This document shows, in pieces, positions 1 through 64,000 of a stretch of DNA of 64,000 bases (its first letter is position 1; every line of letters begins with the position of its first letter). Source of the stretch: a virus; IMG/VR virus record IMGVR_UViG_3300036715_002570, positions 62,001-126,000 of that record. One strand, 5' to 3'. The notes beneath the pieces are model-generated. The model was given only the letters and a program-made list of their open reading frames with translations, was not told where the DNA came from and ran no database searches. Made by a program: the position numbers and the translations under genes.

Positions 1-117
1 TGTCCTGAGGTGTTTAACCAGCTGCACGAGGCACGGGAGTTTGTGATGCTTGAGATTAATCGAGAGCGTTCACACACGTTGGTATCAACCTACATTGAAA
101 TGTGCGCCAAGGAATGA
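1..117 (+). CDS. C-terminal end of an unidentified gene
   Basis: The first reading frame is open from the window edge and ends in TGA at 115-117, giving a 38-residue tail rich in Glu, Arg and His. The downstream gene starts inside the stop (ATGA overlap), which supports this frame. No family can be assigned from this fragment. Confidence 0.6.
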   Translation, partial: CPEVFNQLHEAREFVMLEINRERSHTLVSTYIEMCAKE

Positions 118-626
118 TCAAGTACTTGTACCGCTATCGGTACGTGCTGTTTGATGCAGCGATAGTGGCAGCGGTAATTTGGACGATCTGGCAGTTTTCA
201 CTACCGCCAATCACCGTTGTCTCTTTCCTGCTCGCATACCTTGGTATGCGGCACACTGTATCGAGGCAGCATGATCGCGAACAGCGCGAACTCGCTGTTC
301 GCATTTTGCTTGAAAACGCGAAGTTCCACACAGAACAAAATTCAGGCAAGACCGCCGTCAAGGCGCTTCCCGTTTACCGAACGAATTGGTTTACAGGTAA
401 GCAAACTGGTGAGATAATCGGCGCTCGCATTTTGTATTCCGATGGTCCATCGTCTGAATCGGATGTGTTCACGACACCAACGTTCCTCAGTTTCATGTTC
501 ACCATCAATCCTGTCGTAACACGCAAGCAACACGTCAATCATGCTGACCACCAATTTCACACACACCACGCAGCGTCTACCAAACGGTGGCGTTCAGATC
601 GTTCTGACACGGCTGGAGGACGGTAA
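114..626 (+). CDS. Membrane-anchored hypothetical protein
   Basis: The ATG at 114 overlaps the previous stop as ATGA, so I prefer it to the in-frame start at 102. About 170 residues. Two hydrophobic stretches near residues 12-45, split by a Pro-Pro turn, suggest one or two membrane segments, followed by a soluble domain. The last ~28 residues overlap the next gene in another frame and are His/Arg/Ser-rich, so the true C-terminus could be shorter if a frameshift is present. Not recognised. Confidence 0.5.
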   Translation: MIKYLYRYRYVLFDAAIVAAVIWTIWQFSLPPITVVSFLLAYLGMRHTVSRQHDREQRELAVRILLENAKFHTEQNSGKTAVKALPVYRTNWFTGKQTGEIIGARILYSDGPSSESDVFTTPTFLSFMFTINPVVTRKQHVNHADHQFHTHHAASTKRWRSDRSDTAGGR

Positions 627-960
627 GACGCATACGATCGTTGAGCGCCGCACGTCGTACTATGACGATACTGCTCTTGCACGGCTCGTCCAACAAATGG
701 AGTCATTTACGGACGAGTGTTGCGAATGCTACTTCCCAAAACCTCGCAAGACGAAGGAAGAGAAGAAGGCTGAAAAGGTCGTTGTGGAGAGGGCTCCGTT
801 GACGAAAGAACAGCTTGAAGAACGGGAGAAGCAAGCGAAGGCAAAGGCTGAAAAGGCCGAGCGCGCGGCTGCTCGTGAGTTGCGAAAAGCTGAAAAGCGA
901 GAACAAAAGATGAGGGAACGAAATGGCAACATGGTTACCGATGTCGACTGTGCCACTTGA
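541..960 (+). CDS. Charged coiled-coil hypothetical protein
   Basis: 139 residues. The N-terminal half is mixed, with a CCEC cluster near residue 59. The C-terminal half is an almost pure Lys/Glu/Ala/Arg helix, probably a long charged coiled coil. It overlaps the preceding ORF by 86 nt and the following one by 38 nt, which is unusually long for this densely packed region. Function unknown. Confidence 0.55.
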   Translation: MLTTNFTHTTQRLPNGGVQIVLTRLEDGKTHTIVERRTSYYDDTALARLVQQMESFTDECCECYFPKPRKTKEEKKAEKVVVERAPLTKEQLEEREKQAKAKAEKAERAAARELRKAEKREQKMRERNGNMVTDVDCAT

Positions 961-1189
961 TGGCACAGAGGTTCTGCTGAAGACGAACATTGGTGTCGTC
1001 TCCGCGTGGTGGGCCACTCCTGTAATTACTCATGACTACTTCGACGGTGATGACATGGAAGGGTGTGAGTGGATATGCTATGACGATAAGTTCAGAATTC
1101 AAGTTGAGTGGTACAGTGATGCACCAAATGGTGAAGAATTCTGGCATAGCAGCGCTGGGATCACTGGCTGGATGCCAATTCCTCAATAA
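923..1189 (+). CDS. DUF551-like small protein
   Basis: 88 residues. It opens with W-L-P-M-S-T-V-P-x-D-G-T-E-V, close to the WxPISxxPxDGxxVL signature of DUF551-type phage proteins, and ends G-W-M-P-I-P, the usual closing motif. The family is common in phages and of unknown function. The stop codon lies inside a T4-late-like octamer (1186-1192). Confidence 0.6.
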   Translation: MATWLPMSTVPLDGTEVLLKTNIGVVSAWWATPVITHDYFDGDDMEGCEWICYDDKFRIQVEWYSDAPNGEEFWHSSAGITGWMPIPQ

Positions 1190-1192
1190 ATA
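1186..1192 (+). promoter_or_regulatory. Candidate T4-type late promoter (ATAAATA) before tRNA-Arg
   Basis: ATAAATA matches the core of the T4 late promoter TATAAATA and lies nine bases before the tRNA. It overlaps the stop of the preceding gene. No hairpin follows, so this is a weaker case than the others. Confidence 0.35.
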
Positions 1193-1200
1193 GGTTAATT

Positions 1201-1268
1201 GTCCCCGCCTATTGGATAGTAGTCGCTCTTCTAAAGCGACGGTGAAAGTTCGACTCTTTCCGGGGGCA
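1201..1268 (+). tRNA. tRNA-Arg (anticodon UCU)
   Basis: The acceptor arms GTCCCCG and CGGGGGC pair over seven positions with one G-T. The anticodon arm TCGCT/AGCGA encloses the 7-nt loop CTTCTAA, giving anticodon TCT. The T-arm GAAAG/CTTTC encloses TTCGACT, and the discriminator is A. The D-arm is short (CTA/TAG around TTGGA) and positions 8-9 are CC, so the molecule is slightly degenerate. CCA is not encoded. A tRNA reading AGA would help a phage whose AGA use exceeds that of a GC-rich host. Confidence 0.8.
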
Positions 1269-1358
1269 CACACTCCCTCATCTTGGGAGCACAACCGTCG
1301 AGGACACGCAGACGTTAAAACAGTGGTGGGAGTCCAGTGGAAGCCTGGTACCGAATTG

Positions 1359-1386
1359 ATAAATAGTCCACTAACCTAAGGGGCTA
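1359..1386 (+). promoter_or_regulatory. T4-type late promoter with imperfect RBS hairpin
   Basis: GATAAATA is followed by an imperfect inverted repeat (TAGTCC... against ...GGGGCTA) that holds AAGGGG just before the ATG at 1390. Spacing to the start codon is 24 nt, as in the other octamer-hairpin modules. Confidence 0.5.
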
Positions 1387-1389
1387 TTG

Positions 1390-2352
1390 ATGAAATTCCT
1401 GAAGACTATTGTGGCAGCAGCTCTGTTTGCCATTTCTACAGCACAAGCGTGCACACCCATCACTCTAACAGCTGGCGCTAAAGGCAACAGCATTTGCTGG
1501 GGCTCTGAAACGTGGAATGAAGCTGCGAACAACGGTAAGTTGATGTCGCAGACGCTGAACTTCTACGCTGCAACAACGAATCCGTCAGCACCACTGATCA
1601 TCTACTTCCACCCAAATGGTGGTAGCAGCTATATTGACCAGAAGCAAAACCCAACACTGTACAGCCAGATTGTGCAACCTGCATTGGCTGCTGGTTACGC
1701 TATTGCTTCTGTAGAGTTCCGTCATCCGGTGGACAACGACAACGTACCAAACCGTGTTTCAGATCCACGCGTTCCTCACTGGGACGCCGCCCGAGCAATC
1801 CAGTTCTTGCGTGCTAACGCAACAGCCCTTGGCATTGACAAGCGCAATGTATTCGTGGTGGGTCATTCACGTGGCACACTATCGATGTGGACGGCTATGC
1901 AAGATGACATGGCGATCTCCAATAGCCCCGACGCTATTGCTCGTGAATCAACACGTGTTCGCGCAGTTTGGGCATATCAAGGTCAGACCTCATACAATCC
2001 GGTGGAATTTGCAGAGTGGTTCCTAATCCCGTCTGACCGTGCTCAAGCAGAAACAGGCTTTGAAACGCTGCATCCAAAGTGGCAGCAATTTGGTAGCGCC
2101 GTTGCATCCGTTACCCCCGATGATCCTCCGGTTCACCTACGCTACAAGCAACAGTTCATGCAGGGGTTCATTTCGTATCAAACAATGACGACAAAGTTCA
2201 ACCCTGAACACTATCCTGATTTTGGCGTTCAATTGTGCACGCGGTACACACAAGTGAATAATCGAAATGAGTGTGTTGCAGAGCAGCTAATTCCTGAGAC
2301 AGGTGCATACACGGGAATGATCGACTTTTTCAACAAGTACCTGATCCCTTAA
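1390..2352 (+). CDS. Secreted alpha/beta-hydrolase (carboxylesterase-like)
   Basis: 320 residues from the ATG at 1390; an upstream TTG is rejected because the ATG has the better Shine-Dalgarno (AAGGGG) spacing. A classic signal peptide (Lys, hydrophobic core, A-Q-A cleavage site near residue 20) is followed by Cys, so a lipoprotein is conceivable but no lipobox Leu is present. The fold is seen in H-P-N-G-G-S (oxyanion loop, about residue 76), the nucleophile elbow G-H-S-R-G (about residue 158) and a late H-Y-P-D candidate for the catalytic His/Asp. Several Cys suggest disulfides after export. Known relatives hydrolyse acyl esters; here a periplasmic or envelope role is inferred. It sits between a late promoter and a strong terminator, so it is probably a single late transcript. 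Confidence 0.75.
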   Translation: MKFLKTIVAAALFAISTAQACTPITLTAGAKGNSICWGSETWNEAANNGKLMSQTLNFYAATTNPSAPLIIYFHPNGGSSYIDQKQNPTLYSQIVQPALAAGYAIASVEFRHPVDNDNVPNRVSDPRVPHWDAARAIQFLRANATALGIDKRNVFVVGHSRGTLSMWTAMQDDMAISNSPDAIARESTRVRAVWAYQGQTSYNPVEFAEWFLIPSDRAQAETGFETLHPKWQQFGSAVASVTPDDPPVHLRYKQQFMQGFISYQTMTTKFNPEHYPDFGVQLCTRYTQVNNRNECVAEQLIPETGAYTGMIDFFNKYLIP

Positions 2353-2356
2353 GCTA

Positions 2357-2390
2357 ACAAAAACGGCGTTGTCGACAACGCCGTTTTTGT
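2357..2390 (+). terminator. Strong bidirectional rho-independent terminator
   Basis: A perfect 34-nt palindrome, with arms containing ACGGCGTTG and CAACGCCGT flanked by A5 and T5 tracts, directly after the hydrolase stop. It should terminate on both strands. Confidence 0.9.
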
Positions 2391-2728
2391 TTACGATAAT
2401 GGAATGTCTGCCTATCCATTAACTGTCTCGATCCCGTTTTGGCCGTACAATTTCAGGTTCAACAAAATGACCTGAGGTTCAGTAATGGCATTGATGTTGC
2501 GGCTGATATGACGCATGTGATTGTCACTCAATTCCAACAGTTAGACCCAACACTGTCACGATTGCATATCATTGGTGCTATCAATGGTATGCGTGCTCGC
2601 TTACGTTTGTCGCCAGAAGGGCGTCAAGCTGATCAAGTACGAAATTGAACATAATGGAAGTTCATACATAAGTATACAAGGCCTGGTTGAGTGGTGTTAA
2701 CCAGGAATTTGAAACAAGGAGCACCAAC
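2391..2728 (+). other. Leader region with a weak ORF and a hairpin
   Basis: An open frame at 2439-2648 (69 codons, TTG start, no good Shine-Dalgarno) could be a gene fragment but I cannot support it. A 7-bp stem CCTGGTT/AACCAGG (2682-2705) lies just upstream of the release-factor RBS AAGGAG. Nothing else recognisable. Confidence 0.4.
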
Positions 2729-3409
2729 ATGAAGACAATTGTCGAAATCCACTCCGCTGAAGGCGGTGACGACAGCAAGTTGTTTGTTAAGGACCTAGCA
2801 CAAGCATACGGGAAGATGTTCAGCCGTTTTGGCTGAAAGCACCATGTTGTGTTAGATACTTCGGGAGAGGTCCACATAGAAGTAAGTGGCACTGATCTAA
2901 CGCAGCTTAACAATGAACCAGGAGGTCATCGCCTCCAGCGTATTCCACCAACTGAACGCAAGGGTCGCGTCCATTCCTCATCGGTAATGGTTGCCGTAAT
3001 CCGTGTTGATCAATATGCCCAACCTGACTATTCGAAGATTGATCCGTCGGACTTCAAGATTGAATGGTACTCGGGAACAGGTGCAGGTGGACAACATCGC
3101 AACAAACACCAAAACAGCATCCGCTTGACCCATGTTCCTACAGGAGCAATGGTCACATCTCAGTGTCGTAGTCGAGAGAATTCGTACGCTGAGGCAATGC
3201 AAGAATTGATCAAGCGTCTGCAATCGGACGCAAAGTACCGCAGCATTGTGGCACAGTCAATTGAACGCAAGAAGCAGATGGGCTCTGGTATGCGTGGCGA
3301 CAAGGTACGGACGTACCGGTTCCAAGATAACATTGCGACTGATCATCGCACAGAGAAAAAAGTTCCGCTGTCCAAAGTAATGGACGGTAATTTTGATTTG
3401 TTGTGGTAA
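2729..3409 (+). CDS. Class I release factor-like protein (RF1 type) with an in-frame UGA codon
   Basis: Strong RBS (CAAGGAG) and ATG at 2729. Codon 36 is TGA (2834-2836), and the same frame then runs without interruption to 3409, 226 codons in all. Both sides of the UGA match class I release factors in register. The N-terminal E-G-G-D motif comes first, then G-G-H-R-L-Q-R-I, then P-P-T in the position of the RF1 P-x-T anticodon-like motif, then G-A-G-G-Q with the catalytic GGQ. The UGA falls where bacterial RF1 has Trp. The protein lacks RF1 domain 1, as some phage and mitochondrial factors do. P-x-T factors read UAA and UAG, so this factor should not recognise its own internal UGA. Expression needs UGA readthrough, Trp insertion or a restart; otherwise it is a pseudogene. 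Confidence 0.7.
2820..2836 (+). promoter_or_regulatory. Possible recoding site: hairpin abutting an in-frame UGA
   Basis: CAGCC and GGCTG pair over five base pairs around the loop GTTTT, and the UGA of the release-factor frame begins within the end of this stem. This is inference; the frame is unchanged across it, so a prfB-style +1 frameshift does not apply. Confidence 0.35.
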
Positions 3410-3801
3410 TTAAGTGCGGAAGGTGAATAGTGTTTGACCGTTAGTCGTCTTGACGGCAACGCGTGACGATAATCTACTGGCGATACGCCGATAGATGGAC
3501 GCACGCTTCGGGTCGGGTGTAGCAAATCCCACTGTTTGATGTATTTGTGTTCAAGCACGGGTTTATTCCGCCGAAGCAGTTTGCTAAATTGTTCCATCGG
3601 CATGATTGGTCCGCAGAAGTTGTGTACGAGGGGAATATGAACCATCAATTCATCAATGACGTGCGTACCGGCAAGTACCCAGTTTATGAAGGGGTCATTT
3701 GCAAAGGTGCTGACTGGACAGCTAAAATCAAAACGATTGAATTCCTAGATCGTCTCAAAGGTGAGAATGAAGGATTGTGGAACATCGAAAAGGATGAGTA
3801 A
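3410..3801 (+). pseudogene. Decayed RNA ligase / nucleotidyltransferase
   Basis: The open part (GTG 3547 to 3801, 84 residues) carries E-G-V-I-C-K-G and A-K-I-K-T, matching motifs IV and V of covalent nucleotidyltransferases such as RNA ligases. Upstream in the same frame, after a TAG at 3520-3522, the sequence still reads as protein (T-I-I-Y-W-R-Y-A-D). A motif-I-like R-L-D-G-N-A lies in another frame near 3445. The N-terminal half is therefore broken by stops and at least one frameshift. The remnant may still express a short protein. An intact, intein-split ligase lies at 11059-13366. Confidence 0.55.
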
Positions 3802-4198
3802 ATTGGCTAAAGATCGACCGTTTATTGAAATCAAGGTGTCAGGTGCGACGGGAGCTGGCAAGAGCGCAGTTGTGCAATTGATTGCCAAGGCTCTACAGGA
3901 CGCGGGGATGCAAGTGTCCGCGTTGACGTTGGATCATGATTTTCGCACTCCTAAGCGGCATCAGCGGGCGATTGAATCGATCGCTGCGAAGGGTGCGCTG
4001 GTTGGAATCGAGGAATATGTACCCGCATGTTACTCGAACACGATCACGGATGGGCACCAGTGGGTCCGTCACCTTGACGACATGATGACCAACGGAAGTG
4101 GGGTGTGCCACACATTCCTTGAAGCGGGTGGCCCCAACGCGCCAACGGCTCCTGAAGATCCAATTGCTGCATATGACCGAGCAATGAAGGTAATCTGA
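3794..4198 (+). CDS. P-loop NTP-binding protein
   Basis: 134 residues. Walker A G-A-T-G-A-G-K-S at residues 15-22; the start at 3794 overlaps the ligase remnant by 8 nt and has AAAAGG upstream. No clear Walker B. Size and layout suggest a small kinase-like fold, but the substrate is unknown. The last 12 residues, D-P-I-A-A-Y-D-R-A-M-K-V, recur almost exactly at the end of the unrelated gene at 17469-17876. Confidence 0.65.
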   Translation: MSKLAKDRPFIEIKVSGATGAGKSAVVQLIAKALQDAGMQVSALTLDHDFRTPKRHQRAIESIAAKGALVGIEEYVPACYSNTITDGHQWVRHLDDMMTNGSGVCHTFLEAGGPNAPTAPEDPIAAYDRAMKVI

Positions 4199-4470
4199 TG
4201 CCAACAGCCAAAAAGCCAGCGATGCGTAGGACGGGACTGCTGTGTGAAAAGCATGGTGGTTCTGTCAAGCCATATGATGCGATGTGGTGCTGCGACGAAT
4301 GTGCAATCGTGGGGTACCTGCCATGTGTTAAATGTAATGGTAACGCTCGTGGCTTTGGAGAAGCGTTGTTTGCTGTTGCAGGATGTGAAATGTGTGATGA
4401 ATTTGTTTGTGGGACTAACGTAGATGTGCGTATGCTTTGGAATGCAGGCGTGCGCGGAAAGGTAAACTAA
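4198..4470 (+). CDS. Cys-rich zinc-ribbon protein
   Basis: 90 residues, start overlapping the previous stop (TGATG). Cys pairs appear as C-C-D-E-C, C-V-K-C and C-E-M-C near residues 31-34, 44-47 and 63-66, consistent with one or two zinc ribbons. Function not recognised. Confidence 0.6.
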   Translation: MPTAKKPAMRRTGLLCEKHGGSVKPYDAMWCCDECAIVGYLPCVKCNGNARGFGEALFAVAGCEMCDEFVCGTNVDVRMLWNAGVRGKVN

Positions 4471-4874
4471 TGGTGCATTCAGATTACAATGCGGATGTCA
4501 CGATGCGCAGCAAAACGATGAGCTTCCCGGACATGCAGGATCTATTCGAGCATCTCAGAGCACTTGCCGACCGGTACAACATTACGTTCACGTTGCGCCA
4601 AAAAGTAAAGGACCATTTTGTGGTCCTTTACGATGTAAACCCAACGGTTGGCTTTACTGCGTCACAGCTGGCTGTTGTTCAGTGGGAGCGGGGGAGCTCT
4701 TTGATGCAACAGGAGCGGCCTTACCTGAACGTAGACCAGAGATCACTGCCGCGTCATCTGCAGGGAATCCTGCAGCGCGAAGCTGGCGTTGGAGAGCGGC
4801 GCGAACCTTGTTCAGGTTCACAAACGTGGCAGACATCCACTTCTTCTTGTCTGCTGGGTCCGGAAGAGTGCTAA
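4470..4874 (+). CDS. Hypothetical protein, C-terminal part doubtful
   Basis: The ATG at 4470 overlaps the previous stop. The first ~65 residues look coding. Beyond ~4650 the frame runs antisense to the gene at 4654-5034 and past a hairpin terminator (4605-4631), and composition becomes Ser/Arg-rich like a shadow frame. The real product may be truncated or its 3' end replaced by the inverted downstream gene. Confidence 0.4.
   Translation: MVHSDYNADVTMRSKTMSFPDMQDLFEHLRALADRYNITFTLRQKVKDHFVVLYDVNPTVGFTASQLAVVQWERGSSLMQQERPYLNVDQRSLPRHLQGILQREAGVGERREPCSGSQTWQTSTSSCLLGPEEC
4605..4631 (-). terminator. Hairpin terminator for the reverse-strand gene
   Basis: An 11-bp perfect stem GTAAAGGACCA/TGGTCCTTTAC with a 5-nt loop, followed on the reverse strand by TTTTT. 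It lies 22 nt after the stop of the reverse gene at 4654. Confidence 0.75.
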
Positions 4875-5034
4875 CGATCTTCAACGCACGGCTGCAAGCG
4901 TCGAGACGCTTGATCAGTTCGTCCAGCGACAGATCATCACTGAGCTCCACAACTTCCATGAGTGACGAGTAAGTGGGGTTGTCAGTGCTATCTTTGGCAA
5001 GACCAGCAAGCTGTTTTAGGCGGGTTGTATCCAT
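4654..5034 (-). CDS. Late-type hypothetical protein with R-L-x-x-L-A-G-L N-terminus
   Basis: 126 residues starting M-D-T-T-R-L-K-Q-L-A-G-L. A similar R-L-A-G-L N-terminus opens the protein at 29268. The middle is helical and the tail is Ala/Pro/Ser-rich. It is driven by a reverse-strand ATAAATA at 5056-5062 and ends at its own terminator, forming a self-contained inverted late cassette. Function unknown. Confidence 0.65.
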   Translation of the reverse strand: MDTTRLKQLAGLAKDSTDNPTYSSLMEVVELSDDLSLDELIKRLDACSRALKIVSTLPDPADKKKWMSATFVNLNKVRAALQRQLRAAGFPADDAAVISGLRSGKAAPVASKSSPAPTEQQPAVTQ

Positions 5035-5055
5035 GTGTTTGATCTCCAAATAGGA

Positions 5056-5062
5056 TATTTAT
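5056..5062 (-). promoter_or_regulatory. T4-type late promoter on the reverse strand
   Basis: Read on the reverse strand: GCATAAATATCC, followed by an ATATCC/GGAGAT stem carrying the Shine-Dalgarno GGAG before the ATG at 5034. Confidence 0.6.
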
Positions 5063-5219
5063 GCTAACATTGTTTCTTGATACAGAGTTTTACCGACTTC
5101 GGAAGCCGAATGGAATGCAGCAGTACTACAACATTGACCCGCGCCAACACCATGCGCTCGTTGATGCAAAAGCAAACCACCATGGCTGGTGGCAAGGATA
5201 TCAGGCAGGACTACAATGA
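5061..5219 (+). CDS. 52-residue hypothetical protein
   Basis: ATG at 5061 preceded by a purine-rich AGGA; TGA at 5217-5219. It ends G-W-W-Q-G-Y-Q-A-G-L-Q and its stop overlaps the start of the ADP-ribosylglycohydrolase gene as ATGA, which implies translational coupling. Codon use matches its neighbours. Not recognised. Confidence 0.6.
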   Translation: MLTLFLDTEFYRLRKPNGMQQYYNIDPRQHHALVDAKANHHGWWQGYQAGLQ

Positions 5220-6172
5220 ATAACACGATTGACAAACTCCATGGCGGTTTATACGGCGCCTTAATTGGTGACGCCGTTGGTGTACCGTATGAGTTCAAGA
5301 CAACTCTACAGATCCCCCACCCCCCAACGATGGTTCCACCACCTAAGTTCAACCGATCGTATCTTGGCGTCCCTCCTGGCACGTGGTCTGATGACGGTGC
5401 GCTGACGCTATGTCTGATGGAATCGTTGTTGAAGGCCGACGACTGGCTGGATACCGACTGGGTGCACGCGTTCGGACACCGGATGTCAAGGTGGCGATAC
5501 GAAGGGTACATGACGCCAGACAACAAGAAGTTTGACATTGGAAACCAGACCTCGGAGGCAATCCGTCTCCTGGAGTTTGGCCTTGATCCACTCGAGCTGA
5601 CGTATACAGAATACGAAAACGGCAACGGCGGCTTGATGCGTGCACTTCCTGTTGTTCTGGCGTTGTGGAAGTCGGAAGATATCGACCTAATCTGCGCCGT
5701 CTCGGACATGCATCACATGGTGTCGCACGGCCATCCAATCTCGTTGATCTGCGGTCAAATCTACGTAATGACAGCGATCATGCTGCTGCGTGGCGATAAG
5801 TTTAACGACGCCTTCTGGGCTGCCGTTGACATTGTTGAAGCTCGGTGTGACGATACCGAATGGCAAGGGCATTTCGCTACTGTCCTTGCAGGGAAAGACG
5901 AAGAGCCTCGCGGCACGGGATACGTTGTTGACACGCTATGGTCGGCACGTTTTGCAGTGCAAAGTTCGCTGATGGGCGATAACACGTTCATGAATGCAAT
6001 CGAACGCGCCATCCTTCTCGGTAACGACACAGACACAACTGCATGCGTGGCAGGTGGATGGGCTGGTATCATCTACGGCTGGAAGGGCATTCCTCAAGAG
6101 TGGCGTGATGGGTTGCGCGGTAAAGACCTCGTTAAGCCAATGGCAGATCGACTGGTGGCACTAAATGACTGA
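5216..6172 (+). CDS. ADP-ribosylglycohydrolase (DraG/ARH family)
   Basis: 318 residues. Family motifs in order: G-A-L-I-G-D-A-V-G near the start, W-S-D-D-G (metal site, about residue 59), N-G-G-L-M-R, H-G-H-P, and L-G-N-D-T-D-T-T near residue 268, giving the second pair of Asp metal ligands. Enzymes of this family remove ADP-ribose from proteins or small molecules using two Mg or Mn ions. In a phage it could reverse host ADP-ribosylation used in defence, or recycle ADP-ribose. The window also encodes PnuC, NadR and a Nudix hydrolase, which fits an NAD/ADP-ribose theme. It overlaps the Pth2 gene by 8 nt. Confidence 0.85.
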   Translation: MNNTIDKLHGGLYGALIGDAVGVPYEFKTTLQIPHPPTMVPPPKFNRSYLGVPPGTWSDDGALTLCLMESLLKADDWLDTDWVHAFGHRMSRWRYEGYMTPDNKKFDIGNQTSEAIRLLEFGLDPLELTYTEYENGNGGLMRALPVVLALWKSEDIDLICAVSDMHHMVSHGHPISLICGQIYVMTAIMLLRGDKFNDAFWAAVDIVEARCDDTEWQGHFATVLAGKDEEPRGTGYVVDTLWSARFAVQSSLMGDNTFMNAIERAILLGNDTDTTACVAGGWAGIIYGWKGIPQEWRDGLRGKDLVKPMADRLVALND

Positions 6173-6563
6173 ATACGTTAAGCAGGTAATTGTCGTCCGC
6201 AAGGACCTTAAAATGCCGAAGGGCAAGATTGCAGCACATGCTGCCATGGCTCCTCTGCTGAAGATGATGGACAAAGACTTTGGTACCAGTGAAACGGAAG
6301 GTTGGATGCTTCGATTCAAGCACGGAAGCGCTCTCGACAGCTGGTTGAATGGGTCGTACACCAAGGTTTGTCTTGGTGTAGAAGACGAGGAGCAATTGCT
6401 TGCCCTGTTCGCAGCCGCAGAACAGGCAGGCTTGCCGTGTGCTTTGATTCGCGACAACGGCTTGACCGTCTTTAACGGTGTTCCGACGAACACCTGCATT
6501 GCGATTGGTCCTGACTACGAGAGCAAGATCAATTCGATCACGGGACACCTTCCTCTGCTGTAA
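6165..6563 (+). CDS. Peptidyl-tRNA hydrolase, Pth2 type
   Basis: 132 residues, the usual Pth2 length. Signature V-K-Q-V-I-V-V-R-K-D-L and K-G-K-I-A-A-H-A-A-M near the N-terminus (the Lys and His region of the active site) and T-C-I-A-I-G-P near the C-terminus. Pth2 cleaves peptidyl-tRNA released from stalled ribosomes. Pth2 is archaeal/eukaryotic in type and found in some large phages. It stands next to the tRNA cluster, suggesting care of the phage tRNA pool. Confidence 0.85.
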   Translation: MTEYVKQVIVVRKDLKMPKGKIAAHAAMAPLLKMMDKDFGTSETEGWMLRFKHGSALDSWLNGSYTKVCLGVEDEEQLLALFAAAEQAGLPCALIRDNGLTVFNGVPTNTCIAIGPDYESKINSITGHLPLL

Positions 6564-6566
6564 ATA
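6560..6566 (+). promoter_or_regulatory. Candidate late promoter (GTAAATA) before the tRNA cluster
   Basis: GTAAATA overlaps the Pth2 stop codon and precedes the tRNA-like sequences at 6571 and 6614. Sequence match only. Confidence 0.3.
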
Positions 6567-6570
6567 CGCT

Positions 6571-6600
6571 ACCAGCGTTGCTAATATTGGCCAAGAAGCT
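6571..6600 (+). tRNA. Possible 5' half of an interrupted tRNA
   Basis: ACCAGCG is the exact complement of CGCTGGT at 7452-7458, followed by TT and a D-arm-like GCT...TTGG...AGC. With the 3' part at 7411-7459 it would make a complete cloverleaf split by ~810 bp between the D-arm and anticodon arm. The D-arm is irregular, so this is tentative. Confidence 0.3.
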
Positions 6601-6613
6601 TGCCAGTATCATT

Positions 6614-6703
6614 GCTTCCATAGTTTAGCGGTAAAACCCCCGGCTTATACCCGGTATAGCTCTAGATAAGGGCGCGTCGTAGGTTCGAATCCTACTGGAA
6701 GTA
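6614..6703 (+). tRNA. tRNA with anticodon UAU and a long variable arm
   Basis: The acceptor GCTTCCA/TGGAAGT pairs over seven positions. D-arm GTTT/AAAC around AGCGGTA. Anticodon stem CCGG/CCGG (plus a C-T mismatch) encloses CTTATAC, giving UAU (Ile, AUA codon). T-arm GTAGG/CCTAC encloses TTCGAAT. Length 90 nt. Between the anticodon arm and T-arm lie ~23 nt that fold as GCTCT/AGGGC around AGATA, a class II variable arm normally found in Leu, Ser or Tyr tRNAs. Either this is an unusual Ile tRNA, an identity-shifted class II tRNA, or it carries a ~16-nt insertion; removing that insertion would restore a perfect anticodon stem. Confidence 0.7.
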
Positions 6704-6738
6704 CTTTTTGGAATTATGGGATACAATAGTCCCCGCAC

Positions 6739-6766
6739 ATAAATATCTCCATAATTATGGAGATAT
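6739..6766 (+). promoter_or_regulatory. T4-type late promoter fused to a perfect RBS hairpin
   Basis: CATAAATA runs into a perfect 24-nt palindrome (6743-6766) whose 3' arm contains the Shine-Dalgarno GGAGA. The HNH gene starts 2 nt later. A transcript started by the late promoter would lack the 5' arm and free the RBS; read-through RNA would keep it shut. Confidence 0.7.
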
Positions 6767-6767
6767 C

Positions 6768-7409
6768 ATGAGTCTAACCCAAACGTTAATGCAAATGCCT
6801 GACGCAGAGTTGGCGCTGCTAATAGCGCAATCCTCATCCAAGCACGCTGTCTTGGCGTCGTTAGGTTTCAAGTGTGAAGATTGGCGAGCTTACAAGTATT
6901 TAAGCCTGTTTATTGAGCGAAATCATGTTGATACCACTCATTTCAAATCTGCAGGCCGCCCCGTCAGGTATACGGTAGAGGAGGTTATCGATGCTGTGCA
7001 ACAGTGCACAAATATCTCACAAGTTCTACGAAAATTGGGGCTAAGTGAAGTGGGTGGAAATGCCCGGACAATCAAAAATCTGATTGAGAAACATCAGATT
7101 TCAACAGTGCACTTCACTTCAGCCAGGATTGGGGTTACGCGTTCCAGCGAAGACATTCTATGTAAAAATAGCACCGCATCTAGAACGGTGGTACGACATC
7201 ATATCATCGTGACAAAAGCCATTCCGCACGTATGTCAAATGTGCAATAATTCAGGGGTGTGGAACTCTACCAAGCTAACATTGGAACTAGACCACATCAA
7301 TGGTGATCGAACCAACAATGAAGTTTCAAATTTGAGATTCTTGTGCCCAAACTGTCATTCTCAAACACCAACATTTAGAGGAAAGAACAATACCGCGCGG
7401 GATGCATGA
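6768..7409 (+). CDS. HNH homing endonuclease
   Basis: 213 residues. The C-terminal HNH: C-Q-M-C near residue 158, L-E-L-D-H-I-N-G-D, N-E-V-S-N-L-R-F-L-C-P-N-C-H-S-Q-T. The N-terminal ~130 residues contain helix-turn-helix-like repeats with S-x-V-L-R-K-L-G-L typical of phage freestanding HNH enzymes. Its 3' end overlaps the tRNA-like half at 7411. Translation control by the hairpin ahead of it resembles that of T4 I-TevI. Confidence 0.85.
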   Translation: MSLTQTLMQMPDAELALLIAQSSSKHAVLASLGFKCEDWRAYKYLSLFIERNHVDTTHFKSAGRPVRYTVEEVIDAVQQCTNISQVLRKLGLSEVGGNARTIKNLIEKHQISTVHFTSARIGVTRSSEDILCKNSTASRTVVRHHIIVTKAIPHVCQMCNNSGVWNSTKLTLELDHINGDRTNNEVSNLRFLCPNCHSQTPTFRGKNNTARDA

Positions 7410-7410
7410 C

Positions 7411-7459
7411 CTCTCCAGATAAGAGAGTTGTAATGTGGGTTCGATTCCCACCGCTGGTA
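7411..7459 (+). tRNA. 3' part of a tRNA (anticodon arm, T-arm, acceptor)
   Basis: CTCTC/GAGAG encloses the 7-nt loop CAGATAA (GAT at the anticodon place, but A instead of U at position 33). A short spacer leads to T-arm GTGGG/CCCAC around TTCGATT, then CGCTGGT and A. The matching 5' acceptor is not adjacent; the best match is ACCAGCG at 6571. Either an interrupted tRNA or a remnant left by homing-element insertion. Confidence 0.4.
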
Positions 7460-7460
7460 C

Positions 7461-7795
7461 TTACTCTCGAGCGGCAACAGTTTCATTGTACTTGCGGCGG
7501 GTTTCTTCAGACCATGTCGTTCCAAGATGCGTTCCATCCTTCCCAAAGTTTGGATTCTTCTCGCCTAACTTGGTTTCTGCCAACTTTGCACGGTGTTCGT
7601 CAGTTCGAGGAGGGAGCTTTCGTCCCTTCAATGGCGACACCCTGCCTTTGAGTGGTGACACCTTTCCTACTCTAGCCTCCTTCATTCGTTGTTTGGTTTC
7701 CTCAGAACGCTTGACGCCCTTCTTGGCGTCATTGATACGCTGCTTGGTTTCCTCTGATAGAACTTTGTTATCTCCTCCTGTAGTTAAGCCGTCGT
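7461..7795 (-). pseudogene. GIY-YIG homing endonuclease remnant (NUMOD3 region only)
   Basis: Read on the reverse strand, the frame shows repeated NUMOD3 DNA-binding motifs: S-E-E-T-K-Q-R-I, S-E-E-T-K-Q-R-M, K-G-R-V-S-P-L-K-G-R, N-P-N-F-G-K. It is preceded by L-T-T-G-G-D, the usual junction after a GIY-YIG domain. The catalytic domain itself is absent: upstream residues in the frame are unrelated and Arg-rich. A truncated element placed head-on to the HNH gene. Confidence 0.7.
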
Positions 7796-7802
7796 ACAAA
7801 CG

Positions 7803-8027
7803 ATGGTCGGCAACGACGGCCGGTTGAAGAGCGTTGCAGGTAAGAAGGTCGTCAAGATCGCTGTCAATTTGTCGGCGGCAACGTCGACACCGATGTCGAA
7901 GGGTGATGACTGGTACTCGATGGCTGGTTGGTCTCCAACGGAACATCGTTGGAGACCGGCAATCCGCGACAAGTCGTCTGTTGTCGATCAATTGTCTGGT
8001 CCGTACCGGGGTGGAATGACCCAGTAA
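7803..8027 (+). CDS. Hypothetical ORF, perhaps a 3' gene fragment
   Basis: 74 codons, ATG at 7803 with no clear RBS. Composition (D-D-W-Y-S-M-A-G-W-S-P-T) looks coding and it is followed by a hairpin (8061-8085). Its start abuts the truncated end of the GIY-YIG remnant, so it may be the surviving C-terminus of a gene cut by that element. Not recognised. Confidence 0.4.
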   Translation: MVGNDGRLKSVAGKKVVKIAVNLSAATSTPMSKGDDWYSMAGWSPTEHRWRPAIRDKSSVVDQLSGPYRGGMTQ

Positions 8028-8060
8028 CTTGTTGTCGTAAGACACAAAACTACGTAATAT

Positions 8061-8085
8061 GGGAGGCTGCTTAGCACAGCCTCCC
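8061..8085 (+). terminator. Hairpin, probable terminator before the capsid gene
   Basis: A 9-bp stem GGGAGGCTG/CAGCCTCCC with a 7-nt loop. No long T run follows, so termination may be partial. Confidence 0.5.
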
Positions 8086-8123
8086 CCTGCATTTGGGGAT
8101 AGGGTTAGTGTTAAATCGACCCA

Positions 8124-8154
8124 ATAAGTACGACAACAATAACTAAAAGGTACT
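8124..8154 (+). promoter_or_regulatory. Variant late promoter (AATAAGTA) with RBS hairpin
   Basis: AATAAGTA at 8123-8130 differs from the octamer by one base. AGTAC (8127-8131) pairs with GTACT (8150-8154), enclosing AAAAGG two bases before the capsid ATG. Confidence 0.45.
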
Positions 8155-8156
8155 AT

Positions 8157-9296
8157 ATGACACTAATCACATACTTAACAAAAGCATACAGGAAAGCTGT
8201 AGGTTGGTTTGTTACTAAGCGCGACAACCGAATCTGGGAAGAACGGCTCGCTTCAAAGCTAAAGCTGTTCACTGCGAACGACCATGCATGGGTTACCCCC
8301 GTGTTGCAGAATGAGATTGCGTTTATTCGCAGCTCGTTCTCGAACTACAAGTTCGACTCATCACAGCAGGCGCTGCAGACAGATGAAGTGGCAACAATGG
8401 TGTTTAATGCCACTGTGTACGCATGCTTGGAACTAGTCCCTCTGAGAGGACTAGTTAGTATTCAACCATTGCAAGGTCCCGTCGGATTGGTATACCGGGC
8501 GGCGTACAAGTATCAAGATCCCGCAGTACAGGACAGCCAGTCGCTCCACCTTGAAGTGCTCAAGCACGCCGTTGAGGCAAAGACTCACAAGCTGGCAGCA
8601 AGGTTTAATGTTGAGGCAGCACAAGACTTATTCGCGATCTACGGGATTGACATCGCAGACGGGATTGCACGAGCCCTTGGTGCTGAAGTTGCGTACGAGT
8701 TGATTGCAGAGGTCCTCTGTGATTTGAACAAGATCGCAACCCACCGTCAGACAGTATCAGGCCTGCCGCACGATGACAATGCGATCATGATCAACGCAGT
8801 TGCGAATACAATTGCATCAACTACCCGTCGCGGCGCGGGCAACTTTATCGTCACATCTCCAAGGGGCGTCGCTCTACTGCAATCTGTATCGAAGAGTGGC
8901 TATGTCAAAACACCGGACTCTGAGCAGACGCACACCTATGCGCTGAGGCAAGTCGGTACTCTCAACGGCCAAATGCGTGTGTACGTGTCAATGGTTGACA
9001 TGAACGATAGTTCACCAAACATTGAATACCTGATCGGATACAAGGGTCCTAGCGACGTTGATGCGGGATACGTCTTTAGCCCGTACAATCTAGTGGTATA
9101 TAGTGGCGCCACGATTGATCCGAATACATACACCCCAATGATCAACCTCATGACTCGGTACGGTAAGACGGGTATCCAGTGTGATCCAACGACATCGAGT
9201 GAATCTGCGGATTACTACGGAGTGGTCACGGTTGAGGATGTATCGTACGCTGTCCCTGTTCCTGCGGTTGACTTACCCGCATGGGTTAGAAGATAG
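8157..9296 (+). CDS. Major capsid protein, T4 gp23-like
   Basis: 379 residues. Recognisable gp23 family blocks in order: G-L-V-S-I-Q-P-L-Q-G-P-V-G-L-V-Y (about residue 98), V-E-A-K-T-H-K-L-A-A-R-F with A-Q-D-L (about residue 140), R-G-A-G-N-F-I-V near residue 223, and the C-terminal I-G-Y-K-G-P...D-A-G-Y-V-F-S-P-Y. It forms the hexamers of the head shell in relatives. T4 gp23 is 521 residues; the shorter length here reflects missing N-terminal and insertion regions. I see no prohead protease site with certainty. A second capsid paralogue (gp24-like) elsewhere in the genome is possible. Late regulation is supported by the promoter variant. Confidence 0.85.
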   Translation: MTLITYLTKAYRKAVGWFVTKRDNRIWEERLASKLKLFTANDHAWVTPVLQNEIAFIRSSFSNYKFDSSQQALQTDEVATMVFNATVYACLELVPLRGLVSIQPLQGPVGLVYRAAYKYQDPAVQDSQSLHLEVLKHAVEAKTHKLAARFNVEAAQDLFAIYGIDIADGIARALGAEVAYELIAEVLCDLNKIATHRQTVSGLPHDDNAIMINAVANTIASTTRRGAGNFIVTSPRGVALLQSVSKSGYVKTPDSEQTHTYALRQVGTLNGQMRVYVSMVDMNDSSPNIEYLIGYKGPSDVDAGYVFSPYNLVVYSGATIDPNTYTPMINLMTRYGKTGIQCDPTTSSESADYYGVVTVEDVSYAVPVPAVDLPAWVRR

Positions 9297-9340
9297 TCCC
9301 GTCGCTTGTGAAAGCACAACATACCTATAAGGAAACAATC

Positions 9341-9532
9341 ATGTCATTCACGTTCACCGCCGTTGGCACCCGAGCCACAATTCCTGCTGGCAAGCAGATC
9401 ATCAAGAACGGTACACCTGCACGTCAGACTCGTCCAAGCGAAGTCACGATCGTCAAGGCTGAACCAGCCCGCCGTGGCAAGACCCGGATCTACTGGAAGT
9501 CAATGGGTTACCTGAACTCTACTCTGGTCTAA
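9341..9532 (+). CDS. Small protein downstream of the capsid gene
   Basis: 63 residues from the ATG at 9341 (RBS AAGGAAA). Basic, Thr/Ala-rich, no membrane segment. It lies 44 nt after the capsid gene and before a terminator, so it is co-transcribed and may be a minor head or decoration protein; that role is inference from position only. Confidence 0.6.
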   Translation: MSFTFTAVGTRATIPAGKQIIKNGTPARQTRPSEVTIVKAEPARRGKTRIYWKSMGYLNSTLV

Positions 9533-9549
9533 TACGCCAGAACACCAAT

Positions 9550-9576
9550 AAAAGCCGCCGCTGCGCGGCTTTTTGC
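9550..9576 (+). terminator. Rho-independent terminator after the capsid operon
   Basis: AAAAGCCGC/GCGGCTTTT stem with T-rich 3' side. Confidence 0.85.
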
Positions 9577-9631
9577 ATATCTGGAGAGACGGAATGGTGA
9601 CGGAGACAGAACGCAATGGATAAGTAGGTGT

Positions 9632-10330
9632 ATAAACTACACTAAAATTTACCAGTCGCTCGTAACTCGAGCCAAGAATCGACCACCGCTGACTACGTAT
9701 GTTGAACGTCATCACATTCTCCCGAAGTGCATGGGTGGTTCAGATAACCTGGTTGATCTTACACAACAAGAACACTTTGTTGCTCATCAACTGCTGGTGA
9801 AAATGCACCCAGAACGTCCGTCGTTAATTTGGGCATTAGCCTGTATAATGGGCGGAGAGCGTCGAAACAACAAATATTATGGTTGGATCCGAACGTGTTT
9901 TGCTGTAGAAATGAGCAAACCAAAGTCTGTAGAAACTCGGCGTAAGATGAGTGAGTATTGGTCTGCTTATCGTAAAGCCAACCCCGTATCTGATGAAGAA
10001 CGACAACGGATGCGTGAGCGAAATCTTGGCAAAAAACTTTCCGCTGAAACCAAGGCTAAATGCAGTGCAGTGCACAAAGGTAAGGTATTCTCAGAGGAGC
10101 ATCGAGAGAATATAGGTAAGGCACGACGTGGCAAGAAAATGCCGCCAAAGACCGAAGAATATAAACAAATGCAACGTGTTTGGGCGGAGCGTAAAGCAGC
10201 TGGGGTTGCACGAGGGCCTCACATTAAACGAAGTGCTGAGGAGCTGCGCATTTATAAGCGTGAGCTTGCCCGACAACAGCGCGCTCGTAAGAAAGCTGCA
10301 CAAGTACAAATTGAGGTATCTGATGATTGA
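9632..10330 (+). CDS. HNH homing endonuclease with NUMOD3 repeats
   Basis: The frame holds N-Y-T-K-I-Y-Q-S-L, the usual N-terminus of this family, then E-R-H-H-I-L-P-K-C-M-G-G-S-D-N-L-V (HNH core), then NUMOD3-like segments (K-P-K-S-V-E-T-R-R-K-M-S, L-S-A-E-T-K-A-K-C, F-S-E-E-H-R-E-N-I-G). No ATG precedes the HNH motif: the natural first residue would be the ATA at 9632 just before N-Y-T. The ATG at 9731 would cut the motif. A late-like GATAAGTA lies at 9619. Either an unusual ATA start or a gene truncated at its 5' end. Confidence 0.65.
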   Translation: MNYTKIYQSLVTRAKNRPPLTTYVERHHILPKCMGGSDNLVDLTQQEHFVAHQLLVKMHPERPSLIWALACIMGGERRNNKYYGWIRTCFAVEMSKPKSVETRRKMSEYWSAYRKANPVSDEERQRMRERNLGKKLSAETKAKCSAVHKGKVFSEEHRENIGKARRGKKMPPKTEEYKQMQRVWAERKAAGVARGPHIKRSAEELRIYKRELARQQRARKKAAQVQIEVSDD

Positions 10331-10793
10331 AACGGAACGTAAGTTTTTGGTCACAAACGACGGCTGGAAGAAAGCTTCAGCTAAGAAGATCAAGATCAGG
10401 CAAGGCTATCTGGCAAAGTCCAAAGGGATCACAGTCCGAGTACGTATTGCCAACGAAAAGGCATTCATCACGGTCAAGGGAAAGCGTGTCAATCTCTCTT
10501 GTCCGGAGTATGAATACGAGATCCCTCTCGTTGACGCGGAAGAAATGATCACGATGAGTGTCACCCTTCTGATCGAGAAGACACGCTACCTAGTGTTCGT
10601 CAACGGGATTAAGTGGGAGATCGACGTTTTTAAGGGCGTCAACGCCGGTCTGGTAATGGCGGAGGTTGAATTCGATGAAGGTGTGGCACCTACGCTCGGT
10701 CAGTTGCCAACATGGGTTGGCACAGAAGTGTCATACGACAAGCGTTATACCAACGTATACATCGCGGAGCATGTTGTACCCCATTCTCTTTGA
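10323..10793 (+). CDS. CYTH-domain (triphosphate tunnel) protein
   Basis: 156 residues from the ATG at 10323, overlapping the HNH gene by 8 nt. It begins I-E-T-E-R-K-F-L-V, the E-x-E-R-K metal-binding signature of CYTH proteins. Alternating basic and acidic strands follow (R-V-R-I, T-V-K-G, E-Y-E-I-P, E-K-T-R-Y, E-I-D-V-F, A-E-V-E-F), typical of the eight-stranded tunnel. Relatives hydrolyse triphosphates (inorganic, thiamine or RNA 5' ends). Lying beside an RNA ligase, a role in RNA 5'-end processing is a reasonable guess. Confidence 0.8.
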   Translation: MIETERKFLVTNDGWKKASAKKIKIRQGYLAKSKGITVRVRIANEKAFITVKGKRVNLSCPEYEYEIPLVDAEEMITMSVTLLIEKTRYLVFVNGIKWEIDVFKGVNAGLVMAEVEFDEGVAPTLGQLPTWVGTEVSYDKRYTNVYIAEHVVPHSL

Positions 10794-10855
10794 CCCTTGT
10801 ATAAACCGGTCTATCGTTGTAGACTTGCGGCACTTTGACAGACCGGGAGATCACA

Positions 10856-11032
10856 ATGGCACACTTTCACCGGGACGAGCGGGGCTTGCTCGTCAAATGC
10901 TACCACGAGTCGAAGTCCCAACTTCGCTCCCTTAGCTTTTGGGTTGGGATCACGATCTCATTCCCAATAGAACACTTTATCTGGGAGCATATACCACCTT
11001 TCTCCTGGATCACGCAATCACTAGGGTTGTGA
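10856..11032 (+). CDS. Small membrane protein
   Basis: 58 residues from the ATG at 10856 (RBS GGGAGA). A basic N-terminus is followed by a hydrophobic, aromatic stretch (residues ~27-55). A sigma70-like TTGACC lies at 10790. Unknown function. Confidence 0.45.
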   Translation: MAHFHRDERGLLVKCYHESKSQLRSLSFWVGITISFPIEHFIWEHIPPFSWITQSLGL

Positions 11033-11058
11033 GTGCGGTTATACACAAGAAGAACATC

Positions 11059-11514
11059 ATGACACAACGAATGATCAAGTTTCCGAGCATCAGTCAATTC
11101 CGCAACGTTGTGCACACGGTTGTTAGCCGTGCCCAGTACGTTGGTAAGGATGAGAACGTCGAACCCGTGTTCGACGAAGCAAAGCCGCTGCCTGTCCTGC
11201 CATTTCAAGGCACAACCAAGCTGCACGGGTGCGTTCACGCAGATACTCTGATCACGCTTGCTGATGGATCACGTGAACGGATCAAGGACGTTGTACCGGG
11301 GACATCGGTTCTATCGTACGATGAACACACGCAGCAAATTGTGGTTGATGTTGTGGATTCAGTCATCGTTCAAGAGTTGGACAAGCCTTGGATTGAGTTA
11401 AGTTTCAACAACGGCACTACTCTAAAGTGCACAGTAGACCATCCTCTGCTTACCACGGAAGGTTGGGTTGCGGCCGAAGATATTACCGAAGACCATCAAT
11501 TAATCATCGATTAA
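11059..11514 (+). CDS. RNA ligase N-terminal half fused to split intein N-fragment
   Basis: ATG at 11059. The N-extein (about 57 residues) ends F-Q-G-T-T-K-L-H-G, which is motif I of Rnl2-type ligases with the nucleotidyl-accepting Lys. At Cys 11230-11232 the intein begins: C-V-H-A-D-T-L-I-T-L-A-D-G (block A), T-V-D-H-P-L-L-T-T (block B, with the TxxH residues). The frame then ends at 11514 after ~94 intein residues. The C-intein and rest of the ligase are encoded at 12335-13366. Joining the exteins gives T-K-L-H-G-T-N-A-A-V, an intact ligase motif. Trans-splicing is needed for an active ligase. Confidence 0.9.
   Translation: MTQRMIKFPSISQFRNVVHTVVSRAQYVGKDENVEPVFDEAKPLPVLPFQGTTKLHGCVHADTLITLADGSRERIKDVVPGTSVLSYDEHTQQIVVDVVDSVIVQELDKPWIELSFNNGTTLKCTVDHPLLTTEGWVAAEDITEDHQLIID
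11230..11511 (+). other. Split intein, N-terminal fragment
   Basis: Starts with Cys1; block A and block B recognised (see ligase N-half). Terminates with E-D-H-Q-L-I-I-D and a stop, the break point typical of naturally split inteins. Confidence 0.9.
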
Positions 11515-11526
11515 CCACCAACTTGG

Positions 11527-11565
11527 CATAAATGTCTCTACATTGGTTTCATGGAGATATTTATG
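11527..11565 (+). promoter_or_regulatory. Late promoter embedded in an RBS-masking hairpin
   Basis: CATAAATG is itself part of the 5' arm: TAAATGTCTCTA pairs with TGGAGATATTTA (12 bp, two G-T) across an 11-nt loop. The 3' arm holds the Shine-Dalgarno GGAGA and touches the ATG at 11563. Confidence 0.65.
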
Positions 11566-12399
11566 ACAGTAACAGAGACGTGGTTTCAGGGCAAGCGGAG
11601 CATGGATAGGTGCTTGTGTGAAAATTGTGGTGCACAATATATTCAGCGATCTTGTGACACCAGGACACGGCGCGCACGAAAATTGTCAGAGGGATTAGAT
11701 TTGTGTGCCGATTGTACTAAGATGCGACACACAGCCGCTTTGGTTGCAAATGGAATTCGAGCCTTGCGAAAGCGTACCCCTGAGCAGAGAAAACAAGATG
11801 CAGCCAATGCTGGCAGGATTTCAGCGCAGAAGCACGACCCTGCTAAAAGCAGTCGTTTTACAAATGAGCGTTGGAACCAACTTACCCGAGAAGAACAACA
11901 ACGGCGTGTCAAAAAAGCTAGTGCAGCATCTCACGAATTGCTAAAGGACCCCGTCCACGCAGCAGCTCGATATGCAAAAATCTTTGCACAAGCACAATTA
12001 GGCTACATGTCCAAGGCTCATGCTCAATTGCATGGGTTAATAGAACAATATGGTTTTGAAAGTCACGTTCAAATCAGCGCCATGCAGGTGGATGAATGTA
12101 ACCGACAGTTAAAGATTGTTGTTGAATATAATGGTGATATGTGGCACTGTAATCCAAAAACGTGGCGAGCTGACCAATATAACACTATCATTAAGATGAC
12201 AGCCGGTGAAAAATGGGCCAAGGACCGAGCGCGATATGCTTTCTTACGTAGAGCTGGATACACAGTAATTGTCATCTGGGAAAGTGGTTGGAAATTAGAC
12301 CCACAAAAATACATCGATAGAATAAAGGATACGTATGATGAAATTAGTAAGCAAAAAGAGCATTCAGAGAGAAACGTGCTACGACCTGTCAGTACATAA
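11563..12399 (+). CDS. Vsr-type (EDxHD) homing endonuclease between intein halves
   Basis: 278 residues from the ATG at 11563. N-terminal Cys motifs C-E-N-C and C-A-D-C form a zinc finger. The C-terminal domain has V-V-E-Y-N-G-D-M-W-H (catalytic E/D/H cluster), a K-D-R-A-R-Y-A-F-L segment and the closing G-Y-T-V-I-V-I-W-E-S, all typical of Vsr-like homing nucleases. Such free-standing enzymes are known between split-intein halves in phage 'fractured genes'. It would promote spread of the intein by cutting inteinless ligase genes. It overlaps the C-half start by 65 nt. Confidence 0.85.
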   Translation: MTVTETWFQGKRSMDRCLCENCGAQYIQRSCDTRTRRARKLSEGLDLCADCTKMRHTAALVANGIRALRKRTPEQRKQDAANAGRISAQKHDPAKSSRFTNERWNQLTREEQQRRVKKASAASHELLKDPVHAAARYAKIFAQAQLGYMSKAHAQLHGLIEQYGFESHVQISAMQVDECNRQLKIVVEYNGDMWHCNPKTWRADQYNTIIKMTAGEKWAKDRARYAFLRRAGYTVIVIWESGWKLDPQKYIDRIKDTYDEISKQKEHSERNVLRPVST

Positions 12400-12439
12400 T
12401 CATCACAACTTTTTTGCCAACGGTATTTGTGTTCACAAT
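12335..12439 (+). other. Split intein, C-terminal fragment
   Basis: 35 residues with the canonical H-N-H-H-N-F-F-A-N-G block F and terminal His-Asn; +1 extein residue Thr. Confidence 0.9.
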
Positions 12440-13366
12440 ACGAACGCTGCCGTAGCACACCAAGCAGGGACTACGTGGTGTCAATCTCGTGATAACATCA
12501 TTACGATGATGTCGGACAATGCTGGCTTTGCGACGTGGGTCCACTCGCAGCGCGAGTTGTTTGACTGGATGTTCTCGTACCTAAAGGCCGTCCTCAACCC
12601 AACGGATGACCAGGCGATCATGATCTTCGGTGAATGGTGTGGTGGCAGCATTCAAAAGAGCGTCGGGCTGAACCAGCTGCCGAAGATGTTCGTGGTGTTC
12701 AACATCGCCGTCGTTGATGCAGAGGGTGAGAAGGTATGGCATGGTCGACATCTGATCCCCGCCCTGTTCGATGAGATCGAGCTCCAAGGTAAGGCCATTC
12801 CCGCCCTCAAGAATACGTATCAATTTGAGACGTTCGGTATTGAGATCGACTTTGCCCGCGCATATGCAGCTCAGGAACCGTTGGCTGCAATGACGCTCGA
12901 AGTTGAGAAGGTATGCCCTGTCGCCAAGGCCCTCGGCGCTGTTCCCAATGATAAGGGAATAATCGTCGGTGAAGGGATTGTTTGGATATGCACTCACCCT
13001 GACTATCAAGATAGCAGCTATTGGTTCAAGGTGAAGGGCGACGAGCACGCTCCGAAGACAAAGGTCAAGACGCTGGCTGCGGCAGACGTTGTCCGCCTGG
13101 ACTCGATCAACGAGCTTGCGGATTTGCTGTGCCCGACGTGGCGTCTGGAACAGATGTACGAGCAAACGTTCAACACGTTGAATGGCGGTAAGCCAGACAT
13201 CAAGAGGACGGGCGAGTTCATCCGTGCAATGATGGCCGACATCGTCAAAGAGTGTTCCGATGATGTTGCGGCGTCCGGGTTTACCATGAAAGACATTAGT
13301 GGGCGCGTCAGTAAGCACGCACGAGACTATTTGATCAATCAACTGAACGCAGAAGCATTCGGTTGA
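12335..13366 (+). CDS. Split intein C-fragment fused to RNA ligase C-terminal part
   Basis: ATG at 12335 inside the endonuclease gene. The first 35 residues are an intein C-fragment: block F (Y-D-L-S-V-H-N-H-H-N-F-F-A-N-G) and block G ending V-H-N, cleavage Asn at 12437-12439. Thr is the +1 residue. The C-extein (308 residues) begins T-N-A-A-V. It carries F-G-E-W-C-G-G and later E-G-I-V-W and K-V-K-G motifs (ligase motifs III, IV and V). Combined mature ligase about 365 residues, close to Rnl2-family size. Probable role: sealing nicked RNA such as cleaved tRNA. Confidence 0.9.
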   Translation: MMKLVSKKSIQRETCYDLSVHNHHNFFANGICVHNTNAAVAHQAGTTWCQSRDNIITMMSDNAGFATWVHSQRELFDWMFSYLKAVLNPTDDQAIMIFGEWCGGSIQKSVGLNQLPKMFVVFNIAVVDAEGEKVWHGRHLIPALFDEIELQGKAIPALKNTYQFETFGIEIDFARAYAAQEPLAAMTLEVEKVCPVAKALGAVPNDKGIIVGEGIVWICTHPDYQDSSYWFKVKGDEHAPKTKVKTLAAADVVRLDSINELADLLCPTWRLEQMYEQTFNTLNGGKPDIKRTGEFIRAMMADIVKECSDDVAASGFTMKDISGRVSKHARDYLINQLNAEAFG

Positions 13367-13391
13367 TCCCGTTTTAGGGGTTCAATAAGAT
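13363..13391 (+). promoter_or_regulatory. Sigma70-like promoter
   Basis: TTGATC, 17-bp spacer, TAAGAT, just before the TelA-like pair. Confidence 0.6.
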
Positions 13392-13424
13392 TGCGTCATC
13401 TCTAACTCAATGAGAACACCCAAC

Positions 13425-13997
13425 ATGAAACCGTTGTTCGTCGACGCTGCCAAAGCACCGTCAATCTCTCAACTCCACGAGCAGACGTCCGTGCCGTATC
13501 CGCACAGCACGGAACTGGCCGTCCAACCTACAACTCCTGTGCGAGCGATCTCAATGTCCGACATCGACAAAGTCGGGCAGCAGACCGAGGTTCGTGTAGG
13601 TGCCACAACCAAGAAGATTCTGGATGGTGCCAAGACAAACGACGCGGGCGAGTTCGGCACCAAGCTGAACGTCCTGATCGCCACAACCAAGGAGCTGAAC
13701 CCGAAGACGATGGGTAAGCAAGGGCTGCTGTCCAAGCTCGTCCACTTCGGCGGCTCTGTCAAGGAGCGGATGTTGTCGGAGTTCGAAAGCGTGACCAAGC
13801 GCATCGAGACGCTGGTCGCAGAACTCGACCGCACGGCTACCCTGGCTGAACAGCGTGCTGACCAGTGCGATGCGCTGTTCGAGGAGAACTACCAGACGTT
13901 CCGCCAACTGGACATCGACAAAGCCACGCTCGCTTCGATGGTTGCCGAACTCAACGCACAACTCGCCAGCCTGCCGCAGGTTTCTTCGCACGGATGA
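13425..13997 (+). CDS. TelA/KlaA-like coiled-coil protein
   Basis: 190 residues from the ATG at 13425 (13410 is an alternative). The segment around N-D-A-G-E-F-G-T-K-L-N-V-L-I and L-V-H-F-G-G-S-V-K-E-R-M resembles the N-terminal part of TelA (toxic anion resistance) proteins, followed by a long coiled coil. TelA proteins are ~350-400 residues, so this and the next gene may together correspond to one family member split in two. Function in phage unknown. Confidence 0.55.
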   Translation: MKPLFVDAAKAPSISQLHEQTSVPYPHSTELAVQPTTPVRAISMSDIDKVGQQTEVRVGATTKKILDGAKTNDAGEFGTKLNVLIATTKELNPKTMGKQGLLSKLVHFGGSVKERMLSEFESVTKRIETLVAELDRTATLAEQRADQCDALFEENYQTFRQLDIDKATLASMVAELNAQLASLPQVSSHG

Positions 13998-14365
13998 CGC
14001 AGGACGCCCCCGTCGATCCGAGCACGTTCCGTCCCCGCTTGACCCTGATGGCTACTCGCTTGCCTACAATCCTGGCGGAGTGCGAAGACCATGCGGAGAA
14101 GTGCAAGGCGAACCAGCGTGACATGGCGCTCAAGCTCGCCGTGCTGGTTGCCGCTGTCGACAGTGCAGGGACGATTTCTGACAACACCCTTGATTCGGCA
14201 ATCTACAATCGCCGTCAACTGCTCCAGCAGGGGTGTATGCAGTCCAAACTGATCGTCCAGCAACTGGAAGCGAATATGCAGGCGATCATCGACCTGCGTA
14301 CCGCCGTCGATCAAATGCTGAACATCACCCTTCCGCAGTTCGAGGCGGCCCGAACCCGCAGTTGA
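13994..14365 (+). CDS. Coiled-coil partner, possible TelA second half
   Basis: 123 residues, ATGA overlap with the previous gene. Helical, with I-Y-N-R-R-Q-L-L-Q-Q and a leucine-rich C-terminal helix. Position and helical character suggest it works with the preceding protein. Confidence 0.5.
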   Translation: MTQDAPVDPSTFRPRLTLMATRLPTILAECEDHAEKCKANQRDMALKLAVLVAAVDSAGTISDNTLDSAIYNRRQLLQQGCMQSKLIVQQLEANMQAIIDLRTAVDQMLNITLPQFEAARTRS

Positions 14366-14390
14366 CTCTTACCCCAATTGCGAGTAAGAT
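14362..14390 (+). promoter_or_regulatory. Sigma70-like promoter
   Basis: TTGACT, 17-bp spacer containing TTACCCC, TAAGAT. Confidence 0.6.
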
Positions 14391-14423
14391 GCCCGCATCA
14401 ACAACGAGCTGAGGATTCTCACT

Positions 14424-14654
14424 ATGATCAAGTCCACGATTCTGCCGCAAGTGATGGATCGCCTGGAAACCGTGACGTTCGACGTGAACAACCGTGAACA
14501 CCTCGAAGCGTTCCGCATGCTGACCGATCGTCGCAACTCGCGCCAACATCCCCGTCTCCGCTTCCGACTGGAACACCCGTACATTGACGTCCGTGCGATG
14601 CTGTACGACAAGGTCGGCCAAGCGTTCCTTGCTTCGCAAGGACTCACTGCCTGA
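14424..14654 (+). CDS. Small hypothetical protein
   Basis: 76 residues, basic, own promoter, RBS GAGGA. No motif recognised. Confidence 0.6.
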   Translation: MIKSTILPQVMDRLETVTFDVNNREHLEAFRMLTDRRNSRQHPRLRFRLEHPYIDVRAMLYDKVGQAFLASQGLTA

Positions 14655-14732
14655 AATGTCAACCTTCTACGACACTGCAGATCGACACTGCAGTCGAAAG
14701 AAGCGGTAATCGGGTTGCTCATATATACCAGC

Positions 14733-14915
14733 ATGAGCACAAAAGATCTTGAACAAGTCAAGTTAGCAGCTACCGTGGCACGCCTGGAAAAGGTTGTCTC
14801 GGCGCTGCTAATCCGCGTTGCGACCCTGGAAAAAGAGACAAAGCGCCTGCGCGGGAGCGTCGGACGTGCTACAGACCAAGTCGGCTACTTAGACCGACGT
14901 ACACAGGGGAAATAA
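14733..14915 (+). CDS. Short coiled-coil protein
   Basis: 60 residues from the ATG at 14733 with heptad-like leucines and charged residues. It directly precedes the spanin genes; a lysis role is only positional inference. Confidence 0.5.
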   Translation: MSTKDLEQVKLAATVARLEKVVSALLIRVATLEKETKRLRGSVGRATDQVGYLDRRTQGK

Positions 14916-14916
14916 G

Positions 14917-15303
14917 ATGTGGTTGACATTATTACGCATGTGGTGGAAGCCAATTGCAGCCGTACTTTTGATCGTCGCGGTCTATGGCTATTGGGCTCAT
15001 CTCGAGAGCACAATTGAAGGGCAGCAGAAGACGATCGTCACTCTGCAAACATCCGTTGCAACGCTGCAAGCCAACAACGAGAAGCTGAACGCAACCGTAC
15101 AAGCCAACAGCGACGCTGTTGTTAAGCTGGCGGAAGGCACGCAGCAAACCGTTCAGGGGTTTGCTGCGCTGCAGAACACCGTCACTGCACGTACTGGCAC
15201 ATTGCAATCGCAGTTGCGTGGTATCTTGGCTGAAAAGAAGCCACAGACTTGTGATGACACGATCAAGTATCTGATCGACGCGGCACAAGGATACCACAAA
15301 TGA
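14917..15303 (+). CDS. Inner-membrane spanin (i-spanin, Rz-like)
   Basis: 128 residues. N-terminal signal-anchor (residues ~8-27, W-rich start), then a long periplasmic coiled coil of Thr/Gln/Leu heptads, ending C-D-D-T-I-K-Y-L-I-D. This is the i-spanin layout. The stop overlaps the o-spanin start as ATGA. With its partner it fuses the inner and outer membranes at the end of lysis. Confidence 0.75.
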   Translation: MWLTLLRMWWKPIAAVLLIVAVYGYWAHLESTIEGQQKTIVTLQTSVATLQANNEKLNATVQANSDAVVKLAEGTQQTVQGFAALQNTVTARTGTLQSQLRGILAEKKPQTCDDTIKYLIDAAQGYHK

Positions 15304-15686
15304 AAACCCATCTGATTGCTCTATGCATGTGTTTAGCAATTGCTGGTTGCAGTACGCTTCCGGCACACGATCATGTTGTCGTTGCTGATAAGCCGGTAGC
15401 GGTAATCCCCGCGCCACCGGAAACGCCGAAATTCGTCTCCCAAGTTGATAAGCTAGTTCCTACTGACGCTGCCGATCCTGGCAAGGTGGGGGTCGCGTAC
15501 AAATACGACATGACAGCGCTTCGTGAGATCAATTCGATTCTCGAAGCGATCATCGATCAGTACCGTTCCGGATCTGCGAACTTCGACAAAGTGAACGCAC
15601 AAATCACAGCACTTTACCAGCACGTCAACGGTAATCCTGCTGTTGCTCCTGCAACTCCCGCTTCCGCTGCATCTGCCCCGCGTTGA
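15300..15686 (+). CDS. Outer-membrane spanin lipoprotein (o-spanin, Rz1-like)
   Basis: 128 residues. Signal peptide ending L-A-I-A-G-C, a lipobox with Cys17 as the lipidated residue, followed by a Pro/Val/Ala-rich region and a Pro/Ala-rich tail. Longer than lambda Rz1. Overlap with the i-spanin and the lipobox make the pair convincing and show that the host has an outer membrane. Confidence 0.75.
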   Translation: MKTHLIALCMCLAIAGCSTLPAHDHVVVADKPVAVIPAPPETPKFVSQVDKLVPTDAADPGKVGVAYKYDMTALREINSILEAIIDQYRSGSANFDKVNAQITALYQHVNGNPAVAPATPASAASAPR

Positions 15687-15712
15687 CAAAACGGGGAAAA
15701 TTGGGGTATGAT
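15683..15712 (+). promoter_or_regulatory. Sigma70-like promoter
   Basis: TTGACA, 18-bp spacer, TATGAT: the closest match to sigma70 consensus in the window. Confidence 0.7.
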
Positions 15713-15738
15713 TATTTACCCTAATTCAGGAGATTGTC

Positions 15739-16368
15739 ATGAGTTGGTTTTGGTTTAGCAAGAAAAAGCCCCCCGAGTACGACTACTGGTCTGATGCCGA
15801 GTTGGGTGTGCCGGACCCACAGTACACGCTGGCTGAAATGGCGGCTATCGATGGCAAGGTACAGCCGTGGATGTTGTATCTGTTGGAGCACAACACCCCG
15901 TGCTTCGACGACCGTTACCCGCAGTCGGATGAGCGCCATTACTTGGGCGGGCCGCCGCGTGCACCGATCATGGCCTACCTGAAGGCACATCCGCATACGT
16001 CGTTGAATAGCACGTCTCTGCTGATTCATCTGACGACCGGGGAGGCGCAAGCCGAGCGAGAACTTGAGGAGCGTGAGCGGGTCTGCGGCTCGTACGGGAT
16101 GTCCGCTGAAGAACGCGCAGAGGTGCTCGCCCGCCGTGCGGCCGAGATCATGTGGATGCTCGGACAGGCGGACGATGCTTCCGATATCCAATTCCGGATG
16201 ATGCTCGCTGAAGGTGACAACAAGCGGGCGGTTGCACGACAGTTGGAGAACATTCGCACTGCAATCGATCGCAGCGCAGTTGGTGCGAACGCGTTGGATC
16301 TTGCAAAGCAGCATCCTGTGATCACGGCTGTTCTGGCAGAGCTTGCGATCAATGCACTGAAACGCTGA
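15739..16368 (+). CDS. Hypothetical protein
   Basis: 209 residues, RBS CAGGAG. N-terminus W-F-W-F-S-K-K-K-P-P; a Glu/Arg-rich helical middle. Not recognised. Own promoter upstream. Confidence 0.65.
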   Translation: MSWFWFSKKKPPEYDYWSDAELGVPDPQYTLAEMAAIDGKVQPWMLYLLEHNTPCFDDRYPQSDERHYLGGPPRAPIMAYLKAHPHTSLNSTSLLIHLTTGEAQAERELEERERVCGSYGMSAEERAEVLARRAAEIMWMLGQADDASDIQFRMMLAEGDNKRAVARQLENIRTAIDRSAVGANALDLAKQHPVITAVLAELAINALKR

Positions 16369-16372
16369 CGCC

Positions 16373-16403
16373 ATAAATACGCCACACAAGGGAGTGGCGT
16401 ATT
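16373..16403 (+). promoter_or_regulatory. T4-type late promoter with 10-bp RBS hairpin
   Basis: CATAAATA overlaps a perfect stem AATACGCCAC/GTGGCGTATT (16376-16385 and 16394-16403) whose loop holds AAGGGA. The ATG follows immediately at 16404. Confidence 0.7.
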
Positions 16404-16682
16404 ATGGTGTTACAGGATCTGCTGGAGGCAAAGGGTGAGTTTGAAACCTTGAAGGACAACAAGGTAGCTCTGACACCTGAAGAACGTAAGCAGTGTCTGG
16501 ATCAAGACGCCGTATGGCATCATGGCCAAAACGGTGCACCATCGCCTGCCGTCTGGAAGTCTGTCAATCCACGATCGAAGAAGGTGACTTACGTCACCAA
16601 CACCCATCGTGCATACAATACAGCTCCAACGCTAAAAGGTGCTATTCGCCGCTTCCATGAGTTCATTAAGGACACAGCATGA
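16404..16682 (+). CDS. Late hypothetical protein
   Basis: 92 residues, basic, ending F-H-E-F-I-K-D-T-A. Late promoter and hairpin. Overlaps the next gene as ATGA. Confidence 0.65.
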   Translation: MVLQDLLEAKGEFETLKDNKVALTPEERKQCLDQDAVWHHGQNGAPSPAVWKSVNPRSKKVTYVTNTHRAYNTAPTLKGAIRRFHEFIKDTA

Positions 16683-17413
16683 GCGGACCAGGCAACGACA
16701 ATGAGTTTTCGAAGCAATCTTCAGAAATGAAGATTCCGTCTCAGTACGACAACCGTGATTGGGGCAAGGCGACAAAGATCGTCAAACGGAAGGTCACGAC
16801 AAAAGATAGCGGGGATCCATCGAAGGAGTATGGATCGAAGGCGATTATGACCAAAGAAGAACACAAGCCATCGTTTACCGACTTCCTACTGGGTGAAGGC
16901 TCTGACATTTCAACGCTGCCCGACTCAGTGATCGCTGAGATCAAGAAGAACATTCGCACAGGTGCCAAAGATTTGGTACAGAAGTGGAAGAATGCTCTTG
17001 AACTACTCCACAAAGCATATCAAGTTGCAAACGTTCGTCGCCCAACGCCTGATCAGAAAGGTGCTTGGAAGCAGTACAACGATCTGATTCAATTCGCTGT
17101 CCGTCAGCTAGTCGCAACACGCGGTCTAGATGGAGAGTGGCGCACGTCGCAAATCCTCGTCCGGGAGGACATGGAGCAGAACCATATTGGTTCGAAGCGT
17201 TTCTTTGTTGAAATTCCTGGTGAGCGTGCTCAAGAAGTTGATGGCAAGAATATGGACGAGATCATTGATGCGATCTCAAACAAGATCCGCAACAGCAAAC
17301 ACGTAACAGGAACAAAGGTTCGTGTTGAAGAGCGGTCCAAGGAACACGCGATTCTGACTGTGTGGGTCAACGACATCAAACGTGAACGGATTGTGATCAA
17401 ACAGGTATCGTAA
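16679..17413 (+). CDS. Late hypothetical protein
   Basis: 244 residues, Lys-rich N-terminus, mixed alpha/beta C-terminus. Coupled to the preceding late gene. Virion component possible; not recognised. Confidence 0.6.
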   Translation: MSGPGNDNEFSKQSSEMKIPSQYDNRDWGKATKIVKRKVTTKDSGDPSKEYGSKAIMTKEEHKPSFTDFLLGEGSDISTLPDSVIAEIKKNIRTGAKDLVQKWKNALELLHKAYQVANVRRPTPDQKGAWKQYNDLIQFAVRQLVATRGLDGEWRTSQILVREDMEQNHIGSKRFFVEIPGERAQEVDGKNMDEIIDAISNKIRNSKHVTGTKVRVEERSKEHAILTVWVNDIKRERIVIKQVS

Positions 17414-17430
17414 CGCCTGAAAAAGACGGT

Positions 17431-17464
17431 GTAAATAAAATATCCTGACCTAACGGAAAGGATA
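17431..17464 (+). promoter_or_regulatory. T4-type late promoter (GTAAATA) with RBS hairpin
   Basis: GTAAATA followed by TATCCT (17441-17446) pairing with AGGATA (17459-17464), which contains the Shine-Dalgarno; ATG at 17469. Confidence 0.6.
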
Positions 17465-17468
17465 CACC

Positions 17469-17876
17469 ATGTCAATCATTTACGGTACATCAGCCTCCAC
17501 ACTAAAGTCTAACTTGCCACCGGTTGAAGAGTTGGGGTCGTGCCGCCACGACCCCGCTTTTTCTGGGGTTTACGACGCTTCTATGCTGTCAACGCTAGCA
17601 CATTACCGTAGTGTAATTCAACACCTAGAAACGGACCTCAACCAAAAAACGGGCCAAATTGCAAGTCTCCAGGCTCGTGTAATCAAGATGGGTCGTGAAA
17701 TGTGTGACAATCAGCCACGGAATAGTATGGTAATCAACAATATTGTTGAGCAACTGACCCACGGAGAACTGACGAGTCGCGACGTTGAAGCATACCGCAA
17801 TGTTGGTGGGCGGATCGCCTTGCGTTGGGCTGAAGACCCAATTGAAGCTTACGATCGCGCAATGAAGGTTTGTTGA
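17469..17876 (+). CDS. Late coiled-coil protein with shared C-terminal tail
   Basis: 135 residues with a central coiled coil. Ends E-D-P-I-E-A-Y-D-R-A-M-K-V-C, nearly identical to the tail of the P-loop protein at 3794-4198. The rest of the two proteins is unrelated, so the tail looks like a mobile or functional tag. Confidence 0.6.
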   Translation: MSIIYGTSASTLKSNLPPVEELGSCRHDPAFSGVYDASMLSTLAHYRSVIQHLETDLNQKTGQIASLQARVIKMGREMCDNQPRNSMVINNIVEQLTHGELTSRDVEAYRNVGGRIALRWAEDPIEAYDRAMKVC

Positions 17877-17892
17877 TCTTTAGTTCATATGC

Positions 17893-17927
17893 ATAAATAG
17901 ATATGTACCAATTTAGGAGGTGCATAT
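17893..17927 (+). promoter_or_regulatory. T4-type late promoter with RBS hairpin
   Basis: CATAAATA, then ATATGTACC (17901-17909) pairing with GGTGCATAT (17919-17927) around a loop; AGGAGG and the start codon lie in the 3' arm. Confidence 0.7.
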
Positions 17928-18684
17928 GAACTCAAAGCGAGGCGGTAGCCGAAAGAAGTGGACAAATGAGGTTATTGACGAATTTCTTCGTGGTGGTACA
18001 TTTGTCCGTCTAACAGATACTACAAATGTATCCCAACCGTCAACGACTCCACTGCAGTGGAAGTGCAATACTTGCAGCCATATATGGCTCGCGCGCGTTG
18101 ACAACATCGTTTGGAAACGATCAGGGTGTCCTAGGTGTGCAGGTAACGTTGCGTACACCATTGAGACCTTTCAATCTAAGTTGGCGGTGCAGGACCGTAC
18201 TGATCTCCGTGCTGTTGCATTACATCCATCATCAGCTACCGAAAAATACAGAATGGCTGATTTTGAATGTTTAAACTGCAACCACACTTGGTCCGCCAAC
18301 GTATTCAACGTGCTGAAATTTAGATATGGTTGTCCACTGTGTAATGATAACGTTAGTTCCCGCGTAGTAGACGCATCTGGAAACAAGTTTCATTCGAAAC
18401 TTGAGTACTATTTCTGGAAGCAGTACCAATCAATTCCCGGATTGCCCACTGTGATTCGCCAGCAGAGATATCTAAGTGTGAGGAGATTGACGTGCGACTA
18501 CTTTATTCCTGAATTGCAGTGGTGGATTGAGGTTAGTGGAACGGTTCTCCTTAACCAAGGCAAATATTCTTCAACCATAGAAGAGAAGCGTCAGATCACC
18601 CTTGATAAGGGGCATCGCTTTACAGTACTGTCATCTTTCATGGAAATAGATGCTTTCATAACTAAAATAAAGGATAGAGCATGA
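17926..18684 (+). CDS. Zinc-finger plus PD-(D/E)XK-like homing endonuclease
   Basis: 252 residues. Two repeats of a treble-clef module, W-K-C-N-T-C-S-H-I-W ... C-P-R-C-A-G and F-E-C-L-N-C-N-H-T-W ... C-P-L-C. Then a nuclease-like domain with S-K-L-E-Y-Y-F-W, T-C-D-Y-F-I-P and W-W-I-E-V-S-G (D...E-x-x core). Free-standing phage endonuclease family. Inserted between two unrelated genes with its own late promoter; overlaps the next gene as ATGA. Confidence 0.75.
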   Translation: MNSKRGGSRKKWTNEVIDEFLRGGTFVRLTDTTNVSQPSTTPLQWKCNTCSHIWLARVDNIVWKRSGCPRCAGNVAYTIETFQSKLAVQDRTDLRAVALHPSSATEKYRMADFECLNCNHTWSANVFNVLKFRYGCPLCNDNVSSRVVDASGNKFHSKLEYYFWKQYQSIPGLPTVIRQQRYLSVRRLTCDYFIPELQWWIEVSGTVLLNQGKYSSTIEEKRQITLDKGHRFTVLSSFMEIDAFITKIKDRA

Positions 18685-19529
18685 GTAAATTTGTCAAGCA
18701 ACCGTCGTTTTGCTACATTGCCCCAACAGCATATCTGAAAGACTATGCCACGGCAAGCAAGACGCATCTCGTGCTTGCACACTTAGTTGACTCTGATGAA
18801 GGTTATGCGGCGTTTTACCACGAACGTTCCGCCGCAGGAGACTTCATTATGGCAGACAACAGCGCCTATGAACTTAAGGAACCTTACTCGCCGGATAAGT
18901 TAATCGAATTAGGTCACAAGTGCGGCGCGAATGCGATTGTTCTCCCTGACTATCCGTTCCAGCCGAGCATCACAACGATTCATGCCGCTGAGAAGTTTGC
19001 TCCTCTGTTCAAGGCTGCCGGGTTCCACACGTTCTTCGTTCCTCAGTCGCAACCAGGGGATCTTGAAGATTGGATTCACGCATATACGTGGGCTGATCAG
19101 AACCCCGACATCGACATCATCGGCATGTCGATCCTCGGCATCCCCAACGCCATGCCTCACATCGAGCCCGCCTACGCTCGCGTCGTGATGACGCAATTGC
19201 TGAAGGACCGTGGCATCTTCTCTTCCAAGCATCACCACTATCTTGGTCTCAATTCTGGTCCTGCGCTAGAAGTTCCGTCCTTGCTGCGGATGGGCGTGCT
19301 GGACACGATCGATAGCTCAAATCCTGTATGGATGGGCATTCTTGGTCATGAATACACCAAGAACGCTGATTCGTTCCTGGCTACGCGCAAGATCAATCTT
19401 CCCGTTGACTTCAGTCAGAAGCTGACGCGTGACAAGGCTACGATGCAGCGCATTGCAAACAATGTCGCTCTGACGCAAGAGCTGTTCAACATTCCACAGG
19501 TAATCTCTCCTTGGTACGCCCAGGAGTAA
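18681..19529 (+). CDS. TGT-fold transglycosylase-like protein (DpdA-like)
   Basis: 282 residues. The pattern I-M-A-D-N-S-A-Y-E, then a (beta-alpha) barrel with I-V-L-P-D-Y-P, F-F-V-P-Q-S, I-G-M-S-I-L-G, L-G-L-N-S-G and D-T-I-D-S-S-N-P matches small phage members of the tRNA-guanine transglycosylase superfamily used in DNA modification. These exchange guanine for a 7-deazaguanine in DNA. QueE and QueD encoded at 25618 and 31087 would supply the base. The family assignment is from memory of motifs and needs a profile search. Confidence 0.6.
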   Translation: MSKFVKQPSFCYIAPTAYLKDYATASKTHLVLAHLVDSDEGYAAFYHERSAAGDFIMADNSAYELKEPYSPDKLIELGHKCGANAIVLPDYPFQPSITTIHAAEKFAPLFKAAGFHTFFVPQSQPGDLEDWIHAYTWADQNPDIDIIGMSILGIPNAMPHIEPAYARVVMTQLLKDRGIFSSKHHHYLGLNSGPALEVPSLLRMGVLDTIDSSNPVWMGILGHEYTKNADSFLATRKINLPVDFSQKLTRDKATMQRIANNVALTQELFNIPQVISPWYAQE

Positions 19530-19543
19530 AAAGAAGAAAAACC

Positions 19544-20137
19544 ATGTTGATTGACGTAAAAGCACTTGCTGAAGACTACACATACGTAGGTATCGTCGAA
19601 CGAACAATCGGTAAGCTGATCGGGAATCTCGTAGACCTTCCCGTCACAGACTTCACTGAAGATGTCGCTCGTCCAGAATATGACTTCCTCGTAGGCGATC
19701 TGCCTGTGGAGTTGAAGATTACAGACGGGTTCATGATCCCCGTGGAAATGTCGAAGGGCGAAGATGGATCCGTGCCATCTGGAGTTGCCGTAACCAAGGC
19801 ACCGTACGTCCTGTACATTTCTAACGGGCGAGCTCGCGACGAAGAAGGTGAAGGCCATCCTGCTGCGAAGGTCCGCCTGTTTGAGACAAATTGGCTGATC
19901 AAGACAGCCAAGCAAATCGAACCACGTCGCTTCAAAGGCCCGAAGGCCTCTGAGGATGCCAATGTCCACTATATCAAGGGCCCTTGGCACAACAAGGATA
20001 TCTGGCTCGGTGACATGCAGTATGCAGAGTCTGGTGGCAGGTGGTTCATTGACACAGACACATTCACACCGTCGCGACAAGCGATCGGTGCAATCCAACT
20101 CTTAGAACAGGAGTACCGTGATGGCTCTTTTGACTGA
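19544..20137 (+). CDS. PD-(D/E)XK nuclease-like protein
   Basis: 197 residues from the ATG at 19544. Y-D-F-L-V-G-D-L-P-V-E-L-K-I-T (residues ~45-59) has the D-x(n)-E-x-K core of this nuclease fold. No homing-type DNA-binding motifs. It directly follows the DpdA-like gene and could be tied to the DNA-modification system, or be a recombination nuclease. Confidence 0.5.
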   Translation: MLIDVKALAEDYTYVGIVERTIGKLIGNLVDLPVTDFTEDVARPEYDFLVGDLPVELKITDGFMIPVEMSKGEDGSVPSGVAVTKAPYVLYISNGRARDEEGEGHPAAKVRLFETNWLIKTAKQIEPRRFKGPKASEDANVHYIKGPWHNKDIWLGDMQYAESGGRWFIDTDTFTPSRQAIGAIQLLEQEYRDGSFD

Positions 20138-20438
20138 ACGACAAGTGTTTGCGGCAATTAGCCAAGAACGACAACACCAACGCAACAAGTACGGTCCTGA
20201 CCGTCAGCAATCGTTACCAGGCTTCCTGCTGATCGCCAAGCGTGAGCTCGACGAGGCAATTGAAGGCTGGAATAAGGACGGCGAAGGCCGCGATTCCCCG
20301 CTCTACGAGCTGTGCCAAGTGGCAGCCGTCTGCGTCGCAGCGATGGAGAAGTATGGCACGATCGGCAACACGATCTCAACAGACGATGTACCCGATACAC
20401 CAATTCAACCGTTTGCGGTTGTCTCCAATATCGTGTAA
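20121..20438 (+). CDS. MazG/DUF550-like protein
   Basis: 105 residues. I-S-Q-E-R-Q-H-Q-R-N-K-Y-G near the N-terminus and A-K-R-E-L-D-E-A-I-E with a later Y-E-L-C-Q-V-A-A-V resemble the all-alpha NTP pyrophosphohydrolase group. Would hydrolyse non-canonical or excess dNTPs. RBS CAGGAG; the first codon overlaps the previous gene. Confidence 0.5.
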   Translation: MALLTERQVFAAISQERQHQRNKYGPDRQQSLPGFLLIAKRELDEAIEGWNKDGEGRDSPLYELCQVAAVCVAAMEKYGTIGNTISTDDVPDTPIQPFAVVSNIV

Positions 20439-20470
20439 GCTAGTCATCTAACTCTAACAAGGACACATAG

Positions 20471-21088
20471 ATGTTCATTAATCCAAAGACCGTTATCGAA
20501 AACGGCTGGGTCACGCGTAGTGACTGTAAGACATACCAGGATTGGGATGACCGCAAGTTTGTCAGCCCCAATGCAATTGACTTTACGCTTGATAGTCTTA
20601 AAGTGCTGGGCAGCGGATCGCCCGCTGTTATCTCTGAACATAGTAAGACTATGCGTCAGCTACACTCCGTAGCTACAAATCAAGACGGGAACTGGCACCT
20701 TAATCAAGGTGTAGTATATGATGGTGTTAGTACCACCTACGTCAAGGTTCCGGAAGGTATGGCAGCGTTGCTATATGTCCGTTCTACGCTTGCGCGTAAT
20801 GGCACATTCTTAATCAGCGGGATTTTTGACGCTGGTTATGAAGGTGCGTGCGGGTTTACGCTATACCCAATGGGGGGGAACATTGCGATTGAGCCTGGGA
20901 CACGAGTAGGCCAAATTGCATTCATTGATGCAGGAACTGCCAAGATGTATGCAGGAGGATACAATCATGCCCCTGACACGCATTATACAGAGCCTGCAGA
21001 TTCTAAGGAAAAGAGTGCTAAAGGTTCAGGTAAGGTAAGCAAAGCGGTCACCACCGACATCCAATCGCTTTCCGGAACAGCAGGCTGA
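20471..21088 (+). CDS. dCTP deaminase / dUTPase family protein
   Basis: 205 residues. R-S-T-L-A-R-N-G (phosphate-binding), I-F-D-A-G-Y-E-G (catalytic region) and G-T-R-V-G-Q-I-A-F-I near residue 139 are the conserved blocks of the DCD-DUT trimer fold. The last ~35 residues (Lys/Ser/Thr-rich) are an extension. Provides dUMP for thymidylate synthesis or clears dUTP. Confidence 0.75.
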   Translation: MFINPKTVIENGWVTRSDCKTYQDWDDRKFVSPNAIDFTLDSLKVLGSGSPAVISEHSKTMRQLHSVATNQDGNWHLNQGVVYDGVSTTYVKVPEGMAALLYVRSTLARNGTFLISGIFDAGYEGACGFTLYPMGGNIAIEPGTRVGQIAFIDAGTAKMYAGGYNHAPDTHYTEPADSKEKSAKGSGKVSKAVTTDIQSLSGTAG

Positions 21089-21940
21089 TACTGCGCCAAT
21101 ATTGTGACCTGTAGCTTTAGCAGCAGACGTAACGGACACAAAAGTCTGACTCGTATTGAGGTGTACGACTGGCTTTCGTACCTCAATGGTAGGTCGCACT
21201 GAGCCTGGTGAGACATTGAGGTACGTCCACATAAAACCAACCGCCTGACGGACATAACCCTTCAGGCAATCATTAATGGTTGAAGCGTCACACTTACACA
21301 CTTGCGCTGCTTCTGATTGGGAGGAGAATTTATTAATAAATTCTCCTCCCAATGACCATTGGTAAACGGGTCGTACCTTAGAGCGCAGCTTTGGTGGTAT
21401 TCCCTTATATGCCCATATGAATCCTTTGTATGATGCTTCTTTGTGAGAGCAGCAAGCACTAATGGTGGAGTAATTACTCCACCCGTTGAGCCGCATCGCC
21501 TCCTTAGCATTTTTGTACTCGGCTACAAATTCTCCAAATAGATTATACTGACAAACGGGTATTCCTTCGGACGTGTTGCCTTCGCCTCCGTTGCATATAT
21601 TAGTGAGTATGCCGGAGCCAGTTGACCGCTGTCCGTAGAGCTCAATTAACCTGCGTTCATCAGTAAAGGCATCATCTTCCGTATTAAACGTGGAGATGAT
21701 CCGAACTATCACTTGCATACCATTGTTGATGATTTGAGCAATCGTTGCAGCTTTGTGGGGGTTTGATTGGTTGGCTTTGGCATTGTTTCGCATCAACACG
21801 TGCTTCCACGCTCGATTATCCCGACCTTTCCCAACGTAAAATGGTTGCATAGTAGCTGGGTTAACTAGTTCATACGTATAAAAATTGTTTGATTGAAAGT
21901 CGTGGTTAGCCTGATTTTCAATCAAGTAGTGCTTTGCCAT
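21026..21940 (-). CDS. GIY-YIG homing endonuclease
   Basis: 304 residues from the reverse ATG at 21940 (RBS TAGGAG). Y-T-Y-E-L-V-N-P ... F-Y-V-G-K-G-R (variant GIY-YIG), R-R-L-I-E-L-Y-G and the metal-site region. Then C-N-G-G-E-G-N and several NUMOD1/IENR-like DNA-binding repeats (V-C-Q-Y-N-L-F-G-E-F, V-Y-Q-W-S-L-G-G-E-F). It overlaps the 3' end of the dUTPase-like gene by 63 nt on the opposite strand. Confidence 0.8.
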   Translation of the reverse strand: MAKHYLIENQANHDFQSNNFYTYELVNPATMQPFYVGKGRDNRAWKHVLMRNNAKANQSNPHKAATIAQIINNGMQVIVRIISTFNTEDDAFTDERRLIELYGQRSTGSGILTNICNGGEGNTSEGIPVCQYNLFGEFVAEYKNAKEAMRLNGWSNYSTISACCSHKEASYKGFIWAYKGIPPKLRSKVRPVYQWSLGGEFINKFSSQSEAAQVCKCDASTINDCLKGYVRQAVGFMWTYLNVSPGSVRPTIEVRKPVVHLNTSQTFVSVTSAAKATGHNIGAVSACCSGKRLDVGGDRFAYLT

Positions 21941-21969
21941 CCCATGTCTCCTATAAACCCAGTTGAAGG

Positions 21970-21976
21970 TATTTAT
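21970..21976 (-). promoter_or_regulatory. Reverse-strand late promoter
   Basis: CATAAATA on the reverse strand, 30 nt before the GIY-YIG start. Confidence 0.5.
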
Positions 21977-22032
21977 GGGTTGGTGCATAATCAATTTGTG
22001 ATTCTCACAAAAACAACAAGAAAGAGAAGAAA

Positions 22033-22266
22033 ATGACCACAGAACAATCCTCTCCTGATGTCACTCTGGACATCATGAAGCAGCTGGCACTCCAAATTCA
22101 GAACCACGAAAAGCAAATCCAATATCTGATTATTCAGGTCCAGAACCTGTATGCTCGTCTTGGATTGGTGCCACTTGACGTGACAGCCGTCACGCAAACG
22201 CGCTCAACGCGCACGGAAACCGGCATGGGCGTTCTGCCAGGTGCCGACCAAACATCGTACCTGTAA
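22033..22266 (+). CDS. Small coiled-coil protein
   Basis: 77 residues, RBS AAAGAGAAGAAA. Helical Q/I/L-rich middle with heptad character; no family recognised. Confidence 0.6.
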   Translation: MTTEQSSPDVTLDIMKQLALQIQNHEKQIQYLIIQVQNLYARLGLVPLDVTAVTQTRSTRTETGMGVLPGADQTSYL

Positions 22267-22278
22267 GCGGAGTGGAAC

Positions 22279-22902
22279 ATGGCAGACAAGAAGCCTCGCG
22301 GCTACATTGATTTCGTCTTGTTCTGCGATGCAGAGACAAGCGGAATTGCTTTTGGATCTCTCGATCCGACGAAGGGTGCTGATGGTACTACGTACCAGGC
22401 TGTGTCGTTCGGCTTCGTTGTCGCTAGCGCTCGCACGCTAGAAGCAGTTGAGAAGCTATACGTTGAGATCAAGTGGAATGGTGAGAGTGCGTGGTCAAAG
22501 GAAGCCGAAGGCGTCCACGGCCTATCACTCGCCTACCTGGAAGAGAACGGTATGGTGGAAGAGGACGCTGTTGTCGAGATTGCGTCGCTAATCCTGAAGT
22601 ACTGGGGTCCTGACAGTCCAATCTGCCTTGGCGGCCATAATGTTGGCACGTTCGACAAGTTCTTCCTCGCCGATCTGTGTGCTCGACATGGCATCAATCT
22701 GAAGTTTGGAAGCAAGACAATCGACACAAATTCGATTGGATTCGCTACGTTTGGCACCCACAACTCTGACGATCTGTTTGAGATGGTTGGTCTGCCGAAG
22801 CGTGATCCTGCAAAGCACAACGCTCTGACGGACGCTGATAACGCGCGTCGCGCAGTTCAAGTCGTTCGTCGGTTGTTCTCAACCGTGCTAGACGGGGAGT
22901 AA
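22279..22902 (+). CDS. DnaQ-like DEDDh 3'-5' exonuclease
   Basis: 207 residues. Exo I: D-A-E-T-S-G near residue 16; Exo II: G-G-H-N-V-G-T-F-D-K-F-F; Exo III: H-N-A-L-T-D-A-D-N-A. This is the H-x5-D DEDDh pattern. Degrades DNA or RNA 3' ends; proofreading or nucleotide scavenging. Confidence 0.85.
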   Translation: MADKKPRGYIDFVLFCDAETSGIAFGSLDPTKGADGTTYQAVSFGFVVASARTLEAVEKLYVEIKWNGESAWSKEAEGVHGLSLAYLEENGMVEEDAVVEIASLILKYWGPDSPICLGGHNVGTFDKFFLADLCARHGINLKFGSKTIDTNSIGFATFGTHNSDDLFEMVGLPKRDPAKHNALTDADNARRAVQVVRRLFSTVLDGE

Positions 22903-23232
22903 ATGGGAACCTCTTCGCAGGGATACGAAACGCTCAAAGCTCTGGCGGGAGATCATCTGATCTCCCCCATAACCGACTATCACAATAATCGATCACTGTT
23001 ATCATTCTCGTGCTCTTGCGGCCGAATCTTCCATGCAACGAAGTATTTGTACGAGAAGAGTCGTGATGACCTGATCAGCTCTGGAATTACGATGGATAAG
23101 GTTGTGCGGAAGCTACAGCTCAAATTCAAGAAAGCTAAAATACATCCCGTCGTCTTTGATGATGAAAATAGCGACGGCGTTGCCTTTATTCGCCCCCACC
23201 CAAAGCAATGGATCGTTTTCCCGTACGAGTAA
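22903..23232 (+). CDS. Hypothetical protein
   Basis: 109 residues, contiguous with the exonuclease gene. One C-S-C-G motif (residues 37-40). Not recognised. Confidence 0.55.
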   Translation: MGTSSQGYETLKALAGDHLISPITDYHNNRSLLSFSCSCGRIFHATKYLYEKSRDDLISSGITMDKVVRKLQLKFKKAKIHPVVFDDENSDGVAFIRPHPKQWIVFPYE

Positions 23233-23438
23233 TGGTGTACAACCTCATACACATTGTAAAGGATTTCTTAACGGGCAACCTGCGGTCTGCCCCAAAGGAA
23301 ACGATCGACAAGCGGGTAGCGATCTGTAATTCTTGCGAGGTTCGCAATGAGGTACTCAATACGTGTACCGCATGCGGATGTTTTATCGCAGCCAAGACAA
23401 AGCTAGAGAAGTCCACCTGCCCGTTAGAGCTGTGGTAA
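23232..23438 (+). CDS. Zinc-ribbon-like small protein
   Basis: 68 residues, start overlapping the previous stop (TAATG). C-N-S-C ... T-C-T-A-C-G-C-F-I ... C-P-L-E-L-W: a phage zinc-ribbon type ending in L-W. Function unknown. Confidence 0.6.
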   Translation: MVYNLIHIVKDFLTGNLRSAPKETIDKRVAICNSCEVRNEVLNTCTACGCFIAAKTKLEKSTCPLELW

Positions 23439-23449
23439 TTTGGCTACCG

Positions 23450-23479
23450 TTGATCTTTTACCCCCTATTAGCGTATGAT
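23450..23479 (+). promoter_or_regulatory. Sigma70-like promoter
   Basis: TTGATC, 18-bp spacer beginning TTTTACCCCC, TATGAT. The ATG at 23475 lies inside the -10 box, which rules it out as the start of the next gene. Confidence 0.65.
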
Positions 23480-23507
23480 TGAAGCAACGAACTCTATGGA
23501 GCTGCGA

Positions 23508-23732
23508 ATGAGCTCAGTTGATAAGATGCTGGACGGCGATGAGTTGATTGTCCAGCAGATCTCGAGCAACGAAGGACCGATGGCCGCAAAGCGCTACGTG
23601 CAGCAATTCAACAATGCATGCATGCAGATGTGCGGCTTTGAAGATGCGCTGGAAGAGATCGAACACCGTTTCAAGGCTACAGGCATTGGTTTCTTTGCGT
23701 CCGTACACAGTCTATCGTATACGACGCATTGA
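23508..23732 (+). CDS. Hypothetical protein
   Basis: 74 residues from the ATG at 23508, chosen because upstream in-frame ATGs sit in the promoter or lack an RBS; GGAG lies 7 nt before. Acidic, Met/Gln-rich. Not recognised. Confidence 0.55.
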   Translation: MSSVDKMLDGDELIVQQISSNEGPMAAKRYVQQFNNACMQMCGFEDALEEIEHRFKATGIGFFASVHSLSYTTH

Positions 23733-23742
23733 TTAGGGTTTG

Positions 23743-23771
23743 TTGATCGATCGCCCCGAAGTGGGTAGAAT
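23743..23771 (+). promoter_or_regulatory. Sigma70-like promoter
   Basis: TTGATC, 17-bp spacer, TAGAAT. Confidence 0.55.
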
Positions 23772-23822
23772 TGATAACGATCCCACCCAATTTTGCAGGG
23801 AACACAGACAGAGGAGATAGAC

Positions 23823-24371
23823 ATGACCAAACCCACCATGAGCTGGCCGGAGCGTTTTGCGCTTCTGGATCACTACAAGCCGCAAGATTCGCAGGTGTGC
23901 AGCGCCTTCAACATCACCAAGGACGAGCTCGACGTTGCTCGTATGATGCGTGATGCTGGCGTGTTCGCTCCGTCGAAGACGCTTGACGTTGCGGCATATG
24001 CCAACGTGTTCTCCGCCAACCCCGGTTCCGAACCGACGGTGGCGACGCCAACGATCGGCAAGTCCAACAAGAGTCGTACTGGGGGGTCGACGACGCACGT
24101 CAAGCCGGAGAGCGTGTCCAAGCGCGTCAAGGTTCCGCAGAAGCGTGGTCGCAAGGGTAGCAAGATCGCCACCGCCCTGCTCGCTGTGACGACGACGCAA
24201 GTGCCGGTCGAGACGTTCATCGCCCAGCATGGCGTTTCGCTCGCAGTCCTGCGTCAGAGCAAGCGGTTCATTGATACCCTCGACCCGGCGCTCCAGAAGC
24301 AGATCGGCCGCGTCAACGTCCGCCAGGACGCAGCGACGAAGCGGCTGATGATCTGGCGTGAAGACGTATGA
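23823..24371 (+). CDS. Basic, possibly DNA-binding protein
   Basis: 182 residues from the ATG at 23823 (RBS GAGGAG). A flexible Ser/Thr/Pro linker leads to a basic patch K-R-V-K-V-P-Q-K-R-G-R-K-G like an AT-hook, then a helical C-terminal domain ending M-I-W-R-E-D-V. DNA or RNA binding is likely; specific role unknown. Confidence 0.55.
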   Translation: MTKPTMSWPERFALLDHYKPQDSQVCSAFNITKDELDVARMMRDAGVFAPSKTLDVAAYANVFSANPGSEPTVATPTIGKSNKSRTGGSTTHVKPESVSKRVKVPQKRGRKGSKIATALLAVTTTQVPVETFIAQHGVSLAVLRQSKRFIDTLDPALQKQIGRVNVRQDAATKRLMIWREDV

Positions 24372-24613
24372 TGGCTGACGATACAGTCCAGATCGTTGGC
24401 CGGCGTGCTGACGGCACGGAAGTTGTAGTCGGGGAGGCACTGATGCCTCCTTTGATGAAGGCTCGGGAGCTGGCGCGTGAGATGTTTGGGGGCGACCCCG
24501 CTGACGACACCAGCGACACGGCAATGGCGTTCTGGGTGTGCGAGAACTTCTACAACTGGCTGGTCTCAACTGGCCAACTGAAGCCGGGGTTGTTCGGCGT
24601 CCAGGTACGGTAG
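24368..24613 (+). CDS. Small hypothetical protein
   Basis: 81 residues, ATGA overlap with the previous gene and followed by a strong terminator; forms a two-gene operon. Not recognised. Confidence 0.6.
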   Translation: MMADDTVQIVGRRADGTEVVVGEALMPPLMKARELAREMFGGDPADDTSDTAMAFWVCENFYNWLVSTGQLKPGLFGVQVR

Positions 24614-24629
24614 CCAACGTAGAGTTTCC

Positions 24630-24663
24630 GTAAAGGCGTGCACGGGGCACGCCTTTACTTTTT
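24630..24663 (+). terminator. Rho-independent terminator
   Basis: GTAAAGGCGTGC/GCACGCCTTTAC stem followed by TTTTT. Confidence 0.9.
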
Positions 24664-24691
24664 GTGTGAACTGATATATAGTTGATCAACA

Positions 24692-25315
24692 ATGAGTTGG
24701 TCAATGGCGACAGAACAACAACTAAAAACGCTTGACAAATACGTAGACACGATCCACGAACTACTGATTGATCAGATCGAAGGCTTCCGCGTAAACCCTG
24801 CTCGACAACTGACGACCAATCGTCAGATATTTGTCCGAATGCTCGGCCAATTGCTGTATGAAGCACCACGCTTACATACTGGCAAGGTCAGCATCCGTAT
24901 GGTTGAAGAGAAGTTAAAAGACTTCACAGCCAAGGCATGCTTTGAACACCACCAAAGTCGTCAAAAAGGTGGCAAAGCCTTCCTGCATTTAGTTGACGCA
25001 GCAGTACGTACGGGTGTCAACCCAACCGTAGAACAGGTGCGCGCAATCGCTCTGGTCTACTGTCAAGTCCATTATACGACCGCACAGGAGAATGCGCAGC
25101 TTCGAAAGCACCAGCGCAGATGCTCTAGTGAGGCCGCTTACCGCCGTGCCAACATTCCCCTAATTGAGGCACGCGACCTGTTCACGAAGCTGGGACGACA
25201 CTCTGAACAGTGGAAGCGTACAATGATCGCAAAATACCAACCGATCATTGATGCATACAACACACCTGCGGTTAGCATACAGCCATTACCCGAAATGCCG
25301 ATTGTCATCAACTGA
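24692..25315 (+). CDS. Helical hypothetical protein
   Basis: 207 residues (an alternative ATG at 24704). Strongly helical, His/Gln/Arg-rich middle. No motif recognised. Confidence 0.6.
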   Translation: MSWSMATEQQLKTLDKYVDTIHELLIDQIEGFRVNPARQLTTNRQIFVRMLGQLLYEAPRLHTGKVSIRMVEEKLKDFTAKACFEHHQSRQKGGKAFLHLVDAAVRTGVNPTVEQVRAIALVYCQVHYTTAQENAQLRKHQRRCSSEAAYRRANIPLIEARDLFTKLGRHSEQWKRTMIAKYQPIIDAYNTPAVSIQPLPEMPIVIN

Positions 25316-25385
25316 TTGGGTTATTGTGGTGGCCACTTCCACCTGCTCCGGTGAAGTAACACTTGCTCCATTTTAATGGCCTGAT

Positions 25386-25574
25386 CTAAGGAGACGACGG
25401 TAGATATAATTTCTTCGCGGTTGTAAGCCTTGTACCGTGCATCTTGCACTTGATCTCAACAGTAGTGCTGGCGTTGATATATATAACCTTATCGCAATCG
25501 TACCGATTGCTGTGCACCCGTTGTGACAGTTCTACAAATTGCTTCTGGGTTAACGCTGATGGTAGTATAATCAC
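25386..25574 (-). pseudogene. Homing endonuclease N-terminal remnant
   Basis: On the reverse strand, Q-F-V-E-L-S-Q-R-V-H ... N-R-Y-D-C-D-K-V-I-Y ... V-E-I-K-C-K-M-H-G. This is the 'F...VH..RYDYSKV.Y...C..HG' module found at the front of phage endonucleases. The frame degenerates straight after H-G and stops, with no nuclease domain. It fills the ~300-bp gap before QueE. Confidence 0.6.
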
Positions 25575-25617
25575 CTATAATCAAATCTGTCCCTATCTAT
25601 CGAATCGGAGGCACTAA

Positions 25618-26514
25618 GTGGCAAAATACGAATGGTCTGAAGTTTTCTACTCTATTGAAGGGGAGGCCAAATATGCTGGGCGGCCTACTGTCTACGCGCG
25701 GTTCGCTCTGTGCAATTTCCAGTGCAAAGGATTCGGCAATCCTGAGAAATTGGATACCACAAAGATTGATGTTCTCGGATTCAACCCCGCGGACTACAAA
25801 GACATCTACTCAATCCCTCTAATTACGAGGGGGTGCGACTCCATCTATTCATGGGATCCAAAGTTCAAGCATATGTGGCGGAAGACGGATGAGCATGAGC
25901 TGGCACAAGAATTGCTGAACGTTCTTCCGAACAAATCCTTTATTCAACCATCAGGCCAGCGCGTGATCTTGTCCTTGACGGGAGGAGAGCCAACTCTCCG
26001 TGCCAAATTCCTTCCAGCACTATTCAACGCTGCGGAGTTGTCGGACGTGAAGCATATCCTGGTAGAGACAAACTGCGCCGTTCCTCTGAAGCGTGATTTC
26101 ATGATGGAAATCAACGCATGGCTTGCAGCAGACGCGGAACGAAAGTGGACGTGGAGTAATTCACCCAAACTGTCTGTCTCAGGAGAGGAGTGGGATGAAG
26201 CGATTCGCCCTGAAATCGCCGTGATGCAACGGTTGGCTACCAGCCGTGAGTTTCAGCCACAGCAGGTTGATCAGTATTTCAAGTTCGTTTGTGACCCAAC
26301 CGACGAAAGCTTCAATGAAGTAGCGAAGGCTATGGAAGAGTACTACACGGCTGGAATCCCCCGAAACACAGAGGTATACATCATGCCCGTGGCGTGCCAA
26401 GACACAGACCAGTCGGCGATTTCTTCAGCGGTGGCACAGCAATGCATGACTCGTGGATATATCTACTGTCACCGTGTTCACCTTGATGTGTTTGGTAACG
26501 CACCAGGAACCTGA
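25618..26514 (+). CDS. queE: QueE-like 7-carboxy-7-deazaguanine synthase (radical SAM)
   Basis: 298 residues, GTG start with GGAGG 8 nt upstream. S-I-E-G-E, Y-A-G-R-P-T-V-Y-A-R-F and C-N-F-Q-C provide the start of the radical-SAM site. In this phage-type QueE the third Cys is displaced (R-G-C-D-S-I-Y-S-W), after an insertion. L-T-G-G-E-P-T-L binds SAM. The enzyme contracts 6-carboxy-tetrahydropterin to the deazapurine. With QueD and a DpdA-like protein it points to DNA modification. Confidence 0.8.
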   Translation: MAKYEWSEVFYSIEGEAKYAGRPTVYARFALCNFQCKGFGNPEKLDTTKIDVLGFNPADYKDIYSIPLITRGCDSIYSWDPKFKHMWRKTDEHELAQELLNVLPNKSFIQPSGQRVILSLTGGEPTLRAKFLPALFNAAELSDVKHILVETNCAVPLKRDFMMEINAWLAADAERKWTWSNSPKLSVSGEEWDEAIRPEIAVMQRLATSREFQPQQVDQYFKFVCDPTDESFNEVAKAMEEYYTAGIPRNTEVYIMPVACQDTDQSAISSAVAQQCMTRGYIYCHRVHLDVFGNAPGT

Positions 26515-26523
26515 GGGAACAAA

Positions 26524-26808
26524 ATGATCAACAGCCTAATCACGATCAATGACAAGTCGTACCAAGTACCGGCTACATCACGCCTGGATGCGACAGATCT
26601 CGCCGTCCTAGACGACCGCGCATGTGGGAAAAGTGCTATCAGTGTTCATGATCTCCAAGAGGCTGTGCAGGGTCGCCGATTTACTGAAGATGCCAGCTAT
26701 AGTCATAACTTCAGTGCTACAAGAGCAGAGCGAGCTCGCTCCACAGAGAAACAATGTCGTGAAGCTATCACGATGATCCGTCAGACCTTCACACAACAAG
26801 CGAGGTAA
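26524..26808 (+). CDS. Hypothetical protein
   Basis: 94 residues, RBS GAGGGAA. Arg/Ser/Thr-rich C-terminus. Not recognised. Confidence 0.55.
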   Translation: MINSLITINDKSYQVPATSRLDATDLAVLDDRACGKSAISVHDLQEAVQGRRFTEDASYSHNFSATRAERARSTEKQCREAITMIRQTFTQQAR

Positions 26809-26809
26809 C

Positions 26810-27319
26810 ATGATTCCCGCCGGTTCAATTCACCAAAGCCACTTTGACCAAGAAGAAGGACCCTGGTGCAAACAGGTCCTTCTGTACTCTCCCGACAACG
26901 GTGGAGACAATCCAGACAACCGCATTGATTTGTATGCTGGGGAGCCTCAACGCTTGTCAGACGAGCGAATCATCGAGCTAGCGAAGAAAATCCTACGGCG
27001 AGACATCTTTGCGGGCTCTGCTCTAGCAGTATTTGCTCGAGCTGTTGAACAAGAAGCCACACAGCTACCAAAGGTGGAGAAGCTGCAAATGGTCAGGATC
27101 ACAATCAACGGAAAGCCTCACTTGGTATACAACAGGCCAATGACGTACTATGACGTTGTTCGCTTGGCATGGGGTGAAGGAGATCACCCACTGTTGACGG
27201 TGACGTATGCGAGCGAACATTGCAGTGGACTGCTTGCGCCTGGTACGAACCGGCGAGAAGCGTCTGTTGTTCCGTGTGACAATATGCACTTCTGTGCTGT
27301 TCATACAGGGAACGCTTAA
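26810..27319 (+). CDS. Protein with C-terminal ubiquitin-like (multiubiquitin-type) domain
   Basis: 169 residues. The C-terminal ~75 residues read I-T-I-N-G-K-P-H, T-Y-Y-D-V-V-R-L-A, L-L-T-V-T-Y, L-L-A-P-G, then N-M-H-F-C-A-V-H-T-G-N-A. This matches the bacterial multiubiquitin beta-grasp pattern (ING..., SYEDVV.LA, TVTY, G.L.PG, DGM.F.V). The N-terminal ~90 residues are acidic and helical, unlike known repeats. Whether it is conjugated, or blocks a host ubiquitin-like defence pathway, is unknown. Confidence 0.6.
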   Translation: MIPAGSIHQSHFDQEEGPWCKQVLLYSPDNGGDNPDNRIDLYAGEPQRLSDERIIELAKKILRRDIFAGSALAVFARAVEQEATQLPKVEKLQMVRITINGKPHLVYNRPMTYYDVVRLAWGEGDHPLLTVTYASEHCSGLLAPGTNRREASVVPCDNMHFCAVHTGNA

Positions 27320-27321
27320 TT

Positions 27322-27618
27322 ATGGTAGCAAAACTCAAGTTGGATGAAGAGGTCGCTGTGTCCTACGCGGTGAACATTCGTGGTGAGAAGGCTGACCCAA
27401 ATACGATCCAGTTTTTTAACGGTCACGAGTCATTGTTCACTGCGGTGCAAGTGATGCGGTTGGCTGACAAATTGGGTGTTAAATTGGTGCAGGATGATAA
27501 ATCTAATTGGACCGCTTTTCAGTACCAAGGAAAGCACCTGTCTAACGTCAACTTTTATCATCCTAGTCACGCCTATGCTTTCCTGTTGGGTGTGGCTGCC
27601 ATCAAGGGAATTACATGA
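27322..27618 (+). CDS. Hypothetical protein
   Basis: 98 residues, directly after the ubiquitin-like gene and overlapping the next gene as ATGA, so probably co-expressed with it. Not recognised. Confidence 0.55.
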   Translation: MVAKLKLDEEVAVSYAVNIRGEKADPNTIQFFNGHESLFTAVQVMRLADKLGVKLVQDDKSNWTAFQYQGKHLSNVNFYHPSHAYAFLLGVAAIKGIT

Positions 27619-28052
27619 GCCACAAATTTACCGTGCACGTAGAGGGTGCTGACACGGCAGCAAAGAAGGCACTAACACACCTGCTAGCCTCATTTCTGGA
27701 AGACAGCGTCAAGCACGTAATCGTTCCAGGCGAACGTATGTCAATGCAGAAGATTTTCGGGCAGATGGATCGAATTCAAGACCATGCTGTGGTTGAATTC
27801 GTCACAGATGCTCCCGTGGTGCACACCGTTCAAGCGGTAGTTGCACCTACAACGGTTGCTGGCACTGCTCCTACCTACACGGCCGCCACTGTATCTGCAC
27901 CTGCCACTGTATCCGTTTCCGCAAGTGCTGTTGATGAAGACGGTGACGCGTTGACTCTGCCAAACGTAGCAGAGTTTCTTCCTCCAACCCCTGCGAAGGC
28001 ATTACCGCAGCATCCTGCTACTGTGATGGCACGACCAAAGCATCGTTGGTAA
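27615..28052 (+). CDS. Protein with Ala/Thr/Pro-rich linker
   Basis: 145 residues. A folded N-terminal ~70 residues are followed by a low-complexity Val/Ala/Thr/Pro tract and a short basic tail (R-P-K-H-R-W). Unknown. Confidence 0.55.
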   Translation: MSHKFTVHVEGADTAAKKALTHLLASFLEDSVKHVIVPGERMSMQKIFGQMDRIQDHAVVEFVTDAPVVHTVQAVVAPTTVAGTAPTYTAATVSAPATVSVSASAVDEDGDALTLPNVAEFLPPTPAKALPQHPATVMARPKHRW

Positions 28053-28069
28053 AGTGAAGCCCATGCCTC

Positions 28070-28076
28070 GTAAATA
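28070..28076 (+). promoter_or_regulatory. Late promoter (GTAAATA)
   Basis: GTAAATA 28 nt before the ATG at 28098, which has GGAGG close upstream. Confidence 0.5.
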
Positions 28077-28097
28077 GCACGACTATGGAGGGGGCAC

Positions 28098-28223
28098 ATG
28101 GAGAGCAATTGGCACAACTGGTTTGCGTGGCGGCCAGTTCGAATGATGGGTGGTAGGATTGTATGGTTCTGCTACGTATGGCGCCGTCGAATTCGACAGC
28201 AATGGCAATATCACGTTTTCTGA
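28098..28223 (+). CDS. Trp/Arg-rich 41-residue protein
   Basis: ATG at 28098 with a strong RBS (GGAGGGGG) and a late promoter. Sequence W-H-N-W-F-A-W-R-P-V-R ... G-G-R-I-V-W-F-C-Y-V-W-R-R-R resembles a family of tiny phage proteins with a W-F-A-W-x-P-V-R core. Function unknown. Confidence 0.6.
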   Translation: MESNWHNWFAWRPVRMMGGRIVWFCYVWRRRIRQQWQYHVF

Positions 28224-28233
28224 AAGGCCAACG

Positions 28234-28491
28234 ATGGACATGAAGACCACTGGCTACGCAGCAATTGATCTCCAAGAGTTCCTTGAGATCGTATTGATGT
28301 GGCATTGCAGTGGTGATATTCCCATGGACCGCAAGTCAACTGCGGAGTTCATTGAGACGGACACCTTCAGTGAATTTCTGATGTCCGTTAAGCACTGGGC
28401 GCGCAGATTTGGTGTAAAGGTACCAACGACAGCTGAGATCGTCAAGACGCTGTACGCGCTATACAACGATCCTGCGCGTTGCAGTACATGA
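28234..28491 (+). CDS. Hypothetical protein
   Basis: 85 residues from the ATG at 28234 (RBS AAAGG). An upstream GTG at 28150 overlaps the small Trp-rich gene and is less likely. Not recognised. Confidence 0.5.
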   Translation: MDMKTTGYAAIDLQEFLEIVLMWHCSGDIPMDRKSTAEFIETDTFSEFLMSVKHWARRFGVKVPTTAEIVKTLYALYNDPARCST

Positions 28492-28528
28492 CGGTTGCGA
28501 TATATACTCCGATCTAACAGGAGTTTCT

Positions 28529-28957
28529 ATGTCGTACGATAAAAAGTTGGTCTACCGGGCAAGTCTAATCCCATATGTCGTGGAGAACGGCCAGGTACTG
28601 ATGATGTTCATGAAGCCGTCCAACCCTGAGTATGGCGGCAATACCTACCAACTGGCCAAGGGCCGCATTGAAGATGGTGAGGACTCGAAGGCTGCTGCGA
28701 TCCGTGAAGCGAAAGAAGAGCTCGGCTTGTTCGTTGGCAATGTTGTATTGACCGAAAGCATCGGTCAATTCATGGGTAGGACGTCGGTATACGTTGCCAA
28801 AGTCAAGGATCGCAATATGTTCGGTGAGCCGGATTTTGAAACGGAAAGCGTCACGTGGATGACGGCCGAAGAGTTTGATCACGTTGGTCGTGATCTCCAC
28901 CGCCCCGTAGTCAAGGCTGCTGTGCGGAAAATTTGTCAGTTGGAGAAGCTACAATGA
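28529..28957 (+). CDS. Nudix hydrolase
   Basis: 142 residues. Complete Nudix box G-R-I-E-D-G-E-D...R-E-A-K-E-E-L-G (residues ~49-71). Cleaves nucleoside-diphosphate-X bonds; with ADP-ribosylglycohydrolase and NadR in the window, ADP-ribose or NAD-type substrates are candidates, but nucleotide sanitation is equally possible. Confidence 0.85.
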   Translation: MSYDKKLVYRASLIPYVVENGQVLMMFMKPSNPEYGGNTYQLAKGRIEDGEDSKAAAIREAKEELGLFVGNVVLTESIGQFMGRTSVYVAKVKDRNMFGEPDFETESVTWMTAEEFDHVGRDLHRPVVKAAVRKICQLEKLQ

Positions 28958-29217
28958 AGTTACGAGCACTATTAGAGCGAGATTACACGTACCCTGTATC
29001 GGTTCAGTACGAACAGGAATACACAAATGCGGACGGTGAGGTTGACGTCGAGGAAGATCCATACGCTACAGGTGATTCTCCGTCGCTGTCTTCTTTTGAG
29101 CCGACAGCTGTGTTCGTGACGGACACAAAGGAGCAGCTGGATCTTGCAGCGTTCCTCAAGTCGTTGACACCAGCACTGTACGAGTGGATTACCAGCGAAG
29201 CGCTGGAATTGGCCTAA
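28954..29217 (+). CDS. Acidic hypothetical protein
   Basis: 87 residues, ATGA overlap with the Nudix gene. Starts M-K-L-R-A-L-L-E-R. Not recognised. Confidence 0.55.
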   Translation: MKLRALLERDYTYPVSVQYEQEYTNADGEVDVEEDPYATGDSPSLSSFEPTAVFVTDTKEQLDLAAFLKSLTPALYEWITSEALELA

Positions 29218-29233
29218 TACTAGACGTGCCCTC

Positions 29234-29260
29234 ATAAATACTCCTACAACTCTGTAGGAG
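29234..29260 (+). promoter_or_regulatory. T4-type late promoter with perfect RBS hairpin
   Basis: CATAAATA immediately followed by CTCCTACA/TGTAGGAG (29241-29248, 29253-29260). The 3' arm is the Shine-Dalgarno; ATG at 29268. Confidence 0.75.
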
Positions 29261-29267
29261 AACCAAT

Positions 29268-30032
29268 ATGAGTACACAATGGAATATGGCTTCAGTACGC
29301 CGCCTCGCCGGCCTGCCACTGACAGAAGGTTGGATGCGTGATGACGACGACGATGATGAAGATCCAGACGTCAAGATTGTCAATGCTGACAAGGGCCAAA
29401 CGGCTTTCGAACGCAAGAACAAGAGCCACCTCGATGACAACGCTGAAGCACTGAAGAAACGCACAGCTGAAGTCAAGGCAAAGGCAGCTGAGAAAAAGGC
29501 CGAGAAGAAGGCTGAACCAAAGTCTGAGACCCCTGCAAAGGACAAGACAGAAGAGAAGTCTCCACCTGCTGAAAAGGCTCCTGCTAAGGCTGAGCCAGCC
29601 AAGGAAGAAAAGAAGGTTGAAGCTGCGGCTGAGAAGAAGCGTCGTGGTAAGGCTCCTGATGAGAACAGCAAGTCGGGCCAGATGCGTACGTGGTACAACG
29701 CAAACAAGCCAACACAGCGCAAGCACTTCCTTGCTCATGCAGCAAAGATTGGCATGAGCGCTGCTCAGGCATCAACCTTGCATGCCAAGCTGAATCCAAA
29801 GTCTGGCCGCGAGGTCAAGACCGACGAGTGCTACGTGATTACACACCCGTTCATGCCATCGTTCATGCTTGCAGAAAACCGCGAAATGAACGGTCAAATG
29901 CAGTGGATCGATCCAGCAAGCCCTCTCGATCCATTGGTGTTTGAAACCGCTGAGGAAGCTCAGAAGGTTGTCAAGTACATGGCTGAGTGGAAGGGTCAAA
30001 CATCCAAGGTAACGAAGGTTGTGTTTGACTGA
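29268..30032 (+). CDS. Late Lys/Ala/Glu-rich protein with GA-TYY-type domain
   Basis: 254 residues. N-terminal V-R-R-L-A-G-L, an Asp tract (D7 broken by E), then ~90 residues of Lys/Ala/Glu repeats like a histone-H1 tail. Then a compact domain, Q-M-R-T-W-Y-N-A-N ... K-I-G-M-S-A-A-Q-A-S-T-L-H, distantly like the C-terminal domain shared by four early proteins (54934, 57305, 60235, 61258), and a C-terminal globular part. Probably DNA-binding or head-associated. Confidence 0.6.
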   Translation: MSTQWNMASVRRLAGLPLTEGWMRDDDDDDEDPDVKIVNADKGQTAFERKNKSHLDDNAEALKKRTAEVKAKAAEKKAEKKAEPKSETPAKDKTEEKSPPAEKAPAKAEPAKEEKKVEAAAEKKRRGKAPDENSKSGQMRTWYNANKPTQRKHFLAHAAKIGMSAAQASTLHAKLNPKSGREVKTDECYVITHPFMPSFMLAENREMNGQMQWIDPASPLDPLVFETAEEAQKVVKYMAEWKGQTSKVTKVVFD

Positions 30033-30203
30033 TCATGAACTCGCTGTTCTACACTGTCTGGCTCGGCGTTCAGGTAATCCATCCAGACACCCATGTGGCT
30101 AATTGCAAAGCTCCGCGGTAAGACGTATGAGTGGTGGGGCGGCGTACAGTAAGACGCAAACTTACTAGTAAACAAAGGGAAGCGTTGCTTCCCTTTCTTT
30201 TTG
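30033..30203 (+). other. Spacer with two possible tiny ORFs and a terminator
   Basis: ORFs at 30035-30121 (28 codons) and 30093-30152 (19 codons, M-W-L-I-A-K-L-R-G-K) overlap in different frames; neither has a strong RBS. At 30174-30203 AAAGGGAAGC/GCTTCCCTTT plus CTTTTT is a good terminator. An ACTAGTAAACA motif lies at 30164. Confidence 0.45.
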
Positions 30204-30242
30204 CCTATACGATATAGGCTTCTATCTACGTATGAAGCTCCT

Positions 30243-30722
30243 GTGAACAAACTTCTTGCCGCCCTGATGCTCGTCGCGTTTAACGCTTATGCGGTCGACG
30301 CCCCTGATCCGACGCTGACTCCTGGCGCCGCCCGAACGACGGACCCCGCTGACATCTGCTCGACCGCTGGTCACAAGATCAGCACAAAGGATGTCCGCAA
30401 TGTGCCAGAGTCCGTCAAGAGGCAAGTGTTCGCTGAGTATCACGTTGACGGTGGCAACCACACTGGTTACTGTGCTGTGACGAGCGGATGTGAAGTTGAC
30501 CATCTGATCAGCCTGGAACTCGGCGGCAGCAACGACATCAAGAACCTGTGGCCGCAGCCGTACACCGGTGTGTGGAATGCACACATGAAGGATGCGTTGG
30601 AGGATAAACTGCACCACATGGTCTGCACTGGTCAGATTTCGCTCCCCGATGCCCAACATGCGATCGCTTCCAACTGGAAGGGGGCATGGGTGAAGTACGT
30701 TAACAAGGGACAACCAAAATGA
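30243..30722 (+). CDS. Exported HNH-type nuclease
   Basis: 159 residues from the GTG at 30243. Hydrophobic signal sequence ending N-A-Y-A (residues ~1-17). The catalytic region is G-C-E-V-D-H-L-I-S-L-E-L-G-G-S-N, followed by N-L-W-P-Q-P and a C-terminal helix. Four Cys suit a periplasmic protein. A five-codon ORF starting at ATG 30231 overlaps the GTG and could couple translation. Unlike homing enzymes it lacks DNA-binding repeats, so it may degrade DNA outside the cytoplasm, for example that of superinfecting phage. Confidence 0.65.
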   Translation: MNKLLAALMLVAFNAYAVDAPDPTLTPGAARTTDPADICSTAGHKISTKDVRNVPESVKRQVFAEYHVDGGNHTGYCAVTSGCEVDHLISLELGGSNDIKNLWPQPYTGVWNAHMKDALEDKLHHMVCTGQISLPDAQHAIASNWKGAWVKYVNKGQPK

Positions 30723-30991
30723 TTGCGTTGGGTACATACGTTCAGTTCAAGCCAGAAATGTTCCTCCCGCCGAATACTCCATGGTATGATGGCTATGAAG
30801 GCCACGTATTCGAGGTGATCGGTTACATGCCGAACCAGGGGATTGAATTCGACCTGTCATCCCCTGAGCTCAAGGGAACACCATTCGATCACGGTGACGT
30901 TGTGTACGACCACATCAGTCTGAAGTGCGTCACTGGCGATGTGGTCGTACGTGGATACGTCCATGATTGGGATGTGATTCAGGTACCTTGA
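30719..30991 (+). CDS. Small beta-rich hypothetical protein
   Basis: 90 residues, ATGA overlap with the nuclease. Alternating short strands suggest an SH3-like fold. Not recognised. Confidence 0.55.
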   Translation: MIALGTYVQFKPEMFLPPNTPWYDGYEGHVFEVIGYMPNQGIEFDLSSPELKGTPFDHGDVVYDHISLKCVTGDVVVRGYVHDWDVIQVP

Positions 30992-31086
30992 CCTGTTCGC
31001 TGAACAGAATATATAGTAGATGACAGGTCTTCGGCTCATCCCTGCTAACTCTGCGCCAAAACAATAACTACAACAAGGAATAGAGC

Positions 31087-31614
31087 ATGAGCACACAGTA
31101 CCCCGCAATTGAATATAAGTGGACCTCTTCCAAGGAATATGTTGATGCATTTCCTGTTGCATACCGGCAATGGAGAGATGATGATAAGAATGGAGATATT
31201 CCTGGATGCAATAAAATTCACGGATATGCTTTCAGCATGAAATTTGAGTTTGGATCTAATGAACTTGATCGCCGAAATTGGGTTCAAGATTATGGATCTC
31301 TCAAGCCACTGAAAGAGTTCTTACAATCCCAGTTTGACCATACCTTGTTGGTCGCATCCGACGATCCTGAGTTGAGTTGGTATAAAGAGGCTGATAAGCG
31401 AGGGATCGCAAAGGTAATTGAACTACCCAATCTGGGGTGCGAATGTCTGGCTGATATGTTGTACAAGTACGTCAATGGTGTGTTTATTCCCACCGCATTC
31501 GGTTCGGGAGAATCAGATCGCATTTGGTGCTACAGGGTTTCAGTGCGAGAAACACAATCGAATGTCGCGTCTCGCACTGGTCATCGTGGGTGGGGAGAGG
31601 ACCTCTTTGCCTGA
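31087..31614 (+). CDS. queD: QueD-like 6-carboxy-tetrahydropterin synthase
   Basis: 175 residues. C-N-K-I-H-G-Y-A-F (Cys and His of the zinc/catalytic site), D-Y-G-S-L-K-P-L and F-D-H-T-L-L (conserved family segment), and a late G-C-E-C-L-A-D region. Longer than typical QueD (~120-140) because of N- and C-terminal additions. Makes the pterin precursor for QueE. Confidence 0.75.
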   Translation: MSTQYPAIEYKWTSSKEYVDAFPVAYRQWRDDDKNGDIPGCNKIHGYAFSMKFEFGSNELDRRNWVQDYGSLKPLKEFLQSQFDHTLLVASDDPELSWYKEADKRGIAKVIELPNLGCECLADMLYKYVNGVFIPTAFGSGESDRIWCYRVSVRETQSNVASRTGHRGWGEDLFA

Positions 31615-31689
31615 AGTAGTAGTTCGCCACGGTGGTAGACAGCGCCGTGACCATAAACTTCTAAAAGTTTGGTATAGGCATTCGTCAGC

Positions 31690-31878
31690 ATGAGCACATC
31701 CACAGCCCAACCCGTCGCCGATACATTCAATGAATGTATCGCTCAAGAGTTGATTCTGCAAGTCAATCCAAATGCAACAGAGGCAGAGATTACCGAGACT
31801 TGGCACAAGTGTCGCGATAATCCTTGGGATGCTGGCATCCTGTATGCTCTGTTGCAACTCGCAAGGGAGCGCGCATGA
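31690..31878 (+). CDS. Small hypothetical protein
   Basis: 62 residues; contains a T-E-A-E-I-T-E-T-W-H-K-C helix. Not recognised. Confidence 0.5.
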   Translation: MSTSTAQPVADTFNECIAQELILQVNPNATEAEITETWHKCRDNPWDAGILYALLQLARERA

Positions 31879-31985
31879 TCGATACAACCGTCACCGTGTC
31901 GGGGATGGGTGGGTGCATCCAGAATGAGATTTTCTTGATCTCTGGTGCACCCCGCGCAGCGGGGGTTCATTGTCAAGGTGGATGA
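31875..31985 (+). CDS. Possible 36-residue ORF
   Basis: ATGA overlap with the previous gene; Gly/Ile-rich with two Cys. No further support. Confidence 0.3.
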   Translation: MIDTTVTVSGMGGCIQNEIFLISGAPRAAGVHCQGG

Positions 31986-32039
31986 CTCATACTCCCCCAC
32001 AGAGAAGTACGACGACCCCCTCAACACTCCAACAGGTTC

Positions 32040-32068
32040 GCCAGCATTGTCAGAAATTCAATGCTGGC
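32040..32068 (+). repeat. Perfect 10-bp inverted repeat
   Basis: GCCAGCATTG/CAATGCTGGC with a 9-nt loop, lacking a T tract; possible partial terminator upstream of the late gene at 32206. Confidence 0.4.
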
Positions 32069-32171
32069 ATACTATCCCCTAACAGACCGCAAGCACGAAC
32101 CAAATACTGTACGTATTATTGCTCGCCATATTCCCCGGGGGCGGTTAAACACAACATTGAAAGTGAATGCC

Positions 32172-32200
32172 ATAAATACAGCACCTGCCCCATAGGAGCG
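32172..32200 (+). promoter_or_regulatory. T4-type late promoter with short RBS stem
   Basis: CATAAATA then GCACCT/AGGAGC (one mismatch) including the Shine-Dalgarno AGGAG; ATG at 32206. Confidence 0.6.
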
Positions 32201-32205
32201 TATGT

Positions 32206-33480
32206 ATGACATTCAAAATGATCCGGGAAGCACAAGCGCTTGCCCGCCTCGGCCGTAATGCTGAATTCACCCAAACCGTTAAGAACGTGTTGGGTGTTGA
32301 CTCTGTAATCGGCTTGCCTGTGCTGCACGAAGGTGCAAGCCCTGAGCCAAGTGACTTCTCAACTTGGCTAACGACTCTCGTCGATCACGCCGCTGATGCT
32401 GGCATCAACATTTCAAAGCGTCAGGACTTTATGGACCTGGCCCACGAAATGTTTGACAACGACCCAAAGATGGGTATGTTTGGTGGTGGCCACAAGATGC
32501 GTGAGCGTTGTGCCAATATGCTGTGGGCTCAGTACAAGATGAACCAAGCCCACCAGCAAGTGCAAGATCACGTTGCCAACGTTGTTGCCCCAGGCAACGA
32601 AAACGAAGAGTCTGGCTTCAGCCAAGCGCTGACGATGGCCAAGGGTAGCGAAAATGAAGAGCGTGCTCGCACAAAAGCGCCTGTTCTTGCTCGTGCTCTG
32701 AAGGTTAACACGAAGACCAAGAAGAACCCATACCCAGCTGGATCTCTCCGTGCAGCGCTGTGGGATGACCTGCATTCAGGCTCTGAGGATGAGGAAGAAG
32801 ATCCAGAACTGCAAGACGATGTCAACGATGAGATTCCATCCGACATGGACGAGCCAGATTCATCCGATATGTCTCCAGATCAACTCGCCATGCGCATTAC
32901 CGGTGTAGCACACACTAGCGAGGATGACGAGGGCGACATCGAAGCACGTCTCGATGACCTAGAACAGCGCGTATCTGACATCGAAGGTACAGATAAGGAC
33001 GTCGGCAACGATGAACTGCTGGACCAGGAGCGCGAAGACAATCCAGAAATGGATCATCCAAAGGCTGATGACGACACCGACGACGCTGGCATCGACCAGA
33101 TGGGCGATGACGAGTACGCTGACGATGATGGTGAGGAAGATCCGATTGCCGCTGTCCGCAATAAGCCAGAAGGTGAAAAGCCTCGTGCTTTCCAACCAGG
33201 TGCACGCTTCCAAGAGGACGAAGAGTTTTCACCGGAAGTAACCAAGACGATTTTCCAACACGCCATCACACAACCTAAGCAGCATATGGCTCAGGCTCTG
33301 AAGGATGAGGAAGATGCTGGTGCGACAGCTTGGCTGAAGACACAACTGCCTAAGAATCCCCACCCAAAGGATTCACCAGCACACCGTGCTTGGATGAAGG
33401 GTCTGCGCAACACTGCTGCGCAAGCTCTGGGTATTAACCTGAAGCCTCGCGACCCCGTGAAGACCAAGAAGAAGCGCTAA
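32206..33480 (+). CDS. Large acidic late protein
   Basis: 424 residues. A folded N-terminal ~120 residues with M-I-R-E-A-Q-A-L-A-R-L-G, then ~200 very acidic residues (Asp/Glu runs), and a basic C-terminal ~90 residues ending K-T-K-K-K-R. The charge layout resembles prohead core or DNA-packaging-associated proteins, but I cannot assign it. Late promoter ahead, terminator hairpin behind. Confidence 0.65.
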   Translation: MTFKMIREAQALARLGRNAEFTQTVKNVLGVDSVIGLPVLHEGASPEPSDFSTWLTTLVDHAADAGINISKRQDFMDLAHEMFDNDPKMGMFGGGHKMRERCANMLWAQYKMNQAHQQVQDHVANVVAPGNENEESGFSQALTMAKGSENEERARTKAPVLARALKVNTKTKKNPYPAGSLRAALWDDLHSGSEDEEEDPELQDDVNDEIPSDMDEPDSSDMSPDQLAMRITGVAHTSEDDEGDIEARLDDLEQRVSDIEGTDKDVGNDELLDQEREDNPEMDHPKADDDTDDAGIDQMGDDEYADDDGEEDPIAAVRNKPEGEKPRAFQPGARFQEDEEFSPEVTKTIFQHAITQPKQHMAQALKDEEDAGATAWLKTQLPKNPHPKDSPAHRAWMKGLRNTAAQALGINLKPRDPVKTKKKR

Positions 33481-33490
33481 TGCACCGCGC

Positions 33491-33533
33491 GTAGAGAGAA
33501 CTAGAGCACCCAACAGTGTTCAGTTCTCTCTAC
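33491..33533 (+). terminator. 12-bp perfect hairpin after the acidic protein gene
   Basis: GTAGAGAGAACT/AGTTCTCTCTAC with a 19-nt loop. Followed by a TATAAT -10 at about 33546 serving the next gene. Confidence 0.55.
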
Positions 33534-33588
33534 TCACTTTCGGTCGTATAATCATAACAGACGTGTATGTAACACGCAAGAGAAAACA

Positions 33589-33960
33589 ATGCAAGAAGCG
33601 AAGCCTTTCCTGACGGTTCAAGAGCTGATCGATCACGTTGACACCGTTCTCCTATCGTATCAATCCGTGCTCCAGCATGCGCGCGCCGGCACGATTGACA
33701 CTCTATACCATAGCACCATCAAGTGCGTCGTTGACGAAATGATGATGATGCCTTCTCGTCGTGTAGACTTGAAGATGGAGGTGGTTGAGGAGCAGCAAAA
33801 GGTAACTGAGGGGATGGCTACAATCACTAACATCCTCGCTGCAATGTGTGATCGTACCCTAACTGAAGTTACTGAAGATGTGGCTAAGGTAATAGGCGAA
33901 TTTCCCCAGCAGGATGTCATTACAGCCACACAGCTTCGCCGAACGAATATGCTCAACTGA
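33589..33960 (+). CDS. Helical hypothetical protein
   Basis: 123 residues, RBS AAGAGAAA; ends at a small hairpin (ATGCTCAAC/GTTGAGCAT). Not recognised. Confidence 0.6.
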   Translation: MQEAKPFLTVQELIDHVDTVLLSYQSVLQHARAGTIDTLYHSTIKCVVDEMMMMPSRRVDLKMEVVEEQQKVTEGMATITNILAAMCDRTLTEVTEDVAKVIGEFPQQDVITATQLRRTNMLN

Positions 33961-34028
33961 GTTGAGCATTAAACCCCTATCAGATAGGATATCGGTCATT
34001 CCAGCCGCTATCCTGCTGAGGAGGCCCT

Positions 34029-34994
34029 TTGGCTAAGAAACAAGCACCGTATTTCACACTGGCTCCTACACAAAAACCGAAAGTTGAGCCACCACCTGCC
34101 CAACTCCAGCTGTTCAGCAAGATGCACTTTGCGGCAATCGATCCGAAGATCGAACAGCTCGCTGATGAAGTCGCCCCGCGACTGAACAGAACAACGTCGA
34201 TGACGTATTACGCAGTGCTCCATCCGGAGACTGTGTTTGAGCGGCTCGACGACATCCAGCCCGACACTGCTCAATACGAAAAGTGGTCGTTGTGTGGCGT
34301 TACTGCTCAAGTAACCCCGAAGCGGATCCGCTCGTTCAGGGGCAACCTGAAATGTGTCTGCTGCGGCCGTGAAGGTAATATGTTCCTTGTCGAGCGCCAC
34401 AAAAACGACATAGGAGGATGCCAGTATCTGAACCTGTATCATGCGAGCCAATCTGGGCTCGCTCTGATGACGGTTGATCACATCCTGCCCGATAGTCTTG
34501 GTGGCAAGTACAGTCAAGACAACTTCCAGACGATGTGCCGCAGCTGCAACAGCGCCAAGGGCAACCTGATGTCGATCCCTGAGATTGAGAAGGTTCGCGC
34601 AAACATCGCTTTGTACGCAAAATCCTGGGTCGTACATGAATTCCTTGACCTGCTGTTGAGCTTGCAGCTGCATATCAATAAGGCAGAGGAAAACACGAAG
34701 GAACAGTCAGACTTGCGCAAAATCTTCGATCAGTACCGCCGCCGCATTAAGTACAACACCAAGCCGGGTGCTGCTAACGCCGCTGTGCTCGAATTGCGTC
34801 AAGCTATCGACCGCCACTTCAGCCCGCGGCCCGTGATCGCCGCCCATGTCGTGAAGCCGCATTCGTGGCTTCACGAGATTAAGTTGGCGTATCGTCGCTG
34901 GCGCAAGCAATCCAAGAAACTGGTTGCACAGTCGATTCGCCGGATGGGCGTATCACTAGTAAACATGTCGAACGCAATGCTGTCGGATAAGTAA
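34029..34994 (+). CDS. HNH endonuclease
   Basis: 321 residues, TTG start 5 nt after GAGGAGG. HNH core: C-V-C-C-G near residue 112, V-D-H-I-L-P-D-S-L-G-G, D-N-F-Q-T-M-C-R-S-C-N-S-A-K-G-N. Long N- and C-terminal extensions without NUMOD repeats; the C-terminus is basic and helical. May be a phage nuclease rather than a homing element. An ACTAGTAAACAT motif lies in its 3' end. Confidence 0.8.
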   Translation: MAKKQAPYFTLAPTQKPKVEPPPAQLQLFSKMHFAAIDPKIEQLADEVAPRLNRTTSMTYYAVLHPETVFERLDDIQPDTAQYEKWSLCGVTAQVTPKRIRSFRGNLKCVCCGREGNMFLVERHKNDIGGCQYLNLYHASQSGLALMTVDHILPDSLGGKYSQDNFQTMCRSCNSAKGNLMSIPEIEKVRANIALYAKSWVVHEFLDLLLSLQLHINKAEENTKEQSDLRKIFDQYRRRIKYNTKPGAANAAVLELRQAIDRHFSPRPVIAAHVVKPHSWLHEIKLAYRRWRKQSKKLVAQSIRRMGVSLVNMSNAMLSDK

Positions 34995-35053
34995 CCCTGT
35001 TGTTTAATGGGTTTTGATCGATTAGGATCGAAACATCAACAGCAGGAAATTAC

Positions 35054-35188
35054 ATGAGCAGCTTCGCCAGAAAATTCAATGGTACTCATGTACTGTCTGC
35101 CATTGTGAATGCCACGGTGACCATCATCGTGTGTACGCTTACCGCCATCGGTGCGTTTGCGATCGGTCACATTGCGGGTTGGTGGTGA
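35054..35188 (+). CDS. Tiny membrane protein (44 aa)
   Basis: ATG at 35054 with AGCAGGAAA upstream. One membrane span of ~25 residues with G/A-rich end (A-I-G-A-F-A-I-G-H-I-A-G-W-W). First of four tightly packed tiny genes. Confidence 0.6.
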   Translation: MSSFARKFNGTHVLSAIVNATVTIIVCTLTAIGAFAIGHIAGWW

Positions 35189-35189
35189 T

Positions 35190-35327
35190 ATGAACTTCAA
35201 CGGCATTGAGAAAATGATTCTGGGCCTCATCTTCTGGGATGTGGTTGCTGTGCTAGCTGTTGGGGCTCTGTGCTCCGGCATTGTGTACGGCGTGTACAAG
35301 GCTGGCCAAGCCATTGGTGCTTGGTAA
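35190..35327 (+). CDS. Tiny membrane protein (45 aa)
   Basis: Start one base after the previous stop. Single hydrophobic span (residues ~9-34). Could be a holin-like or superinfection-type small membrane protein. Confidence 0.6.
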   Translation: MNFNGIEKMILGLIFWDVVAVLAVGALCSGIVYGVYKAGQAIGAW

Positions 35328-35339
35328 CGGGAGAATACC

Positions 35340-35498
35340 ATGGACGACGAAAAGGTTTGCACGAACTACCTCGGCTACAAGCAGTTTGTAGACGAAAAGG
35401 GTCGCTACAAGTGCATCTGCTGCAAACTGCCGTACACCAACGAGGGTGATGGTCTGTTGTGCAAGATGTGTGCCGACAAAGAGGTTGGTGATGACTGA
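35340..35498 (+). CDS. 52-residue zinc-ribbon protein
   Basis: RBS GGGAGA. C-I-C-C at ~25-28 and C-K-M-C at ~41-44 form a plausible four-Cys site. Acidic tail. Confidence 0.6.
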   Translation: MDDEKVCTNYLGYKQFVDEKGRYKCICCKLPYTNEGDGLLCKMCADKEVGDD

Positions 35499-35580
35499 CT
35501 TTAACGTCGCTATCCGGCGTGCGACGAGCATACACGGAGCAAGCACGATCTGTGTTGCGGTGGGTACTTTCGTGGATTGA
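35491..35580 (+). CDS. Possible 29-residue ORF
   Basis: Overlaps the zinc-ribbon gene by 8 nt (ATGACTGA). Weak support. Confidence 0.3.
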   Translation: MTDFNVAIRRATSIHGASTICVAVGTFVD

Positions 35581-35586
35581 TTGAGC

Positions 35587-35624
35587 TTGACTCTTGATTT
35601 GGGTCTTGTGATAGTCTGTATACT
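35587..35624 (+). promoter_or_regulatory. Sigma70-like promoter region
   Basis: TTGACT and a second TTGATT upstream of TATACT at 35619. Confidence 0.5.
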
Positions 35625-35662
35625 GGTTTTTACAAGACGAAGCCAAGTCGAGACGACAACCC

Positions 35663-35707
35663 AACATCGTCGGCCTCGCGAGGCCGACGATGTTGCACCG
35701 AAGGTGC
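35663..35707 (+). repeat. 32-nt perfect palindrome plus adjacent hairpin in a leader
   Basis: A perfect 16+16 palindrome (35663-35694, arm ending GGCCTCG) followed at once by GCACC-GAA-GGTGC (35695-35707). Both lie between the promoter and the gene at 35743, so they are in its 5' leader. A third stem (CATCACC.../...GGTGATG) lies just inside the gene. Confidence 0.7.
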
Positions 35708-35742
35708 AGTGATTGCTGTTCTCGAAACAAGAGGAGCACACC

Positions 35743-36009
35743 ATGTACCCGATTCTGCCAGCCAACCCAAATACCATCACCCCTCAATCCCGAGGGGGGG
35801 TGATGTCCGCTGCCGATGTCGTTCGTAAGTACGCGATAATCGATCGTCATGCGGATATCTATAATGCGGTTCAGGTGGACCTCGCACACCTGCGATCTTG
35901 GGACACGTATCAACGGACTACTGCTGAGGAGCGTGAGCAGGCAAAGATCGCGCTCTACACAGTCTTCCACGAGAGACTTCCGGGTGGAAAGCCGCAGAGG
36001 CTGCATTGA
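35743..36009 (+). CDS. Hypothetical protein
   Basis: 88 residues. Structured leader upstream; helical C-terminal half. Not recognised. Confidence 0.6.
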   Translation: MYPILPANPNTITPQSRGGVMSAADVVRKYAIIDRHADIYNAVQVDLAHLRSWDTYQRTTAEEREQAKIALYTVFHERLPGGKPQRLH

Positions 36010-36018
36010 ATTGCCCTC

Positions 36019-36047
36019 TTGACTTTTACCCTAAATCCTCCGATACT
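36019..36047 (+). promoter_or_regulatory. Sigma70-like promoter
   Basis: TTGACT, 17-bp spacer starting TTTACCCTAA, GATACT. Confidence 0.65.
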
Positions 36048-36080
36048 GGCTTCATTGTCGATCAACCGAGGATTCCCCAC

Positions 36081-37256
36081 ATGAGCACTACCGACCCCGA
36101 CTTCGAACAGAATGAACTCGCCAACTCGATCGAGGACGGGCTCAATCCGGACAGCCTTGTTGAGATGTACGGTGAGCGCGAAATGCGGTGGTATCAGGTT
36201 GCAGCTCGCAACCAAGCCGTCGCCGCTCTCGAATCGGGCAGCAAGCGGGTCCTGATCGTTCTGCCCACGGGCGCAGGTAAGACCCTGACGATCGCCGCTT
36301 CCCTGTCGTTCCCCGCGATGCGACACGCACTCGGCGTTACGGGCGATCGTCCGCTCCGCGTGCTGTTCATCGCACACAAGCACCGGTTGCTGTCGCAGGC
36401 CGAATCGACGTTCGTCTCCGAGAGCAACGTCGAACTGATCGCTCACAGTGCCTTCAGTGACCTCCCACCCGATCTGATCAAGAACGGCTGGGACGTGACA
36501 GTGATCGACGAGGCGCATCATGAAGCTGCCTCAACATTCCAGCTGCATTTGGAGCGACTCGGCAATCGCCCGATCATCGGCCTGTCTGCCACACCCGATC
36601 GTGCGGATGGCTGCCTGATCAAGTTCGATGTGATCATCAATCCGATCTCGCGTGAGCAGGCCGTGGCAGAGGGCTTCCTGGCGGAGACGTCGATCCACTC
36701 GTTCGTTGACGCCTCAATGAAGGACAAGACGGAGATCCTGACCGACATCTTCATGAACTTTGGCCATCAGATGGGCCAGACGATGGTGTTCCTGAAGACC
36801 AAGAAGGAAGTCGCTGCGATCACGCTCGTGCTCCAGTCGCTCGGCTACAAGGCAGTTGCGATCCTCAACCAGACCGAACGCGAACTCAACCGTGTGCTCA
36901 ACGACTTCTCGGACGGCAAGATCCAGTACGTGGTCAACTGCAACAAGATCAACGAGGGCGTTGACGTCAAGGGCTGCACCGATGTCGTCCTTGGACGCCA
37001 ATTTGGCTCGTACCCGCAGCTGAACCAAGTGATCGGTCGGGCAGCTCGGCCCGACTCGGACTGCAATGTGTGGGAGCTGATCAACCCGCTGTCTGGCCGT
37101 AACCTCGATACGACTGTGATCGTCGGCACGCCGAAGGAACACCGCCTGATGTCGAAGCGTGGCACAAAGTGGAACGAGCGTCAGTTCGACTATGTGACGC
37201 ACCGCACGAACAAGCAGCTGGGCATTGCGTCTGGCATCCGCATTCGTCATAACTGA
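36081..37256 (+). CDS. SF2 DEAH-type helicase
   Basis: 391 residues from the ATG at 36081, which lies after the promoter. Motif I L-P-T-G-A-G-K-T, motif Ia-like I-A-H-K-H-R, motif II D-E-A-H-H, motif III G-L-S-A-T-P, motif V-like K-I-N-E-G-V-D-V-K, motif VI Q-V-I-G-R-A-A-R-P. Similar in layout to T4 UvsW and to SSL2/UvsW-like helicases. DNA or RNA unwinding in repair or recombination. Confidence 0.85.
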   Translation: MSTTDPDFEQNELANSIEDGLNPDSLVEMYGEREMRWYQVAARNQAVAALESGSKRVLIVLPTGAGKTLTIAASLSFPAMRHALGVTGDRPLRVLFIAHKHRLLSQAESTFVSESNVELIAHSAFSDLPPDLIKNGWDVTVIDEAHHEAASTFQLHLERLGNRPIIGLSATPDRADGCLIKFDVIINPISREQAVAEGFLAETSIHSFVDASMKDKTEILTDIFMNFGHQMGQTMVFLKTKKEVAAITLVLQSLGYKAVAILNQTERELNRVLNDFSDGKIQYVVNCNKINEGVDVKGCTDVVLGRQFGSYPQLNQVIGRAARPDSDCNVWELINPLSGRNLDTTVIVGTPKEHRLMSKRGTKWNERQFDYVTHRTNKQLGIASGIRIRHN

Positions 37257-37265
37257 CGTGCAGCA

Positions 37266-37299
37266 AACAAAAACGGCCCCCACGGGGGCCGTTTTTGTT
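37266..37299 (+). terminator. Bidirectional rho-independent terminator
   Basis: A 16-bp perfect stem (AACAAAAACGGCCCCC and its complement) with a 2-nt loop, between convergent genes. Confidence 0.95.
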
Positions 37300-37310
37300 A
37301 TCGGTGTGCC

Positions 37311-37769
37311 TTACTTCACTGGTGCACCCATGTACTTCAGCAGCTTGTAGCAGTCTACGCGGTCATCTGAAGTTGCTGGCAGGCCCGCACGGCGTGCAAC
37401 CTCTGCACCAAGCCTGAAGCAGTACCACTTGTTGCGGTCCGCTGTATCAAAACCAACAATGAAGCCCAACAGACCACGCCAGTCGTAGTCCTTGTATAGT
37501 TGTGTTTCCAACCACGTGAGAGCTTCTGCCTCGTTAGGAGCGCTAGCCTCTACGATTTGATGATCGGGGAATCCCTCCAGGAAGCTGTTAAGAGAGCGTT
37601 TCGTTACGCCGCTGCGCCGTGCGAACGCATCGATGATGTGCTTGCCGTCGGCTGTAACGATGGCACAGTGAGCCCATGGTGCAAGGCCAAAGTGACCTGC
37701 CCGCAGTCCTTGTACTAGGCGTGACAGTGTGCTGAGGAATGCTGTGTCGCGGGTGAAAATAATCTTCAT
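37311..37769 (-). CDS. Papain-like amidase (YiiX/NlpC-P60-like)
   Basis: 152 residues. P-W-A-H-C-A-I-V-T (His-containing strand), Y-D-W-R-G-L-L-G-F, and W-Y-C-F-R-L-G-A-E-V, where the Cys starts a helix as in circularly permuted papain-fold amidases. Such enzymes cleave amide or thioester bonds in lipids, peptidoglycan or proteins. No signal peptide, so it acts in the cytoplasm or in the virion. A reverse late promoter precedes it. Confidence 0.65.
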   Translation of the reverse strand: MKIIFTRDTAFLSTLSRLVQGLRAGHFGLAPWAHCAIVTADGKHIIDAFARRSGVTKRSLNSFLEGFPDHQIVEASAPNEAEALTWLETQLYKDYDWRGLLGFIVGFDTADRNKWYCFRLGAEVARRAGLPATSDDRVDCYKLLKYMGAPVK

Positions 37770-37801
37770 GGTTGTCCATTTGGCGTGTTGTTTGACCCAG
37801 T

Positions 37802-37808
37802 TATTTAT
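37802..37808 (-). promoter_or_regulatory. Reverse-strand late promoter
   Basis: GATAAATA on the reverse strand, ~33 nt before the peptidase start. Confidence 0.5.
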
Positions 37809-37840
37809 CCAACGCTGTTAGTTATTTGGGAGATTCAACC

Positions 37841-37939
37841 ATGCAAATATTCAAGATCAGGAACTCAGTAGGACTGTTCTCAACAGGCGGCGCCTCACCG
37901 CGATGGGCAAAGTCTGGCACCGTCGCGGTGATCATCTAG
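37841..37939 (+). CDS. Short phage protein (32 aa), possibly truncated
   Basis: I-F-K-I-R-N-S-V-G-L-F-S-T-G-G-A resembles the front of small phage proteins of the type F-K-I-R-N-x-x-T-G-L-F-S-T-G-G, which usually run ~60-80 residues. Here a TAG comes after residue 32. Probably a truncated copy. Confidence 0.4.
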   Translation: MQIFKIRNSVGLFSTGGASPRWAKSGTVAVII

Positions 37940-38046
37940 CGCAATCGGACTGCGCAGCGGTGTGCGGAATACGAACGCCTCAAGTGAGAATTCGGCTGAG
38001 GCCCCATTGACATTCAGCATTGCGTGGCGGGCAGTGCTTGGTTCGT

Positions 38047-38079
38047 CTGATTTTTGTGGGCACACCCTGCAAAAATCAG
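38047..38079 (+). terminator. Hairpin terminator
   Basis: CTGATTTTTG/CAAAAATCAG stem of 10 bp. Confidence 0.65.
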
Positions 38080-38090
38080 TAAATGGCCCT

Positions 38091-38119
38091 GTTGATCTTT
38101 CACCCTAAAACGATGATGA
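38091..38119 (+). promoter_or_regulatory. Sigma70-like promoter
   Basis: TTGATC, 17-bp spacer starting TTTCACCCTAA, GATGAT. Confidence 0.55.
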
Positions 38120-38161
38120 TGGTCCCATCGCTGATCAAACCATTCCGAGGAAGCCCATATT

Positions 38162-39412
38162 ATGCTGAAGATCGATCCCAAGCTGCTGACTGTTGAAATC
38201 GTCCAACTGAAGGCTGTCACAACCGCTCTTGGCGGCAGCATCAGCGTGGTCGATCCCGAAGCCAGCGCGCCTGGCAAAGAAGCATACAAGCGGATCGCTG
38301 TTCCGTTGGCTGTGGCCCGTTCGTTCATCCAGAAAACCAAGAAAATCACGCGCTATCTCAAGCCCGTGTACACCGCCCTCGTTCGATACGACAACAAGCT
38401 GGTTGTGGCAATGGAACGCCACCCCCTTGCTGCAATGGGTGCTCTCGAGGAAGTGCTGGAAGATGGTACCGTCCATCGCTGGCGCGCTGCATGTGAGGTC
38501 AACCTGCGGTCGACTGTGATTCCGCTGCTGTCGAGCTTGAACCGCACGTGGTACTTCGACGGCCGCTACGCGTACGCACTCGCTACGAACGATCCGTCGG
38601 CTGCGATCCGCTCCGGCACGTTTCTGACGCGCAATGGCAGCTTCCGCAAGGTCATCGCCTCGTGCATCGATCTCCAGGAGCTGTCCGACGTCAACAAGTT
38701 GACCGTGTGCGACCGCAGCTGCTTGGCCTTCGTGACCAGCAGCGGCCAGTACGCGATCTCCCCTCCGATCTGGAAGAACCTGTCGGACGTTGGTGGCACT
38801 GCTCTGCGCAAGGCTGCAGCGGCTGAATCCACTGAAGACGAGGATGACGATGAAGGTACTGCACCCGACGCCGAGCACCCGGATGACCAACACGTGTACA
38901 ACTTCGACGAGATCGACCGTACGCTGGCCGTCAACCTGAATTTCGCTCTCGCCGCAGGCAATGAAATCGGTAAGCTGTTCGGATTCGAACAGATCGAGCC
39001 GCTCCAGCTCGATCGGTTGATGATCGAGCTGCATACGACCAACCTGCCGAACGTGCCAAAGCAAGTGAAGGCGACGTACGACACGGGCCTGCAATTCACC
39101 CACGCGATGGCGTGGCTGATCGGAATGTTCCGTCACACGAAGACGCTGGACACGCTGATCATGATGCGAGCCCTGATGAAGTACCTGACGCAGAAGGGCG
39201 TGTTCCGTAGCAGCACGTTTGATGCTGCTCACGTGTTCATGGAAGGCAAGTCGCAAGCTGACGTCCCCGTCCACAAGCTGGATGACCTGCTGCATGACGA
39301 CACGACGAAGGTATCGATCGGCGCCCTGCTGAACCAGGCTCGCCGCGGTGCCAAGGCACGCAAGGGCCAGCCCCTGATTCACCAAATCGGTGGCATGTTG
39401 AACGAAGAGTGA
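38162..39412 (+). CDS. Hypothetical protein (416 aa)
   Basis: Three parts: ~220-residue alpha/beta N-terminal region, an acidic Glu/Asp hinge (residues ~225-245), and a helical C-terminal region. RBS GAGGAAG. No family recognised. Own promoter; followed by a 39-residue ORF. Confidence 0.65.
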   Translation: MLKIDPKLLTVEIVQLKAVTTALGGSISVVDPEASAPGKEAYKRIAVPLAVARSFIQKTKKITRYLKPVYTALVRYDNKLVVAMERHPLAAMGALEEVLEDGTVHRWRAACEVNLRSTVIPLLSSLNRTWYFDGRYAYALATNDPSAAIRSGTFLTRNGSFRKVIASCIDLQELSDVNKLTVCDRSCLAFVTSSGQYAISPPIWKNLSDVGGTALRKAAAAESTEDEDDDEGTAPDAEHPDDQHVYNFDEIDRTLAVNLNFALAAGNEIGKLFGFEQIEPLQLDRLMIELHTTNLPNVPKQVKATYDTGLQFTHAMAWLIGMFRHTKTLDTLIMMRALMKYLTQKGVFRSSTFDAAHVFMEGKSQADVPVHKLDDLLHDDTTKVSIGALLNQARRGAKARKGQPLIHQIGGMLNEE

Positions 39413-39423
39413 GGAGCGAACAC

Positions 39424-39543
39424 ATGGACAAGATCCCGAACCAATTCACTGCGGAAGACCGCGAACGCGTTGCGGACGGCTATCCGCCGCTCGATATGAA
39501 GGACGCGGTGATGTACACGCTTACATACCTCCCTGGGATGTGA
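39424..39543 (+). CDS. 39-residue ORF
   Basis: ATG at 39424 with GAGGAG 8 nt upstream; acidic, ends T-L-T-Y-L-P-G-M. Likely co-transcribed with the 416-residue protein. Confidence 0.5.
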   Translation: MDKIPNQFTAEDRERVADGYPPLDMKDAVMYTLTYLPGM

Positions 39544-39568
39544 GCTAAACGGCCCAGTAAATACACCG

Positions 39569-39597
39569 TTGACATCCTTCAGCGTTTCGCTTAGGAT
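39569..39597 (+). promoter_or_regulatory. Sigma70-like promoter
   Basis: TTGACA, 17-bp spacer, TAGGAT. A late-like GTAAATA also lies at 39557. Confidence 0.6.
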
Positions 39598-39713
39598 ATC
39601 TTCACTGAACGACGTACGCGTACGAAGTCCAGTGTGTAGTTCGAGTCGGAAGCATCTTCGCCTCCCTCTCCCACCATCAACTCTAAATGTCTGCGGACAG
39701 ATAGGATACTGAA

Positions 39714-40808
39714 ATGACGCAATTCCACCTCCTGCGTGGTTCTTCGGTCGAAGCCAAGGCCGTCTCCACTGGTTCTGGGAAGGACCGCAAGGTACTCGCC
39801 GAGATCGAGATCGACGGCAAGTTCCAACACCGCTTCACGCCGCAGTCGCGCGTGTCGAAGCACCTCGAGATCATGACGCCCAAGGATCTCAGTGCCCGTC
39901 TCTCGGGCGGCTCGTTCTTCTTCATCGACGAAGAGGACGGCGAAGGTCCGAAGATGGTTGACTTCCGCGACGGCCAATACCACGGGTTCATCCACACCGA
40001 TGAGTCTGTCGGCAAGTTCATGGAAGTGCTCGGCTTCACTCACCGCAACACGATCCCGCTCCACCGTCGCAAGCGGAACGCCAGTGAAGACGTCACCGAC
40101 GTCGTGCTCCGTCGCGAGTGGTCGAACGGCGAAATCGAGGTCCCTGGTTACCAGTCCGGCGGCCAGTTCAACTCGCGCCTGTCGTTCGTCTGGAATCCGT
40201 ACGTCAAGACGATCAATAGCACGTTCGACCTCGTCCGTCTGATCTGCACCAACGGTGCGGTTGGCCTGACGTCGTTTCTGAACACGAAGATTCCTCTGCA
40301 GAACCGCTGGGAGGAGCACCTGGACATCGCGTCGCGCCAGATCCAGAACAAGGTCAGCTCGATCGTGGTCGAACGCGTCCAGCGGATGATCGAGGAACGT
40401 GCGTCTGTCGGCGAGTGCCTGCTGCTCGAGCAGCACATTTTCGATCGGTTGTACTCGCCGACTCCGAAGTCGGATAACGAGCGTGAGCGTCTGCTGGCGC
40501 TGCTGTCCGCCGTGTCGCCGCAAGCGCACATGAGCCAGGTGTACCGTGAGGAAGTGTTCCTCAACAAGGCACTCGCTGCTCAAGTGCAGGGCCACCTGTC
40601 GCACTTCGATCTGTGGAACATCGCGACCGAAGTGCGCACGCACACTGGATCGTCCGCTAACAGCTCGGATAACGCGCTGGACAAGCTGGCCAACAGCCTG
40701 ATGTTCGACGTGGAAGACAACTACTCGCTGTCGAACGCGCGGATGAGCGCGCCGTCGCTCAGCTCGTTCGCTGACCCCGAAAGGGCTTTTTATGGGACGT
40801 TGAACTGA
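39714..40808 (+). CDS. DUF932-like protein
   Basis: 364 residues. F-D-L-V-R-L-I-C-T-N-G-A-V-G (about residue 170) matches the R-L-x-C-x-N-G-M hallmark of DUF932/plasmid-phage proteins. The family is widespread on phages and plasmids with no settled function. Own promoter and terminator. Confidence 0.65.
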   Translation: MTQFHLLRGSSVEAKAVSTGSGKDRKVLAEIEIDGKFQHRFTPQSRVSKHLEIMTPKDLSARLSGGSFFFIDEEDGEGPKMVDFRDGQYHGFIHTDESVGKFMEVLGFTHRNTIPLHRRKRNASEDVTDVVLRREWSNGEIEVPGYQSGGQFNSRLSFVWNPYVKTINSTFDLVRLICTNGAVGLTSFLNTKIPLQNRWEEHLDIASRQIQNKVSSIVVERVQRMIEERASVGECLLLEQHIFDRLYSPTPKSDNERERLLALLSAVSPQAHMSQVYREEVFLNKALAAQVQGHLSHFDLWNIATEVRTHTGSSANSSDNALDKLANSLMFDVEDNYSLSNARMSAPSLSSFADPERAFYGTLN

Positions 40809-40826
40809 GCACCCACCTGCTGGGCT

Positions 40827-40855
40827 GAAAGCCGCCTCCGGGCGGCTTTCCCTTT
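40827..40855 (+). terminator. Rho-independent terminator
   Basis: GAAAGCCGCC/GGCGGCTTTC stem with loop TCCG, then CCTTT. Confidence 0.85.
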
Positions 40856-41150
40856 GCCTGATCCGTCTAGCTGATTCGGCAAGCTATAACGGGGATTTCC
40901 TACGATGAAAGCTGCTGTGTAGAAAAACGATCTATGATGGCGCCATCATAGATCGTTTACCCTAACGCAACCGTTGATAGCGAAGGGTTGTCACCCTTAC
41001 AGGTCTGTGACGACCTGAACGAGGACTACGAAGATCACCTGGTCGTCCAGTGCACGCGTTCCGACGGAGATGCCCATTCGCTCCGTTTAGGGTTAACGAT
41101 AACTATGTTATGATACTCATCTTTTCAACTCCTCTATAAGGAATATCACC
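40856..41150 (+). other. Structured intergenic region
   Basis: Contains a 34-nt perfect palindrome (40925-40958), a hairpin AAGGGT/ACCCTT (about 40984-40999) and GACGACC/GGTCGTC. A frame from 40988 (TTG) to about 41114 reads acidic and coding-like but has no good start. A -10 TATGAT at 41109 serves the barrel protein gene. Could hold a small RNA or a decayed gene. Confidence 0.5.
40925..40958 (+). repeat. 34-nt perfect palindrome
   Basis: Two 17-nt arms with no loop, centre GGC|GCC, ending TTT. Too long to be chance; possible terminator or dimeric protein binding site. Confidence 0.75.
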
Positions 41151-41726
41151 ATGAAGATCAAACTGATCGCTGCCATTCTGGCGCTCGCCTTCTCGTCCGC
41201 TCACGCTGCCTCGACCACTGTCGGCGTTGAGTACGACTACAACCACAGCATGAACAACATGCACACGCACTACTTCGCCGCCGGCGTGACCGAATCGTTC
41301 GACAACTTCAGCGTCGACGGGTGGGTGCAATCGCAGCGCTTAACTGACGGTGCCTCACCGGTCGACAACATCAACGGCTGGGAGGTCGGCGTGTCCCACA
41401 CGTTCGCACTGCCGAAAGACTTCACGCTGTACGGCCGCACCGCGATCGGCACGTTCCACGGCATTGGCCCGTCGGACGGCATCGCCAACTACTCGCTGAC
41501 GACCGCCGAAGTCGGCCACCGCCTGAATGGCCACACGCTCGGCTACGCCAGCTACAGCTACACGCTCGGTCTGAACGATTTCGCTATCCCGGTGATCCGC
41601 CGCTGGCAAGTCGGCGTGGACACTGAGCTGACCAAGAACTTGACGGTTCGCACTGGCTACTCGATGCAGCGCGCGAACAATCAGGTCTACAATGGCCTGG
41701 TCGTCGTGACGTCGTACACGTTCTGA
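41151..41726 (+). CDS. Phage-encoded outer-membrane beta-barrel protein
   Basis: 191 residues, RBS AAGGAA. Cleavable signal peptide ending S-A-H-A (~20 residues), then about eight alternating amphipathic strands with aromatic girdles (V-G-V-E-Y-D-Y, H-Y-F-A-A-G-V, L-Y-G-R-T-A-I-G, L-G-Y-A-S-Y-S-Y). It ends T-S-Y-T-F, the C-terminal aromatic signal for barrel assembly. Comparable in idea to lambda Lom or OmpX-like barrels. May alter the cell surface to block superinfection. Confidence 0.75.
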   Translation: MKIKLIAAILALAFSSAHAASTTVGVEYDYNHSMNNMHTHYFAAGVTESFDNFSVDGWVQSQRLTDGASPVDNINGWEVGVSHTFALPKDFTLYGRTAIGTFHGIGPSDGIANYSLTTAEVGHRLNGHTLGYASYSYTLGLNDFAIPVIRRWQVGVDTELTKNLTVRTGYSMQRANNQVYNGLVVVTSYTF

Positions 41727-41731
41727 CCAAC

Positions 41732-41872
41732 GTGTCCCACTCGTTGCCTAACTTCAGCCGCATGTTGACGGCTGAACAGATCCAAGATCGCTTGCAACGG
41801 TTTTGGGACAGCAATGAACAGGATTGGAGCGTATTCGACGACGTTCCAATCCTGTTCAGCACGTCTGTGTGA
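41732..41872 (+). CDS. Possible 46-residue protein overlying a strong inverted repeat
   Basis: GTG at 41732, alternative ATG at 41762. The translation is protein-like (M-L-T-A-E-Q-I-Q-D-R-L-Q-R-F). The 3' half contains a 13-bp perfect inverted repeat (41816-41828 with 41845-41857), so this may instead be, or also be, a terminator-like RNA structure after the barrel gene. Confidence 0.4.
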   Translation: MSHSLPNFSRMLTAEQIQDRLQRFWDSNEQDWSVFDDVPILFSTSV

Positions 41873-41921
41873 TGTATCCGCACAGAATCCGTATGATCAA
41901 CCTTTCCCTTGAGGTGCTCCC

Positions 41922-42533
41922 ATGATCTTTGGCATGTCCTACTTGGAAATCGCAGCGAACATGATGACAGTCGTCTGCATCCTGCTCGCCGGTCGTAACA
42001 ATATCCACACGTGGTGGACTGGCATCGTTGCCTGTGTGCTGTTCGGTGTGCTGTTCTACCAGTCACAGCTGTACGCAGACGTCACGCTGCAGGTGTTCTT
42101 CATCGCGACGAGCGTGATCGGTTGGTACGCTTGGGCAACGAAGGGACCGGAAGCTGCTGGTCTCCCAGTCAACAAAGCAGACGCGGGTCTGCTGCGGATG
42201 GCTGTGATTGGCGGTGCCGCTGTCTGGCTCGGATACAGCTTCCTGCTGCACAAGTTCACGAACGCGTACCTCCCGTTTGTTGACGGCGCGGTGATGGTTC
42301 TCAGCATCATCGCACAATTGCTGTTGATGCGCCGGTCCGTTGAGAATTGGCCGACGTGGGTGCTGGTCAACATCATCAGCGTGCCGTTGTACATGTTGAA
42401 GGACCTGAAGCTGACTGCGTTCTTGTACTTCGTGTTCCTGATCAACGCAGGGATCTCGTGGAAGCACTGGCTTAATCTGTTCGACGACCAGCGCACCACT
42501 CCCACTGAAGCGCAAGCTGCGCTCGGCGTGTGA
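41922..42533 (+). CDS. pnuC: PnuC-type nicotinamide riboside transporter
   Basis: 203 residues, about seven membrane segments. N-W-P-T-W-V-L-V-N (residues ~145) carries the W-x-x-W pair that lines the substrate site of PnuC, and W-Y-A-W is also present. Imports nicotinamide riboside by facilitated diffusion, trapped by phosphorylation. The kinase (NadR) is encoded directly downstream. Confidence 0.85.
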   Translation: MIFGMSYLEIAANMMTVVCILLAGRNNIHTWWTGIVACVLFGVLFYQSQLYADVTLQVFFIATSVIGWYAWATKGPEAAGLPVNKADAGLLRMAVIGGAAVWLGYSFLLHKFTNAYLPFVDGAVMVLSIIAQLLLMRRSVENWPTWVLVNIISVPLYMLKDLKLTAFLYFVFLINAGISWKHWLNLFDDQRTTPTEAQAALGV

Positions 42534-42541
42534 AATAGGAG

Positions 42542-43591
42542 ATGGCCATGTACAAGACGGGCTTTGTCGTAGGTAAGTTCTCGCCTCTGCACAATGGCCA
42601 TCTCCATCTGATCAATCAAGCTGCACGGCAGTGCGAACGACTAATCGTCCTCAGCTACTCGTTTCCGGAATTGCCTGGCTGTTCCGCTGAAGTGCGCAGG
42701 CAATGGCTGGCGCAAGTGCAACTGCCCTCCAACGTCGACGTCACAGTACTCGATCCAGAGCGGGTGGTTCTCCCCAAGAACGACGCCTCTGATTGGGTTC
42801 ACCGTGAATTCTGTGCGCACATTCTTCGTGCGCAGCTTGGCACGGAGGTTGATGCTGTGTTCAGCAGTGAGACCTACGGCCCAGGCCTTGCAGAACACCT
42901 CACCCGATCGTTCAACAAAGATCGAATGTACAAAACCAAGGTCGACCACGTTATGGTCGACCTTGACCGAACGACGATTCCGGTCAGTGGTACAGCGTGC
43001 CGGAATGACCGATTCACGTTGTACACACATACACGCCCTGTCGTCCATTCAACGTTCGTTCACCGCGTTGTTCTACTCGGTGGTGAATCGTCAGGCAAGA
43101 CAACCCTCGCAGTCGAACTGGCACAAGCGTTGGGTACACCGTGGGTTCCAGAGTACGGTCGCAACTACTGCGACCAGATCGGCGGTGTAGATCGATTGCA
43201 ACTGCAAGACTTGACGTTGATTGCACGGCGTCAGGTTGCCAACGAATTGATGATGGCTCAGTTGTTGTGCCGCACGTTTGAAGCGTTCCAGAAGCCACTA
43301 ATCTGTGACACCTCTCCGCTGACAACACAGTTCTATTCGGAACAAATGTTCGGGACGGTATGCAATGAGCTGCGGCAGCTGGCGCGGCGCCAATATGATC
43401 TGACGATCGTATGTGAGCCTTCGTTCCCGTTCGTACAAGACGGAACACGTCAAGACGACTCATTCCGCAAGATCGGTCACGAGTGGTATTTGTCGAGCCT
43501 CAAGGGCAACGAGTATACTATCGTTAGTGGGTCGGTTGAACAACGCGTCGAACAGGCCCTTGCTGCGATAAGGCTACTCAATGACAAGTGA
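42542..43591 (+). CDS. nadR: Bifunctional NadR-like NMN adenylyltransferase / NR kinase
   Basis: 349 residues. N-terminal adenylyltransferase: G-K-F-S-P-L-H-N-G-H-L (nucleotide-binding HxGH type) and V-S-G-T-A-C-R (ISxTxxR-type motif). C-terminal kinase: P-loop G-G-E-S-S-G-K-T-T near residue 178 and C-D-T-S-P-L-T-T. The N-terminal HTH of enterobacterial NadR is absent. Converts nicotinamide riboside to NMN and then NAD. Forms an operon with pnuC (8-nt gap). Confidence 0.9.
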   Translation: MAMYKTGFVVGKFSPLHNGHLHLINQAARQCERLIVLSYSFPELPGCSAEVRRQWLAQVQLPSNVDVTVLDPERVVLPKNDASDWVHREFCAHILRAQLGTEVDAVFSSETYGPGLAEHLTRSFNKDRMYKTKVDHVMVDLDRTTIPVSGTACRNDRFTLYTHTRPVVHSTFVHRVVLLGGESSGKTTLAVELAQALGTPWVPEYGRNYCDQIGGVDRLQLQDLTLIARRQVANELMMAQLLCRTFEAFQKPLICDTSPLTTQFYSEQMFGTVCNELRQLARRQYDLTIVCEPSFPFVQDGTRQDDSFRKIGHEWYLSSLKGNEYTIVSGSVEQRVEQALAAIRLLNDK

Positions 43592-43596
43592 ATTAA

Positions 43597-43740
43597 CTGA
43601 CGAACAAGTCTCTCTTCGGTGAAGACGCGATCAAGCAGGCCCACTGGCGAGTGGAGTCCGTCAGTCGTGATGCGCAGCAACTCCTACGCGAACGTCTGGA
43701 ACGGGGCCTGATAGGCATCCAGTTTTCTGCAGACGATTGA
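43597..43740 (+). CDS. 47-residue protein with apparent CTG start
   Basis: The frame from 43597 reads T-N-K-S-L-F-G-E-D-A-I-K-Q-A-H-W-R-V-E-S... with coding character to a TGA at 43738. A TAA (43594-43596) sits immediately before the CTG and no ATG, GTG or TTG is available. An ATG-started 13-codon ORF at 43581 overlaps it in another frame. Either a CTG start or a 5'-truncated remnant. Confidence 0.4.
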   Translation: MTNKSLFGEDAIKQAHWRVESVSRDAQQLLRERLERGLIGIQFSADD

Positions 43741-43765
43741 TCTGAATTTAGGGTTAGTTTATACT
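43737..43765 (+). promoter_or_regulatory. Sigma70-like promoter before rIIA
   Basis: TTGATC, 17-bp spacer containing TTTAGGG, TATACT. CTGGGG/CCCCAG (about 43765-43788) forms a hairpin holding AAAGGA just before the rIIA ATG. Confidence 0.65.
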
Positions 43766-43788
43766 GGGGGTTCAAAAGGATCCCCAGC

Positions 43789-46035
43789 ATGAAAGTCCAC
43801 CAAGTAGAATTAGAGATTGAACGCTCCGGCATTGAGGCCGAGGGCAAGTTCAAGATGAAGGCTACGGCCAAGGCGTTTGATATTCTGTCGAGCGCCCTGT
43901 ACTCAGACAAGATCCTCGCTGTCATCCGCGAGCTCTCTTGTAACGCGTACGATAGCCACGTTGCTGCTGGGAAGCAGAACGTGCCAATCGAGATTCACCT
44001 GCCGACGATGTACGAGCCAAAGTTCTATGTTAAGGACTTTGGTACTGGTCTGTCACACGAGGATGTGATGGAGATGTACACAACGTACTTTGACTCATCA
44101 AAGACGGAGAGTGACGAGTACATCGGCCAGCTTGGCCTGGGCAGCAAGTCTCCGTTCAGCTACTCAACAACATTCCTTGTTGCTAGCCGGTTCAACGGCA
44201 CGCTTCGACAGTACACATGCTTCAAGGATGAGAACAACATGCCGTCAATCGCTCTGCTTGGTGAGGAACCAACGGAGGTGTGCAATGGTCTGCAAGTGAC
44301 GCTTGCCGTCCGCACATCCGACTGCGAGAAGTTCCTGACGGCGGCGCGGAAGGCGTTGATGTACTTCGACCCAGTGCCTGACGTTAAGGGTGTGACGGGG
44401 TTCAGGCCATATTCGATGACGCATACGGTGCGTAGTGAAGATTGGCGAATTCGTGACACAGAGTACTGGGCTGGTATGTCTGGCGCACACGTCGTTCAAG
44501 GGTTCGTTACATATCCTGTTGATGCTGAGCAGCTAACAGCTCAGGGAATGTCCGCTGTTGCCAGTGCGATCGCTGCAACAGACATTGACATGTATGTGCC
44601 GATCGGTAAGGTTGAAACAGCTGCATCACGTGAAGCTCTATCGTATGACAAGCGGACCGTTACAAACCTTATCGGGGTGTTCGAGAAGGCAGCCGCAGAG
44701 ATGAGGCAATCATTCCAGAAGGAATTTGACGCCTGTACGACGCAATGGCAAGCCGCTAGCTTGCTCGATCGTCTCGGGAACAGTGGAGGCGACAAATTCA
44801 AGGCGCTGTTCAAGAAGTTCCATAAGGAGCAGCCATTCACTTGGAACGGTGAGGAAGTATCGACCGAGATTGTCCTCAAGCTAGACGCAATCAAGGAAAC
44901 GCAGGTAATTCGGCAAGGTGTCACCCGACGTCGCTCGTCCACCAAGACTGTGATCAACAGCACGTGGCACCCTGCAACATCCTCAGCACTGCACGTATTT
45001 AACCTGCAGGCGAACACGTTTGTTGTGTTTGACGACATGCCAAAGAATGCCGTTGAGACGCTCCGCACATGGATCTCCAACCGCCCTCAAGAGGGAGGAC
45101 GAGCGGCATCAGCTATCGTCCTCCGTCCTGTGACGAAGACACAGTACAACCAAGCTGAAATGGATGCGATCGTTGATGCTCTTGGGGGGCCTCCTGCGAT
45201 CAAAGTGTCTGCAATGCCTCAGGTCGTACGACACACCAACCGCTCGTCCTCGTCTGAGCACTCGTCTCGAAGCCGCCGCAAGAAGACGGAGAAGTTGGTG
45301 TGGAACGGATTCAGAACATCGGAGCGCCCAGGCCAGCGGAAGTTCTCGTATCTAACGTGGGAAACAAAGGAGATTGACCTCAACGCAGGAGGCTTCTACG
45401 TTGAGATTGAGCGTCACAGCGTCTTGTCTCAACACGGCGTAGATGGTGTGTATATGCAGGAGATCGTCAAGCTTGGCCGAGCGTTGGGATACATTGATGA
45501 AGATGTCGACATCGTTGGTCTGACCCGGAAAGACCTGGAGACCATTGATCCCACCATCTGGACAAATGCGTTCGAGTGGGTCAAAAGCGAGTTTTTGCGC
45601 AACAACGCAAACGGTGAACTACTAAGTAGGCAGATTGCTGATAGTGTGTTTTCAGCAATTGGCCACCACGTGCTGACGTTCTTTGTTAAGCCGTGGGACA
45701 AAGTCGAACCAAAGCTCGTCGATGGCCCGTTCAAGCGAATGATTCAAGAGTTGGTTGAGCTGGAGGCCACAGCGGGGAAGTTCCGGTCTCATGACGTGGC
45801 AACGTTGATGCAGGTGTTCCGCCAGGCGGCGCCACCGACCGTAGCGGAGCGAATCCAGGCGATCCAAAAGAAGTGGGAGACGGTGGTCAAGAAGTACGAG
45901 ATGTTGCAGTACATCAACATGCGGTACTACCTGAACAACGACTCCTTCAAGACGATTGTTAACTACATTAACCTTGTTGACAGTCAACAAAAATCTGCTG
46001 ATAGTCAGCAATCACAACAAGAAGGAACAGCATGA
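43789..46035 (+). CDS. rIIA: rIIA-like protein (GHKL ATPase)
   Basis: 748 residues. GHKL ATP-binding features: R-E-L-S-C-N-A-Y-D-S-H (N box), D-F-G-T-G-L-S (G1 box), G-L-G-S-K-S-P-F-S-Y (G2). These match the opening of T4 rIIA. rIIA associates with the membrane and, with rIIB, modulates exclusion and lysis timing in T4. Followed by rIIB with ATGA overlap. Confidence 0.85.
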   Translation: MKVHQVELEIERSGIEAEGKFKMKATAKAFDILSSALYSDKILAVIRELSCNAYDSHVAAGKQNVPIEIHLPTMYEPKFYVKDFGTGLSHEDVMEMYTTYFDSSKTESDEYIGQLGLGSKSPFSYSTTFLVASRFNGTLRQYTCFKDENNMPSIALLGEEPTEVCNGLQVTLAVRTSDCEKFLTAARKALMYFDPVPDVKGVTGFRPYSMTHTVRSEDWRIRDTEYWAGMSGAHVVQGFVTYPVDAEQLTAQGMSAVASAIAATDIDMYVPIGKVETAASREALSYDKRTVTNLIGVFEKAAAEMRQSFQKEFDACTTQWQAASLLDRLGNSGGDKFKALFKKFHKEQPFTWNGEEVSTEIVLKLDAIKETQVIRQGVTRRRSSTKTVINSTWHPATSSALHVFNLQANTFVVFDDMPKNAVETLRTWISNRPQEGGRAASAIVLRPVTKTQYNQAEMDAIVDALGGPPAIKVSAMPQVVRHTNRSSSSEHSSRSRRKKTEKLVWNGFRTSERPGQRKFSYLTWETKEIDLNAGGFYVEIERHSVLSQHGVDGVYMQEIVKLGRALGYIDEDVDIVGLTRKDLETIDPTIWTNAFEWVKSEFLRNNANGELLSRQIADSVFSAIGHHVLTFFVKPWDKVEPKLVDGPFKRMIQELVELEATAGKFRSHDVATLMQVFRQAAPPTVAERIQAIQKKWETVVKKYEMLQYINMRYYLNNDSFKTIVNYINLVDSQQKSADSQQSQQEGTA

Positions 46036-47009
46036 ACTCTATGATCCGTACTCAATCCGGCTTATCGCTGGTAGTCAACAATCAGCCATTCACGATTGAC
46101 AGCACACACATCAATTACAACGACATTGTTGATGCTATCCGGGAAGGTCGTTGGAATGATGTTCCCGATCTGGTCTCAATCACCAAGTCGTTGCAAATCC
46201 ATCTGGCCAAGCCAGAAACCAACGTTCTTGGCCTGCGCGTCGCCAACGACCGTTTGTACTACAACAACGAGGGAGTAGAAGGCGTGATCGCTGACCGAAT
46301 CCTCGCAATGCGTGCTGACGGTTTCGATCTACGCTCAATGGACCTGTTCCTCGGCAATCTGTACCAAAATCCGTCGAATAAGGCGATCAAGCAGCTATAT
46401 AGTTGGATGGAGAAGAACGGAATCACGATCTCCGAAGATGGCCATCTGCTAGCGTACAAGCGTGTGTGTGACGATTATACGTCATTCCACGATGGTGTTA
46501 CGAAAAACAATGTTGGTCTGATTGTTGAACTGCCTCGCAACAAGTGCGATGACCGCAGCGAAGTGACATGTTCTACTGGTCTGCATTTCTGCTCACAAGC
46601 GTACCTGCCGCACTACTCTGGTGGTGCTGGCCGCGTCCTGTTGTTGAAGATCAACCCACGCGACGTGGTGTCGATCCCAACGGACTACAACAACGCCAAG
46701 GGTCGCGCTTGCAAGTACCTCGTCCTGACAGAACTGCGAAACGATGCGCGGGCGACAATCGAAGTCAAGCCTGTACTGACGCAGCCTGTTATCCTCGAGG
46801 AACGCACGGAAGAGGTCGCTGAAGTTGGCGATTCGTTCAAGGCTGGTTACGCCGATGGTTATAAGGACGGTCGCGGCAAGAAGGCGTACGGCACATCTGC
46901 AAACGGCAACTTCCTCAACGCTGTCGAGGCTGAGACAAGGAACAAGTACACGGAAGGTTACCAAGCTGGGCGCGTCGACGGCCGCAACAAGGCACCAAAG
47001 GCATACTGA
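46032..47009 (+). CDS. rIIB: rIIB-like protein
   Basis: 325 residues. H-I-N-Y-N-D-I-V-D-A-I near the start, F-L-G-N-L-Y-Q-N-P-S, L-L-A-Y-K-R-V and C-S-T-G-L-H-F-C are conserved features of phage rIIB proteins. It overlaps rIIA by 4 nt, as in T4. The C-terminal ~60 residues are Gly/Lys/Asp-rich. Confidence 0.8.
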   Translation: MNSMIRTQSGLSLVVNNQPFTIDSTHINYNDIVDAIREGRWNDVPDLVSITKSLQIHLAKPETNVLGLRVANDRLYYNNEGVEGVIADRILAMRADGFDLRSMDLFLGNLYQNPSNKAIKQLYSWMEKNGITISEDGHLLAYKRVCDDYTSFHDGVTKNNVGLIVELPRNKCDDRSEVTCSTGLHFCSQAYLPHYSGGAGRVLLLKINPRDVVSIPTDYNNAKGRACKYLVLTELRNDARATIEVKPVLTQPVILEERTEEVAEVGDSFKAGYADGYKDGRGKKAYGTSANGNFLNAVEAETRNKYTEGYQAGRVDGRNKAPKAY

Positions 47010-47017
47010 CCGAACTT

Positions 47018-47024
47018 GTAAATA
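47018..47024 (+). promoter_or_regulatory. Late promoter (GTAAATA)
   Basis: GTAAATA 21 nt ahead of the broken SET-domain gene. Confidence 0.45.
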
Positions 47025-47044
47025 GCCCATAAAATGATGCTAAT

Positions 47045-47277
47045 ATGAATTGTGAAGTCCGAAGCTCACCAATCCACGGTGTTGGTGTATTTGCGACGCA
47101 GCGTTTGAAACGTAATGACTTCCTGATGATGTACACAGGAGAACGAATCAATAGTGAAGAGGCAACGCGACGCCACAACATATCCCCGGATGGGTTTATT
47201 GACGGGGCGCCGTTGGAGGTAACTACGGCAGCAGTCTGAACCACCTATGCAGTCCAAACTGCGCAACCGGGTACTAG
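47045..47277 (+). pseudogene. Broken SET-domain (protein lysine methyltransferase-like) gene
   Basis: The ATG frame reads S-P-I-H-G-V-G-V-F-A, Y-T-G-E-R-I and D-G-F-I-D-G-A-P-L, the N-terminal part of a SET domain. At about 47217 a -1 shift continues it as G-N-Y-G-S-S-L-N-H-L-C-S-P-N-C, the N-H-x-C-x-P-N-C motif that builds the pseudoknot and SAM site. The frame stops at 47277, before the final G-E-E-L-x-x-D-Y part. So the gene is both frameshifted and truncated; no slippery heptamer is seen. Confidence 0.7.
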
Positions 47278-47288
47278 CTGTGAGGTTG

Positions 47289-47930
47289 TCACACACCTGG
47301 GTGCTGGACACCCTGATAGTACATGTCGACTGCGAGTCGGATAGCGGCTATTCTTAGCTGGTCCTTCTCGTAGATCGACATTTCCTTTTTGCTGTACAGC
47401 ACGATGTAGCCGGTGACGCGCCCATAGTATGGTGGAATAGGAACACGACATGTGGTGTGAATGATGTTCCGCAGACCGTACTGTCTCGTGAAGATGCTTT
47501 CGCCAGAGTTACACGTGAACTGATTGCTGAGCAGAGAGGAAATCTCAGAATTGCTCTCTATGTCAGACGTAAACAACGGCTGCGGCTTTTCGGGGGGGTG
47601 TGCAATCTGTTCCTGCACTTTCGCTTCGAGCGCCTTATCATTGAACATCCGAAGCATGTTCGTTCGCGTGTTGTGAACCATATCAAAGTTGACAACACCA
47701 ACAACGTCAATATCTGGATGCGTCTTCAGAAATTGCTGAACGATCAGTACGCTGTTGGGAGTCAATTCCAAACGATCACCTACTGACATGATAAACGGAG
47801 GCGGATTGGATTCCGTCACACTTTGAAAGTACGCTATCTTAGCGCCGTATAAGATGAAGATCGTTGCCAGCATTACGGCAAAAACGACTGAAGTGACCAA
47901 CTGCGTCAGCGTGATGTTACGAAACTTCAT
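47289..47930 (-). CDS. Candidate T4 T-type (class III) holin
   Basis: 213 residues. One N-terminal membrane segment (residues ~10-30) and a large periplasmic domain. The C-terminal C-R-V-P-I-P-P-Y-Y-G-R-V-T-G-Y-I-V-L-Y ... A-A-I-R-L-A recalls the C-terminal region of T4 holin T (218 residues, same topology). Placement beside rIIA/rIIB fits lysis-inhibition control. Overlaps the upstream membrane protein gene by 14 nt. Confidence 0.55.
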   Translation of the reverse strand: MKFRNITLTQLVTSVVFAVMLATIFILYGAKIAYFQSVTESNPPPFIMSVGDRLELTPNSVLIVQQFLKTHPDIDVVGVVNFDMVHNTRTNMLRMFNDKALEAKVQEQIAHPPEKPQPLFTSDIESNSEISSLLSNQFTCNSGESIFTRQYGLRNIIHTTCRVPIPPYYGRVTGYIVLYSKKEMSIYEKDQLRIAAIRLAVDMYYQGVQHPGV

Positions 47931-48405
47931 GCGAGGGCCCTGCTGTTGGTTGGACCATAAGTACAATCACGGCTGTTGCTGTCGCCGCAATCGCTGACAT
48001 GATTCCTGCAATGAACCCAGCGACGTGCCACCATCCACCGTACATAATTATACCAATTGATGATGCACTGACAGCCGCTGTTGCAATCAGCTGTGCACCT
48101 ATCGAGCAAAACACAAACTTCAATGCACGCGATTGCAGTACGGCGCAGTGGCGGATTGCAGCGATGCCAACGATTAGGTTCATTATCCCTGTGATAATGT
48201 GGCCAGCTGTTCGGCCAGAGATGATCCAACCAGTGTCTGATAAGCTGTAAATGAAATTGATTGGTGGCAACTGGCCAATTGCACCCATTGATACAGGCGT
48301 AACAGACAGCAAGCTCGATACAAGAATGCCAAGAATGATCACCTGGACCACTAAGATGACAAAGACGGTAGTAGACCAATTGAATGGTGGTGGTGGTCGG
48401 TCCAT
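47917..48405 (-). CDS. Four-span membrane protein beside the holin
   Basis: 162 residues from the reverse ATG at 48405 (RBS AGGAAG). About four hydrophobic helices, Pro-rich N-terminus. A late-like CTAAATAA lies upstream on the reverse strand. Could be an antiholin or membrane partner; not recognised. Confidence 0.6.
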   Translation of the reverse strand: MDRPPPPFNWSTTVFVILVVQVIILGILVSSLLSVTPVSMGAIGQLPPINFIYSLSDTGWIISGRTAGHIITGIMNLIVGIAAIRHCAVLQSRALKFVFCSIGAQLIATAAVSASSIGIIMYGGWWHVAGFIAGIMSAIAATATAVIVLMVQPTAGPSHEVS

Positions 48406-48495
48406 TAAACACTTCCTAAATTCGTTCTGATTATTTAGTAGGGTGGGCACTGTTGACCTATCGAAAAAGGTCATATATTGTTGAGCACAAATGCT

Positions 48496-48503
48496 CATAA
48501 ATT
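48496..48503 (+). promoter_or_regulatory. Late-like promoter (CATAAATT)
   Basis: One mismatch to the octamer; 19 nt before the ATG at 48522, with GAGGAG between. Confidence 0.4.
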
Positions 48504-48521
48504 ACAATGAGGAGCGCAGAG

Positions 48522-49358
48522 ATGCCACTACCAACACAATTCCAAAAAGTACAGCGGTACCCCGTCAACACACAAGGCAAAGACTACGTTGTTGGTGATA
48601 TCCACGGGATGTATGAGACACTGCTGACGGTGCTGACAGAGCTGAAGTTTGACGGTCGAGTTGATCGTCTGTTTTCCGTTGGCGACTTGGTTGATCGTGG
48701 TCCTGATAGCCAGAAGTGCGCTGAACTGATCTACGAAAGCTGGTTCTATGCTGTTCGCGGCAACCACGAACAGATGATGATCGATGCTCTGGTCAAGGAT
48801 GACCAGAATTCTGCGGCATTATGGGCGTGGAACGGAGGTCAGTGGGGGATCTACGGAACTCCTGATGAGCAAAACGGGCGAAGACTGCTCGCCGCCGACC
48901 TTGATCTGCTGCCACTCGTGATCGTTGTTGGTGAAGGAGATCACCGGTTCAACGTTGTTCACGCAGAGATGATCCACCGCGAGTATGGTGAGAATGATGG
49001 GTACTACGGCGTTATTCCGCTGACGGATGCGATGATCGACAACTGGGTGTTCAACTCCAGTGAGGAGAACGGTCTGATCTGGGGTCGTCAAATGATCTCT
49101 GGCGATCCTGTCTCCAACCGTGCTCACAACATGGTCAATATGTCGCTGACGTTCGTTGGGCATACCCCTGTCCGTGAGCCGATTCGTGTACAGAGGCAGA
49201 TCTATCTTGACGGCGGCGCTGTGTTTGCGCAACGTAGTCCAAGCCACGAGAACTCAATGATCATTGCCTGCCCGCACGATAACGAACTACACGTGTTCCG
49301 AGTTGTTCCGCGCACGCTGGAGACGATCAAGTTTACGGACATCACTGTTGGGACGTAA
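48522..49358 (+). CDS. PPP-family Ser/Thr protein phosphatase
   Basis: 278 residues from the ATG at 48522 (RBS GAGGAG). Complete metallophosphatase signature: G-D-I-H-G, G-D-L-V-D-R-G-P-D-S, R-G-N-H-E, and a later H-T-P-V. Closest in length and motif spacing to lambda PPase. Dephosphorylates host or phage proteins. Confidence 0.9.
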   Translation: MPLPTQFQKVQRYPVNTQGKDYVVGDIHGMYETLLTVLTELKFDGRVDRLFSVGDLVDRGPDSQKCAELIYESWFYAVRGNHEQMMIDALVKDDQNSAALWAWNGGQWGIYGTPDEQNGRRLLAADLDLLPLVIVVGEGDHRFNVVHAEMIHREYGENDGYYGVIPLTDAMIDNWVFNSSEENGLIWGRQMISGDPVSNRAHNMVNMSLTFVGHTPVREPIRVQRQIYLDGGAVFAQRSPSHENSMIIACPHDNELHVFRVVPRTLETIKFTDITVGT

Positions 49359-49365
49359 GTAAATA
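49359..49365 (+). promoter_or_regulatory. Late promoter (GTAAATA)
   Basis: Overlaps the phosphatase stop; the next ATG is only 7 nt away, so the transcript would be nearly leaderless, or the true start is downstream. Confidence 0.4.
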
Positions 49366-49371
49366 GGTCGT

Positions 49372-49581
49372 ATGAACCAAATTGCAACACCTGTCATACA
49401 TCCAATAGCAATAGGAGTGCCTGTGAAGGCACTCCGTCCGTCTTGTGCATGCAAAGGTGCCAAGATGCAACATGTCAACGGCAAAGTAATGAAGGTAATC
49501 CACAACAATAGTGGATACTGGTACTACTTGACGTCCGGCGTCACAGTCCGAGGTGACTGGATCCAGTCAGTTGGTGATTAA
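49372..49581 (+). CDS. Small hypothetical protein
   Basis: 69 residues from 49372. A hairpin GGAGTGCCT/AGGCACTCC lies inside its first third, so a later start (ATG 49465) is possible. The C-terminal W-Y-Y-L-T-S-G part is protein-like. Not recognised. Confidence 0.45.
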   Translation: MNQIATPVIHPIAIGVPVKALRPSCACKGAKMQHVNGKVMKVIHNNSGYWYYLTSGVTVRGDWIQSVGD

Positions 49582-49847
49582 CTGCTGCTGAGCTTGACAG
49601 CGATCCGCTGCACAGATCGGCGCGGAATATGTGTGACAACGCTCGTCTTCGCGTCCCATAGCTGGAATGTCTCCAGCTCCCCGTCCATAAAACTGGCGAT
49701 CTCAGCCGCAACGGTGTTGTACACGGTGGCTGGGATTGGTGAGCTGACCAACGGGAGCTGCTCTCCCACGAGGTATACATGCACAGCAAACGACTTGCTG
49801 TCGTTTGATGCATTTAGGTAGCTATCGAAGTTCTGGAAGTAACTCAT
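49578..49847 (-). CDS. Hypothetical protein
   Basis: 89 residues from the reverse ATG at 49847; ATGA overlap with its upstream neighbour. Not recognised. Confidence 0.55.
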   Translation of the reverse strand: MSYFQNFDSYLNASNDSKSFAVHVYLVGEQLPLVSSPIPATVYNTVAAEIASFMDGELETFQLWDAKTSVVTHIPRRSVQRIAVKLSSS

Positions 49848-50089
49848 GTCGTCGTTTTCCTTTTGACGAGGATCACCTTTGCCAGGTAAATCCAAATGAA
49901 CACGTTGACGACTGGCACAAGCAACAAGATCGCAACGGCAATAACCAACGGATGCAACATCGTCTTGCCGTGATCGCCGTCTACGAAGTCAATGTACGTA
50001 AAGTACAGCAAGAACGCGCTCATAATAACGGCTGACAACAGGACGTATCCTGCCGTCATCAATGCCAAACCGTTCCATAGTAGATTCAT
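49844..50089 (-). CDS. Two-span membrane protein
   Basis: 81 residues with two hydrophobic helices and a basic tail K-R-K-T-T-T. Coupled at both ends by ATGA overlaps. Confidence 0.6.
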   Translation of the reverse strand: MNLLWNGLALMTAGYVLLSAVIMSAFLLYFTYIDFVDGDHGKTMLHPLVIAVAILLLVPVVNVFIWIYLAKVILVKRKTTT

Positions 50090-50751
50090 GACGGCAGGAC
50101 CAGTTGATCAACGGATACCCAACGACGATCACCTGATTGGTCAAGTGCTTCAATCAGCACTTGCGCACAACCAAACATTCCGTTGTCGATCACTTGCACA
50201 ATCACATATTGCTTGCCATCGAGGACGACTTGCTCACCGGCAACACCAAGAGCCGGTTTGCCAGCAACAGCGGGTCGCTCAACGGGGCTGGTTACAACAA
50301 TCTGGTCATACTGAGCCTGCCCGAAGCAGAACACGTACCAGATGTTGCCATCAGTGCCAAGAATGTGATCAATGAAGATCCGCGTCTGCACGTCGTATTC
50401 AACAACCTCTTCTGTGTCACTTTGCAGTGCAAACACATACATCGGCCCGTCACCAAATGGCTTCGCTGCCGCTGGCAGCGTTGGGTTTACGTAGAAGCTC
50501 ATCTCAATCCGCGGACCAATCTCAGACTGGGGGTCGTCGTGGACCCACACCTTTGACGGTAGGTATCCACGGACGCGTGGATCGTCAACGGTGAACAACT
50601 GCACCTGCACGTTCCGCTCCGGCTCGTATTTGTCGCTAACGATGTCGAAGTGAGTGGACACCTTCGTCCGCTTGAATAGCGTGACATCGAGGCGGACAAT
50701 CTGCATCGTGTGCAGAGCGTGCTGTTGTTCAAACGTCGGTAACTGTGTCAT
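50086..50751 (-). CDS. Hypothetical beta-rich protein
   Basis: 221 residues from the reverse ATG at 50751. Mostly strands, no membrane segment. Head of a reverse-strand operon. Not recognised. Confidence 0.6.
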   Translation of the reverse strand: MTQLPTFEQQHALHTMQIVRLDVTLFKRTKVSTHFDIVSDKYEPERNVQVQLFTVDDPRVRGYLPSKVWVHDDPQSEIGPRIEMSFYVNPTLPAAAKPFGDGPMYVFALQSDTEEVVEYDVQTRIFIDHILGTDGNIWYVFCFGQAQYDQIVVTSPVERPAVAGKPALGVAGEQVVLDGKQYVIVQVIDNGMFGCAQVLIEALDQSGDRRWVSVDQLVLPS

Positions 50752-50859
50752 TTGCTGTTCCTTAACTGGCAGTGCGTAACATAGCACCGCCCTTTATACG
50801 ATCCGCCGTACTTATTGCCGCTAGTGCAGCGGTTGTCCTATAGCATCGGTGCAATTCGG

Positions 50860-50961
50860 TCAACAACGTGTTCGCCACGTATCGTCGTAATACGACATCT
50901 TTCGATCGAACTTGCCGGTTGCAATCCGCAGTAACGCGTCAAAGTAGTCCTTGTTGATCAT
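50860..50961 (-). CDS. 33-residue ORF
   Basis: M-I-N-K-D-Y-F-D-A-L-L; ATGA overlap with the gene upstream of it on the reverse strand. Confidence 0.45.
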   Translation of the reverse strand: MINKDYFDALLRIATGKFDRKMSYYDDTWRTRC

Positions 50962-51152
50962 TGCTTGTCCCTGATTACGTTTTTGTCGTCGAGCCACGCA
51001 TGGCACGCATACCATTTGCCGCCAACCCATACCCGTTTGTGCAGATCGCACTTCGGCGTCGGCCGGCCAGTTGTGTTATGACCATCTTCTAGGTGGTTGA
51101 ATTCGATCGGCTCACCCTTTCGCTGGCGGGCCCAAAGTGTCACTGGCTTCAT
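50958..51152 (-). CDS. Small hypothetical protein
   Basis: 64 residues, Trp/His/Lys-rich, from the reverse ATG at 51152. Member of the overlapping reverse series. Confidence 0.5.
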   Translation of the reverse strand: MKPVTLWARQRKGEPIEFNHLEDGHNTTGRPTPKCDLHKRVWVGGKWYACHAWLDDKNVIRDKQ

Positions 51153-51153
51153 T

Positions 51154-51303
51154 TCACCACCCACGGCGAACGCCTGCTCGCTCCTTCATCTTCGCCACCC
51201 GGATCCCAACCCACGTCAGGAACACCCAGCTAATCCCGATTGTGACGCCACCACCGCCACCAAGCAGCATTAGGAAGATAACGATTTCAATACCTGGACT
51301 CAT
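51154..51303 (-). CDS. Tiny membrane protein
   Basis: 49 residues; one hydrophobic span with a Gly5 turn, basic C-terminus. Confidence 0.55.
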   Translation of the reverse strand: MSPGIEIVIFLMLLGGGGGVTIGISWVFLTWVGIRVAKMKERAGVRRGW

Positions 51304-51419
51304 GGTACAATGTTCTCCAAAACGTAGTGAATACCGAGTGGAACTGCAACAACCAACAGTCCCCAAATCACCGGATCGAACAAGGGGACCGCATGAACGA
51401 CGGCGCTACCGACCAACAT
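51300..51419 (-). CDS. Tiny membrane protein
   Basis: 39 residues, ATGA overlap with the next gene; hydrophobic throughout. May be expressed by coupling with 51406-51555. Confidence 0.45.
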   Translation of the reverse strand: MLVGSAVVHAVPLFDPVIWGLLVVAVPLGIHYVLENIVP

Positions 51420-51555
51420 TGCGGAAAAACGAAAACGCGCGGCTACCAGTTGCTCCGCCGTAGTTCATGTCAACAACAGCCTGGCTGATCACCATCGCAA
51501 AAAGCGAATACATCAGCCAGCACATCGCCGGCCCGAACACTGTGTTATCATTCAT
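51406..51555 (-). CDS. Tiny membrane protein
   Basis: 49 residues, one hydrophobic helix (W-L-M-Y-S-L-F-A-M-V-I); overlaps 51300-51419 by 14 nt. Confidence 0.45.
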   Translation of the reverse strand: MNDNTVFGPAMCWLMYSLFAMVISQAVVDMNYGGATGSRAFSFFRNVGR

Positions 51556-51650
51556 AGTTGTTCTCCCACACTGTAACATGCCTGCGCCGCAGGTGCAAAC
51601 GGAGGAAAGTCACTGGGCGGCGGGTAGTCACCAATTGGTTGTGGCGTCAT
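51552..51650 (-). CDS. 32-residue Pro-rich ORF
   Basis: Starts M-T-P-Q-P-I-G-D-Y-P-P-P; overlaps both neighbours by 4 nt. Confidence 0.4.
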   Translation of the reverse strand: MTPQPIGDYPPPSDFPPFAPAAQACYSVGEQL

Positions 51651-51814
51651 TGCTCTATCTCCTGGTAAATTGTGTCAACAATCGCTGCAACAACTTCCAG
51701 CTGAAGCATGATCACCGTTTCCCACGCAGCACTGGTTGTCCTCCGGTCCCGTACAATGTTAAGCAGCTGCTCGATCTCCCGATCAGCCGCATCTAAAGTT
51801 TTCTCTGTAATCAT
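51647..51814 (-). CDS. Small helical protein
   Basis: 55 residues from the reverse ATG at 51814, chosen because it forms an ATGA overlap with the end of the poly-G gene frame. Acidic amphipathic helix. Confidence 0.5.
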   Translation of the reverse strand: MITEKTLDAADREIEQLLNIVRDRRTTSAAWETVIMLQLEVVAAIVDTIYQEIEQ

Positions 51815-51974
51815 GGCATCCAAATCCATTCCAGTAGGCACCCAGCTACACCAGCCAGATTAACCAAGCCAAACCACCCAGCCCAGAACGACACGTTCTT
51901 GCTGACCCCCCCCCCCCCGGATACGCCCACGTAACCAATCCGATCATCGCTAGCAACGTAAACGTCAGCATCAT
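51811..51974 (-). CDS. Membrane protein frame interrupted at a 13-nt poly-G tract
   Basis: From the reverse ATG at 51974: M-M-L-T-F-T-L-L-A-M-I-G-L-V-T-W-A-Y-P then Gly codons in a run of 13 G (plus strand 51906-51918). As written the frame ends at 51846. With one more G it continues V-S-K-N-V-S-F-W-A-G-W-F-G-L-V-N-L, a second membrane span, and ends exactly at the ATGA overlap with the next gene. This strongly suggests the 14-G form is the functional reading. Confidence 0.55.
51906..51918 (-). repeat. Homopolymer tract, 13 G on the coding strand
   Basis: Uninterrupted C13 on the plus strand inside a membrane-protein gene; see the gene entry. Confidence 0.9.
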
Positions 51975-51999
51975 TCGTATGATCAATTCGCTCGCCAAG

Positions 52000-52224
52000 T
52001 CAGTCCCCTGGGTGAGCCGGAACCCCGTCGTGCGGAGCCGGAACCGTAACTACTGTATAACCCGCAATATGATATGTCAACGAATAGTATAGGGGAGCGT
52101 AATCAGTGACGCCCGTAACACCGTACATTCCGCCGGGGAAGTTGTACGCAATTGGTCGTTGCCGGACTGCAACGTGACAGCCCGGATTACCCACATAATC
52201 TGCGGGGAAGCAGTCGTTCTGCAC
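52000..52224 (-). CDS. Hypothetical protein
   Basis: 74 residues, GTG start at 52224. Tyr/Val/Thr-rich. First gene of the reverse-strand series next to the repeat region. Confidence 0.45.
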   Translation of the reverse strand: MQNDCFPADYVGNPGCHVAVRQRPIAYNFPGGMYGVTGVTDYAPLYYSLTYHIAGYTVVTVPAPHDGVPAHPGD

Positions 52225-52358
52225 GGGTGTTTACTAGTAGACATTTGAGCAAAAGTGATCACTCAACTCCGCCACATTGTTGCTGATTTTCGCATAATGG
52301 GAACCACACCCAAGGGGAGGTAGTTCGTCATTATTGCGTTATATCCGCGTAATCTACC

Positions 52359-52545
52359 CGTGGTCTCTGTTGATTAGTGCTGTTTTTAGCCATAATCAAC
52401 ATGATCTACCGGCGGATTATGTGCATAATCAACATGATCTGCACCGTGGTCTCTGTTGATTAGTGCTGTTTTTAGCCATAATCAACATGGTCTGCACCGT
52501 GGTTACTAGTAAACATTGCTGTTTTAGCAACAATCAACACGGTTA
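52359..52545 (+). repeat. Three tandem-like hairpin repeat units
   Basis: A 49-bp unit at 52359-52407 recurs at 52445-52493 with one change. A diverged third copy is at 52498-52544. Each can fold by pairing GTTGATTA with TAATCAAC around GCTGTTTTTAGC. An extra CATAATCAACATGATCT copy lies at 52424-52440. Confidence 0.8.
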
Positions 52546-52576
52546 ACCCTATTGTCTCTCGACAATCTATAGGGTT
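52545..52576 (+). repeat. Strong stem-loop
   Basis: AACCCTAT/ATAGGGTT with an inner TTGTC/GACAA stem; extended imperfect hairpin. Confidence 0.6.
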
Positions 52577-52679
52577 ATGACCAGTTTACAATCAGTTCTG
52601 TGAAAAACAGCATGGCCGATTTTACCGCAGATTCATGCGATTTCGGTGTGTTTTGAACCCGGGGCGAACAGACGTTTTG

Positions 52680-52868
52680 TCAACGCTTCGTGATCATGAA
52701 CGTATGGCCGTCGGCAATGAACATCTCACAGACGTTCCTTCCGTCTCGATCATAGAAGTCAACGGTCCAAATGTCATCGAACCGCTTGTTTGTGCTGTAA
52801 GATTCACCTTAAATGTCGTGTGTAACAAGCGCTCCCGCGCTGAGAACACTGATTTGGTATTTTTGCAT
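52680..52868 (-). pseudogene. Small reverse gene with in-frame TAA
   Basis: From the reverse ATG at 52868, 62 codons read M-Q-K-Y-Q-I-S-V-L ... T-H-D-I, then TAA (52809-52811), then K-R-F-D-D-I-W-T-V-D-F-Y-D-R-D-G-R-N-V ... F-M-I-T-K-R to a TGA at 52680. The downstream part has clear protein character in the same frame. A nonsense-inactivated gene, or one that needs readthrough. Confidence 0.5.
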
Positions 52869-52984
52869 TGTTTGTCCAGTCGTATTAGCGTCCGTTTAAG
52901 CAATAATCAACGCATATCTATTGTACATTATTAACCAATTTGACGTCAACGGCTGGTCGGTCACAAGTGACAGTGCGGGTTTAC

Positions 52985-53041
52985 ACCCACAATATGGGGC
53001 TTTCTACCCACAATATGGGTGTTTCCACCCACAATATGGGT
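52985..53041 (+). repeat. Three 15-bp palindromes spaced exactly 21 bp
   Basis: ACCCACAATATGGGT-type sites start at 52985, 53006 and 53027 (the first ends GGGG). Each is an ACCCA/TGGGT inverted repeat. The 21-bp period is two helical turns, placing the sites on one DNA face. Confidence 0.85.
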
Positions 53042-53070
53042 GGTTAGCCCCCTGGGGAAAGCACCCACGA

Positions 53071-53123
53071 TTGCCCCGTTGACCGGCAATAACCGTCGTC
53101 TTTGGGCGCTTGCCCCGTTGACC
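53071..53123 (+). repeat. 14-bp direct repeat TTGCCCCGTTGACC
   Basis: Exact copies at 53071-53084 and 53110-53123. Confidence 0.8.
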
Positions 53124-53382
53124 ATCGTGTTCTGCCCGCTCATTACGCTCATTCTCACTTATACAGGGCGACCTCTCAAACTGTAACCAAGTCAACATGT
53201 ACAAAGAGAACCCGACTTTTCCAAATGTCAACAGGGCAACCAAAAAGTTACACGCATCTGACATTATACATCAAGCGGTGTACAATCGTCAACTGAGGGT
53301 AAAATCCCATGCCAACCACTGCGTTTTGGGTGATACTCTCGGTTGGGATGGTGCGAGTTGCCGGGGGAGAAAAACAGATAGG

Positions 53383-53438
53383 TGCTTTCGCCGTCCATCC
53401 CCCGTAGCTGCGGTTCGAATCAGTATGTGTATCATAGC
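53383..53438 (+). repeat. 56-bp direct repeat, copy 1 (promoter-bearing)
   Basis: Identical to 53874-53929. Contains GGTTCGAATC (T-loop-like) and a -10-like TATCAT near its 3' end. Confidence 0.85.
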
Positions 53439-53526
53439 AGGTTCGTGCGGTGGTGGTGATCGGTGGAAACCCTCACGCTGCAGTGTAGCTGATGCTGTAT
53501 CATAGAGGCTCCACAACAAGGAGCTA

Positions 53527-53817
53527 ATGATGAAGATGAAGATGAAGATGAAGATGAAGATCAAACCGGAACACTACGAGCACCTGCGTGCCGCAGCGGC
53601 GGCATACGTTGAGCAGGCTGGCCGCGCCCGCATTGCTGCTTATAAACAGCAGCTCAGCAGCGATCAGCGGGTCAAGGATGTCGACATGCGGCTCGGGTGG
53701 GATATGCTGCGCGCAACGGTGCCGTATGCATGGGTCTGCGACAACCTGTATCCGTATATCAACGACACTCACATCGACATCGCGCTGCGCGCGATCGTCG
53801 CTGAGCTGAAGCTGTAA
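53527..53817 (+). CDS. Early hypothetical protein with Met-Lys repeat N-terminus
   Basis: 96 residues. RBS AAGGAG. The first 11 residues are encoded by ATG plus five tandem ATGAAG hexamers (53530-53559), so there are up to six in-frame start codons. The rest is helical with W-x-M-L-R and Y-P-Y-I-N. Not recognised. Followed by a GC-rich palindrome (53828-53849). Confidence 0.65.
   Translation: MMKMKMKMKMKIKPEHYEHLRAAAAAYVEQAGRARIAAYKQQLSSDQRVKDVDMRLGWDMLRATVPYAWVCDNLYPYINDTHIDIALRAIVAELKL
53530..53559 (+). repeat. (ATGAAG)5 hexanucleotide repeat
   Basis: Five exact tandem copies at the start of the gene above. Confidence 0.95.
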
Positions 53818-54242
53818 CGGCAACCCCAGGGGGCGCTCGCGAGCGCCCCCGTTGCGATACTGTGACAGACGTCTGCTTTCGCCGTCCATCCCCCGTAGCT
53901 GCGGTTCGAATCAGTATGTGTATCATAGCTGTGAACGGTGTTGGGGTCAAGCGGAAACAGTAAAAACACCTCACGGTTTCGCCGGGGTGGTCGGAGTTTC
54001 TGCTTGCGCCTTGCTGCAGAAGGAGGCGGCCCTGTAGTGCTGGGACTTCAAAGTGAGGTGCGGTGTTGATCTTAGGCGGTCCGTTCAGTTTCGTCGTATG
54101 CCGGAGCTGAGTACTATGACGGGGTGCTTGCGGATCGAATCGCATTCTCTAGCTTTATATATGACGAGTCGCTGTAAGACTGCCTATTTACCTCTGTCTG
54201 TGGTTGTTAGATACTACGGTACCGACTAAGGAGAGCTGAGAA
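53818..54242 (+). other. Non-coding stretch with palindrome and repeat
   Basis: GGGGGCGCTCG/CGAGCGCCCCC (53828-53849) is a perfect 22-nt palindrome without a T tract. Copy 2 of the 56-bp repeat lies at 53874-53929. The remaining ~300 bp up to the gene at 54243 show no supported ORF; a possible -10 GATACT precedes that gene. Confidence 0.5.
53874..53929 (+). repeat. 56-bp direct repeat, copy 2
   Basis: Identical to 53383-53438, 491 bp downstream. Confidence 0.85.
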
Positions 54243-54461
54243 ATGCAAGTCTTGAAAATTACGACCGCACCTGCGAACTGCCATACCGAGCAGATCGAGA
54301 TGGCTGAATTCACCGCTCAAGCGTGCCTGTTGGATGCGTACGGGAACGAGGCAGACGCAGAGCGCAACTGGGACAACATCGTCCATCAGGTGTTCCCCAG
54401 CTTCGTCACGTTCAGCACGATCGTCAACGACGAACGCATCACGTACATCGACAAGTTCTGA
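54243..54461 (+). CDS. Small early protein
   Basis: 72 residues, RBS AAGGAGAG. Acidic, ends Y-I-D-K-F. Not recognised. Confidence 0.65.
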   Translation: MQVLKITTAPANCHTEQIEMAEFTAQACLLDAYGNEADAERNWDNIVHQVFPSFVTFSTIVNDERITYIDKF

Positions 54462-54463
54462 TC

Positions 54464-54869
54464 ATGGCTCTGATTCTGCACTCTTTTCCCGGCGATGTCA
54501 AGCTGGATGACGCCCTGGCCGCGCTGATGATCAAGAAGGCGGAGGAGTACCACTGCTGCCAGAAGCCGGTGACGCTCGTGCTCGACTACATCCACCAGAA
54601 GGAAGACGGCACTCCGCTGTTTCCTGGTGACCGTAAGAAGTGGCACCTGCGGCGACCCGCAGATCGAGCGCGGTGGCGACGTCAACCGACTGATGGTCGA
54701 GAGCTGCCGCTCGATGATGGAGGGCTTGTACGAGGGCTGGATCATCGGCTGGCTGCCGAACCGTGATGCAGCAAAAGCAAAAGCGAAGGCAGACAAGCTT
54801 GCGGAGCGGCGCCGTCAGCGGGGTCACGCTGCAATGATCACCGGCTGGTCGCTCAATCAATTCGATTGA
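54464..54869 (+). CDS. Early protein split by an apparent frameshift
   Basis: From the ATG at 54464 the first ~62 codons read as a normal protein (up to K-K-W-H-L). Protein character then moves by one base into the frame C-G-D-P-Q-I-E-R-G-G-D-V-N-R ... ending at 54869. The original frame beyond 54650 is Arg/Pro-rich shadow. Either one ~135-residue gene with a 1-nt error or frameshift, or two genes, the second starting at GTG 54627. Confidence 0.5.
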
Positions 54870-54874
54870 GCTCG

Positions 54875-54903
54875 TTGTCTTTTACCCCAATATCAACGAT
54901 AGT
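54875..54903 (+). promoter_or_regulatory. Sigma70-like promoter
   Basis: TTGTCT, 17-bp spacer starting TTTACCCCAA, GATAGT. Confidence 0.6.
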
Positions 54904-54933
54904 AGGGGGGCATCCGTTCAAGGAGAAACCGTC

Positions 54934-55440
54934 ATGCAAGGATTCCAACGAGTCACTGACTTTAGCAAGCCGCACTACCTGACGACAAAGGACCGCGTTG
55001 TTCGCGAGTACGAAGGCAAGCCGACGGCGTTCCGCGTGCTGTTCATCCGCAAGGGGCGGGACGGCAAGGGCGAAGCGCTGCTTGGCAGGACCGTTCCCGG
55101 TCAGGCGACGAAGATCATCAAGGTGACGGTGCCGGACGTGATCGATGCGGAAGTCGCCAAGCACGTTGAGGTCTGGCGTCCGACCGGTGAATATGTGCCG
55201 CGTGTCGGTGCGACCGAATATGCGGGCGACGTCGAGCCCGCACGCAAGCGGACGAAGCCAGCGGCGGGCGAGAGCAAGATCGCCAAGTGCAAGGCGTTCT
55301 ACGCCTTGAACAAGACGCTGTCGCGTGATGCGATGCAGACCGCGTTCGTCGAGCAGTTCGGCTGCACCAAGCAGGGCGCCGTGACGTACTTCCTCACCTG
55401 CCAGCGGGAGCTTGGCGAGCTGGAGAAAGCCCCCAGTTGA
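54934..55440 (+). CDS. Early protein with C-terminal GA-TYY-type domain
   Basis: 168 residues, RBS AAGGAGAA. A beta-rich N-terminal ~110 residues, a basic A-R-K-R-T-K-P linker, then the shared domain: S-K-I-A-K-C-K-A-F-Y-A ... F-G-C-T-K-Q-G-A-V-T-Y-F. Promoter immediately upstream. Confidence 0.65.
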   Translation: MQGFQRVTDFSKPHYLTTKDRVVREYEGKPTAFRVLFIRKGRDGKGEALLGRTVPGQATKIIKVTVPDVIDAEVAKHVEVWRPTGEYVPRVGATEYAGDVEPARKRTKPAAGESKIAKCKAFYALNKTLSRDAMQTAFVEQFGCTKQGAVTYFLTCQRELGELEKAPS

Positions 55441-55493
55441 GGATCGCGGTGATCCAGCGGGATAGTTGGACACCAACCACGAGGAGCGTTCAC

Positions 55494-55808
55494 ATGAACA
55501 TCAACAAGAGCTACACCCGCAGCGTGATGATCGGCCTGCTGCCGAAAGACGCGAACGTTGACGATCTCGACGCGGAAGACGGGCTGCATCTGCAAGCGGA
55601 TGCGCATCAGCGACTGCTGACGGGGCTGAACCACATGGGGTTCGCACCGCTGTCGCCGTTGCACTTCACTGGTGAGATGAAGCCCGAAGTCGAAGCCGGT
55701 CGTTACGGCGACATCGTGCTGCATGCAGCGGGCGTGTTCGGCCTGCGGTTCAGCGTCGATCCGGACGACGAGCACACGTACGTGTGGATCTTCTACGACG
55801 AGCGTTGA
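55494..55808 (+). CDS. Early hypothetical protein
   Basis: 104 residues from the ATG at 55494 (RBS GAGGAG). Acidic; ends W-I-F-Y-D-E-R. Not recognised. Confidence 0.6.
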   Translation: MNINKSYTRSVMIGLLPKDANVDDLDAEDGLHLQADAHQRLLTGLNHMGFAPLSPLHFTGEMKPEVEAGRYGDIVLHAAGVFGLRFSVDPDDEHTYVWIFYDER

Positions 55809-55833
55809 CCCTAACTACGTTCGCGTGGATACT
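55805..55833 (+). promoter_or_regulatory. Sigma70-like promoter
   Basis: TTGACC, 17-bp spacer, GATACT; overlaps the preceding stop. Confidence 0.6.
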
Positions 55834-55865
55834 GGACTCACCATCAACCAACGAGGAGCCTCATA

Positions 55866-56213
55866 GTGGCCAAGACCAACCTGTACACCGTCGACGTTTC
55901 GAAGTACAAAATCGATATCACCAAAATCGAGAAAATCGAAGATGCAGGTGATGACTTCGTCACGCGCGAAGAGCTGATGGAGCTGCTCGGCGGAGACTCG
56001 GAGCGCTTCTATTATGGCTACCCCAAGCGGGCGTGGCGGTATTCGGTGATCTCCAGTGAGGTCGCTGCATGGAAGAGCAAGATCAAGGACGGCAGCAAGT
56101 CGATCATCATCACTGATGATGATGATCGACGCGCTGCAACAAAGCTACTATTCGGTGTCGGACTACGTCCCCGGAACTCAACGCCGTGGCAACAGGCTGT
56201 TCATCCATGCTGA
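55866..56213 (+). CDS. Early hypothetical protein (first frame)
   Basis: GTG start at 55866 with GAGGAG upstream. The first ~83 residues look coding; after a hairpin at 56100-56129 its frame looks like a shadow of the next gene. May continue into the next frame by frameshifting. Confidence 0.5.
   Translation: MAKTNLYTVDVSKYKIDITKIEKIEDAGDDFVTREELMELLGGDSERFYYGYPKRAWRYSVISSEVAAWKSKIKDGSKSIIITDDDDRRAATKLLFGVGLRPRNSTPWQQAVHPC
56100..56129 (+). repeat. 13-bp perfect hairpin over alternative start codons
   Basis: TCGATCATCATCA pairs with TGATGATGATCGA across CTGA. The 3' arm contains three in-frame ATGs of the next gene. Confidence 0.65.
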
Positions 56214-56520
56214 TCCTGCAGTTCGCACCGTCGCGACCAAGAAGGACTACGGCCACCTGATCAACCGAATCCAGATGCAACTTAACAAACCGCTGAAGGG
56301 TTCGGCCTGTGTGATCGACATCAAGCACGTTTACGACGATTATGCGGGTGTTTTGCAGCTTCTGCAACGACTGATCAAGTGGGAGGAGATCGAGTGGACG
56401 TTCAACCACTACGGAACGACCATCACGACTGCTCCTGAAGAAGTCGACAGGATGAAGCAGATCTGGGACAACCCCACGATGTTCGACAAGCAGCCGACCA
56501 ACAAAGGCAGCCAATCGTGA
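56116..56520 (+). CDS. Early hypothetical protein (second frame)
   Basis: 134 residues from the ATG at 56116. Protein-like throughout (V-S-D-Y-V-P-G-T-Q-R-R). No independent RBS; coupled to, or fused by frameshift with, the preceding ORF. Confidence 0.5.
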   Translation: MMMIDALQQSYYSVSDYVPGTQRRGNRLFIHADPAVRTVATKKDYGHLINRIQMQLNKPLKGSACVIDIKHVYDDYAGVLQLLQRLIKWEEIEWTFNHYGTTITTAPEEVDRMKQIWDNPTMFDKQPTNKGSQS

Positions 56521-56531
56521 GCCTGCCCCTG

Positions 56532-56559
56532 TTGTCTGTTCACCTTTTCGTTAGATACT
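56532..56559 (+). promoter_or_regulatory. Sigma70-like promoter
   Basis: TTGTCT, 16-bp spacer, GATACT. Confidence 0.55.
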
Positions 56560-56610
56560 GGCTTTGCCAGTTAGGCACCCATCCACAACCTTCACACGAG
56601 GACACATCAA

Positions 56611-57204
56611 ATGAACACGAACCAAAACGGCATGGCCGTCGCCCTGAAGTCGATCGAATCGAACGTCAACGTCGGCATGGACGAAGTCGTCTCGGTGTTC
56701 GTCTCGAAGTACGAGACCAACCTGTTCGACACGAAGGACCAACTGCAGTCGCAGATCAAGGCGGACAAGCGCGAAGCCGACGACCTCGAGAAGGGCCTGA
56801 TCGCTTCGGTCAAGCGCAGCGACTACGAAGCGACGGTGCCCCATCTCGGCCTGACGTTCACCGTCGACGGTGTGACGGTCAACTGGAGCGATGACAGCTA
56901 CCGCACGAGGGGTAAGTCGATCGTCATCGCCATCAAGATGGCCGATCGTGGCGACCGCGACAACCACTCCGCCTACACGAAGTCGATGTTCGTGCCGATC
57001 AACCAGATCGATCTCGACGAGAAGGCGCGTCTGACCGCGCTGATCGCCGATCTCGAGGGCAAGCTGCTCGAGGTGATGGGCAACATCAAGCAAGTCGGTC
57101 GCAAGGAACGGCAGATTCGCGGCAAGATCGCCGAGATGAAGCTGGGTCAGTGCGGCATGGCTGCCCTGCTGCAGAACGAAGAGCTGCTCAAGCTCGTCGG
57201 CTGA
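56611..57204 (+). CDS. Early coiled-coil protein
   Basis: 197 residues. Helical N- and C-terminal regions flank a beta segment (L-T-F-T-V-D-G-V-T-V). High GC3 typical of this block. Not recognised. Confidence 0.65.
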   Translation: MNTNQNGMAVALKSIESNVNVGMDEVVSVFVSKYETNLFDTKDQLQSQIKADKREADDLEKGLIASVKRSDYEATVPHLGLTFTVDGVTVNWSDDSYRTRGKSIVIAIKMADRGDRDNHSAYTKSMFVPINQIDLDEKARLTALIADLEGKLLEVMGNIKQVGRKERQIRGKIAEMKLGQCGMAALLQNEELLKLVG

Positions 57205-57246
57205 TCAACGGCGACGGTGTGGGGATAACTCCCCACACCAGCAGTG

Positions 57247-57275
57247 TTGTCAGTAACCGTGGTCTAAAGGATACT
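57247..57275 (+). promoter_or_regulatory. Sigma70-like promoter
   Basis: TTGTCA, 17-bp spacer, GATACT. Confidence 0.55.
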
Positions 57276-57304
57276 GACTTCACTGTAACGAACTGGAGAG
57301 CGAA

Positions 57305-57931
57305 GTGCTCAACGTCAACGTAGCCCTGCGGCACCTGGACATCAACCCGAACAGCGTGATGCGTGCCGTGCAAGAGGTGCGGCTCCACATCGAAGAGCGT
57401 GGGACCGAGCCGTCTGAAGCGATCAGCTTCATGCAGCGGGTGTTCGGCACGGCGCCGTCGTACGCGGAAGTTCACGAGCAGAAGATGTGCTCGCCGTTCG
57501 TCTACGCGGTCACGGTCGCGCAAGCGATGACGGAAGCTGCGATCAAGCAGCATGGGCAGATCGATAACGATACACTGCCGCTGCTGCTCGCGAACGCGAA
57601 AAAGCGGGCGGAAGGCGTGATCATGAAGCCGGAGAACCGCTGCATGTACGCTGAAGCGGAATCGGTCACGGGTGGAAACACTACGTCGGCCGCTGTTGCC
57701 AAGAGCGTCGACACCGTCGTCGAGGTCAAGGCGTCGGGCGAAATCAAGAAGGGCGGAAAGCAGATTCTGGCTGAGGCCCTGTACCGCAAGCACGTTCTCG
57801 ACACACCGTCGCCGTTGACAAACCAAGAATTCATCAAAGTGCTGATCGCAGAAGCACAAATGACGAAGGGTGGAGCAACGACGTATGCGTTCAATCTGAA
57901 GAAGAAGCTGGGCGCTCCGAAGACGGAGTGA
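57305..57931 (+). CDS. Early protein with C-terminal GA-TYY-type domain
   Basis: 208 residues, GTG start with GGAGAG upstream. A helical N-terminal ~120 residues, a linker, and the shared domain: G-G-K-Q-I-L-A-E-A-L-Y ... Q-M-T-K-G-G-A-T-T-Y-A-F-N-L-K-K-K-L-G. Confidence 0.65.
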   Translation: MLNVNVALRHLDINPNSVMRAVQEVRLHIEERGTEPSEAISFMQRVFGTAPSYAEVHEQKMCSPFVYAVTVAQAMTEAAIKQHGQIDNDTLPLLLANAKKRAEGVIMKPENRCMYAEAESVTGGNTTSAAVAKSVDTVVEVKASGEIKKGGKQILAEALYRKHVLDTPSPLTNQEFIKVLIAEAQMTKGGATTYAFNLKKKLGAPKTE

Positions 57932-57935
57932 CTTG

Positions 57936-57964
57936 TTGAACTTGGTCGGAAGGTGTTGTATCAT
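57936..57964 (+). promoter_or_regulatory. Sigma70-like promoter
   Basis: TTGAAC, 17-bp spacer, TATCAT. Confidence 0.55.
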
Positions 57965-57989
57965 CTTCCCACCGCAACCAAGGACCAGT

Positions 57990-58247
57990 ATGCTGCCGAT
58001 TCCGCGAATCCAAGCGATGATCACAATCGTTGAGACGAACCAGATCATGAAGGTGGTGTTCACCAACGTGGGCAACATGATGGACGAGCTGCTGATTGCG
58101 ATCGAGCTCGCATCGATCGCTCTCGGACGCTGGATCGACCCGACCCCGTTCAATGTGCTGCGTGGTGAAGACATCTTCATCTGGTTCCTGTACGAGGGCA
58201 CCAACGAGAAGTACATGACGGTCCTGGGGCATAAGCTCAGCGACTGA
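57990..58247 (+). CDS. Early hypothetical protein
   Basis: 85 residues, ATG at 57990 (RBS AAGGA). Met/Ile-rich. Not recognised. Confidence 0.6.
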   Translation: MLPIPRIQAMITIVETNQIMKVVFTNVGNMMDELLIAIELASIALGRWIDPTPFNVLRGEDIFIWFLYEGTNEKYMTVLGHKLSD

Positions 58248-58251
58248 CTAG

Positions 58252-58280
58252 TTGACCCCAACAGGAGATCGTGGTATGAT
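58252..58280 (+). promoter_or_regulatory. Sigma70-like promoter with overlapping hairpin
   Basis: TTGACC, 17-bp spacer, TATGAT. GGAGATC/GATCTCC brackets the -10 region. Confidence 0.6.
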
Positions 58281-58315
58281 CTCCTCTCCACAACCACTCC
58301 CCAAGGAGGAGCACC

Positions 58316-58885
58316 ATGAAGTACACTATCCAGATCGGCGACACCCGCCTGGTCCAAGACGACAACGGCGACGTGTTTGAGTTCACCGCGACGCGCCAAC
58401 TGTCGAGGGAAGAAGCCCAGGCGAAGATCGCCGAACGCGAGCAGGAGTTCCGTGACGAGATCGCTAGCCTGCTCAGCGGGCTCAGCGAGGTCGGCGGGCA
58501 GAGCATGGTTGTGCTCGACACTGCTGCATCCGCCATGGACGGCAGCAACGGCCACCCGCAATGCGCTGTCTGCGGCACACACCACGAGGGCGCTTTCGCC
58601 AGCCTGGACGCCGAGATCGTCACAACGTACCCGGTGACCGAGAGCGTCTGGTTCAACTACCCGAACACCGACGCGCTTGAGGACGACGTCACGCCGAAGC
58701 TGTACTTGACGGAGCGCACCACCGGCCGCGCGATCATCGAAGAAGAGCCTGAGCTGCTGGACTGCTCCGCTGAGCACGAGCACGGCGCGCTGATCCGCAA
58801 GTTTGTGTTCGAGGACGCCACGCCGGCTGAGAAGCCGGTGATGACGATCACGATCCAACCGGTGCCGTACCCGACCGTCCACTGA
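58316..58885 (+). CDS. Early hypothetical protein
   Basis: 189 residues, RBS AAGGAGGAG. Acidic; C-A-V-C-G-T-H-H near residue 81 suggests a metal site. Followed by a terminator hairpin (about 58902-58943). Confidence 0.65.
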   Translation: MKYTIQIGDTRLVQDDNGDVFEFTATRQLSREEAQAKIAEREQEFRDEIASLLSGLSEVGGQSMVVLDTAASAMDGSNGHPQCAVCGTHHEGAFASLDAEIVTTYPVTESVWFNYPNTDALEDDVTPKLYLTERTTGRAIIEEEPELLDCSAEHEHGALIRKFVFEDATPAEKPVMTITIQPVPYPTVH

Positions 58886-58901
58886 CCACCGTCTCCTCGT
58901 T

Positions 58902-58945
58902 CAGAAGGGCTCTGCTAGCAACGGTAGGGCCCTTCCGCTTTTTGG
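58902..58945 (+). terminator. Probable terminator
   Basis: AAGGGC/GCCCTT stem then a T-rich stretch (CTTTTTGG). Confidence 0.6.
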
Positions 58946-58969
58946 TCACGAACGGGTAGTTTCACCCTG

Positions 58970-58998
58970 TTGATCATTACCCTCGACGGTATTAGGAT
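58970..58998 (+). promoter_or_regulatory. Sigma70-like promoter
   Basis: TTGATC, 17-bp spacer starting ATTACCCTC, TAGGAT. Confidence 0.6.
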
Positions 58999-59043
58999 AG
59001 ACCCTGTCGATTGATCAACAACGTCACCTACAGGAGATCAGAC

Positions 59044-59181
59044 GTGAACAAGTCGCACCGTGCCAAGCATGCCCCGCAGCGCAAGAACGACGGCGGTGAT
59101 TCGCGGATGAACCGCCTGGCGAAGGCGGCCCGCAAGGGAACGCTGGCCCGCGTCCGTGAGCGCGAGGCGCAGGAGGGCTGA
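59044..59181 (+). CDS. Tiny basic protein
   Basis: 45 residues, GTG start after AGGAGA. Lys/Arg-rich (K-S-H-R-A-K-H, L-A-K-A-A-R-K), nucleic-acid binding likely. Confidence 0.6.
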   Translation: MNKSHRAKHAPQRKNDGGDSRMNRLAKAARKGTLARVREREAQEG

Positions 59182-59455
59182 TCACGTCACCCTGTTGATC
59201 CTAGCTCGCAATTGGGTTAGGATCAACTCAACACCTGGAGATCTGAATGGGATTACCGCTATAGGGCTTTGATGTGACATGCGCCCGCCCCGAAGTCACC
59301 CTCGGCTAGAGTTATCTGTGCTGCGGCAGCGCTCAGCAAGTGTGCTGAGACCGCCCGCGATCAGAGAATACGCATGTTAGAGGATTCCGGCGCCGGCCCG
59401 GGCCGGCGCCCCCAGCGCATTCATATCAACAATCCCACCTGGAGGATCCCAGAGC
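59182..59455 (+). other. Leader region with operator-like and GC-only palindromes
   Basis: A promoter (TTGATC 59195, TAGGAT 59218) is itself an inverted repeat, GTTGATCCTA/TAGGATCAAC. A five-codon ORF follows an RBS at about 59239. CTCAGCA/TGCTGAG forms a hairpin. At 59389-59410 lies a 22-nt perfect palindrome made only of G and C. May encode a small RNA or an attenuated leader for the next gene. Confidence 0.5.
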
Positions 59456-59647
59456 ATGAGCAAGAACAGCAAGAACGCCAAGCGCCACATCACTGAGAAG
59501 CAGGCGTCGACCCAGCGCCTCGCTGGCAACAAGGGCCCGTCGAAGACGGCGCCAAAGCACGGCAAGAAGAACGCGTGGTGGCAGAAGTACCTGTCGTACG
59601 CCAGCTACATCAAGGGCGGCAAGAAGGCGGCCAATCAAGACCAGTAG
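59456..59647 (+). CDS. Small basic protein
   Basis: 63 residues, RBS GGAGGA. Lys/Asn-rich with W-W-Q-K-Y-L-S-Y-A-S-Y. Nucleic-acid or ribosome binding is plausible only from charge. Confidence 0.6.
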   Translation: MSKNSKNAKRHITEKQASTQRLAGNKGPSKTAPKHGKKNAWWQKYLSYASYIKGGKKAANQDQ

Positions 59648-59736
59648 GCCGCCGCGGCTGAAGCACGAAAAGGACCCATGTGGTTCTTTCGTTGTTTTTG
59701 GGGTACAATTGTTACATCTTTCAACGAGGAGCAACC

Positions 59737-60087
59737 ATGCCCACGAACAAGCTGTTTACGAACATTGACCGGAAGGTGTCCCGCGGCCGCCAGGACGTGA
59801 CGCTGTTGCAGTTCGCAACGGTCGGTGCCCACAAGGTCAGAATCGAGGTCAAGTCGGACTCTTACAAATTCCAATGCTATGCCCACTTATCGGTTCTCGA
59901 TAAGGAAAAGATGGCATGGAACCCCGTGGTGCATATCCCCCATGGTCAGATGCACACCCCTGAGGGCGTGTGCTATCAACCGGATGCCCGTGAGGTCACT
60001 GCCCACAATCAATCTACGCTTGCAGCCAAGTATTTTGGCGCCGACGTCAACGAGCTGATCCGTATCTATAAAGCGTTGATCGACTGA
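59737..60087 (+). CDS. Early hypothetical protein
   Basis: 116 residues, RBS GAGGAG. Beta-rich N-terminus, helical C-terminus. Followed by a short hairpin TTTTCACC/GGTGAAAA. Not recognised. Confidence 0.65.
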   Translation: MPTNKLFTNIDRKVSRGRQDVTLLQFATVGAHKVRIEVKSDSYKFQCYAHLSVLDKEKMAWNPVVHIPHGQMHTPEGVCYQPDAREVTAHNQSTLAAKYFGADVNELIRIYKALID

Positions 60088-60130
60088 GTGGGTGTTTTCA
60101 CCTCGTGGTGAAAAAAGCATCATCGCCCAG

Positions 60131-60159
60131 TTGATTCGACCTGCGGTTTCCCTTATAGT
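60131..60159 (+). promoter_or_regulatory. Sigma70-like promoter
   Basis: TTGATT, 17-bp spacer, TATAGT. Confidence 0.6.
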
Positions 60160-60234
60160 TACTTCACTGGATCGAACAACGCAAGCAAGCGACTACGACC
60201 AGCCCTCATCCACCCTCTCCACAGGAGCTGCACC

Positions 60235-60870
60235 ATGTCCAAGAACCTCGCCCCCGCGCAACACGCCGTCGCCCTCGCCATCCTCGCCGCCGTCGGCCGC
60301 GAAGTCCTCGCCACCGAGGAAGGCAACACCCACACGCTCAAGATCACCGGCATCTCGCCCGACCAAGTCGGCTCGATGAAGGACAAGAGCAAGGCTCCGT
60401 ACGCCGTGCTGACCCGCGACGGCGAGGACGGCGGCGAGGCGATCGTCGTCGCCCTGCACCCGAAGAACGCCTCGGCCCTGCTCGAGAAGGGCGAGGACGG
60501 TATCTACAAGCTGGTCGCCGCTGAGGGCACGACCGAGGCCGTCTCGACCTCGGCCGCCGCCGAGCCGACGACCACGGAAGCGTCCGCCGAAGGCACGGCC
60601 GAGGGCAACGCCGAAGCGACCGTCGAGGCCAAGGACAACGTGCCGACCAAGAAGGAAATGGCGATCGACGCCTACATCACGTTGGCCAACGACGGCAAGA
60701 CCCGCGCCGAGATCATCAAGCACTTCGTTGACGTGATCGGCCTGTCCAAGGCGGGCGCCGCCACGTACTACCAGAACTGCCACTCGAACAAGGCGGGCTG
60801 GACCGAAGCGCTCGAGACCTCCAGCGACGCCGCGGGCACTGAGAACGATGCCGAAGCGGACGCGTCCTGA
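60235..60870 (+). CDS. Early protein with C-terminal GA-TYY-type domain
   Basis: 211 residues, very high GC3. A globular N-terminal ~100 residues, an Ala/Thr/Glu linker, and the shared domain: K-K-E-M-A-I-D-A-Y-I ... V-I-G-L-S-K-A-G-A-A-T-Y-Y-Q-N. Codon bias toward C/G-ending codons suggests strong expression. Confidence 0.65.
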   Translation: MSKNLAPAQHAVALAILAAVGREVLATEEGNTHTLKITGISPDQVGSMKDKSKAPYAVLTRDGEDGGEAIVVALHPKNASALLEKGEDGIYKLVAAEGTTEAVSTSAAAEPTTTEASAEGTAEGNAEATVEAKDNVPTKKEMAIDAYITLANDGKTRAEIIKHFVDVIGLSKAGAATYYQNCHSNKAGWTEALETSSDAAGTENDAEADAS

Positions 60871-60879
60871 TCGGGCAAT

Positions 60880-60945
60880 GGGGAGCTACGAGCTCCCCCA
60901 CTCCACCCAGAGGGTGGGTAGTCGTGAGGCTACCCACCCTTTCTC
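60880..60945 (+). terminator. Two adjacent hairpins, terminator
   Basis: GGGGAGCT/AGCTCCCC followed by AGGGTGGGTAG/CTACCCACCCT and a T-rich end. Confidence 0.75.
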
Positions 60946-61257
60946 CTTTTCATGTGGGCAGATGGCGGAAAGAGCTTATCTGCAACGACGTTATTACTGA
61001 GGATTTCCCATGGACGACCCAGCTGGTCAATGTCTCCTAGACCTCTAGCAGATAAGCGACCATTGAATCAGGAGACTATCGACAGATTACCCTACTGTAT
61101 AGTCCGTTGACATTAGCTGCTTATTCTGGTTGACCGGTTGATCTCAACCCAGTTTACCCTGATAGTAGACCCCAATGCGAACGGAATTCCAGCCGGCGCA
61201 GAAACTTCAACCACAGGGCAGTTTCGCCCAGCTTTCCTTTTACAGGAGCCTTTCATC
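60946..61257 (+). other. Promoter-rich leader
   Basis: GCTTATCTGC (60974-60983) and its exact complement GCAGATAAGC (61048-61057) flank a 12-codon ORF at about 61010. A promoter TTGATC-N17-GATAGT lies at 61138-61166, with other TTGAC boxes nearby. No larger gene. Confidence 0.5.
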
Positions 61258-61713
61258 ATGTCGACCACCCAAGCCGTCAACCTGTCCCCCAACGCGATCA
61301 AGATCCTCGGCTACGTCAGCAAGGGCCTGAACACCCGCGAAGCGATCGCCAAGCGCATGAAGACCAGCGTGCCCGTCGTCAACGGCAGCCTGACCGTCCT
61401 GAAGCGCCAGGAGATGGTCACCGTCGACGAAGAAGGCGTGATCACCGCCGTCGAGGGCGCCGCCGTCGTCGCCGAGTCCGCCCACACGCCGCGCTCGCAG
61501 AGCAAGATGGCGCAGGCCCGCAAGCTGTACGCGAAGTACCAGCACAAGGGCCGTCAGGTCGTGCTCGACAAGCTGATCGGCATCGGCCTGACCCCGAAGG
61601 GCGCGTCGACGTACTACCAGACGCTGAAGACGCGCGCCGACGCCGAGGCTGCCGCGCCCGCCGCTCCGGTCGCCCGCAGCCGCAAGTCGCAGGCCGCTGC
61701 CACCCACGCCTGA
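61258..61713 (+). CDS. Winged-helix protein with C-terminal GA-TYY-type domain
   Basis: 151 residues, RBS CAGGAG. The N-terminal ~65 residues look like a winged helix-turn-helix (I-K-I-L-G-Y-V-S-K-G, T-R-E-A-I-A-K-R-M-K, V-L-K-R-Q-E-M-V). Then the shared domain: S-K-M-A-Q-A-R-K-L-Y ... I-G-L-T-P-K-G-A-S-T-Y-Y-Q-T-L-K, and an Ala/Arg tail. A transcription regulator is the likeliest role. Confidence 0.65.
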   Translation: MSTTQAVNLSPNAIKILGYVSKGLNTREAIAKRMKTSVPVVNGSLTVLKRQEMVTVDEEGVITAVEGAAVVAESAHTPRSQSKMAQARKLYAKYQHKGRQVVLDKLIGIGLTPKGASTYYQTLKTRADAEAAAPAAPVARSRKSQAAATHA

Positions 61714-61737
61714 TCGGGGCGATCTGGGTGCCGCTCT

Positions 61738-61795
61738 GAGGGCGGCCTCCACTGTTCACTAGTAAACATCTGGTGTAATAGTGGTGGCCGCCCTC
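61738..61795 (+). terminator. Long hairpin carrying an ACTAGTAAACAT loop motif
   Basis: GAGGGCGGCC/GGCCGCCCTC (10 bp) closes a 38-nt loop with inner pairing; the loop holds ACTAGTAAACAT (61758-61769). Confidence 0.55.
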
Positions 61796-61808
61796 TCCGT
61801 TTGCACTG

Positions 61809-61837
61809 TTGACTAATTAGGGTGAAGGCAGTATCCT
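61809..61837 (+). promoter_or_regulatory. Sigma70-like promoter
   Basis: TTGACT, 17-bp spacer, TATCCT. Confidence 0.55.
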
Positions 61838-61863
61838 GCATCACCACTTCGAGGAGTCAACTG

Positions 61864-62181
61864 ATGCCCAAGAAATTGACCGATGCGGACCGCGTCCGTG
61901 CTGCGATGAAGGCGGCGGGGTTCAAGACGAAAACCCGCGTCGGCGACGTTGCTCTGAAGCGCAACGTCAATGTGTCCGACCGCTCGTGCAACCCGTACAT
62001 CCAGCTGACGCTGCCGCTCGCCGCCGACATCAACAAGGCGCCGCTGGAGCAGCAACATAAGCTCCATGACGAGCTGGTCAAGCAGTTCGGTGATCGGTAC
62101 GCGTTCGGGATGTTCCGCCGTCCGCACCCGCGTCTGTCGACGTACCTGCAGTTCTACGTCACGCGGGAGAAGAAGCAATGA
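61864..62181 (+). CDS. Early hypothetical protein
   Basis: 105 residues, RBS GAGGAG. Basic N-terminal half. ATGA overlap with the next ORF. Confidence 0.6.
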   Translation: MPKKLTDADRVRAAMKAAGFKTKTRVGDVALKRNVNVSDRSCNPYIQLTLPLAADINKAPLEQQHKLHDELVKQFGDRYAFGMFRRPHPRLSTYLQFYVTREKKQ

Positions 62182-62315
62182 TGTACCAGCACCTGCCCGA
62201 GCGTGTGACGGAGACGGTTCAGCGCCACCCGCAACGTCCGCAGACTCCGACGCAATGGCCTCTCGGCCTGCCCGTCTCTCCTCCTTCGAACAGCAAGGAC
62301 AAGCCTCGTTGGTGA
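62178..62315 (+). CDS. 45-residue Pro-rich protein
   Basis: Starts M-M-Y-Q-H-L-P-E-R; Pro/Gln/Ser-rich and unstructured. Followed by a terminator hairpin GAAGGCTGG/CCAGCCTTC (about 62338-62368). Confidence 0.5.
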   Translation: MMYQHLPERVTETVQRHPQRPQTPTQWPLGLPVSPPSNSKDKPRW

Positions 62316-62337
62316 GCGCGCTGCCCACTTGAGGTAC

Positions 62338-62368
62338 GAAGGCTGGTGTGCAAATGTCACCCAGCCTT
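62338..62368 (+). terminator. Hairpin terminator
   Basis: 9-bp stem GAAGGCTGG/CCAGCCTTC, then TTAAAAAA. Confidence 0.65.
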
Positions 62369-62544
62369 CTTAAAAAAGTCAACGGCGAAAAACAAACAGG
62401 CGCTCTCGCCGTCCACCCACAGGATGCCTGTTCGACCGCATACCCATTATCACCGCACACTAGAGAAAAGGCAAGCCCCTCCTTAACGGTTGCCAAGTTA
62501 CCCGTGCGGAAGGATACTAAGGCATCGCAATTGAGGAGCCCGCA

Positions 62545-63066
62545 ATGGCCCGCACGCCCAAGCCGCAACCGCTCGTGACCAAGGAAACGCTGCAGCAGAT
62601 GATCCAGCTTGCAGCCAACCGCGCCGAGCAGAAGAAGATCGTTGGCCGCGCGCTCGTCGCGCTGTACCAACGTCAGACGCCGTCGGAACAGTCGTCTGAA
62701 ACGACGAAGGACAGCAACTCGATCGGGTTCTCCAGTGCCGATGCCGACGTCGGCTCCCGCTGCGCGAAGTACTTCCTGCAGCACCAGACGCTGCTCGACT
62801 GGATGTACGGCGTCTGGATGCAAGCCGGTAAGGGCGGCTATCCGCGTATCTGCCGGTACAGCCGCCAGCTGAACGAGATCGCTGAAGAGAAGGCGGCTCG
62901 CAAGCGTACGCTGATGCAGCGCCGCCTGGAGGAGCTGAAGGTGACCTATGGTGAGTGCGTCGACAGCGACGATCCGTCGATCCTCCAGCCGATCGTTGAC
63001 GAAATGCGCTCGCTCGAAGATCGACTGGGTGTTTCGCCCTACATCATCATTGGTGCTGTTGTCTAA
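62545..63066 (+). CDS. Early hypothetical protein of a phage-wide type
   Basis: 173 residues, RBS TGAGGAG. The central F-S-S-A-D-A-D-V-G-S-R, L-L-D-W-M-Y-G-V-W and Y-P-R-I-C-R-Y-S-R-Q-L-N resembles a family of phage hypotheticals I have no function for. A GATACT -10 lies at about 62513. Confidence 0.6.
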   Translation: MARTPKPQPLVTKETLQQMIQLAANRAEQKKIVGRALVALYQRQTPSEQSSETTKDSNSIGFSSADADVGSRCAKYFLQHQTLLDWMYGVWMQAGKGGYPRICRYSRQLNEIAEEKAARKRTLMQRRLEELKVTYGECVDSDDPSILQPIVDEMRSLEDRLGVSPYIIIGAVV

Positions 63067-63209
63067 ACTGAATAGGTCAGATACGCTCAATCCGTCAACT
63101 GAAAAATTCGCTCAATAAGAGTGGATCTGCTAAGCAGGGCACCCAGCCAGTAAGAGGAGGGTTGGGGCGGATCGGAAGGTTGGCGTATTCCAACCAACCA
63201 GGAGCGAGA

Positions 63210-63386
63210 ATGACCTGTGAAGCAGTCGAAGACACCGTCACCCCGACCGAGAACCTGAAGTCGCCCGTGTTCGCGGCGCTGATGGCCCAGATCATGATGC
63301 CGCAGCAATACGACACGATCATGCAACACGCGCTGGTGTCCGTCAACGCGAAGTGCCCCAGCCGCACTGTGACCATCGACAAGTGA
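63210..63386 (+). CDS. Small early protein
   Basis: 58 residues, RBS AGGAGCGA. Met/Ala/Val-rich middle. Not recognised. Confidence 0.55.
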   Translation: MTCEAVEDTVTPTENLKSPVFAALMAQIMMPQQYDTIMQHALVSVNAKCPSRTVTIDK

Positions 63387-63393
63387 GGAGATC

Positions 63394-63588
63394 ATGAGCA
63401 CCAACTTCGACAACATCGTCCTGATGGGCCAGATCCAACGGATCGCGGAGGCCCACGGTGTCCAAGCAGCCGCTCATGTCGCCGACGACGCTGGCGTCCC
63501 GTTCAAGCAGGCGCACGCGATCCTGCTGCCGTACTGCGCCCGTGGGCGCACGTCGGTCCCGGCCGTTAAGGTGCAGCTGCTGCACTAG
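63394..63588 (+). CDS. Small early protein
   Basis: 64 residues, RBS GAGGAG, 7 nt after the previous gene. Helical, Ala/His/Val-rich. Not recognised. Confidence 0.55.
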   Translation: MSTNFDNIVLMGQIQRIAEAHGVQAAAHVADDAGVPFKQAHAILLPYCARGRTSVPAVKVQLLH

Positions 63589-63601
63589 GCAGTTGCCAAG
63601 C

Positions 63602-63680
63602 CAGCAGCCTTTGTGGGATAGTTCCTACATCGGCTGCTGATTGAAGCGCAGCCGAGATGTTCTTCAATCAGCGGGAGCTT
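63602..63680 (+). promoter_or_regulatory. Leader with mutually exclusive hairpins
   Basis: CAGCAGCC pairs with GGCTGCTG; the same GCTG plus ATTGAAG can instead pair with CTTCAATCAGC (11 bp), which abuts the Shine-Dalgarno GGGAG of the next gene. GCGCAGCCG offers a further alternative. The arrangement resembles an attenuator or translational switch. Confidence 0.5.
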
Positions 63681-63682
63681 GC

Positions 63683-63913
63683 ATGGCAATCATCAAGGAA
63701 GACACTCCGACCACGCTCGGCGTTCAGTTCGTCGTCGAGCTGCAGGTGGCGAACCACATCGACGGCAACTACCTCGACCACGAGATGATGGCCTCTGCGA
63801 TCCACGGTGCGATCCGGTGGATGCTGGATCGCCGTGGATACGCCGGCTGCAAGACGACGGTCGACTCAGTGCAGTACGAAACCGATTACCCAATTGACAA
63901 GGCGGCGGAATGA
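63683..63913 (+). CDS. Early hypothetical protein
   Basis: 76 residues from the ATG at 63683. Mixed alpha/beta. Downstream gene overlaps as ATGA. Not recognised. Confidence 0.6.
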   Translation: MAIIKEDTPTTLGVQFVVELQVANHIDGNYLDHEMMASAIHGAIRWMLDRRGYAGCKTTVDSVQYETDYPIDKAAE

Positions 63914-64000
63914 TGAGAGAATTCTTCTACCGCACCGACTGGATCGGTGTTGCGATCGCGTTCGTGATCCTGTCCCTCTTCTTCACCACCGGAGCTGCTC
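63910..64000 (+). CDS. N-terminus of a membrane protein, cut by the window edge
   Basis: M-M-R-E-F-F-Y-R-T-D-W-I followed by a hydrophobic segment (V-A-I-A-F-V-I-L-S-L-F-F). Continues beyond the window. Confidence 0.55.
   Translation, partial: MMREFFYRTDWIGVAIAFVILSLFFTTGAA

What the first reader, a model, noticed from the sequence alone, without database searches (positions are those of the whole stretch)
11059..13366. RNA ligase fractured inside its active-site motif by a split intein, with a Vsr-type endonuclease gene between the halves
The N-half ends T-K-L-H-G and then intein block A with Cys1. The C-half starts with a 35-residue C-intein ending His-Asn and resumes with T-N-A-A-V. Ligation restores the Rnl2-like motif I (K-x-H-G-T-N) exactly at the catalytic lysine. 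The gene between the halves is an EDxHD/Vsr-like endonuclease with its own late promoter. This 'fractured gene' layout is known from a few phage and metagenomic loci; in this ligase and at this motif it may be new. Each half is inactive until spliced, so splicing gates RNA repair.
Basis: partly seen in the sequence, partly recalled or inferred. Interest (0 to 1): 0.9.

Follow-up and report, generated by a model that had tools for sequence, protein, structure and literature searches.

The report
Phage RNA ligase split by intein
In this virus of bacteria the gene for an RNA-repair enzyme is cut in two inside the code for its active site by a mobile element, whose two protein 'stitching' halves should rejoin the enzyme after it is made; the layout is of a known kind, found here in a type of enzyme for which I saw no earlier report in the papers I could search.

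Summary
Confirmed. Window 11059-13366 holds an Rnl2-like RNA ligase gene in two ORFs: N-extein (57 aa, ...KLHG) plus a 94-aa N-intein, then a 34-aa C-intein plus C-extein (TNAAV..., 308 aa), with an endonuclease gene between. Profile HMMs find both intein halves and the ligase; the nuclease domain models at pLDDT 96 and best matches the homing endonuclease I-Bth0305I and Vsr. The break recurs in 7 lineages of Rnl2-like ligases (one without endonuclease gene), at the equivalent motif I in 8 lineages of Rnl1-like ligases, and in one PHA02142-type ligase; one phage group has both ligases fractured. Fractured genes are scattered among intact relatives, and two contigs share the element nearly base for base within a mosaic of diverged and similar DNA, which fits homing. 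I read it as a mobile 'fractured gene' of the kind named by Dassa et al. 2009 in a new host gene: a new member of a known kind. Trans-splicing is inferred, not shown. The 'own late promoter' is not supported. 'Splicing gates RNA repair' holds only in that each half lacks part of motif I; the virus also carries a ligase of the Rnl1 kind that is intact at motif I.

The parts
11059..11229 (+). N-extein of the Rnl2-like RNA ligase (57 aa), ends in motif I K-L-H-G with the catalytic lysine
   Evidence: (54% identical to the intact ligase of L003 over 57 residues)
11230..11514 (+). N-intein (94 aa: Cys1, block B TVDH) and stop
   Evidence: profile A4 of four such N-halves finds the NrdJ-1 intein 8UBS best among solved structures, E 1.2e-10
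11551..12399 (+). free-standing Vsr-fold (EDxHD-type) homing endonuclease gene (second ATG at 11563); overlaps the C-half start by 62 bp
12034..12396 (+). nuclease domain of the endonuclease (AF2 pLDDT 96.4; I-Bth0305I / Vsr fold)
12338..12439 (+). C-intein (34 aa, ends V-H-N; alternative start 12335)
12440..13366 (+). C-extein of the RNA ligase (308 aa, starts T-N of motif I) and stop

Best explanation
A mobile 'fractured gene' element (N-intein, free-standing EDxHD-type homing endonuclease, C-intein) sits inside motif I of the one Rnl2-like RNA ligase gene found in this virus record. The two ligase halves are made as separate proteins. Their intein halves associate, Cys1 and Thr+1 carry out the standard class 1 splicing steps, the terminal Asn cyclises, and a seamless KLHG-TNAAV peptide bond restores the adenylation motif (inferred from the residues, not shown). 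The endonuclease cuts the uninterrupted ligase gene of other phages at or near the motif I codons, and repair copies the whole three-part unit across with some flanking DNA. The unit therefore spreads among phages at this one site (supported indirectly by the patchy distribution, gene-specific intein clades and a shared near-identical block), and splicing makes it nearly harmless.
For: Profile hits for both intein halves and the ligase. Cys1, a TxxH motif and a terminal HN in 7 of 7 Rnl2-like lineages (the script's automatic block B label for the window row is wrong, the sequence reads TVDH). Purifying selection between L015 and L147: dN/dS 0.14 N-extein, 0.30 N-intein, 0.17 endonuclease, 0.17 C-extein, C-intein saturated. 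Endonuclease fold: pLDDT 96.4; Foldseek ranks 1 and 2 are I-Bth0305I, rank 3 Vsr; VIA Z 9.8 and 9.3. 75 of 83 distinct ligase rows are uninterrupted at motif I; the 8 fractured rows need 7 state changes, 6 forced by starred branches, quick tree. L019/L020: 1 mismatch in the 1,263 bp of N-intein, gap, endonuclease gene and C-intein, 2 in the 99 bp before it and 3 in the 308 bp after it, against 15 in the 69 bp before that and 110 in the 598 bp after. N-inteins group by host gene. Element G+C 36-47% against 53% for the exteins.
Against: No splicing, cleavage or ligase activity was or could be measured. Intein_splicing is just over its cut-off in the N-half and under it in the C-half. The window's own element has no near-identical partner other than what looks like the same virus, so movement is inferred from relatives. 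The L019/L020 pair is a mosaic: the DNA after the ligase gene is 99% identical again, so general recombination could also have made the block. Foldseek E-values for the nuclease are weak (best 6.4e-3, none under 0.001) and mitochondrial ribosome proteins score nearly as well (ranks 4-7; Z 8.0). The intein tree has 1 starred branch of 16.
Confidence: 0.87

Rival explanations
1. The fracture has become a regulatory device: slow, conditional or late trans-splicing controls when RNA repair is available during infection.
For: Motif I is divided between two proteins, so neither half should be adenylated on the known mechanism (recalled). One lineage (L155-157) has the split intein without an endonuclease gene, so retention does not need one. 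In the L147/L221 group both RNA ligases are fractured.
Against: No promoter signal beyond chance (other kinds of control were not searched for). In 6 of 6 Rnl2-like lineages that carry the endonuclease gene, the C-half start overlaps its end (first ATG taken as start), which argues for one message. The window virus also has a ligase of the Rnl1 kind. The distribution is patchy, as for a mobile element.
Confidence: 0.12
2. A phage-against-phage weapon: the endonuclease cuts the rival's ligase gene at codons that cannot change much, so rivals either acquire the element or lose RNA repair.
For: Break sites lie in catalytic motifs of two ligase families and, read by eye, of other genes. DNA just before the junction differs in L144 from its intact relative L182 (60% identity in the last 15 bp, against 97% over 170 bp upstream), as if the target had been recoded.
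Against: Targeting of conserved motifs is equally expected of ordinary homing. No competition data exist.
Confidence: 0.2
3. A decaying intein-split pseudogene: the ligase is no longer made.
For: Related loci show decay: an endonuclease remnant in L147/L221, no endonuclease in L155, block B TGNN in the L017 ligase.
Against: In the window both halves are full length with all splicing residues. The intein half, endonuclease and exteins are under purifying selection in the one pair that could be measured. Seven lineages keep the reading frames.
Confidence: 0.05
4. Assembly or sequencing artefact, or one long intein gene broken by frameshifts.
For: N-half and endonuclease share a frame in the window and the C-half overlaps the endonuclease gene.
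Against: An identical second contig (perhaps from the same sample) and six further lineages with the break, five of them with the three-ORF layout; relative frames of the three ORFs differ between lineages.
Confidence: 0.01

Closest known systems
[quoted passage not shown] 2009, NAR 37:2560; paper not held; title seen in reference lists; content recalled)
   Same: Host gene in two ORFs, each with a split-intein half, and a free-standing EDxHD/Vsr-type endonuclease gene between them; break in a conserved motif
   Different: Host gene: Rnl1- and Rnl2-like RNA ligases, which I do not recall from that paper; one lineage here lacks the endonuclease gene
NrdJ-1 split intein (PDB 8UBS)
   Same: Best match of the N-half profile among solved structures (E 1.2e-10); 94 + 34 aa is near the usual size of split inteins (about 100-120 and 35-40 in PMC12707363, passages)
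   Different: Host protein and site (recalled: ribonucleotide reductase)
T4 RNA ligase 2 (PDB 2HVQ, 1S68)
   Same: Ligase profile match E 7.4e-10; motif EKIHGTN aligned to the junction
   Different: T4 Rnl2 is one polypeptide
Intein-containing RNA ligase of Pseudaeromonas phage KLEP7 (OM654377, UNY40322.1)
   Same: Same ligase family with an intein, annotated as such
   Different: One continuous ORF; the intein is at GEWAG|C...HN|SNIQK, not at motif I
Intein-containing RtcB family proteins (NCBIfam NF038162, NF052663)
   Same: Also inteins in RNA ligases; these models match the N-intein part weakly (E 1.4e-4 and 1.6e-4)
   Different: RtcB is an unrelated ligase family (recalled); the models are of intein-containing single proteins
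I-Bth0305I (PDB 3R3P) and Vsr (1VSR, 1CW0)
   Same: Fold of the nuclease domain
   Different: 16-22% identity; the target here would be an RNA ligase gene

Membership tests
Fractured gene (split-intein + free-standing HEG arrangement) | Host gene in two separate ORFs, each fused to one intein half | tested here: met
Fractured gene (split-intein + free-standing HEG arrangement) | Endonuclease gene between the halves | tested here: met
   11551-12399
Fractured gene (split-intein + free-standing HEG arrangement) | Uninterrupted homologues exist (empty site) | tested here: met
   75 of 83 distinct rows uninterrupted at motif I; DNA comparisons
Fractured gene (split-intein + free-standing HEG arrangement) | Trans-splicing produces the joined host protein | not testable with these tools
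   needs expression and mass spectrometry
Class 1 split intein | Cys/Ser1, block B TxxH, terminal His-Asn, Cys/Ser/Thr at +1 (list recalled) | tested here: met
   Cys1, TVDH, VHN, Thr+1 in the window; TIGR01445 and TIGR01443 over cut-off
Rnl2-type RNA ligase | Homology to T4 Rnl2, with motif I K-x-H-G-T-N once joined | tested here: met
Rnl2-type RNA ligase | RNA ligase activity | not testable with these tools
   no assay
EDxHD/Vsr homing endonuclease | Vsr-like nuclease fold | tested here: met
   Foldseek E only 6.4e-3, probability 1.00, VIA Z 9.8 and 9.3
EDxHD/Vsr homing endonuclease | Catalytic E, D, H, D residues in equivalent places | tested here: inconclusive
   D20, E31, H38 invariant and D35 nearly invariant in A6, but not superposed residue by residue on 3R3P
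EDxHD/Vsr homing endonuclease | Cuts the empty target site | not testable with these tools
   indirect support only: the identity block
T4-type late promoter in front of the endonuclease gene | TATAAATA on the coding strand in the gap upstream | tested here: not met

The most novel reading that the evidence does not exclude
Motif I of RNA ligases (K-x-[HD]-G|[TS]) is a convergent docking site for three-part mobile units: split intein halves plus EDxHD endonuclease. Gene-specific clades in two ligase families (a third by one locus) home as whole units, so that in some phages every RNA ligase seen depends on protein trans-splicing. By targeting codons that can hardly change, they may also strip rival phages of RNA repair.
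Probability: 0.3. Interest if true: 0.75.

Novelty: new member of a known kind. Interest (0 to 1): 0.56.

Why it matters
It adds Rnl1- and Rnl2-like RNA ligases to the genes carried as fractured genes and supplies about 16 lineages of natural split-intein pairs with G-T or G-S junctions, useful for protein engineering. Close relatives with and without the element give defined empty sites on which homing can be tested with a cleavage assay. It ties phage RNA repair, a counter-defence function, to a mobile element.

Tried and rejected
First HEG model on three sequences was poor (pLDDT 49) and was not searched. The profile search of the HEG against solved structures gave no usable hit (best hits E 0.006-0.008 lie at profile positions 81-168, before most of the nuclease domain; 3HRL, later the top structural match, is at E 0.13). 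Rfam at gathering threshold found no intron in eight loci (one tRNA only). A scan of bacterial and archaeal genomes with the N-half alignment gave two relatives, both intact ligases. The one phage record covering most of a fractured N-half (Klebsiella phage KP13-7) proved to be a fractured nrdA. The frameshifted-single-intein reading was rejected because relative frames differ between lineages. dN/dS for L019/L020 was planned but not computed (one search failed; one search skipped the pair). Both the A1 and A4 viral searches were capped at 80 loci (304 and 167 relatives found), the A7 search at 80 of 91.

The library did not hold Dassa et al. 2009. Statements about it are recalled, apart from its title. 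Papers: search listings (title and start of abstract) only; passages seen for PMC7090010, PMC10448857, PMC12707363, PMC12350094, PMC6801210, PMC3322345, PMC6669764, PMC7824862, PMC5259590, PMC8228797, PMC3229294. None of these listings or passages names a split or fractured RNA ligase; that is a statement about this open-access library and these searches only.

Counts and dropped rows. One search classified 185 ligase ORFs from the 220 sources: 143 intact, 29 fractured, 12 partial or interrupted elsewhere, 1 other intein (KLEP7), by pattern matching. Many are copies of one virus; 158 rows with over 230 residues of C-extein were clustered at about 90% to 83, of which 8 are fractured (L019 and L020 are two rows of one lineage). 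Because several searches used fractured queries, the fractured share is not a frequency. One search classified 80 Rnl1-like loci: 57 intact, 14 fractured (8 lineages), 9 unclear; the N-half was found in 7 of the 8 lineages (not in L227). In the intein tree 3 of 22 rows (two helicases, TerL) were dropped for short N-inteins, and L017 falls inside the Rnl1 branch. The output was cut in the middle, so its list of other fractured genes is partial.

Full report
What is there. Window 11059-11514 encodes 57 residues of an RNA ligase ending in K-L-H-G, followed by a 94-residue N-intein starting at Cys. Window 12338-13366 encodes a 34-residue C-intein ending V-H-N followed by T-N-A-A-V and the rest of the ligase. 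Between them lies an endonuclease gene, 11551-12399, whose 3' end overlaps the C-half by 62 bp. Hits over curated cut-offs support the N-intein (Pfam Intein_splicing, TIGR01445), the C-intein (TIGR01443) and the ligase (Pfam RNA_ligase); Pfam Intein_splicing on the C-half is under its cut-off. PHROG 548 RNA ligase matches the C-half at 3.7e-36. In the 150,677-base virus record (which may be a fragment) there is one match each to RNA_ligase PF09414, intein_Nterm and intein_Cterm, so no intact Rnl2-like copy was found. A ligase of the Rnl1 kind (PF09511, E 2.9e-18) lies elsewhere in the record and reads KMDGSL at motif I. No PNK3P phosphatase domain was found in the record.

The junction. Most intact relatives read K-x-H-G-T-N through the site (variants such as K-L-H-G-T-C in L003 and K-A-H-G-S-N in L100 occur), and the ligase profile aligns T4 Rnl2 EKIHGTN there. 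The adenylated lysine and H-G are in the N-half and T-N is in the C-half, so each half lacks part of motif I. That each half is inactive follows from the known mechanism of nucleotidyl transferases (recalled), and was not measured.

The endonuclease. Sequence matches are weak (Pfam MTES_1575 below its cut-off; vsr 0.036). Its nuclease domain, modelled on 43 sequences, reaches pLDDT 96.4. Foldseek ranks I-Bth0305I first and second and Vsr third (E 6.4e-3 to 9.6e-3, probability 0.99-1.00; no match under 0.001; ranks 4-7 are mitochondrial ribosome proteins). The structural aligner gives Z 10.5 for 3HRL (a putative endonuclease-like protein), 9.8 for I-Bth0305I, 9.3 for Vsr, then 8.0 for a mitochondrial ribosome protein. 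PMC12350094 (passages) uses the name EDxHD/Vsr for this endonuclease domain and cites Dassa et al. for it.

It is a recurrent arrangement. A second contig carries the identical 8.9 kb. The same break of Rnl2-like ligases occurs in seven lineages: window; L009; L015; L019/L020; L144-146; L147-154; L155-157. Six have the endonuclease gene, and in all six its end overlaps the C-half start (4 to 62 bp). The seventh (L155-157) has about 0.1 kb between the halves and no endonuclease hit. Rnl1-like ligases are broken at K-x-D-G|S in eight lineages among 80 loci classified (14 loci fractured, 57 intact, 9 unclear). A PHA02142-type ligase (L017) is broken at K-L-H-G|T-S, but its N-intein is under the Pfam cut-off, its block B reads TGNN and its C-extein is interrupted again; a search with its N-half for close relatives found only the same contig. 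Five contigs of one phage group carry both ligases fractured (L147, L150, L152, L153 and, cut off within the endonuclease gene, L154, paired with L221, L222, L224, L223, L225), the Rnl1-like one with only a remnant of an endonuclease gene. Read by eye, endonucleases of the same kind also lie between halves of DNA polymerase, helicase, terminase and ribonucleotide reductase genes, as expected for the known arrangement.

It appears to move. Among 83 distinct ligase C-exteins, 8 fractured rows need 7 changes of state, at least 6 forced by well-supported branches of a quick tree; 92 of 500 shuffles of the label were as low, so the trait is hardly clustered. The N-inteins nevertheless form one clade per host gene (Rnl2 86/93; Rnl1 84/92 with L017 inside; PolB 91/95), as expected of elements that home to one site, though only one branch of that tree is starred. 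L019 and L020 share the 1,263 bp from first intein codon to last with 1 mismatch, plus 2 mismatches in the 99 bp before and 3 in the 308 bp after; before that there are 15 in 69 bp, and from 5150 to 5747 110 in 598 bp. The upstream DNA ligase gene is 92% identical and the DNA after the ligase gene is 99% identical again. This fits homing with co-conversion of flanks, but the pair is a mosaic and general recombination is not excluded. L144 is 97% identical over 170 bp to the intact gene of L182 up to 10 bp before the site, then 72% in the C-extein and 96% in the next gene. In the window the element differs in composition from its host gene (36-47% against 53% G+C).

Selection. For L015 against L147 dN/dS is 0.14 (N-extein), 0.30 (N-intein), 0.17 (endonuclease) and 0.17 (C-extein); the C-intein is saturated. 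The window/L009 pair is saturated except for the N-intein (0.11, at dS 2.6).

What is not supported. No late-promoter motif on the coding strand before the endonuclease gene, and sigma-70-like sites in the region do not exceed chance (3 found, 3.1 expected). Regulation by splicing is untested.

Novelty. In 50,697 phage records, no record has one place covering 80% of the window N-half or of the Rnl1-like N-half of L224. For the L147 N-half one does, and it is an nrdA gene. KLEP7 has a continuous intein in the same ligase family at another site, and inteins of RtcB family proteins are modelled in NCBIfam. The paper searches show no split or fractured RNA ligase in the listings and passages seen. 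The kind of system is known; the host genes and the recurrence at motif I appear new within these searches.

Noticed in passing
L147 with L221 (IMGVR_UViG_3300025839_000011) and four sister contigs: Both RNA ligase genes (Rnl1-like and Rnl2-like) of one phage group are fractured at motif I by different split inteins; the Rnl1-like one retains only a remnant of an endonuclease gene.
   Followed up: yes
L168:4983-8384, L185:4971-7360, L163:4983-6428: Ligase genes broken at other places (before SDNAGF and before GEGIVW) into ORFs with short conserved tails (e.g. ...KLIEIEFEDGSKQLF... and MEKKIKNIKEIKT) without a Pfam intein match; in L168 a weakly GIY-YIG-like ORF lies in one break. Possibly tails that hold fragments together without splicing, or intron remnants.
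   Followed up: partly
L155:4992-6544 (also L156, L157): Split-intein ligase without any endonuclease gene between the halves (about 0.1 kb gap): perhaps a stage after its loss.
   Followed up: yes
L017:4416-8041: PHA02142-type RNA ligase in three pieces: motif I split intein with endonuclease, then a second interruption of the C-extein with a minus-strand ORF that looks GIY-YIG-like by eye.
   Followed up: partly
L303 (Klebsiella phage KP13-7, OP617745.1 29196-36645): nrdA of an isolated jumbo phage in several ORFs with split-intein-like ends and other ORFs (endonuclease-like by eye) between them; annotated mostly as hypothetical proteins.
   Followed up: partly
L021: One contig seems to hold both a fractured helicase (Walker A) and a fractured ribonucleotide reductase (read by eye).
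   Followed up: no
window 9731-10330 and 10323-10793: A NUMOD3 homing-endonuclease-like gene and a CYTH-domain gene lie between the Gp23-like major capsid gene (8157-9296) and the fractured ligase; a TelA-like gene (13410-13997) follows.
   Followed up: partly
window, 31 sites: One-mismatch copies of TATAAATA are in excess (31 against 14.25 expected), most often CATAAATA; may be this phage's late promoter motif.
   Followed up: no
L011 (Pseudaeromonas phage KLEP7): Continuous intein in the same ligase family at GEWAG|C...HN|SNIQK, so the gene has at least two intein sites.
   Followed up: yes
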